The notes below the pieces were generated by a model. That model was not told the origin of the DNA. It saw nothing but the letters and a program-made list of their open reading frames with translations, and made no database searches. A stretch of 28,452 nucleotides of DNA from positions 1 to 28,452 of IMG/VR virus record IMGVR_UViG_3300024262_000192. One strand, 5' to 3'. Below are positions 1 through 28,452 of the stretch, one piece after another. Positions within the stretch are counted from its first letter, which is position 1. Each line of letters begins with the position of its first letter. The translations under genes were made by a program, and so were the position numbers. The stretch comes from a virus.

Positions 1-88
1 AATCCTCAAAATCGACCGATGGGGCTTAAGGCTGGCCAGCCGACGTTTTATTGTGGGGAGGGGATGCACGCTGAAACAACTCCATGTC

Positions 89-167
89 ATGGACACGTCC
101 ACAAAACGTGTCCATAAAAAGACGAATAATGGACACGACATAAGAACATGTCGGCGGCATGGACACG
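89..167. promoter_or_regulatory. Cluster of ATGGACACG sites (operator- or iteron-like)
   Basis: ATGGACACG occurs three times in direct orientation (89-97, 129-137, 159-167) and once inverted as CGTGTCCAT (107-115). The first and inverted copies form a 10-bp inverted repeat (89-98 and 106-115). A second short inverted repeat, CGACAT/ATGTCG, lies at 136-141 and 148-153. The direct copies fall in different reading frames of the overlapping ORF, so the conservation is at DNA level. This looks like a protein-binding array upstream of the exported-protein gene, for example a repressor operator or a replication/partition iteron. The binding protein is unknown. Confidence 0.5.
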
Positions 168-202
168 TTACTGCGAGAGCAGATCATAAAGCCTCACATT
201 TA

Positions 203-628
203 GTGGTGCTATTGACTCTTATCCTAGCCCTAGTGCCCCCCGTGCTTGCTGATGGGTGGAAAGCATCTCTTAATTATGTACAATATGGCTCTTGGCAACA
301 AGCCCTTACTGCCCAGATAAGCAAGCAGCTAGATGTGGGGAACCTCAAGGCCGCCTACCGCGAAATAAATGAGGGCGAAAACCTTAATCTGGAATTGACG
401 GCTAAGAGCTGGGGGATCAAGCTTGCGACAGGAAACTATATTAGCGATGGCCAGCAATCATTTACACTAGAGTGGCCGAACCATAAGGCGACTATAATAC
501 CTACACCCGTCAATCAGCTATTCCACGCTTTCATCAACCAGAATATAGGCAAGGCACTAGTTCAAGCTGACTATATGGTTAAAGATTCTGTGAGTCAGTG
601 GGAGGTCCACATAGGGGCGGAATGGTAA
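203..628 (+). CDS. Small exported protein of unknown function
   Basis: I do not recognise the family. A hydrophobic stretch VVLLTLILALVPPVLA followed by DG reads as a Sec signal peptide with cleavage after VLA. The mature part (about 125 aa) alternates polar and hydrophobic residues and ends with the aromatic-rich VHIGAEW, as in a beta-rich periplasmic protein or a small outer-membrane barrel. The frame is open upstream to a GTG at 53, with an ATG at 89. That stretch is the ATGGACACG repeat array and encodes an implausible N-terminus, so I place the start at GTG 203 or 206. An ATG 89 start, giving a long basic n-region, cannot be excluded. The stop overlaps the next start at 622. Confidence 0.45.
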   Translation: MVLLTLILALVPPVLADGWKASLNYVQYGSWQQALTAQISKQLDVGNLKAAYREINEGENLNLELTAKSWGIKLATGNYISDGQQSFTLEWPNHKATIIPTPVNQLFHAFINQNIGKALVQADYMVKDSVSQWEVHIGAEW

Positions 629-786
629 AAATGGCTGAAGGCTACAAGCATTCCGAGGAAACTAGGCGCAAGATAGGTATGGCCAATAAGGGCAATGTGC
701 CCTGGATTAAAGGCCGGCATCATTCGGCTGAAGCAAAGCATATGTTTATTCAAAGCGTCGAGCTACACGCGGAAGCGGAGTGGTGA
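622..786 (+). CDS. NUMOD3-motif mini-protein (homing endonuclease remnant)
   Basis: The 54-residue product is dominated by two helical units of the type found in NUMOD3: KHSEETRRKIGMANKGN, then HHSAEAKHMF. NUMOD3 is the DNA-binding module repeated at the C-terminal side of GIY-YIG and some HNH homing endonucleases. No GIY-YIG or HNH catalytic residues are present, so this is a DNA-binding scrap or a stand-alone module rather than an active nuclease. The start may be ATG 622, overlapping the previous stop, or ATG 631. It lies some 200 bp upstream of the group-I-intron-like element, which fits a history of intron/endonuclease mobility here. Confidence 0.55.
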   Translation: MVKMAEGYKHSEETRRKIGMANKGNVPWIKGRHHSAEAKHMFIQSVELHAEAEW

Positions 787-838
787 TTTGAGTTTTCATT
801 TTAGGCAGGCATGCGCAGGAACAACCAGCCCTATAATG

Positions 839-942
839 GGGGGCGAAAGATATTTGACGAGGAGCCGATAAGCGGCTAAAGCCGCTTCCCCAGTGGATGG
901 TAGGCTCTTCGGACGAGGATGAGATTTCCTCCGCCTCCACCA
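839..942 (+). ncRNA. ssrA-like: Miniature tmRNA-like RNA (tRNA-like domain plus P2, no normal tag domain)
   Basis: The 5' end GGGGGCGAAAGATATTTGAC resembles the tmRNA 5' end (GGGG...AAAGGATTCGACG). The 3' end aligns with the bacterial tmRNA terminus: TTCGGAC, then a T-arm, then GCCTCCACCA. The helices close. The acceptor is 839-845 with 932-938 (7 bp, including the G3:U70 alanine identity pair), with A73 and an encoded CCA. The P2-like helix is 859-866 with 903-910 (8 bp, one G:U). The T-stem is 915-919 with 927-931, with a 7-nt loop TGAGATT. GGAC (911-914) links P2 and the T-arm. Only 867-902 lies inside P2, containing hairpin 870-876/881-887 with TAAA in its loop; a usual tmRNA is over 300 nt. 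T-loop positions 55-56 are non-canonical. It could be functional or an internally deleted relic. Confidence 0.55.
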
Positions 943-953
943 ACCAGTCGTGT

Positions 954-979
954 GATTGTCAGACTACGGTCTGCCAATC
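954..979 (+). other. Strong stem-loop between the two RNA elements
   Basis: GATTG-T-CAGAC-TACG-GTCTG-C-CAATC folds into two 5-bp helices separated by a single T/C mismatch and closed by a 4-nt loop. No T-run follows, so it is not a classical terminator. It ends 5 nt before the first copy of the 12-bp direct repeat. Confidence 0.4.
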
Positions 980-984
980 CTATA

Positions 985-996
985 TCCCTCGTATTT
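985..996 (+). repeat. 12-bp direct repeat, left copy
   Basis: TCCCTCGTATTT is identical to 1286-1297, exactly 301 bp away. The two copies bracket the tRNA-Leu/intron-like element. It could be a target duplication, or an attachment-site core, since integrases favour tRNA 3' ends. Confidence 0.5.
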
Positions 997-1006
997 GAGA
1001 CGTAAT

Positions 1007-1289
1007 GGAGCCATGGCGGAATAGGTAGACGCTAGGAAGGTGAGTGGATAAATCCCGAGCTGGCGGGAGAGCCTGAATTGACAGGCCCCTGCGGTGAGCC
1101 TGGATTAACTCTTAATATCCGCAGGTTATAACCCGATAAGACGAGCCATACCCTCCTTGCCCAAAAACCATCTGGGAAATCAGAAAGTACCAGCAAATGG
1201 GGAAAGGTTAGGCGACCGGCATAAGTCCCTAAGCCGAAATTTAAGGGTGAAATAGTCCACATGCGGGGTGCAAATCCCCGCTGGTTCCC
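1007..1289 (+). ncRNA. tRNA-Leu-like element interrupted by a group-I-intron-like core
   Basis: The 5' side GGAGCCA-TG-GCGGAATAGGTAGACGC is a tRNA-Leu acceptor strand and D-arm. The 3' side TGGTTCC (1282-1288) pairs 7/7 with 1007-1013 and is preceded by a T-arm-like hairpin (1263-1281, 6-bp stem, loop TGCAAAT). Between them are segments resembling the tRNA-Leu/tRNA-Ile (IC3) group I introns in the right order: GAATTGACAGG (P-like, 1075-1085), GCGGTGAGCC (Q-like, 1091-1100), TCAGAAAG near 1180, GGTTAGGCGACCGGCA (R-like, 1207-1221) and GGTGAAATAGTCCA (S-like, 1247-1259). A P8-like hairpin pairs CCCT (1227-1230) with AGGG (1244-1247). The P7 5' strand seems shortened, I cannot rebuild an anticodon arm, the discriminator is C, and no CCA is encoded. 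It is therefore degenerate or unusual. Confidence 0.5.
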
Positions 1290-1297
1290 TCGTATTT
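1286..1297 (+). repeat. 12-bp direct repeat, right copy
   Basis: TCCCTCGTATTT repeats 985-996. This copy begins inside the last three bases of the tRNA-like acceptor strand, the classic position of an integrase crossover. Confidence 0.5.
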
Positions 1298-1473
1298 AGG
1301 ATCCACCCTGACACCTGCGCTTTGATAGCGCGGGGGAGGGGCGCAATCAATCTAAACAGCGATTCTGCCGAGCGATCGCGAATGAGTCAAGGGCGGATCC
1401 GCCCAAGTTCGGCACTAAAATTATGTCTATTCGCACCATCTATGGGCATTGACCCTGAGGGGCCACCAGATTC
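1298..1473. other. Non-coding leader with perfect palindrome
   Basis: I see no convincing gene here. It contains a hairpin GCGCT/AGCGC (1317-1331) and a perfect 14-bp palindrome GGGCGGATCCGCCC (1391-1404). The palindrome could be an operator for the ParB-methyltransferase genes that start at 1474. No clear -35/-10 pair was found. Confidence 0.3.
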
Positions 1474-1995
1474 ATGACGGCAAAGAGGAAGGGGCAATTA
1501 GAGACTGCTGGCGAACTCAAGCAGGTGCCCATAGATAGTTTATTGCCTTGGCCGAGGAATTACAGAAATCACACCGTAGGGCAAATTGAGAAGATAGCCA
1601 AATCCCTTAAGCTACATCAGCAGTATCGAAATGTAATAATTCAGGCGGGCACGAACCGCATCATAGCAGGACACGGGGTTTGGCAAGCCGCAAAGAACAA
1701 TGGCAGCGAGAACATCCTCGCGATGGTGCTGGACGTAAGTGATGCCGAGGCCGAGCAGATATTGATTGACGACAACGAGCTGCAGCGGTTCGCCGAGGAC
1801 GACAGATACGAATTGGCGGAGATACTGGTCGGTCTGCGGGAGGGCGAAGCTGCGGCGTTGTCTTATGACAGTGATGAGATAGACGGGTTGTTGGCGGAGT
1901 TGAGGCCGCCGGAATTCCCGGAATACGACGAATCGGTAGCCGATGGTATGGAGACCGTGACCTGTCCGAAGTGCGGATACGAGTTCCCGAAATGA
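1474..1995 (+). CDS. ParB-like N-terminal-domain protein with Cys pair
   Basis: The 173-aa protein has a ParB/Srx-type fold: VPIDSLLPWPRNYR (18-31) followed by the phosphate-binding motif IIAGHG (63-68; the usual GHxR is GHGV here). Residues 90-140 match the helical part that, in phage ParB-methyltransferase fusions, precedes the methylase domain. It ends with a single CPKC pair (Cys164, Cys167), half of a zinc ribbon. Such proteins usually act in DNA modification rather than chromosome partition. Its stop overlaps the cytosine methyltransferase start by ATGA (1992), so the two are translationally coupled. A C-terminal scrap of an N4/N6 methylase lies downstream at 3017-3190, so this may be the front part of a split ParB-methylase gene. 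Confidence 0.8.
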   Translation: MTAKRKGQLETAGELKQVPIDSLLPWPRNYRNHTVGQIEKIAKSLKLHQQYRNVIIQAGTNRIIAGHGVWQAAKNNGSENILAMVLDVSDAEAEQILIDDNELQRFAEDDRYELAEILVGLREGEAAALSYDSDEIDGLLAELRPPEFPEYDESVADGMETVTCPKCGYEFPK

Positions 1996-2882
1996 ACAGT
2001 AATGGCGGGCCGACCATGATAAGCACCTTCGCCGGTTGCGGGGGCAGCAGCCTGGGGTACAAGATGGCGGGCTACCGGGTGCTGGCCGCCGTGGAGTTCA
2101 ACCATGTGGCGGCGGAGACGTACCGGGCCAACTTCCCCTCGACGCCGGTGCTGGAAAGGGATATAAGGGGGCTTTCAGCGGAGGAATTGATGGGGGTCGC
2201 CGGCGTAAGCCGGGGGGAACTCGACGTGCTGGACGGTTCGCCGCCATGTCAGGGTTTCTCGACCGCCGGCAAGCGCGAGTTCGCCGACCCGCGCAACGAC
2301 CTGGCCTTCGAGTTCGTCCGTCTGCTGGGAGGGCTGAGGCCGAGGGCCTTCGTGATGGAGAACGTCTCCGGCCTCGTCAAGGGCAAGATGAAGTGGATAT
2401 TCGCCGAGATCACTAGGGCGCTGAAGAGGGCCGGATATGAAGTCCGGTGCAAGTTGCTGGACGCCGCCTGGTTCGGGGTGCCGCAGTGCCGCAAGAGATT
2501 GATATGGATCGGAACCGACCGAGAATATGGCATTTCGCCGCTTCTTCCTCGACCATCGATGAACCGGGCATGTCCATTGCGGGAAATCATTCCAGATGCG
2601 CTTGGGAGCAGGAGCATGAGGATCAACCGCTGGAAATCAGCGTCGGAGCCATCGGCAGCAGTGACATGCGCTGGCATAGGGGGAATGATTCGCGATGGGA
2701 ATGGAATCAGGAACCCCACCGTCGCGGAACTGAAGAAATTATGCTCATTCCCGCCGGATTTCGAATTGCCGGCGGTAAAGTCTCATATCTATCATTTGCT
2801 GGGCAATTCGGTTCCGCCGCTGATGATGAAGGCGGTGGCGGAGACTATCAAGACGGAGATACTGGCGAGATGTGCGAATTGA
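1992..2882 (+). CDS. dcm-like: DNA (cytosine-5) methyltransferase
   Basis: This 296-aa enzyme would transfer a methyl group from S-adenosylmethionine to cytosine C5 in a specific DNA site. Visible motifs are: I, TFAGCGGSSLGY (12-23); IV, GSPPCQGFS with catalytic Cys86; VI, ENV (123-125); VIII, QCRKR (165-169); IX near PTVAELKKLCSFPPDF; and X, GNSVPP (about 271). All are present, so it is probably active. The protein is short and its target-recognition region is small. The site recognised cannot be read from sequence. I chose ATG 1992 because it overlaps the upstream stop. Codon use looks more GC-rich in the first half than in the second. A likely role is protecting phage DNA from host restriction. 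Confidence 0.92.
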   Translation: MNSNGGPTMISTFAGCGGSSLGYKMAGYRVLAAVEFNHVAAETYRANFPSTPVLERDIRGLSAEELMGVAGVSRGELDVLDGSPPCQGFSTAGKREFADPRNDLAFEFVRLLGGLRPRAFVMENVSGLVKGKMKWIFAEITRALKRAGYEVRCKLLDAAWFGVPQCRKRLIWIGTDREYGISPLLPRPSMNRACPLREIIPDALGSRSMRINRWKSASEPSAAVTCAGIGGMIRDGNGIRNPTVAELKKLCSFPPDFELPAVKSHIYHLLGNSVPPLMMKAVAETIKTEILARCAN

Positions 2883-2893
2883 CGGCGGACGCT

Positions 2894-3019
2894 ATCGGCC
2901 TCCACGTCCGACGCCCAGAAGCGGAGCGGCAGCCAGTCCAGTGCCGCCAGATCCCCATCGGCCTTCCGGTCGCGGGCGCGGTTCCGGCGGAACTTCTCGC
3001 GCCACAGCTCCCTGCAGGC
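2894..3019 (-). pseudogene. Fragment of Vsr-like very-short-patch repair endonuclease, antisense
   Basis: Read on the minus strand, about 42 codons encode ELWREKFRRNRARD, then LAALDWLPLRFW and SDVEAD. This matches the C-terminal pattern of Vsr endonucleases (WREK-x3-N-x2-RD ... aLe-x-GW-x-vlr-vWE). Vsr nicks T:G mismatches produced by deamination of 5-methylcytosine and is normally encoded beside a dcm gene. The N-terminal catalytic part is missing. Homology stops at about 3019, where the plus-strand methylase scrap begins. It is a gene remnant lying inverted just after the cytosine methyltransferase. The family call rests on motif resemblance only; a DUF559-type nuclease is the alternative. 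Confidence 0.55.
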
Positions 3020-3190
3020 GACATAATAGCCGACCCCTTCCTCGGCTCCGGCACCACCATGATAGCCGCCGAGAAGCTGGGGCGGGTCTGCTATGGAATG
3101 AAGATAGAGCCGCGCTATGTAGATGTGGCGGTAAGACGATGGGAAGAGATGACGGGAAACAAGGCGGAATTGGTTGAATCCAATGGTTGA
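3017..3190 (+). pseudogene. C-terminal fragment of an N4/N6 DNA methyltransferase
   Basis: About 57 codons match the end of a beta-class N6-adenine/N4-cytosine methylase: GDIIADPFLGSGTT (SAM-binding motif I), then AAEKLGRVCYGMKIEPRYVDVAVRRW, the usual last helix. The catalytic DPPY/SPPY motif and target-recognition part are absent, so it cannot be an active methylase. A plus-strand frame could start at ATG 2870 and give a 106-aa protein, but its first 49 residues are the antisense of the Vsr-like fragment. The sequence fits the tail of a ParB-methylase fusion whose head is the gene at 1474. The stop overlaps the small terminase start. Confidence 0.7.
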
Positions 3191-3707
3191 GAAACCTACC
3201 AAAACAATGCAGGATTCAAGGGAAGGGGATGACGACTGGAGGCATCTGGCTTGGCGGGCCTGGTTGCACGGAGTACGCAACTATGCAGCACTAGGTCGGC
3301 AGTTCGATAAAGAATGGAGGACGGTCAAGCGGGCCATTATTGCACAATCGCAGGCAGTCCGTGATGCCATCGACTCTGGCGAGGTGGAGGCTCTGGCTGA
3401 ATACGTGGATGGACTTCATGAAGACTTGAGCGAGGCCGACGGGCTGTTTCGCAGTAGCGCAATACAGGACAACGCTAAACTTGGCGCGTTAAAGCATCGT
3501 TCTGACTTACGTGAGAAGATAGCGGCGGCAATGGGCGTGGTCACTAGGCGCCGCGGGGTTGAGCATGCAGGCCGTCTTACGATTAGTGAAGAGGCGCAGC
3601 GGGCCAACGACGAAGAGCTTATAGCGGTACTTAGAAATGGCAATCACCTCAATGGAAGCGAGAGCGGAGATTCGGCGGCGGGCGGAGAAGATAGCGGCAC
3701 AGGATAG
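3174..3707 (+). CDS. Terminase small subunit (putative)
   Basis: The 177-aa protein would recognise the packaging site and recruit the large subunit. Evidence is mainly position: it directly precedes and overlaps the large terminase gene. An N-terminal helix-turn-helix-like stretch, NYAALGRQFDKEWRTVKRAI, supports this, followed by acidic helical segments suited to oligomerisation. The start may be TTG 3174, which has AAGGCGG 6 nt upstream, or ATG 3183 without a clear ribosome binding site. The C-terminus is rich in Gly, Ser and Asp. Confidence 0.65.
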   Translation: MNPMVEKPTKTMQDSREGDDDWRHLAWRAWLHGVRNYAALGRQFDKEWRTVKRAIIAQSQAVRDAIDSGEVEALAEYVDGLHEDLSEADGLFRSSAIQDNAKLGALKHRSDLREKIAAAMGVVTRRRGVEHAGRLTISEEAQRANDEELIAVLRNGNHLNGSESGDSAAGGEDSGTG

Positions 3708-5010
3708 CCTGGCATGGATTAAGCTCCACAAGCCACGGATAGTAGCACCCGAAGGCCAAGATGTCCCATTTGAGCCCTTTGATTATCAGCGGCAAGTCCT
3801 GGTGGCGCTGGATGCTGGCGGGCCGGTTATAGCCAATAAGGGCCGTCAGATAGGTTTCTCGACCTGCGTGATGATTCAGAAGCTCCGGCGGATAATGACC
3901 GCGCCTGGTATCACGGTCCTGGTAGTATCCCGCACGGGGGCAGTAGCAATAGATTTAGTTCGACGGGCGCGGCTAGCCTATCATAGCCTGGCCGAACCCA
4001 AGCCGCAACTGGTTACTGATAATAAACAAGAGCTAGAACTTGACAATGGCAGCCGGATAATAGCAGAGCGGGCTAGCGAAGAAGCCGGCCGCACCTATGC
4101 CGCCTCCGACGTCGTATTTGATGAGTTTGCTCATTGCGCCTGGCAGGAGCAGATGTGGCGGTCGGTGAGGCCGACAGTATCCGCTACTGGCAATATCGTT
4201 GTTATAAGTACACCCAACGGCGAAGGCGATCTATATGAGCAGCTATGGACGCGGATAACGAGGCGGCCCCTTGAGGGCGAGGGGCGCATTGACAGCGACG
4301 ATAGCGATTGGGCGGCCTTCCGCTTGCCCTGGAATGTGCAGCCCAACCGTGACGAAGCCTGGCGGGAGCGGGAGAGGAAAGATTATACCGACGCTGACTG
4401 GCGGCAGGAATACGAGTGCGACTTCCTCTCGGCAGCTGCGGCCATTTTCGCAGCAGAGGCCATTGCCCGATGTATAGAACGTGGTTCTCATTGGCTGCCC
4501 CGTATAATGGGTAGGGCGATAATCGGGGTGGACGTGGCCGGCCAGGGGCGCGATGAGACTGTCATCACGACATTGGATGCCAGCCAGAAGCCATATTGGA
4601 TTACTGAGACCTTCGCCAGCGAGGACATCTCCGCCGTGCCGCTCCAGCGGGAGATAGAGCGCAGGCAGGGCGCGACGGGGGCGGAGGTGGGTATTGATTA
4701 TACCGGCGTAGGCTACGGCGTAGCCGAGAACCTTTCTATTCCGCATAAGCGGGTGCTGTTCACTGGCGGCAGCGCTGTCAGTCAGGATGGCAACCTATGG
4801 CGGGTACCACGGGAGAGGTTGCTATCAAATGCTATACAGGTCATCGAGCGCGGCGATATAGCTATAAATCCAAAGTATCAGGAGCTAATCACCGCATTGC
4901 GCACGGCCCGCTGGGAGAAGCGGCAGGGCAGTTACGTTGACCACCTGGACAGCTTGCTCATCGCCCTGTGGCTGGCAGAAAAGGGCGGGGCTGATTGGTG
5001 GATAGTATAG
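3637..5010 (+). CDS. terL: Terminase large subunit
   Basis: This is the packaging motor ATPase with a headful/cos nuclease, 457 aa. The ATPase shows a deviant Walker A, KGRQIGFST (68-76), Walker B VVFDEFAHC (159-167) and the coupling motif STPNG (191-195). The C-terminal RNase-H-like nuclease shows Asp299 in IIGVDVAGQGRDET, Asp354 in GIDYTGVGYG and the DHLDSLLIALWLA segment with Asp435/Asp438. All expected acidic positions are present and the length is normal. The start overlaps the small subunit by 71 nt. A second in-frame ATG at 3652 is possible. Confidence 0.93.
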   Translation: MAITSMEARAEIRRRAEKIAAQDSLAWIKLHKPRIVAPEGQDVPFEPFDYQRQVLVALDAGGPVIANKGRQIGFSTCVMIQKLRRIMTAPGITVLVVSRTGAVAIDLVRRARLAYHSLAEPKPQLVTDNKQELELDNGSRIIAERASEEAGRTYAASDVVFDEFAHCAWQEQMWRSVRPTVSATGNIVVISTPNGEGDLYEQLWTRITRRPLEGEGRIDSDDSDWAAFRLPWNVQPNRDEAWRERERKDYTDADWRQEYECDFLSAAAAIFAAEAIARCIERGSHWLPRIMGRAIIGVDVAGQGRDETVITTLDASQKPYWITETFASEDISAVPLQREIERRQGATGAEVGIDYTGVGYGVAENLSIPHKRVLFTGGSAVSQDGNLWRVPRERLLSNAIQVIERGDIAINPKYQELITALRTARWEKRQGSYVDHLDSLLIALWLAEKGGADWWIV

Positions 5011-5043
5011 GCAATGATAATATAGGGGGTAGGAAAATGAATT

Positions 5044-7221
5044 ATGGGATTTCCACAACTGTTAGGACGGGCGGGGCGCTGGCTCTGGGGGAGTGACCAG
5101 CCCACCGACGATGAGCGACCCTTGATAATCCAACGTGATTTGATTGCCGAGTATAAGTTGCTCAGTCGGGTATCCGAGCTTCTCATATCCGAGATGGACG
5201 AGAAGCTGGGGATCGAACATCCGCATGACTGGGCCAAGTTTGCCGAGAGCTACGGGGCTTATGGTTGGCTATATGCTTGTGTAAGCACAATAGCGCAGAG
5301 CATCGCCGGGGTTCCGCTGCGTGTCTATCAGAGGCGGGGTGGGGAAGTCAGGGTTGCACCACCGGAGAACGCCTTATCCATAGTGCTTGACCAGGTGAAC
5401 CCACAGGCAGATTGGCCACGCTATTGCCATATGATGGTCGTGGACCTTGAGTTATGCGGCGACCACTTCCTATATAAGGCTTTGGCCGCTAGTAAGAAAC
5501 CGCACCTGATGCAGCTCTGGCGGTTGCGACCCGAATGGGTTAGGGTGCTGCCGGATAAGAACGCGCCGGAAAGCATCGGCGGCTACAAATATATGGTCAA
5601 TAGTAAAGAAATCACCTTTGATACTGACGAGATTGTCCATATTTTATACCCCAATCCGAATAATGATTGGTATGGATTAGGGGCGCTGCCGCCAGCGAAG
5701 GATGCTGCCGATGTAGACAGCTATGCCATAGAGAGTAATCGGGCCTTACTCAAGCGGGGGGCGAACCCACGGGGTTATCTCAAGTTTGATTCTGAAGGCA
5801 TTACGGAGGAGCAGGCACGACAAGCGGCGGAGGATTTCGACAAGCGCTATGCTGGCTCGAAGGCACACCGCACTGTGGGCTTGAGGGGTGCAAGCTTCGA
5901 GCCTATCCAATGGAACCCTCGTGATTTGGAATATAACAACCTACGCAAGATGAATCGGCAGGAAATCGCCGCCGTGTTCAAGGTGCCCTTAGCCCTGCTG
6001 GGTGTAGAGGAACATTCCAAGTACACCCTGCACGAGTACCGCAAGATATTCTGGGAGGATTGCCTAGTTCCAAAGATGCGCCTTATTGAAGGGGCGCTCA
6101 ACGAGTTTCTGGCGCCTGATTTTGGGCGGCAGTTCTTTGTGAAGTTCGACCTATCCCAAGTCCCCGCCCTTCAGCGCAATATCCAGGATGAGGCGCGGCT
6201 GTGGCTTGATATGGTAAAGGGGCGGGTCGCCCTTCCTAATGAGATGCGGGCTGCCCTGCCTGAGCTTTTCGATGAGCCGCTGCCCGCTGGAATAGGCAAT
6301 GTATTCTGGGGCAATTTCAACGAGATACCGCTGGTCTCGGGGCCACGGCCAGAACCAGAGAAGGCATTGATGCCACAAATGGTGTCAGCCTCACAGAAGG
6401 CCCTGCCCTCGGCGGATGAGGATAAAAAAAAACCTGAGCCGCTGGTTAAAGTTTTCACGGAACCCACTGAGACGCTGATATGGAAAGCGTTCATGGACAG
6501 GGTGGAGGGGCTGATGCCGCGAATGCAAGCGGCGGCGGCAGTGATAATGCGTGATGAGACAGATGGGGTGCTGGAGAGGTTGCAGAAGCGCGGAGCAAAG
6601 TCATTACAGACCAAAGGCCTTAATGGTTGGCTGGATGCGATCCTTTTCAATTACGGGGCAGAGGGTAAGCGATTCGTCCATGACCTCCAACCCTATCAGC
6701 TTAATGCCCTGGAGACAGCGGGGACCGAGGCTGTCGCTGAGGTCGGGGTGGACATTACCTTTAATCTGGTAGATCCAGCAGTCATACAGTTCATCAAAGA
6801 CCGGGAAATCGGCCTCAAAACGGTGGCGAAGACGAACTGGACTGCACTGCGCGGCAGCCTGGCTGATGGCTATAAGCAGGGCGAAACTATCCGGCAACTC
6901 AGCGAGCGGGTGGGCGAGTTCCGTGACACCGTAGACTGGCGGGCTGAGAGGATAGCCAGGACGGAAACTATCGGCTGCGCGAACCGGGGGGGCTATGAAG
7001 GCTATAAGCAAGCGGGGATGCCAGGCAAGAAGTGGATACATACGCGAGGTACTGAGAACCCGCGGGAGGCGCATGAGGCTTTGGCCGGCCAGGGGCCGAT
7101 ACCGATAGGCCAGGATTTTGTGAGTGCGCTCGGCGGCAGCGGGCCGTGCCCGGGTAGCTTGGGGCCGCAGGACGATATTTCTTGTTCTTGTACACTAGTG
7201 GCAACAGACTTACCGAAGTAG
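5044..7221 (+). CDS. Portal protein fused to MuF-like head morphogenesis domain
   Basis: The 725-aa protein combines two phage head functions. Residues about 60-420 are an HK97-type portal: YGWLYACVSTIAQSIAGVPL near the N-terminus, then RGYLKFDSEGITEEQA and FKVPLALLGVEEHSKYTLHEYRK. The portal forms the dodecameric DNA channel of the head. Residues about 630-725 are a Phage_Mu_F-like domain: RAERIARTET, GYKQAGMPGKKWIHTR, REAHEAL and the final Cys pair SCSC. MuF proteins are minor head proteins thought to enter the capsid. A helical linker with K/E-rich sequence joins them. Most HK97-like phages keep these as separate genes. RBS AGGAAA sits 7 nt before ATG 5044. Confidence 0.9.
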   Translation: MGFPQLLGRAGRWLWGSDQPTDDERPLIIQRDLIAEYKLLSRVSELLISEMDEKLGIEHPHDWAKFAESYGAYGWLYACVSTIAQSIAGVPLRVYQRRGGEVRVAPPENALSIVLDQVNPQADWPRYCHMMVVDLELCGDHFLYKALAASKKPHLMQLWRLRPEWVRVLPDKNAPESIGGYKYMVNSKEITFDTDEIVHILYPNPNNDWYGLGALPPAKDAADVDSYAIESNRALLKRGANPRGYLKFDSEGITEEQARQAAEDFDKRYAGSKAHRTVGLRGASFEPIQWNPRDLEYNNLRKMNRQEIAAVFKVPLALLGVEEHSKYTLHEYRKIFWEDCLVPKMRLIEGALNEFLAPDFGRQFFVKFDLSQVPALQRNIQDEARLWLDMVKGRVALPNEMRAALPELFDEPLPAGIGNVFWGNFNEIPLVSGPRPEPEKALMPQMVSASQKALPSADEDKKKPEPLVKVFTEPTETLIWKAFMDRVEGLMPRMQAAAAVIMRDETDGVLERLQKRGAKSLQTKGLNGWLDAILFNYGAEGKRFVHDLQPYQLNALETAGTEAVAEVGVDITFNLVDPAVIQFIKDREIGLKTVAKTNWTALRGSLADGYKQGETIRQLSERVGEFRDTVDWRAERIARTETIGCANRGGYEGYKQAGMPGKKWIHTRGTENPREAHEALAGQGPIPIGQDFVSALGGSGPCPGSLGPQDDISCSCTLVATDLPK

Positions 7222-7252
7222 GGGGTAAACCAGGGGGCGGAGAAGTGATGAT

Positions 7253-8509
7253 ATGGAGAAGGCATTTACGAGGGTAGTCACACTACCCTTCGAGTCCAAG
7301 GCTTATGAGGAAGACGGGGAGATGTTTGTGGAGGGTATCATAACAACCCAGGATATAGATCGCACTGGCGAGGTTATGGACATGAAGGGCCTGAAGAACT
7401 GGGCCGCCTATAAAAAGAACCCCATAGCATTCTGGTGGCACCAGGAACCCATTGGCCACGCGGTGGAATTGGAACGGCGGGATGACAACATATACGTCAA
7501 GGATCAGCTTGCTCCAACTAAACTGGTACTGGAAACCGTCTGGCCGCTACTGAAAAACAAAAGCATTCGGACGATGTCTATCGGCTTCAGTCCCGTGGGG
7601 GAGCCGGCCACCGAAGAGATAGACGGCATTCGGCACTGGACATCCTGGGAATTGCTGGAGCATAGTTTAGTTCCGGTGCCGGCTAATCCGAAGACCAGTG
7701 CCCGTATAGCAAAAGCTCTCGGCCTGGAAATGGATGCCCCGCCCTTATCTACCAGGGCGGTCGTACCTTATCAGAATTTACCCGCCCTGGAAGACACCGA
7801 CCATCCGTGGGACGCGGGGGCTGCCCGCAAGCGCATTGCGGCTTGGGCGAGTTCCGATGGCTCCGGCGACAAGGATAAAATTGACTGGGGCAAGTACAAG
7901 CAGGCATTCTTCTGGTACGATGCAGCCAATGCTGAGAATGTGACCAGTTACAAGTTGCCCTACGCCGACATAGTGGAGGGCGGATTGAAGGCTATCTTTC
8001 GTGGTGTAGTGGCTGTGGTAGCTGTTCTGAAGGGCGGGCGTGGGGGCGCAGACATACCACAGGCCGACCAGGATGCCATCTGGGGCCAATGCGCCAAGTA
8101 TTATAAGAAATGGGACAAGGAGATGCCCGAGAAGGGATTAGATGGCGAGTTGATCTGGAAGGCGGACGAAACAGAATTCATCACACGGCAACAGGAAGCA
8201 GAGATGTGCCGTGGGCGGATAGAGCGCATCGGCGGTGGGATACAGGGAGTATCTGACATCGCCGCGCACTGGCAACGAGCCGGTGCGGGATTTATTGAAG
8301 TAATGGGGGAAGAGTACCTCGAGAAATTAAGTGGGGCACGCAAAAGCTTGGACGCAATACTCCGCGCCGAGGAGCCAGGCAATGAGCCAGGCCAAGGCAA
8401 GTCGGCCATTGAGGCCAATGTGGAGGCTGTACTGGGGGAGATATTTCCCCTTGCCGAGAAGGAGCGTCTGTATGAAGTTTGCATGGCGCGCCTGGGGGTA
8501 GAGGACTAA
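7253..8509 (+). CDS. HK97-family prohead protease with extra C-terminal domain
   Basis: Residues 1-155 are a prohead serine protease: His63 in FWWHQEP (with His69 in GHAVELE) and Ser109 in RTMSIGFSP, followed by the acidic WELLEHSLVPVPANP segment. The enzyme trims the capsid delta domain during head maturation. Residues about 185-290 form a second domain seen appended to phage proteases: PWDAGAARKRI, then QAFFWYDA, SYKLPYADIVEGGL, GGRGGADIPQ and YYKKW. Its role is unknown to me. The last 130 residues are helical and could act as scaffold. It lies directly before the capsid gene, as expected. Length 418 aa, roughly twice a plain protease. Confidence 0.88.
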   Translation: MEKAFTRVVTLPFESKAYEEDGEMFVEGIITTQDIDRTGEVMDMKGLKNWAAYKKNPIAFWWHQEPIGHAVELERRDDNIYVKDQLAPTKLVLETVWPLLKNKSIRTMSIGFSPVGEPATEEIDGIRHWTSWELLEHSLVPVPANPKTSARIAKALGLEMDAPPLSTRAVVPYQNLPALEDTDHPWDAGAARKRIAAWASSDGSGDKDKIDWGKYKQAFFWYDAANAENVTSYKLPYADIVEGGLKAIFRGVVAVVAVLKGGRGGADIPQADQDAIWGQCAKYYKKWDKEMPEKGLDGELIWKADETEFITRQQEAEMCRGRIERIGGGIQGVSDIAAHWQRAGAGFIEVMGEEYLEKLSGARKSLDAILRAEEPGNEPGQGKSAIEANVEAVLGEIFPLAEKERLYEVCMARLGVED

Positions 8510-8536
8510 ATATACGGGGGCCTGGAGTAAACGACA

Positions 8537-10081
8537 ATGGCATTAACAGATAAGCAGGTCCAGTCCATCGTAGACGGGTTGAACTTACCTGAGAGTGCAA
8601 CAAAGGACGAAATCAAGGCGGCCCTCTACAAGGAGTTTGAGGCAACAGAGAAGGCTGCGAAGAAGGGGACTACTGAAGATCCCCTCCATAGGGCTACTAC
8701 CGCCGCCCTGCAAGAAGTTCAGCAGGCACTGGTAGATAAGGCCATAGATGAACGCAATAAGTCTGAGGTGGAGAATAAGGTCGAGAAGGATTTCACTGAG
8801 GCCGATAAGGATGCGGCTATACGACATGGCGGCGATCTGGCTGAGCGCATTCAGAAGGCAGTGCCGTGGCAGGTGCCTGATAGATTCGAGGTACATGATA
8901 CGGTAGATGCTGACGGCCAGGGTCGCAGTCACCTAGCAAGTGATATGGATAAGGTCTATCTGTTCAAGACTGACGACGAGCAGATAGAGATTTTGAAGCA
9001 AGCCGTGGAGGACTGCTATATCACTGGCATCCTCACGGGCCGCCGGCCCAACAAGACGCGAATGTGGGCGCGGTATGCGAAGTACAATCCCGACTTCGTC
9101 AAGGCTATGGCGACCGTATCCGGCAGCGAGGGTGAGGACTGGGTGCCGACTGGGTTCTCCAGCCAGGTGCTAGACCTAGTGCGCGTACCGCACAGACTAA
9201 TTGAGCAGCATCCCCACATTGTAATGCCAACTGATCCGTACAAGATGCCGACAGTGGCTTCTGACACTACGGTGTATATTGCGGGTGAGCGGACACTGGA
9301 CGATGATGTGAAGCCTCTCGCGTCCAATATCACCACAGCCAACAAGACGCTCAACGCGGTATCCCTGGCAGTTCGCACGGTCTTCTCTGGTGAACTGGAA
9401 GAAGACAGCATCATACCGATACTGCCGACACTGCGGGCCAACCTAGGCTTCGCTTATGGCAATGCCCTTGATGATGCAATGGTAGAGGGAGACCCAACGG
9501 CGACGCATCATAACACCGGCACGGTGCCAGCTGCTGCTGCTGTAACGCGGGCATGGCGGGGCTATGTAGAGTGCGCCTTGACCTACGATGGCAGCTCTAA
9601 TATCCTGGACATGACCGGCGCCTTCACTTTTGACAATGTTGTTAAGTTGCAAGAGCTACTGGCGCAGTACGGTGCTCAGGGTCAAGATACCATGATGTAT
9701 GTAACAGGCTATAAGGGCTATCGCTTGCTCAAGCATCTAAAAGATAGCTCTAACAATAACATTATGGTGGATTATGGGGCGGCCCGCCAGAGCCAGGACG
9801 TGCCGAATCTGGACGGCATACAGGTCATTCGCACTGATAAGGTGCGCGGCGACTTGAATGCTAGTGGCATCTATGATGCCTCCACTACTGCTTTCACCAT
9901 TCTGTTGCTGGTGTACAAGCCGGCGTACATAATCGGCGACAGGCGGTCATTGCAGTTCAACGTGGTGCCTGACTATGAGACCGACCAGCGCAAGCTGATT
10001 GGTATGCTACGCATGGCCTGCACCAACGTGTACGAGTCCAGCACCCACTTCACAGTGGCAATGGGCTACAACTTCACCTAG
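8537..10081 (+). CDS. Major capsid protein (HK97 fold)
   Basis: The 514-aa protein follows the protease and is followed by a terminator, as capsid genes often are. The first roughly 190 residues are helical and charged, a probable delta/scaffold domain to be cleaved. GSEGEDWVPTGFSSQVLDLV then marks the start of the mature HK97-fold shell protein. The C-terminal part YKPAYIIGDRRSLQFNVV...TDQRKLIGMLRMA is the conserved P-domain/A-domain ending. The family call rests on this pattern and on position. RBS GGAG lies about 10 nt before the start. Confidence 0.9.
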   Translation: MALTDKQVQSIVDGLNLPESATKDEIKAALYKEFEATEKAAKKGTTEDPLHRATTAALQEVQQALVDKAIDERNKSEVENKVEKDFTEADKDAAIRHGGDLAERIQKAVPWQVPDRFEVHDTVDADGQGRSHLASDMDKVYLFKTDDEQIEILKQAVEDCYITGILTGRRPNKTRMWARYAKYNPDFVKAMATVSGSEGEDWVPTGFSSQVLDLVRVPHRLIEQHPHIVMPTDPYKMPTVASDTTVYIAGERTLDDDVKPLASNITTANKTLNAVSLAVRTVFSGELEEDSIIPILPTLRANLGFAYGNALDDAMVEGDPTATHHNTGTVPAAAAVTRAWRGYVECALTYDGSSNILDMTGAFTFDNVVKLQELLAQYGAQGQDTMMYVTGYKGYRLLKHLKDSSNNNIMVDYGAARQSQDVPNLDGIQVIRTDKVRGDLNASGIYDASTTAFTILLLVYKPAYIIGDRRSLQFNVVPDYETDQRKLIGMLRMACTNVYESSTHFTVAMGYNFT

Positions 10082-10107
10082 GCGGTGGAGACAACTGAAT
10101 AAAACCA

Positions 10108-10134
10108 GGGGCGGCAGTTACTTGTCGCCCCTTT
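10108..10134 (+). terminator. Rho-independent terminator after the capsid gene
   Basis: GGGGCGGCAG (10108-10117) pairs with TTGTCGCCCC (10122-10131) over 10 bp including two G:U pairs, with a 4-nt loop TTAC followed by TTT. The T-run is short, so termination may be partial, letting the late transcript continue. Confidence 0.7.
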
Positions 10135-10165
10135 CCATTAACGGCGGGGGCGAGAGGTGAGTTGT

Positions 10166-10564
10166 ATGAGTTTACCAGCAGGTGCTATTTGGACATACAT
10201 GGTCTATGTGACCCAACTTGAGGCCACTACGGACAGTGGGGCAAAGCGGCCCGTCTTCTACAATAACACGGGCTTTGATATAGTGATAACCAATGCCTAT
10301 ATCACCGGCATTAAGGGCGCGGATGCAAGCAATTACATGACGCCCGTATTGACGGATCAAGACGCCAATACCATCGCGAGTGCGGCATGGACAGCAGTTT
10401 CAACCGGCACGACGTTCACAACTCTAGGGACATGTTCGGCGACGCACGGGGTTATACCCGATGCGGAATATGTCTATTTGCAGTTTGACCAGACGCTCAA
10501 CGGTGATTCGGCAGAAGATGTATGCCTTTTGCTGAACTATAAGTTCCAGACCCCAAGCGACTAA
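10166..10564 (+). CDS. Small probable head (decoration-like) protein
   Basis: The 132-aa product is beta-rich with many Thr, Ala and Asp residues and no charged helices, similar in style to capsid decoration or head-fibre proteins. It sits immediately after the capsid gene, which supports a virion role. I cannot name a family. ATG 10166 is chosen because AGAGGTGA (10153-10160) precedes it at good spacing; a GTG at 10157 in the same frame would overlap that RBS. Confidence 0.6.
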   Translation: MSLPAGAIWTYMVYVTQLEATTDSGAKRPVFYNNTGFDIVITNAYITGIKGADASNYMTPVLTDQDANTIASAAWTAVSTGTTFTTLGTCSATHGVIPDAEYVYLQFDQTLNGDSAEDVCLLLNYKFQTPSD

Positions 10565-10584
10565 TCTGGGCTGAATTAGAGTTA

Positions 10585-10672
10585 CCCGGAGCGGGGGTTG
10601 TTTTGATTCCGGGCATTCGATTTCCCGCCGGCTTGTCGGGCAGTTTGCCCCCTCTGCCCGCAGGCTGGCGGG
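10585..10672 (+). other. Two consecutive stem-loops in the 135-bp intergenic gap
   Basis: Hairpin 1 pairs CCCGGA (10585-10590) with TCCGGG (10608-10613). Hairpin 2 is compound: outer CCCGCC (10624-10629) with GGCGGG (10667-10672), and inner CGGGCAG (10637-10643) with CTGCCCG (10654-10660). Neither is followed by a T-run on either strand. This marks the left border of the cargo island and may be an RNA processing or attenuation signal, or a recombination scar. Confidence 0.45.
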
Positions 10673-10699
10673 ATATTAAAAAGAAGGGGGGGATTGATT

Positions 10700-10975
10700 A
10701 TGAAGGCACGATTGACAGCAATTGAGGCAGAAGTCCTGGAGGCTGACGAGCAGCAGGTAGTGGTCAAGTACCTGGACGTGGGCGGCAACTATGTGATACT
10801 AACCATGCCGACCGAGCTATACGGCAAGGATGCGCCGAAGGAAACGGTAGTAGAGCCTTCCCCTGACCTAGATAGTCTAGCTGAGGAACCACCCTTGCGG
10901 GGGAAGCCCCGGCGCAAAGCGGAGGTGGTAAAAGAACTAGCAATTGACGCAACAGATATACCAAGGCCGTGCTAA
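10700..10975 (+). CDS. Small hypothetical protein, first gene of the cargo island
   Basis: The 91-aa protein is not recognised. The first 45 residues (KARLTAIEAEVLEAD, then QVVVKYLDVGGNYVILTM) look like a small beta-barrel or SH3-like fold. The rest is Pro/Glu-rich, then basic, and probably disordered. A strong purine run (10682-10693) precedes ATG 10700; a TTG at 10694 is also in frame. It could equally be the last small head gene. Confidence 0.6.
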   Translation: MKARLTAIEAEVLEADEQQVVVKYLDVGGNYVILTMPTELYGKDAPKETVVEPSPDLDSLAEEPPLRGKPRRKAEVVKELAIDATDIPRPC

Positions 10976-11006
10976 CGGCTAACCGAAGAAAGAGGAGAAG
11001 TAACTG

Positions 11007-11750
11007 ATGAACAAGACCACACGAAAACTGAATAGCGGATTTACATTGATAGAGCTGCTGGTGGTGATAGCGATTATTGCTATCCTGGCGGCGATTCTGT
11101 TTCCTGTCTTTGCCAAAGCGAAGGCTGCGGCACGGACTAGTGTCTGCTTGAGTAATGTCAAGCAACTCACGTTAGCTGGGAGGATGTATCTAGCCGATTA
11201 TAGCGACCAGTTCCCAGCGAATATCGGCTCAGACTCCTGGAATCCGTGGTTCTATTGTATGTCTTCTAATATGAGCGCAGCTACAATCGAATTGCACGGT
11301 GGCACGATGCGTCCGTACTTCGCGGGCGCGATGCAAGGCGCGAACTATGTCGGCGGGGCAGATAATCTTTCCCAGTCCCGCATCATAGTCTGCCCCGACT
11401 GGAAGAACGATATGTTTCCCAGCGGCGGGCCATATACGGATAGCCTCTATGGGATTGATAGCGAGATGGAGAAGTTTAAATCCTACGGCAATAATGGTGC
11501 CCTGCACCTCGCCTATGAGGGCATAATCGGTGACCCCACTTCGTTTGTTATGATAGCCGAGAATTATGCCCAGGGCGGTTATGGATCCATAGAATATCCT
11601 AGCGTCTACCGGCCTGCTTTCCGGCACGCGGGGAACAGGAAGTGCGCGGTTGGATTCATAGATGGGCACGCGGCGATGGTTGAGGGGGGCGTGCTCTGGG
11701 CGGCGGGTAATGCCTCATGGACGATGTGGAACCTCACGGTGATGCCATGA
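11007..11750 (+). CDS. Type II pseudopilin (DUF1559-like, prepilin N-terminal motif)
   Basis: The 247-aa protein begins with a short basic leader ending in Gly11, then [16 protein letters not shown] with Glu16 (mature +5). This is a class III signal cut by prepilin peptidase, and the helix assembles into pilus-like fibres. [14 protein letters not shown] and CLSNVKQL follow, then a globular domain ending with an H...DGH motif (FRHAGNR, then FIDGHAAMV), the H-X9-DG type seen in large bacterial families. The sequence style is Armatimonadota-like. AGAGGAG precedes the start. Its stop overlaps the next start (ATGA), so the two are coupled. It is unusual in a phage late operon; possible roles are receptor masking or modified host pili. 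Confidence 0.9.
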
Positions 11751-13534
11751 AGATAGCCTTGCTGGCAGTTAGCTTGGTAGCCCTTGCCTGTTCTCAGGCA
11801 GGGGCTTATGAAATTTACACAGTGACGCCGCCGGTGAACGACTACCTGGTGGTGGCTGAGGGGCCGTTGCCGCCGACCTGCCAACTCGGCAATGTGCTTG
11901 AAGTGATGGCTTGCCGGGGCGAATATGAACCGGCGAGCTTCATAATACAGACGAAAGCCAACGAGCACCTTGACAACGTGAGGGTGCGTTGCAGCCCATT
12001 GCGGTCCGAGAGCGTGGAACTGCCAATTGGCACAGTAGACGTTCGCATCGTGGACAAGCTCAACGTGGGCTGGGCCATTGGCAACGTGAAGGTGTCCTGG
12101 CATCTGTTATACGACCAGGAGATGATAGATGCTAGGGGCAATGTTCCAGCATACTATCGCGACATGACCGAAGAGCAATACCAGGCATACCGCGAGGACA
12201 TATTCAGAATCTTCGGCAAGTATGGCACCCTCCCCGAAAGAGTTGACGAATATCGGCCCCTCTGGATGGAAAACATACTTGTTAAGGCTTCAGATGCCAA
12301 GTCCCTGCGGCCCATACAGGTAGATGGCAGGGAGCAGTTGTGGTTGACTGTCCATATTCCTCCGGACACAGGGGCGGGGCACTACGAAGCGACGATACGA
12401 ATAGTTCCTGGCAATGCGCCAGCGGCCAAGGTAAAGCTAAGGGTCTGGGTGCCAGACATCGATCTGTTGGAGCCGGTCGAGACCTATTCAATCTATAATC
12501 CCACATTTACCTTTGAGGACCACCAGGCGCAGGGCTTCCGGGATATGTACTTCCCAGTTTCAGACGAGGAGTTCGTTCTGGAGCTACGAAATATGGTAGC
12601 GCACGGATGTACCAACCCCAACTTCCACGATGGGATTGCGGCGCGCCCAGACGGAACGCTAGACTATACGATCCTTGAAAAGCTGCTGGCTCTGCGCGAG
12701 CGGGCGGGGGTACCCAAGGGCCAGTTATTCCTTATCGACAATCCTGTTATAACTGGCCGTAAATTGCAGGCCGGCGAATATGAGCGGAATATCAGGTATG
12801 TGAAGGAGATTCAGGCGTGGGCAACGGCGCGAGGCTATGGGCAGGTCTACTTTACTGGGGCGGACGAGGCCGGTGGCCAGCGGCTGCTTGACGAATACGA
12901 GGCCTTCAAGAGTGTGGAGGAGGCAGGTTCAGGTATATGGGTGGCAACACCGCCCTCGTTTCACGAGTTGGTGTGGGATGTGCTGGAGATTCCGATTGTA
13001 GCCTATCCTGGCATGATAGCGATGAATAACTCCGTAGAGCATATCCTGCGGACACCGGACGTGGTAGCCAATCCCAAACCCTACCGGCACTGCCAGGTCG
13101 AAAAGGCTATGACCACCGACTGGCAGAACCTCATCGCCATACCTCATAGCCAGGGGTTCCGGTTCTTTCAATACTTCGACGGGTGGCTCTTCCCTGGAGA
13201 ACACCGGCGGGCGCGGGGATTTGGAATGTGGCTGACGGGAGTAGATGGGACAATGACCTGGAGTTATGCCGGCATCAAGCACCACGGCAGGGTGCGAGAA
13301 GCGGGCGAGGGGATCAGCCATCGGAACATGGTCATGCGGGTCAAGGGCGGCGTGCTGGACACGCTGTGCTGGGAAGCCTACCGCGAGGGCTATGATGATT
13401 CGCGATACATAGCTACGCTGTTGGCAGTGGGCGGCAAGGAGTGGCTGGAGGCACAAAATCAGGAACGGATAATGAGTGGGAACCTGGACGAGCTGCGGCG
13501 GGACGTGGCGGAGAAGATATTGAAACTACAATAA
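11747..13534 (+). CDS. Secreted glycoside-hydrolase-like protein (DUF4091 type)
   Basis: The 595-aa protein starts with a signal peptide, [20 protein letters not shown]; the Cys could also make it a lipoprotein. The N-terminal half is a beta-sandwich ([11 protein letters not shown], then [20 protein letters not shown]) and the second half a TIM-barrel-like region. It ends in [19 protein letters not shown], the pattern of the DUF4091 C-terminal domain. Such proteins are found mainly in polysaccharide-degrading bacteria and their substrate is unknown. ATG 11747 overlaps the pseudopilin stop and gives a clean signal peptide, so I prefer it to the in-frame ATG at 11717. Export implies action on the host surface or outside the cell rather than in the virion. 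Confidence 0.8.
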
Positions 13535-13547
13535 GGGGGCGTTTTAG

Positions 13548-14465
13548 TTGGAAAGATTATATACACGTTTTATCTTTACACCGACAGGGCCGGCACACAT
13601 CGGGCACGCCTTCACTGCCCGCATTAATTACTATCTTGCCAGGCGGACTGGCGGCGATTGGTATTGCGGGATTGAAGATCTGCTGGCGATGCAAAGCTTA
13701 TGGTATCTGCGCGAGGCAAAAGCTCCGGGCTATGAGACCGCAGCCCGAGCATGGGCACGGGAAAACATATATGATCTGGAATGGCTTGGATTACAGAGCA
13801 ACGGCGCAATGGTTATGTATCAGTCTGACCGCAAACAGTTGGTGGATTGGTACTACAAACTGTTTGGGGACGAGCGCGATTTCGGCCCCTGGCCGCCAGA
13901 GTGGAGCGACGGGCTGTCCAGCAATACCAAGGGCATCTATTTGGGGCTTCCTGCGATTGGCATGGAACATCCCTATGTGGTGCTGAGCCGCGTAGTATCA
14001 GACATAATAACTGGCCGCAATTTGGTGTTGCGGGGCAAGGGATTGGAACGCGAGACGGGGTTGTATCGTTATTTTGCCGAGAAGATATGTGCTGGTTATG
14101 ATGGCATTACCCCACCCGAACTGGCTTATATTCCAGAGATAAGGCGAGCTGGCGCTGGGGTTCTGTCATCGGCGGCGGAGAAGGCTACCGCTGGATGGTT
14201 CATAGCCGACGTTCGGGCGGCGGGAAGAACTGCCACCGAGCTGCACCAATTCCTGGACTGGGCGACGATGACCGCTGAAGCCCGCGAGAATGCCCGGCAA
14301 TGGTTTGCATTGCGGAAGGGACCCCAAGTGGAGAAAGCATCCAGCCTCATGTCTACCGTGGCTGGTGCTGCCGCCGTATTCGCCGCCCTGGTCGACAAAG
14401 ACGAAATCAGTATAGACGATGATGACTGGTTCCGCTTCCTTGAGACCGGGGAGGTGGGGGAGTAA
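13548..14465 (+). CDS. Glutamyl-tRNA-synthetase-like protein (Glu-Q-RS-sized)
   Basis: The 305-aa protein starts TRFIFTPTGPAHIGHAFTAR, the class I GluRS signature RFAPSPTG-x-HIGHA with a perfect HIGH (17-20). Next come ARRTGG, GIED (Glu43, equivalent of RIED), WLGL and YQSDR. VVSDIITG (149-156) and LRG (Arg162) match the GluRS VVDDHLMG...IRGEE segment. The KMSKS-equivalent near 204-212 is degenerate (VLSSAAEKA). The length equals the anticodon-domain-less Glu-Q-RS, which glutamylates queuosine in tRNA-Asp, but the zinc site is not obvious. It may activate glutamate for an unknown acceptor. Start is TTG 13548, with AAGGGGG upstream; it follows the previous stop by 13 nt and overlaps the next gene (TAATG). 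Confidence 0.8.
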   Translation: MERLYTRFIFTPTGPAHIGHAFTARINYYLARRTGGDWYCGIEDLLAMQSLWYLREAKAPGYETAARAWARENIYDLEWLGLQSNGAMVMYQSDRKQLVDWYYKLFGDERDFGPWPPEWSDGLSSNTKGIYLGLPAIGMEHPYVVLSRVVSDIITGRNLVLRGKGLERETGLYRYFAEKICAGYDGITPPELAYIPEIRRAGAGVLSSAAEKATAGWFIADVRAAGRTATELHQFLDWATMTAEARENARQWFALRKGPQVEKASSLMSTVAGAAAVFAALVDKDEISIDDDDWFRFLETGEVGE

Positions 14466-15685
14466 TGGAGATAGGCTTGAATGGCTACCGGGGGATAGAC
14501 AACGATGATAAGATGGCTGAGCTTCAGGACTTCGGTTGCGGCTGGATAAAAATCAGCTTCGGGCTGGCGGAATTGTCTGATGGTGATAAGGGCGAGATAA
14601 TCCGCTTCGAGCAAATGCAGGTTGATGATCTGCTGGCCAGGGCGGAGAGATTAGCCGAGTATGGGATGCGGACAGTAGTGGATGTGCGCACTACCAGCCA
14701 ACTACTCCACAAGCTACCCCGTGAGCGGATGAAGGAATTGACCGAAGCGGAGCGCGCCGACTGGGAGGCGGCCCCAGATATTGAGCGGCGGCGGATGCTC
14801 AGGGAGCGCACCAAGCGGTTGAACCTTGATATAGTTGATCAAATCGGCCAGATGACCTATGACCTAGTTGGCCAGTGCGAGTACATCATCAAGGACTGGG
14901 AATGGTGGGGAGAGCACGGTTGCCCGCACGTGACGATGGGGACACTGCCGAGTGGTGATTACAGCCTATTCCTGTCGGCCTTCTATGGTGCGGCGAAACA
15001 AGCTGCCCCAGGTTGCCGAGTGTGGAATGGGGGGGACGGTGTCCAGCCTAATACGCACTGGTTGGGTTTGATGGTCAGGCCGCCGCAGGCCACCGAACAG
15101 GAGCACATGTGGTTCCCACAGGGCGTAGGCGAATATTTCGACGTTTGCAACTGGCATCCGTACTTGGTGACCCTGGGGCCAGGGAATGAGGACTACGGGC
15201 TATCCGATGTCATCGGCAAGTTTGATGAGGTCTTCGGAGAGTCGCGCAAGCTGCTTGATTTCTATGGCAAGGGCCAACCCTTCGCCTCGACGGAGTGGGG
15301 CCTGGCGATGGTAGATGATGTGGTGCTGGAGGCATTGAAGGATCCCCAGGGCCGCCCCATTCTGAAAAGCTATACCTACACGCCGGGCTATGTGGCCCTG
15401 CCCGTGAGCCACAGTGCAGAATGGTTTGAGGCTTGCCTGGAGTGCTTTGACCGGCACAAATTTGAGGTGCTGTGCATCCATAGCTATACCGAGGAATATG
15501 ATAAAGACACAGCGATGCGCGAGGCTAATCACTGGGGTAGTTTCTGTGGACTAAAGGACTTATACGGGACTAAGCGGCCCGCCTGGTATGTGGTACGGGA
15601 CCGGGCGCGGGCAGGCTATGGCACAGCATTTAAGGGGGAAAGCAATGAGCCACTGGGAGATCAAGCTGACAGCGAATGCGTATGA
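14465..15685 (+). CDS. Clan GH-A-like TIM-barrel glycosidase
   Basis: The 406-aa protein reads as an (alpha/beta)8 barrel: LNGYRGIDNDDKMAEL and WIKISFGLAEL at the start, MRTVVDVRTTSQLL, then the likely acid/base in WEWWGEHG (Glu146) and the likely nucleophile in FASTEWGLA (Glu277). NWHPYLV (229-235) is typical of GH5/GH39/GH42-like enzymes. The canonical NEP before the acid/base is replaced, so the exact family is uncertain. There is no signal peptide, unlike the DUF4091-like neighbour. Its start overlaps the GluRS-like stop and its end overlaps the next gene by 41 nt. Confidence 0.7.
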   Translation: MEIGLNGYRGIDNDDKMAELQDFGCGWIKISFGLAELSDGDKGEIIRFEQMQVDDLLARAERLAEYGMRTVVDVRTTSQLLHKLPRERMKELTEAERADWEAAPDIERRRMLRERTKRLNLDIVDQIGQMTYDLVGQCEYIIKDWEWWGEHGCPHVTMGTLPSGDYSLFLSAFYGAAKQAAPGCRVWNGGDGVQPNTHWLGLMVRPPQATEQEHMWFPQGVGEYFDVCNWHPYLVTLGPGNEDYGLSDVIGKFDEVFGESRKLLDFYGKGQPFASTEWGLAMVDDVVLEALKDPQGRPILKSYTYTPGYVALPVSHSAEWFEACLECFDRHKFEVLCIHSYTEEYDKDTAMREANHWGSFCGLKDLYGTKRPAWYVVRDRARAGYGTAFKGESNEPLGDQADSECV

Positions 15686-15992
15686 CACGGAGATTACTTG
15701 CGAGGGCGAGAGGCCGCCAGTCACAGCTATGGATTTCCTGCATATCTTATCAGGAAACTATTGGGGCTTCACTTGGCGGATCGGCCAGCCCCAGAACCAA
15801 TTCACGACGGGCTATGTGGCGGGTATCGGCAATGGCACTTATTGCCGCGTGAGTTTCTTTAGTGAGCCCGGCTTCTGTTCATTCGGAAGGGGCGACCATA
15901 TTACCATTGTCGGGCTTGTCCAACTTGACAGCGAAATCACAGACCCGCTGCCCTTGAGGACGTGGCACGAGCTAATGCCACGGATGAGGTAA
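15645..15992 (+). CDS. Small hypothetical phage protein
   Basis: The 115-aa protein has no recognised family. It begins SHWEIKLTANAYDTEITCEG, contains an aromatic core (GNYWGFTWRIGQPQNQF) and has beta-strand character throughout, ending in a basic tail. ATG 15645 is preceded by AAGGGGGAA at good spacing; this start lies within the end of the glycosidase gene. It precedes the connector gene by 6 nt, so it could be a head-tail component rather than cargo. Confidence 0.6.
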   Translation: MSHWEIKLTANAYDTEITCEGERPPVTAMDFLHILSGNYWGFTWRIGQPQNQFTTGYVAGIGNGTYCRVSFFSEPGFCSFGRGDHITIVGLVQLDSEITDPLPLRTWHELMPRMR

Positions 15993-15998
15993 CAAACT

Positions 15999-16580
15999 AT
16001 GGCATCTGATATTGTGACGGTAGAAAGTGCAGCGACATACCTGGGCATTGATTCTGATAGCGGCAGCAATGAACCGCTGCTGACCATGCTCTGCGGGGCA
16101 GTCAACCAGCGCATTGAGGACTATTGCGGGCGCACTTTCGCCAAGGCGCGATACACTGAATATCACACAGTTGACATCAACACCGATCATATCTATGTGA
16201 ATAACCCACCTATCATTACACTGCATAGCCTGATTGATGATGCTATGGTGAGTGAGCGCAGCATAACCGTTGCTGATGATGTGCACACCAATAACGGCGA
16301 GAACTTCGGCGAAATCCGCCTATGGAATACTGAGGGTACATTCGCGAGGGGAGAGAGGTCGGTGCTGGCGGTTTATACGGGCGGATACGGAGACGATGAC
16401 CTGCCCTCTGATCTGGTACTGGCAGCAGCGCAGATGGTGGCCGCCCTGTGGGAAGGGCCGGAGATGCTAGTACGGCGGCGGCAGGGCATTGATGGACAGC
16501 AGATAGAATGGCGCGATGACTCAATTCCGCCACAGGTCAAACCAGTGCTGGACAAGTATAGGCGGGTGTGGATTGTCTAA
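15999..16580 (+). CDS. Head-tail connector protein (gp6-like)
   Basis: The 193-aa protein has the Phage_connect/gp6-like pattern: VESAATYLGID, then LLTMLCGAVNQRIEDYCGRTFAK. A beta region contains NPPIITLHSL and VYTGGYGDDDLPSDLVLAAAQMVA, with a C-terminal helix. These proteins form a ring under the portal. The match to the family's N-terminal helical repeat plus its position support the call. Its stop overlaps the next start (TAATG). Confidence 0.85.
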   Translation: MASDIVTVESAATYLGIDSDSGSNEPLLTMLCGAVNQRIEDYCGRTFAKARYTEYHTVDINTDHIYVNNPPIITLHSLIDDAMVSERSITVADDVHTNNGENFGEIRLWNTEGTFARGERSVLAVYTGGYGDDDLPSDLVLAAAQMVAALWEGPEMLVRRRQGIDGQQIEWRDDSIPPQVKPVLDKYRRVWIV

Positions 16581-16945
16581 TGCCCAGGCTATCGCATAAG
16601 GATAGAGTACATATTTATCGCACTACCGAAGACAGCGACGGCAGCCAATGGTGGTCGCTGGTGGAGCAGTATGTGGCAGTGGGCATAATGGCGATGGATG
16701 CTTACTCGGCGGTGCAGGAGAGCGCGGCCTACGGGTTTACTGCGACGCACCGGGGCCGCTGCGCATATAACGAGAACCTTGACGTGACGGGAGCCGACCA
16801 GCGGTTGCTCGTGAAAGAAAGCAATGGCAAGCAGTTCCTGGTGCTGGGCTGGCGGGAAGGGCAAGCACAACGCGGCGGCGACCCCGAGATGATATTGAGC
16901 CTGGCGGTACATAGGGCGAAGTTTTACAATCTGAGAGATACATAA
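16580..16945 (+). CDS. Head-tail joining / head-closure protein
   Basis: The 121-aa beta-rich protein begins MPRLSHKDRVHIYRTTEDSDG and continues WWSLVEQYVAVGIMAMDAYS, resembling the phage head-tail joining (SPP1 gp16/HK97 gp7-type) proteins. It would close the portal after packaging and provide the tail docking surface. Order after gp6-like and before gp10-like agrees. I chose ATG 16580, which overlaps the upstream stop. Confidence 0.7.
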   Translation: MPRLSHKDRVHIYRTTEDSDGSQWWSLVEQYVAVGIMAMDAYSAVQESAAYGFTATHRGRCAYNENLDVTGADQRLLVKESNGKQFLVLGWREGQAQRGGDPEMILSLAVHRAKFYNLRDT

Positions 16946-17470
16946 ATGCTAAACCTCAAAATCCTAGGCGATAAGACGGTCATTGACCGGCTCGACCATA
17001 TCCTATATGGCAAGCGCAGTAAGTTCGGCCAGGCATTGAATAAAGTTGCCATTAGCGTGCAAGATGCGGCCAAGGAGGGTTTTGCCGGCGGCGGTGACTG
17101 GGAAATGGCAGAGGCGGGGCAGCTACGGGCGCGGAGCGGTCGCCTGCGTAGCTCTATAACGCACCTCGTTGACCAGGCGGCATTGCACGCCTTTGTGGGT
17201 ACGAATGTCATCTATGCTCCCGTGCACGAATTCGGCGCGACCATTACACCCAAGCGGGCAAAGATGCTGGCCTGGATTCATGGGCGGAAGAAACAGACAC
17301 CACCTAGCAAGGCGGAATGGCAGCGGGCCCACGCTATGGGCACTGCCCGATTCGCGAAGCGGGTAATCATACCGAAGCGGCCATTTCTGGGGCCGGCCCT
17401 GGAAGGCCAGCGGGATAATATCAGCAAGCTGTTTGCTTACGAAATAGATAAGCTACTGGATGGTAAATAA
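16946..17470 (+). CDS. HK97 gp10-like / virion morphogenesis protein
   Basis: The 174-aa protein carries the family pattern RSGRLRSSI, VGTNVIYAPVHEFGA and a C-terminal KRPFLGPALEG. Members are tail completion or minor tail proteins placed between the joining protein and the tail terminator. The spacing to the previous stop is zero, so translation is probably coupled. Confidence 0.85.
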   Translation: MLNLKILGDKTVIDRLDHILYGKRSKFGQALNKVAISVQDAAKEGFAGGGDWEMAEAGQLRARSGRLRSSITHLVDQAALHAFVGTNVIYAPVHEFGATITPKRAKMLAWIHGRKKQTPPSKAEWQRAHAMGTARFAKRVIIPKRPFLGPALEGQRDNISKLFAYEIDKLLDGK

Positions 17471-17472
17471 CA

Positions 17473-17706
17473 ATGGCTAAATGGCGATGCACTTGCGGGC
17501 GGTGGGAGGGCCGTTATCGAGACGAAAAAGTTCACTGGCATAACGCGGAGAGCGAGGTATCAGTTAAGGAGGGCTTCTGTTCTGAGTGCAAGGACTGGCT
17601 GCACCCTAACGGCGACACTACGCAGATGGTATCATTGCCAATGCTGAAACGCTGGGCGAAGGAATATGACCGGAAGGAATTGGCCGATTTCCTGGAGACA
17701 CTATGA
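17473..17706 (+). CDS. Small Cys-containing protein
   Basis: The 77-aa protein holds two Cys pairs (CTC near residue 6 and CSEC near residue 36), with two His residues between them. It could bind one zinc ion. The second half is a charged helix. I recognise no family. It is squeezed between gp10-like and tail terminator genes, with a 2-nt gap and a 4-nt ATGA overlap, which supports it being real. Confidence 0.65.
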   Translation: MAKWRCTCGRWEGRYRDEKVHWHNAESEVSVKEGFCSECKDWLHPNGDTTQMVSLPMLKRWAKEYDRKELADFLETL

Positions 17707-18161
17707 CTATCAAGAATCTGCTCAATGCAATTCAAGATGCTCTGCAAGCGGCGGCCACTACGCACCTGTCTACGGCTACTATCTATCGCGGCGACCGGCG
17801 GGCCTGGCGGGATGATAAAGCGGTATTTCTCATCTGGCCCGGGTTCGATGAACGGGCCGATGCTATCGGGGGAGGCGAGTCATTTAGTGATATGCATACT
17901 GTCTGGATAGATGTGCGCGTGCCAGAACAGAGTCCCGATGGGTCAGTCAGCAACCCCAGCGACCAATATGATGATTTCCTGGAATTATGCGATGAAGTCA
18001 AGGGCGTGATAGTGACTAAGACCAACCGTAGAATCAGCGCGGGTAGTCAGATCGCTAATAAGATGGAGATAAGCAACGTAGAGGTCAACCTGGTGGACTG
18101 GAATGAATGGGCTGGATATGTTTGCCGGTTCATCTGTATATGGTCGGTGCCGCAAGCATAA
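17703..18161 (+). CDS. Tail terminator / tail completion protein (putative)
   Basis: The 152-aa protein has the usual layout of gpU-like terminators: an N-terminal helix (LLNAIQDALQAAA), a central strand region with HTVWIDVRVPEQ, then a helix and a final strand ...CRFICIWSVPQ. These proteins cap the tail tube and join it to the head. The assignment depends mainly on position between gp10-like and tube protein. Starts at ATGA overlapping the preceding stop. Confidence 0.65.
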   Translation: MTIKNLLNAIQDALQAAATTHLSTATIYRGDRRAWRDDKAVFLIWPGFDERADAIGGGESFSDMHTVWIDVRVPEQSPDGSVSNPSDQYDDFLELCDEVKGVIVTKTNRRISAGSQIANKMEISNVEVNLVDWNEWAGYVCRFICIWSVPQA

Positions 18162-18189
18162 GCCATACATACAATTTATACATACACGG

Positions 18190-18212
18190 CCCCGCCAGTT
18201 AGCGGGGTTTTT
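18190..18212 (+). terminator. Rho-independent terminator
   Basis: CCCCGC (18190-18195) pairs with GCGGGG (18202-18207), with a 6-nt loop and TTTTT (18208-18212). It separates the connector block from the tube gene and may lower read-through. No convincing promoter follows before 18243. Confidence 0.85.
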
Positions 18213-18242
18213 GACAATTGAGGGGGCGGAGGACGATGGAAG

Positions 18243-19109
18243 ATGGCAATCACACACGATACTGGTATTACTCAGTATCTCAAGTACGGAACGGGGGCGA
18301 CCGCCGATACCTATGCAGGACGGGTGACGGGCGGGAACCTATTCGCCGATCCCAATCGGGCCTGGCGACCATCGATAGGCGGCAAGCATGCAGCGGCGCG
18401 CAATGCACCAGTGCGCTTAGGCGGGACGGCTACTATTGAAGTGGCTGACGCCACGCTAATCAGTTATTTCACGCGGTCCAGTTGGACTGTCCCCGCGTTG
18501 ACAAGCCTTACTTTCGAGGGCGCACTGATTGGCGATAACAGCGGCGGCTGGACGCAGACAGGATGCTATATCAATACTATAGAAGCACGGATGTCGGTCG
18601 GCGAACCATTGGTATGCACCATAGATTGGGTGTCGATTGATGAAGCTGACCAGGCTTCAGCCTCGCCCCCTAGTCAGTCAGCGACGCATTTCGAGTGGTT
18701 TGAGGGGGCCTGTACATTCAATAACACTACCTACGATATGCAGAGCCTGACCATCAGAGGCAATAACAACCTAGAAGCGCTGACTAACATTGAGACGAAG
18801 AGCGCGAATACCAAGCTACTGCCGCAGGATTTCAAGGTTGGCAAGGAAACAGTAGAAGTATCGGTGGAGATGCTGACCAGGCCGAGCACCTCGGCGCTAT
18901 GGAATATCCATGAGGACACCGATATAACCGGAGTGGCTGCACTGGTATCTGCCGCATCAGGTGGCCATACCATCAGCTTTACGGTGGCGAATCTGGCGGG
19001 CGGTGCTCATCGGATGCCATTCGTAGCAGATGATGGCACCGTGGTATTTACATTAGATATGGCTGCCGAGCCGAATGCTACCGATAGTCTGGCAATATCC
19101 TATAGCTAA
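18243..19109 (+). CDS. Major tail tube protein
   Basis: The 288-aa protein starts with MAITHDTGITQYLKYGTG, a style common to tube proteins. It is Thr/Ser/Gly-rich and beta-dominated, and ends with a possible Ig-like extension (about 230-288). It follows a terminator and a good RBS (GGAGGA), consistent with high separate expression. It sits between the tail terminator and the tail chaperone pair, the standard position. Specific family not identified. Confidence 0.75.
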   Translation: MAITHDTGITQYLKYGTGATADTYAGRVTGGNLFADPNRAWRPSIGGKHAAARNAPVRLGGTATIEVADATLISYFTRSSWTVPALTSLTFEGALIGDNSGGWTQTGCYINTIEARMSVGEPLVCTIDWVSIDEADQASASPPSQSATHFEWFEGACTFNNTTYDMQSLTIRGNNNLEALTNIETKSANTKLLPQDFKVGKETVEVSVEMLTRPSTSALWNIHEDTDITGVAALVSAASGGHTISFTVANLAGGAHRMPFVADDGTVVFTLDMAAEPNATDSLAISYS

Positions 19110-19127
19110 ACCGAAGGGGGATTTGGT

Positions 19128-19529
19128 ATGAGTTACAAACGAGGAGCACCTAAGCAGATAAGTGTGGGCGGCATAACCTTCCATCTGAAAGTCGGTTGGA
19201 AGGCATGGACGGAATGGGAGATGGAAGCGCGGAAGTTATACGCGAAGGCCGCTAGCCTTGATGTAGAAAAGGCGACAGCAGCGGAGCTAGCTCAGGATCG
19301 CCTGGACATTGAAGAAGGCAATATCGAGATTAACCGCAAGGCGATGAAGTTTATAGTGGGCTGGGATGGCGTAGTAGATGTGGATGAGGAGGGCAATGAG
19401 GTGGTAGTCCCATTCAGCCAGGAAGAACTTGAGGATATAGACGTAGCAATAATCACCGAGTTGCTGGAGCGGCTTACGCATCGCGGCGAACAGGTCGGCG
19501 CGGAGGTCGTTGAGGGAAACGCGGATTAG
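19128..19529 (+). CDS. Tail assembly chaperone G
   Basis: The 133-aa protein is acidic and helical after a beta start (ISVGGITFHLKVGWKAWTEWEME). It precedes the tape measure and carries the slippery site near its stop, as lambda gpG does. It would coat the tape measure during tail assembly. Most ribosomes end at TAG 19527; a fraction shift -1 to make the G-T fusion. Confidence 0.85.
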   Translation: MSYKRGAPKQISVGGITFHLKVGWKAWTEWEMEARKLYAKAASLDVEKATAAELAQDRLDIEEGNIEINRKAMKFIVGWDGVVDVDEEGNEVVVPFSQEELEDIDVAIITELLERLTHRGEQVGAEVVEGNAD

Positions 19530-19765
19530 GGTGGCTGGCACAGCAGTATGGCAGTGGACATCGGGTTAAGGATCCGCCAGTCGCCCTGCAAATCTATCAT
19601 CTATTAGACAGCATACCAGGCCTGACACTTTCCGACTTGGAAGATGCCGATCCGGTATTGATTGAACAGCTCAAAATAGTCGTGACCGCCATAGCGGGGG
19701 CAAGGGCGGCCAAGCAGGGGGCAGCGACAGATAAGGAACGAATGAAAGCTGAGCGAGGCTGGTAA
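19128..19765 (+). CDS. Tail assembly chaperone G-T fusion by -1 frameshift
   Basis: Decoded as join(19128..19520, 19520..19765), the product is 212 aa. The downstream -1 frame is open from just after TGA 19511 to TAA 19763. Its product begins GKRGLGWLAQQYGSG, continues with DPPVALQIYHLLDSIPGLT and EQLKIVVTAIAGARAAK, and ends RMKAERGW. That is a sensible T-domain that recruits the tape measure protein, whose start overlaps the fusion stop (TAATG). No good independent start exists for the T part. Confidence 0.88.
19514..19520 (+). other. Programmed -1 ribosomal frameshift heptamer GGGAAAC
   Basis: G_GGA_AAC is in the correct phase of the G frame (codons GGA at 19515 and AAC at 19518) and lies 6 nt upstream of the zero-frame stop TAG 19527. 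It matches the canonical X_XXY_YYZ rule and is nearly identical to lambda's GGGAAAG. Confidence 0.92.
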
Positions 19766-22302
19766 TGGCGGCCCCCCTGAAACTAAGCGTAATAATTGAG
19801 GCCATTGATAAGACAATGGCCGTGAAGCAGGCCGATGAGCGCGTGCGCCGTTTCGCTGATAGCGCGCGGCAAGCCGCCCTGGGCGTCACTATGATGGGCG
19901 GGGCCATAGTCGCTGCACTAGGCAAGGGTGTATCTGAGTTCTCACGTTTAGAAACGGCAATGGCCGAGGTGTCTACCCTGGTGGATACCACCGAAGTGAA
20001 CATTGATAATTTGACGGGGGCTGTGCGGCGGTTAGCCGTGGAAACCGGTATCGCCCCGGAGGAACTGGCTAAGGGCCTATACCAGACAATATCAGCGGGC
20101 ATAGACGCCGCTGACGCTATGGAGTTTATGGGTGTCGCTACGCGAACAGCCATTGGGGGCATCACTGAAACACGCGTCGCCGTCGATAGCCTGACGACAA
20201 TAATAAACGCCTGGGGTAAGTCAGCCGCCGATGCAACTGATGCTTCTGATATGCTCTTCGTCGGTATGAAGAAAGGTAGAACGGAAGTAGGGCCACTGGG
20301 CGACAGCCTACGATTTGTAGCGGGCACGGCTGCTGCTCTGGGTATCTCAGCAGAAGAAGTAGTGGCTGCCATATCAACAATCACATTGGCAGGGTTTCCT
20401 GCTCAGCAGGCGGCAAGATCGTTGAATATGGCGTTAATGGCTTTTGTGCAGCCAAGCACCGAAGCAGCGGAAACTGCTCGAACATTAGGGATAGAGTTGA
20501 ATGCTAGCTCGGCACAGGCCCAAGGGCTGACGGGGACGATGCGCGTATTATCTGATGCTACGGGCGGCGACGTGGAACAGATGGCGGCATTGATAGGTAG
20601 CAGTGAGGCGGCACGCGCCATCTTTGCCTTGACTGGGGCCGGGCTTGAAAAACTCAGTGACATAATGGATGAGATGGGCCGGAGGTCTGGCGCAGGACTA
20701 GGGGCTGCCCTTAAGAATATGGCTACAACCGGACGGCGGATGCTTATTCTCAAGGAGACAATGCGGGGGGCCTGGCTGGAGATAGGTGAGGCGGCAGTAC
20801 CGCTGCTGGAGAAGCTGATTCCGAAAGTATCGGCGTTCCTTGAAAAGATAATAGAGCTAGCTGATGCCCATCCGTGGCTGACGGAAAAGGTGGTAGTAGC
20901 ATCCGGGGCCTTCGGTGGCCTGCTGTTAGTAATTGGGCCGTTGCTATGGATGATGCCTACCTTGGTGAGTGTGGGCTATAAGGCAGCCTCCATGTTTGTT
21001 GCACTTGGCGGCGCGGCTAAGGGCGCGACAGTGGCGACAACCGCAGCGGGTACTTCCATGTCGGCTTTGCTATGGGGGCCGCTAGCGGCCTTAGTAGCTA
21101 TAAAGCTGGAATGGGAACTAATTGCGGGGGCCGCAGTCCGGGCGGCGGAAGCTGCCGGAAAGTATATGGAAGATATTGCACCCTCTGAGGCCCTTAGCAG
21201 AGAGGCTTGGGAAGCAGAATTCGTTCCGCGAGCGCGGGCCTGGAAGGAAGCTGAAAGGTACGCGCTGGCCGGCTATCCCGAAGAACGTCAGGAGGAGATG
21301 CGTAAGCATTACCCCGAAGAAGCGTGGGAGGCTTTGCAAAGGGCAAGGAAACTAGGGCCGCGACCCGAATCAATACCTACGGAGATTCCAATCCTGCGCG
21401 CGAAGGAACTACAAGACTTGTATGCGCGGTACCTGGCGAATATTCCAGCGCCACCAGGCGGTGAGACAGCGGGGAAGTATGCGAAGTCAGTGCTTGACCC
21501 GCAACTTGAAAAAACCCGCGAACTCAAGAAACAATGGGAAGCCCAGATCGGGCTACTAAAGCTATACGGGGCAAGCCAAGAAAAAATCGCTGTAGCGCAA
21601 GAAGAGGTAAACCGCCTGACGTCCAAAGAAACTGATCTGCTGGAGAGGATGAATGACAAGGCGGGCCTGTTGAACCTACTGACTCAGCAGCGGGCAGCAG
21701 GCGTAGAGCCAGGGGCAACATCCGTGGAGGAAGAGAAACTAAAACTGGCCGAGCAGCAGCTTGAAATAATGAAACTTTCCGGAAGCTCGGCAGATGCTAT
21801 TGCCCAACAAGAAGCAAAGATCAGAGTTTTGACAGCGGCCAGGATTCGCATGCTCGAAGATGAGGGTAAGCAGATAGAGGCCAACGAGCTTTACATCAAT
21901 GCACTGAGGAGTGACGAAGAGAAAAGGCTGGACTTGCAGCGGGAGATAAATCAGGAGCTTGAAAAGCAGGGCCAGAATCTACGGCAGATTAACCGAGCGG
22001 AGGAGTGGATATTGGGGCGGCGGCCAGGCATAACGGGCGGGCCGGAGAGTCTTGATCTGTACGCACCATCCGCTGAGGATACGAGTTGGATACAGAGTAT
22101 GGGTGGCGCCGGACGAAGGGGCGCAGGATTGCCGCCCGTGACTATCACGAGACCCAGGGGCGAAAAAGTCAGTTCTCAGATAGTCCATATCAATTTCTAT
22201 GGCGATGTATATGGCGTGAAAGACCTTGATGATAGAATCAGGGTAGCGGCCAGACAGGTTAGCTATGAAACACAGCAGCAGGCAGTATTACAACCAGCTT
22301 AA
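19765..22302 (+). CDS. Tail tape measure protein
   Basis: This 845-aa protein sets tail length. Residues about 60-290 form a PhageMin_Tail-type domain: SRLETAMAEVSTLVDTTE, then ETGIAPEELAKGLYQTISAG. A hydrophobic region with probable membrane-inserting segments lies around 375-450 (AFGGLLLVIGPLLWMM, then TSMSALLWGPLAALVAI). Long charged coiled-coil segments occupy about 565-740 and a compact C-terminal domain follows. By the usual relation of length to tail size it predicts a tail somewhat above 100 nm (inference). Start overlaps the G-T stop. Confidence 0.92.
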   Translation: MAAPLKLSVIIEAIDKTMAVKQADERVRRFADSARQAALGVTMMGGAIVAALGKGVSEFSRLETAMAEVSTLVDTTEVNIDNLTGAVRRLAVETGIAPEELAKGLYQTISAGIDAADAMEFMGVATRTAIGGITETRVAVDSLTTIINAWGKSAADATDASDMLFVGMKKGRTEVGPLGDSLRFVAGTAAALGISAEEVVAAISTITLAGFPAQQAARSLNMALMAFVQPSTEAAETARTLGIELNASSAQAQGLTGTMRVLSDATGGDVEQMAALIGSSEAARAIFALTGAGLEKLSDIMDEMGRRSGAGLGAALKNMATTGRRMLILKETMRGAWLEIGEAAVPLLEKLIPKVSAFLEKIIELADAHPWLTEKVVVASGAFGGLLLVIGPLLWMMPTLVSVGYKAASMFVALGGAAKGATVATTAAGTSMSALLWGPLAALVAIKLEWELIAGAAVRAAEAAGKYMEDIAPSEALSREAWEAEFVPRARAWKEAERYALAGYPEERQEEMRKHYPEEAWEALQRARKLGPRPESIPTEIPILRAKELQDLYARYLANIPAPPGGETAGKYAKSVLDPQLEKTRELKKQWEAQIGLLKLYGASQEKIAVAQEEVNRLTSKETDLLERMNDKAGLLNLLTQQRAAGVEPGATSVEEEKLKLAEQQLEIMKLSGSSADAIAQQEAKIRVLTAARIRMLEDEGKQIEANELYINALRSDEEKRLDLQREINQELEKQGQNLRQINRAEEWILGRRPGITGGPESLDLYAPSAEDTSWIQSMGGAGRRGAGLPPVTITRPRGEKVSSQIVHINFYGDVYGVKDLDDRIRVAARQVSYETQQQAVLQPA

Positions 22303-22313
22303 TAGGGGGAAGC

Positions 22314-25100
22314 ATGGGCATAGCCGTCGGTGATCAATACACAATTGGCGAGCGCACCTTGACAGTCCAGGAAATAGTGCATACTACCGACGCTGATGGC
22401 CTGGCTACGGGCTGGGATAGCGGTACTGACTGGTACGGCCAGGTAGCCGTGACCCTGGAGCGATATGTGGGCCAGGCCGAGGCCAATGCCACCGATGAAC
22501 TGCTGTGCATATATGTACTCCGGGATGAGACTGACGCCGATTATTATTCGGTCGGCGTCTGGCACCCTGGCTATGGCCGAGACTTCATCCTGGCCCCAGA
22601 GATGCTACCGATAACTCATACCGTTACTCCCTATTGGATACCAGGGGACGTGACTATCAAAGAGAGCGGTGTGGCGGTGGGGGAGGGGACGGGCGTTACC
22701 GTAGTGGAGATATGGCAGACGCCGGAGGATGGGGCGGTGATGCGCCTGCATTCGGCCAATAAACGGCGCACGGTCGGTGACTATGTTTTTCAGACGGATG
22801 CGAGCGGTGTAGTCAAATGGTACAACGCAAGGACAGCAACCCAGGAGCAGATGTGTTTCATCAAGAAACGGGGCAGCGATACTGATTGGAATGGCGAGGT
22901 CTTCCCGGGCTATCTCCAGGAAATCCGCGTATATTATAAGCAGCAGTATGTGGCATTGGTGGAGGGGGAGGATGCCACACTTGATGTAATCGACCGGACG
23001 GGCAGCCTGAAAGTCTATGGTCCCTCCACTAAGCCATACTATCACGTCGCCCTATTCTATTGGGCGGGATCAAGGGCGGTTGCATATGGGGGCCTAGGAG
23101 GGGCGGGGGAGTGGACATTTACTGATTTAGTTCCTGGCAAATACACATTTGTGATTTACCACCTAATCAACACCTCGACTATTGATAAACACTATCTGCC
23201 CGAGAGAAAGACCACAACTGGCGAGCGGTCGGTATTCGTGCAAGCGGGGGAGACTGCCGAGATAACACTGCCAACGCCTCAATACGTTGCGGCTGCGACG
23301 CAGTTGTGGTGTGGTTATCTCTATGAGGACAATCAAACGCCACTGGCGGGGCAACAGTTGAATATAGTTTCACTCACTGCAGATGATGGCTCTGAAGTCA
23401 GTTCGACCATTACCACCGATAGTGATGGCTACTGGGAGTATGATTATAGTAATGATGAATGGCCGCCCCTTAGTGTGGTCATCGATGATCCGACCTGGGG
23501 AACATTGACATTGCCCCGCGACACTACTTCCGGCTCTGCCTGCGAAGCAATTCTGGGCAGCTACATATTTATCACGCCGCTGGATTATACGGCGCAGTTG
23601 GCAGAGTTAGAGCATGTGGACTTGCCAGAGATACAGATTGACGTCTATGCCAAGAATATAGATACGGGAGACACCTATGCCCTAGAACTATTCGACTGGG
23701 ATTTGCCGGTAGGAATGGTGGGCTGGACAACGGCGGTTGCCCTCCCCAAGTTTCAGTATACCAATTCTCCCACTGGGGCGGGGGGCTACAATACTTTCAA
23801 GTATCAGCTATATATAGAAGATGCACTTAAGTGGGGGGGCGCAGGACACAGCCTTCATAATGTCTATCTGGTTTATACAGTACCATATTCTGATTATGAA
23901 TGGGCGCGGGCGGGGTTTACTTATTCGAAGCAGCAGATATTAGGCAGCCGTATCCACGGGGAGATCAATGTAGAGGATACCACCTCGCTAGTTGGCGCTG
24001 GCAGTCCCGAATTGCAGCGGATGGGGATTGAGCACGGGGATGTCAGCTACCGGCTGGAGCAGCATTATGTCGGATTGACTGATGGCAATGGCGATCCGGT
24101 CAACTTCGGGAGCACCTGCGGCGGCGAGTGTCCCGATTGCCAGTGGGAGTTATGGCCATATCCGAGCAATTCTGTCCTGGGCATCACTTACGGCTATTGT
24201 CCGAATCATAGCCCTATCCTTGATGGGCGCAGTTACTTCCGCAGCTTCCCCCTGCTGTCGGCAGCTAACGGTATAACTGTCCGGCATATCCGCATAAAGC
24301 CGAATCGGGTGCGCTATGCAATGGCCTGCAAGCACTGGTACTACCCTGCGGATTATGATCCGAATACACATTATGATATGGCAGAACACCTGCTGCTGGG
24401 CACATGGGCCGTGGGGGCCTTCACCGATGGCGTTGATAATACGGCCATCGATGATAACCTGGAAGACTTTGATACTATCGGGGTGGACAAGGCGTTCCGG
24501 CCCAAAGTAGTCCCGATAGTGATAGCCCACGATGCGACCTATGCGCTGGACGTGCAGTACCTAGACGGGATTACTGATACCGTAGAGTTCGCCCTAAGCG
24601 CGGGCCAGACGGATATAACGATATTGAATACGGTACCATTCACTGTAGCTGAACAGGAAATAGCCAAGAGTGAAATGCTGCTAATCGCAGACGTGACCGA
24701 CGTTCGCCACACTGGGGGCACCGATACCGATAATAGCTTCCAGGTAGTGGCCGATGTGCCGGCGATACTATGGATGCACCCGCCAACGGGCTCTGCTTAT
24801 CCCGACACGCCATACGCATTGCCGCTATGGATGATAGGATGGGTTGATATGTATACTGATGAGGGCAATATTATGTGGGCGCTTTATAGCGACGGCTCAC
24901 ACCTTTATACTCGCTATCGGCAATCGCCCTATGCGACGTGGTCTGATCCGCAAGAGGTCGTGGCGGGGAGCTATGGACAGGGTGGAATAACTGGAGTTGG
25001 CTTAGAGCTTGTAGTGCAGGGGGTGGCTAATGGTAGCCTTTACCAATGGCATAGTCTTGACGGGGGCGCAACCTGGACTGACGACGGAGAGATTAGCTAA
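22314..25100 (+). CDS. Large distal tail protein with Ig-like and Asp-box regions
   Basis: The 928-aa protein follows the tape measure, where distal-tail and tail-tip proteins lie. It is nearly all beta. Around 330-410 there is a carboxypeptidase-regulatory/Ig-like unit (GYLYEDNQTPLAGQQLNIV, then TTDSDGYWEYDY). A Cys-rich CGGECPDC near 602-609, with further Cys at about 633 and 675, suggests a metal site. The C-terminus has an Asp-box, SLDGGATW, and a related SDGSHLYTRY segment, as in BNR/sialidase beta-propellers. It likely binds host glycans or forms the tip; no catalytic residues are recognisable. The next gene overlaps it by one base (TAATG). Confidence 0.6.
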   Translation: MGIAVGDQYTIGERTLTVQEIVHTTDADGLATGWDSGTDWYGQVAVTLERYVGQAEANATDELLCIYVLRDETDADYYSVGVWHPGYGRDFILAPEMLPITHTVTPYWIPGDVTIKESGVAVGEGTGVTVVEIWQTPEDGAVMRLHSANKRRTVGDYVFQTDASGVVKWYNARTATQEQMCFIKKRGSDTDWNGEVFPGYLQEIRVYYKQQYVALVEGEDATLDVIDRTGSLKVYGPSTKPYYHVALFYWAGSRAVAYGGLGGAGEWTFTDLVPGKYTFVIYHLINTSTIDKHYLPERKTTTGERSVFVQAGETAEITLPTPQYVAAATQLWCGYLYEDNQTPLAGQQLNIVSLTADDGSEVSSTITTDSDGYWEYDYSNDEWPPLSVVIDDPTWGTLTLPRDTTSGSACEAILGSYIFITPLDYTAQLAELEHVDLPEIQIDVYAKNIDTGDTYALELFDWDLPVGMVGWTTAVALPKFQYTNSPTGAGGYNTFKYQLYIEDALKWGGAGHSLHNVYLVYTVPYSDYEWARAGFTYSKQQILGSRIHGEINVEDTTSLVGAGSPELQRMGIEHGDVSYRLEQHYVGLTDGNGDPVNFGSTCGGECPDCQWELWPYPSNSVLGITYGYCPNHSPILDGRSYFRSFPLLSAANGITVRHIRIKPNRVRYAMACKHWYYPADYDPNTHYDMAEHLLLGTWAVGAFTDGVDNTAIDDNLEDFDTIGVDKAFRPKVVPIVIAHDATYALDVQYLDGITDTVEFALSAGQTDITILNTVPFTVAEQEIAKSEMLLIADVTDVRHTGGTDTDNSFQVVADVPAILWMHPPTGSAYPDTPYALPLWMIGWVDMYTDEGNIMWALYSDGSHLYTRYRQSPYATWSDPQEVVAGSYGQGGITGVGLELVVQGVANGSLYQWHSLDGGATWTDDGEIS

Positions 25101-27310
25101 TGGGCCTGCTGCAAGGCATTTGCCGCGTGCAAATAAACTACCAAGATGCTGATGGGATGATTGCCCAGTACGGCCACGGCTTCGGTAAGACCTGGAAGTT
25201 CGATGATGTGAAGCCTGGAGAGATTTGGCATGGCAATCGGGCCCAGGTACAGCGGACACAGGTATGGGATTATGCGGGCGGCGACTGCGAAGTTATACCA
25301 GAGATAGGCGGGGCAGCACCGCGGGGCGTGGCAACACCCTACAATATGACCCTTGATAATTGGACGGTAGAGAGTGGGCTATGGCGGGATACGGTTATCA
25401 CCGGCCAGGCGGATAAGGATTTTCTTTGGTACTATGATGGCAATCCTGACCAGTCTGGCGTAGTGACCAGCGTCGCAGAGTTCTGGCCGAACCTGGCCTT
25501 TTATCTGCGGCATTACTCAATGCCATACAATCAGACAGAGGAAGTCTTCATTAGCATTATCTTCTATGGGAACGATGGCGCGGACGAGCGGCCCAAGGGC
25601 AGTAGCGGGTATTACTACGCTTATTATCTGCCGCTCTTTGCCCCTGACACTTTTAAGTATGCCCGCCTCTGCCGCGTGCTAGCTACGACCTTTGACGCGA
25701 GGCAGGCCCTTGGGCAGGATGGCCTCCAGGTGGCGACCGATACGATTGACGAATGGCAGCGGGGGGCGATGCGGCCTATCGGTCAACAGGAGGCCAGCCT
25801 TGCTGACGCCTTCACCGTAGAGAATACAGACGGGCACCTATTACTGAGTTGGGCAGAGGTAAATGCGACGTGGCTATGGCGGCCTGAGGGTGGTGTGGAA
25901 TTGGAGCGGGGCAAGATTGGCATTGCCGTGCAGGGCCACCCAGTTCAAGTAAGAGTATTACCGATAGAGTACCCGACCTCAGCAACATTGCAGCCATATT
26001 CCAGTCTGACTATACCTTATTGGATGAATGAGACGCACGGCTATTACTTCCTGGGTAGCAGGCCGACGGGCACGGCGATAACAGTAACCGGCAGCGGCGC
26101 GGCAGCCACCAATCCCGACTATCCCAAAATCACTTTTACGGGGCCGAAATACAAGCGGGCAGTCTGCTATGCAGTTTATCAACTGCATGACCCAGAGTTC
26201 ACGGCGGCACGGAGTACTAGTGAGTGGCTATTCGATGGGTCAGAGACCGGGACGCGCCCAGTGATATCGGCGCAGGGGTCAGTGAACAATAGCTGGCGGG
26301 GGGCGAGTTGCGACCTGGAATTGCGTTGCGGACTGGACGAGTTCGTATGGAAGGGGAACGAGAAGGTCACGGTGGATGTGGACTGGGAGACGGTCACGAC
26401 AAGCTATACCCCTGGCGACACCTTCGGCACCGACCGGCAGTTCACTGGCTATATAAAGGAGCAGCATCGGGAGCGGACGCCCGATGACCTGGCCCATGTG
26501 CATTTGCAGTTGCATTGCCAGGATGGGATAGCGGCACGATTGGATGGGAAGAAGAAAATGGCGAACCGGGCAGCGGCGGGCGGGATGGATGCTTATATCT
26601 ACCTGCGCCACCTGCTACTATGCTGTGGAGTAGCTGCGGCTAATATCGACCTGAGTGAATTGATCAGCGCAGGATTGCCTGATCTGGACAGTGGGATACT
26701 GGAAGGCGATCTGCTGTTTGACTATCGCCCAGAAACCGAAGCGGTGATGGCCCTGGATGAGATGGCGCGGTCACTGGGAATGTTTTTTGGAGTAGACAAT
26801 GAAGGAAGCTACTTCGTAAAAGAACGGCCCGAATACGTCGCGGGCACTTCGATCATATCCTTTACACTAGATGATGACACGATAACAACTGCTGATTTCC
26901 TATATCGGGTTACTGCGGAGCGGGGCCATGATGAGTTCCGCAATTATATCCTAGCTATCTGCGGCCAGGGGGCGGAGGTTAGAAATTGGCTGGGAGTTGA
27001 CTGGACGAGTCATGCGATAACGAGTGCGACGGACTTCATGGGCGATGATTGGTGGGAAGTCCTAGTGGAGACTGACAGCACTAACCCAGCACTCATCGGG
27101 CAGAAGCGGATGGACGAGGTTACCAAGCATTGCCGGATTATCGGCTGGGAAAGCCCTGGCAAGGCCGACCTGTGGCCTGATGATTTCGTGAAGGTGCAGG
27201 TGGCGGGCTTGGACGTGGCGACGGATACGGTATTTAAGATTATAGAGAAGAACTGGCAGATAAATGAAGCGGGGGATTATACGAGCAAATTCCTGGGAGC
27301 GGTGGTGTAA
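25100..27310 (+). CDS. Tail-tip / baseplate hub-like protein
   Basis: This 736-aa protein is beta-rich with an aromatic N-terminal part containing FYLRHYSMPYNQTEEVFIS. The last 330 residues (from about 400) carry RGASCDLELRCG, then DRQFTGYIKEQHRERT, HCQDGIAARLDGKKK and LDEMARSLGMFFGVDNEGSYFVKERP. This resembles hub (gp27/Tal-like) proteins: a tube-like domain with a strand swap followed by a second barrel. No peptidase motif is visible. It would close the tail tube and hold the fibres. Overlaps both neighbours by one or a few bases. Confidence 0.6.
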   Translation: MGLLQGICRVQINYQDADGMIAQYGHGFGKTWKFDDVKPGEIWHGNRAQVQRTQVWDYAGGDCEVIPEIGGAAPRGVATPYNMTLDNWTVESGLWRDTVITGQADKDFLWYYDGNPDQSGVVTSVAEFWPNLAFYLRHYSMPYNQTEEVFISIIFYGNDGADERPKGSSGYYYAYYLPLFAPDTFKYARLCRVLATTFDARQALGQDGLQVATDTIDEWQRGAMRPIGQQEASLADAFTVENTDGHLLLSWAEVNATWLWRPEGGVELERGKIGIAVQGHPVQVRVLPIEYPTSATLQPYSSLTIPYWMNETHGYYFLGSRPTGTAITVTGSGAAATNPDYPKITFTGPKYKRAVCYAVYQLHDPEFTAARSTSEWLFDGSETGTRPVISAQGSVNNSWRGASCDLELRCGLDEFVWKGNEKVTVDVDWETVTTSYTPGDTFGTDRQFTGYIKEQHRERTPDDLAHVHLQLHCQDGIAARLDGKKKMANRAAAGGMDAYIYLRHLLLCCGVAAANIDLSELISAGLPDLDSGILEGDLLFDYRPETEAVMALDEMARSLGMFFGVDNEGSYFVKERPEYVAGTSIISFTLDDDTITTADFLYRVTAERGHDEFRNYILAICGQGAEVRNWLGVDWTSHAITSATDFMGDDWWEVLVETDSTNPALIGQKRMDEVTKHCRIIGWESPGKADLWPDDFVKVQVAGLDVATDTVFKIIEKNWQINEAGDYTSKFLGAVV

Positions 27311-27579
27311 TGCCATTAGACAGTCGGGCGGCAAGTCGGGCAACGCGGCGGGGCCTTACTACCGTCGCCGAGCCGCGCCAGCATAGTCGGGCGAGTGCAG
27401 GTGGAGCGGATGTAGGGCGGGCCGTGGCGGGCATTGCCAGCGGCGGCGATGAAAGCGATACTATCATATTTGGACAAAGCAAGTGGGGTACACATAAATG
27501 GGGCGATGGGGGGGCAATAGTCTTCGGACTGTCCCGCTGGGGGCGGCACACCTGGCGGCGCGATGATAGCCCAGCCTAA
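27310..27579 (+). CDS. Small tail protein with FGxSxWGxHxW repeats
   Basis: The 89-aa protein has a basic, Arg/Ala-rich first half. Two copies of the pattern [IV]FGxS[KR]WGxHxW follow, in IIFGQSKWGTHKW and IVFGLSRWGRHTW, separated by GDGGA. Short aromatic repeats like these occur in phage tail-fibre linkers, but I cannot name the family. It is located between the hub and the fibre genes and its start overlaps the hub stop (TAATG). Confidence 0.65.
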   Translation: MPLDSRAASRATRRGLTTVAEPRQHSRASAGGADVGRAVAGIASGGDESDTIIFGQSKWGTHKWGDGGAIVFGLSRWGRHTWRRDDSPA

Positions 27580-27676
27580 CCGACAGAGTGCAAGGGGGAT
27601 TGGATCAAACCAGTGCGATTTGGCTGTACAAGGTGGGGCTATCATTATTGGAAATAATGGGGGCGTGGAGCGATGA
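27563..27676 (+). CDS. Possible 37-aa ORF filling the gap before the fibre gene
   Basis: ATG 27563 opens a frame to TGA 27674 with product MIAQPNRQSARGIGSNQCDL...GGAIIIGNNGGVER. It overlaps the previous gene by 17 nt and ends 3 nt before the next start. The fit to the gap and the Gly/Ile-rich end favour a real small protein, but no RBS is obvious and chance is not excluded. Confidence 0.35.
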   Translation: MIAQPNRQSARGIGSNQCDLAVQGGAIIIGNNGGVER

Positions 27677-27679
27677 TTT

Positions 27680-28452
27680 ATGGCATATACGAAGTTTTCT
27701 GACATGCTAGATGCGGTGACCAATGCGACCTGGACGGCGGCCCAGCATGATAATGAGGTCGAGGGTATTCAGAATGAGTTTGAGGGCCGAATGGAGGACT
27801 TCGGCCTGAATGGGGTCGTATCGGGGATGGCGGGCAGTATATCGGGAACGGATATAGCGATTGCCTCCGGAGTGGCTTATGTGGAGGGCAAGAAGTTCGT
27901 CGGTTCAGATACGGTTAGCTTCACCGGTGAGGCAGCGGATGATTACTATGTCTACGTTGATCCAACCGCTGAGAGTGCGCCATACCTGAAAAAGGCTACA
28001 GCGCCGACTGATGGCGAATTGACTATCTGCAAAGTAACCTGGAGCGGGTCGGCCCTGAGCGCCCTGCAAGACCGGCGCGAATGGGGACTCATAGGTTGGC
28101 AACATTCATACTTCACGGCAGGCAGCGTGACTACTGGCCATAAGGACTTTATCATACTCGACCGCGATATATGGCTACAGGATGTACGGATTTCCGTGAC
28201 GACATTGCCGAGCGCCACCAGCATCATTGTGGATATACACGCAGGGAACGCGGGCAGTGCGCCGGCTACTATCTGGAGCGATACGACCTACCGACCCACT
28301 GTGCCGACGCCAGGGGGTGCGGCTTACACGCCGTACAGCGCCACCGGCTATATCACTACGAACCGCAAGCTAGATGCGGGTGACATCATCGAAATACACG
28401 TTGACCAGGCGGACAATGCGGCGCTAGATTTATCTGTAGTGCTGATTGGCCG
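27680..28452 (+). CDS. Tail fibre-like protein, 3' end outside the window
   Basis: From ATG 27680 (GTGGAG about 9 nt upstream) the frame stays open to the window edge, giving 257 residues. It starts MAYTKFSDMLDAVTNATWTA, then a helical trimer-like segment (HDNEVEGIQNEFEGRMEDFG). A region typical of fibre/appendage N-termini follows: GMAGSISGTDIAIASGVAYVEGKKF, DYYVYVDPTAESAPYLKKA and LQDRREWGLIGW. A beta-sandwich begins near residue 145. Its position after the hub supports a receptor-binding or fibre role. Confidence 0.65.
   Translation, partial: MAYTKFSDMLDAVTNATWTAAQHDNEVEGIQNEFEGRMEDFGLNGVVSGMAGSISGTDIAIASGVAYVEGKKFVGSDTVSFTGEAADDYYVYVDPTAESAPYLKKATAPTDGELTICKVTWSGSALSALQDRREWGLIGWQHSYFTAGSVTTGHKDFIILDRDIWLQDVRISVTTLPSATSIIVDIHAGNAGSAPATIWSDTTYRPTVPTPGGAAYTPYSATGYITTNRKLDAGDIIEIHVDQADNAALDLSVVLIG

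Follow-up and report, generated by a model that had tools for sequence, protein, structure and literature searches.

A GluRS/GluQRS-like catalytic-domain protein with a degenerate KMSKS loop in the head-gene region of a siphovirus-like contig

Genes and RNAs of the window

The window analyzed here, the whole stretch of 28,452 bases, is one IMG/VR virus record, IMGVR_UViG_3300024262_000192. It is a siphovirus-like contig, in which family matches revealed a tailed-phage structural module. Near its left end are a ParB-like gene and two genes resembling DNA methyltransferases. The features considered are as follows.

839-942, plus strand: tmRNA-like RNA of 104 nt, without a tag-coding part (Rfam RF00023; fold)
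1007-1292, plus strand: tRNA-Leu-like RNA in two parts, a 5′ half and a 3′ half, about 200 nt apart (acceptor and T-arm pairing)
3637-5010: large terminase
5044-7221: portal
7253-8509: head protease
8537-10081: major capsid
11007-11750, plus strand: prepilin-like protein with an N-methylation motif, DUF1559-like (Pfam PF07963, 3e-9; PF07596, 1e-4, just under its cut-off)
11717-13534, plus strand: secreted glycoside-hydrolase-like protein with weak GH123 similarity (sub-threshold Pfam; N-terminal hydrophobic leader read in the sequence)
13533-13539, plus strand: AAGGGGG, ribosome-binding-site-like, 8 nt before a TTG start (read in the sequence)
13548-14465, plus strand: GluRS/GluQRS-like catalytic-domain protein of 305 aa (ORF; PF00749; codon-position GC)
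14465-15685, plus strand: 406-aa protein resembling a TIM-barrel glycosidase (by eye only)
15999-16580: head-tail adaptor
from 16946: neck protein
from 18243: tail tube
from 19765: tape measure

As listed, the capsid-to-adaptor interval is filled by accessory genes, starting at 11007, 11717, 13548, and 14465, that overlap or nearly touch each other. The TTG start of the GluRS-like gene lies 13 bases past the preceding stop, and it ends on the base with which the next gene's ATG begins (14465), the start codon thereby overlapping the stop. The GC contents at its three codon positions (0.59, 0.48, and 0.60) resembled those of the neighboring genes. An intact frame of 305 codons in such an operon-like gene run argues against a dead gene, and the ORF at 13548-14465 is a real gene. 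The 406-aa protein encoded downstream showed no family match in Pfam or NCBIfam. We also observed that the prepilin-like, GH123-like, and glycosidase-like genes (11007-15685) are inserted between the phage capsid and head-tail adaptor genes. Prepilin and glycoside hydrolase genes of this kind, which we take to be abundant in Planctomycetota, Verrucomicrobiota/Lentisphaerota, and Armatimonadota, suggest a host in one of these groups.

Family assignment and active-site residues

Pfam PF00749 (tRNA-synt_1c) matched residues 5-103 of the 305-aa protein (model positions 3-85 of 314) with 39.2 bits against a cut-off of 23.4 (E 5e-10). NCBIfam gave 10 matches, all to class I synthetases, and nine were to models for GluQRS, GluRS, or GlnRS. 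The best match was GluQRS (E 3.7e-9; 36.4 bits versus a cut-off of 250), followed by GluRS; the protein reached neither the GluQRS equivalog TIGR03838 (34.3 versus 276.7 bits) nor the GluRS equivalog TIGR00464 (25.7 versus 289.95 bits). In BLASTP, residues 4-256 were 27% identical (E 5e-10) to a GluRS (L002) encoded on a virus contig of 436 kb, and an alphaproteobacterial GluQRS (L239) was matched with E 1e-10. Profile-profile comparison with 21 GluRS by hhalign covered residues 3-98 (E 1e-11). The match to class Ic synthetases is carried by residues 3-110. Residues 110-305 alone gave about −3 bits against the GluRS profile; that is, the C-terminal two thirds do not score. The fold's second half, and with it the placement of the KMSKS loop, therefore rests on the alignment and an alignment-biased model.

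No anticodon-binding domain was found in the 305 residues, of which about 95 follow the KMSKS position without a domain match, or in the next ORF. A zinc site was also absent, as the stretch joining the fold's two halves has no cysteines; zinc cysteines are not universal in GluQRS. These results bear out the original prediction of a GluRS/GluQRS-like protein of near-GluQRS size that consists of the catalytic domain only. We conclude that the protein very probably belongs to the GluRS/GluQRS branch, as a catalytic domain that stands alone and diverged long ago.

Two structure models bear on the Rossmann catalytic fold. AlphaFold2 supplied with GluRS rows gave a model with pLDDT 63.6 and pTM 0.60, best at residues 1-40, 61-90, 141-190, and 221-240. 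In the comparison with GluQRS proposed in the original prediction, Foldseek with this model retrieved GluRS first, followed by GluQRS (1nzj and 4a91) and GlnRS (E 3e-6 to 1e-3; query TM mostly 0.36-0.47), which is partly circular and weak evidence because the GluRS alignment imposes the fold. The single-sequence model (pLDDT 37) was uninformative.

Active-site residues were assigned with alignment A2, which comprised the 305-aa protein and 21 GluRS from IMG/VR contigs and contained 63 near-invariant columns, defined as those from which at most one GluRS departs. The following segments were located.

13596-13607, plus strand: HIGH signature, residues 17-20 (alignment A2)
13671-13679, plus strand: residues 42-44, IED of the glutamate site; the next two residues are LL, not TD (alignment A2)
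14031-14036, plus strand: conserved RG, R162 and G163, followed by KG, not [DE][DE]H (alignment A2)
14160-14174, plus strand: KMSKS position reading VLSSA, residues 205-209, with the catalytic Lys and the next Arg lost (alignment)

As predicted from the sequence, HIGH, IED, and the LRG arginine (R162, 14031-14033) are kept and the KMSKS loop is degenerate. Depending on the alignment, 30 or 31 of the 63 near-invariant columns are kept in the 305-aa protein; for the same columns, GluQRS from bacterial genomes keep 42-49, GlnRS 30-31, and three further GluRS 49-57. The kept residues include R7, PTG, H17, G19, E43, D44, W79, Q92, D152, R162, and G163, and the IED is of the GluRS type, as opposed to FDD in GlnRS. 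Relative to GluRS, the changes are APS to IFT, RIEDTD to GIEDLL, the next R to Q49, VDD to VSD, RG[DE][DE]H to RGKG, and KLSKR to VLSSA. With residues assigned from GluRS structures, we presume that the glutamate side of the site is largely kept and the ATP side is not. The earlier description of an intact glutamate/ATP site was therefore too strong, since about half of the columns that are near-invariant in GluRS, that of the catalytic lysine among them, differ in the 305-aa protein. RIEDTD, RG[DE][DE]H, and the KMSKS lysine, all of them altered, belong to the ATP/glutamate site.

The first lysine of the KMSKS loop is dispensable in the GluRS/GluQRS/GlnRS branch, as one GlnRS reads VMSKR and the GluQRS compared with it reads RLAKR. 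The second lysine is near-invariant and is a serine in the 305-aa protein. Human cytoplasmic TyrRS, a different synthetase in which the first loop lysine is kept, is an active enzyme. It shares with the 305-aa protein the replacement of the second loop lysine by serine, its loop reading KMSSS (PMC2813244), indicating that a serine at this position leaves activity possible.

Known systems and search for relatives

Among known systems, GluQRS/YadB (tRNA glutamyl-Q34 synthetase, TIGR03838) acts on tRNA-Asp, transferring glutamate to its queuosine, without an anticodon-binding domain, and like the 305-aa protein it is a stand-alone catalytic domain of similar length. The PTGP-HxGHA signature is common to the 305-aa protein and the alphaproteobacterial GluQRS. 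However, GluQRS has RLAKR at the KMSKS position and zinc-site cysteines, both of which the 305-aa protein lacks. Similarly, bacterial GluRS (GltX, TIGR00464), including those of jumbo phages, share the HIGH region, IED, and RG with it, whereas their anticodon-binding domain and KLSKR have been lost in the 305-aa protein.

Ordinary GluRS occur in large phages, as seen in the IMG/VR virus contigs (L002-L035) and documented for huge phages (PMC7162821). The view that such paralogues are rare outside giant phages was only partly right, because a phage contig of ~51 kb (L033, 9998-10846; L035, 1772-2620), which also has DnaB-like and primase-like genes, encodes a 282-aa GluRS catalytic domain that stands alone. 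This protein, likewise without an anticodon-binding domain, passes the GluRS cut-off (361 bits) and has an intact KMSKR. The finding of a GluRS reduced to its catalytic domain in a mid-sized phage is therefore not unique. The 305-aa protein is set apart from the L033 protein by the loss of the KMSKS lysine and by its overall divergence.

No close relative of the 305-aa protein was found in the collections searched, which may leave out sequences closely akin to the window. Five scans of IMG/VR aimed at it and a single-protein scan of an 84,980-species genome collection found no relative. Of these, the IMG/VR motif scans with PTGPxHIGHA and TGxxHxGH..IED gave 0 stretches each, and PTGxxHxGxx[FLIMV]TA gave 6 stretches with no synthetase in any. 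Searching for sister phages by the portal protein led to 69 loci, all distant, and neither the GluRS-like gene nor its accessory neighbors occurred in any of them. GenBank phages showed weak N-terminal matches only. Several candidates were rejected. Among the matches listed for the genome motif scan, those examined were valyl-tRNA synthetases. A scan with an N-terminal GluRS alignment yielded 34 loci, whose aligned frames were ordinary GluRS with LSKR-type loops. In a sample of 201 genomes from the phylum of a Chloroflexota locus, matches lay only at the N-terminus of longer, GluRS-size frames, and plasmid matches were only of the GluQRS and TrpRS type.

Proposed function and the two RNAs

As the best, though tentative, explanation, we propose a phage accessory domain derived from GluRS/GluQRS, for which glutamate binding is likely, adenylation is doubtful, and the function is predicted only. 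In this view, the accessory gene among the head genes encodes a class Ic catalytic domain of GluRS/GluQRS type in which the Rossmann pocket and the glutamate-recognizing residues R7, T11, E43, and R162 would be kept, and glutamate binding would probably be retained. Glutamyl-adenylate, if still made, would form slowly through a KMSSS-like loop, as in human cytoplasmic TyrRS. The glutamate may then be handed to an acceptor without recognition by an anticodon-binding domain, the simplest candidate being a host tRNA, as for GluQRS. We regard such a glutamate-activating mechanism as possible but open to considerable doubt. The claim is a lead, since it concerns a single sequence without relatives.

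The main rival, almost as likely, is a catalytically dead relic or a repurposed binder, that is, a domain captured from GluRS/GluQRS that lost adenylation together with the KMSKS lysine and now decays, or that binds glutamate, a nucleotide, or tRNA, for example as a decoy occupying host tRNA. VLSSA at the KMSKS loop and the loss of RIEDTD and RG[DE][DE]H point to this reading, as does the lack of a relative showing selection on a working site. However, the intact 305-codon frame, the good ribosome-binding site, and the neighbor-like codon-position pattern speak against it, as do the kept HIGH, R7, E43, D44, and R162. The missing anticodon domain is also consistent with a non-translational ligase, whose activated substrate, glutamate or some other acid, would be joined to a virion protein, a DNA base, or a small molecule, comparable to MshC with cysteine. 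The position of the gene between capsid and adaptor, beside glycosidase-like and prepilin-like genes, fits such a role, and synthetase-derived ligases with non-tRNA acceptors exist as a precedent (PMC9437257). Nevertheless, no partner gene indicates a substrate, the argument is positional, and the activation itself is putative; we consider this reading unlikely. Still less probably, the protein represents a new phage subfamily of ligases resembling class Ic synthetases, for which glutamate activation would not require the KMSKS lysine and the acceptor would be non-standard, perhaps an unusual phage RNA or a virion protein.

The original prediction had also linked the gene to tRNA-like and tmRNA-like RNAs in the window. 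If the protein were a synthetase dedicated to these phage RNAs (839-942 or 1007-1292), this would accord with the tRNA-like ends on both and with the encoded CCA on the former. G3-U70 and A73, which are present in the 839-942 RNA as judged from its sequence and fold, are the classic alanine identity elements. This alanine identity argues against its charging by the GluRS-like protein; moreover, the D-arm of the 1007 RNA is of the leucine type, and the GluRS-like gene and the RNA genes are 12 kb apart. We consider this the most improbable of the readings.

Synthetase paralogues outside huge phages have been little studied. A small-phage protein without an anticodon domain and without the KMSKS lysine would be a natural experiment on how far the class I active site can be reduced with a function still retained. 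If glutamate were ligated to something new, one more acceptor would join the short list for synthetase-derived ligases.

The tmRNA-like RNA at 839-942 held up and looks like a genuine molecule. Rfam tmRNA RF00023 matched it over its full length (E 3e-13 for the window) with 40.8 bits, slightly short of the gathering score of 47; ARAGORN in its standard mode and Rfam with gathering thresholds applied listed no RNAs in the window. The tRNA-like domain is complete, with G3-U70, A73, and the encoded CCA, and no tag-coding region or pseudoknots were found in the 104 nt. The inner part folded as one extended helix with two hairpins, of 7 bp and 3 bp, and the RNA folded better than all 200 shuffles (z −4.2). 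Read by eye, the D-loop GG is changed to AU and the T-loop UC to GA, allowing U19-A56 instead of G19-C56, and these changes apparently compensate each other. A pattern for short tmRNAs of this kind had no other match in IMG/VR. The RNA is perhaps more unusual than the GluRS-like gene.

The second RNA, placed at 1007-1289 in the original prediction, did not match as a tmRNA and instead looks like tRNA-Leu-like halves (1007-1292), with a leucine-type D-arm and the T-loop UGCAAAU. It is flanked by a 12-nt direct repeat, TCCCTCGTATTT, with copies at 985-996 and 1286-1297. A group I intron at this position was unsupported by Rfam, and ARAGORN with loosened thresholds gave poor folds only, which overlapped one another. 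Of its D-arm, 22 bases are common to a tRNA-like stretch in Lactobacillus phage Lenus (L256, about 298-410). This stretch of ~110 nt, unannotated and not called by ARAGORN, lies inside a tRNA cluster and has the same leucine-type D-arm and T-loop UGCAAAU.
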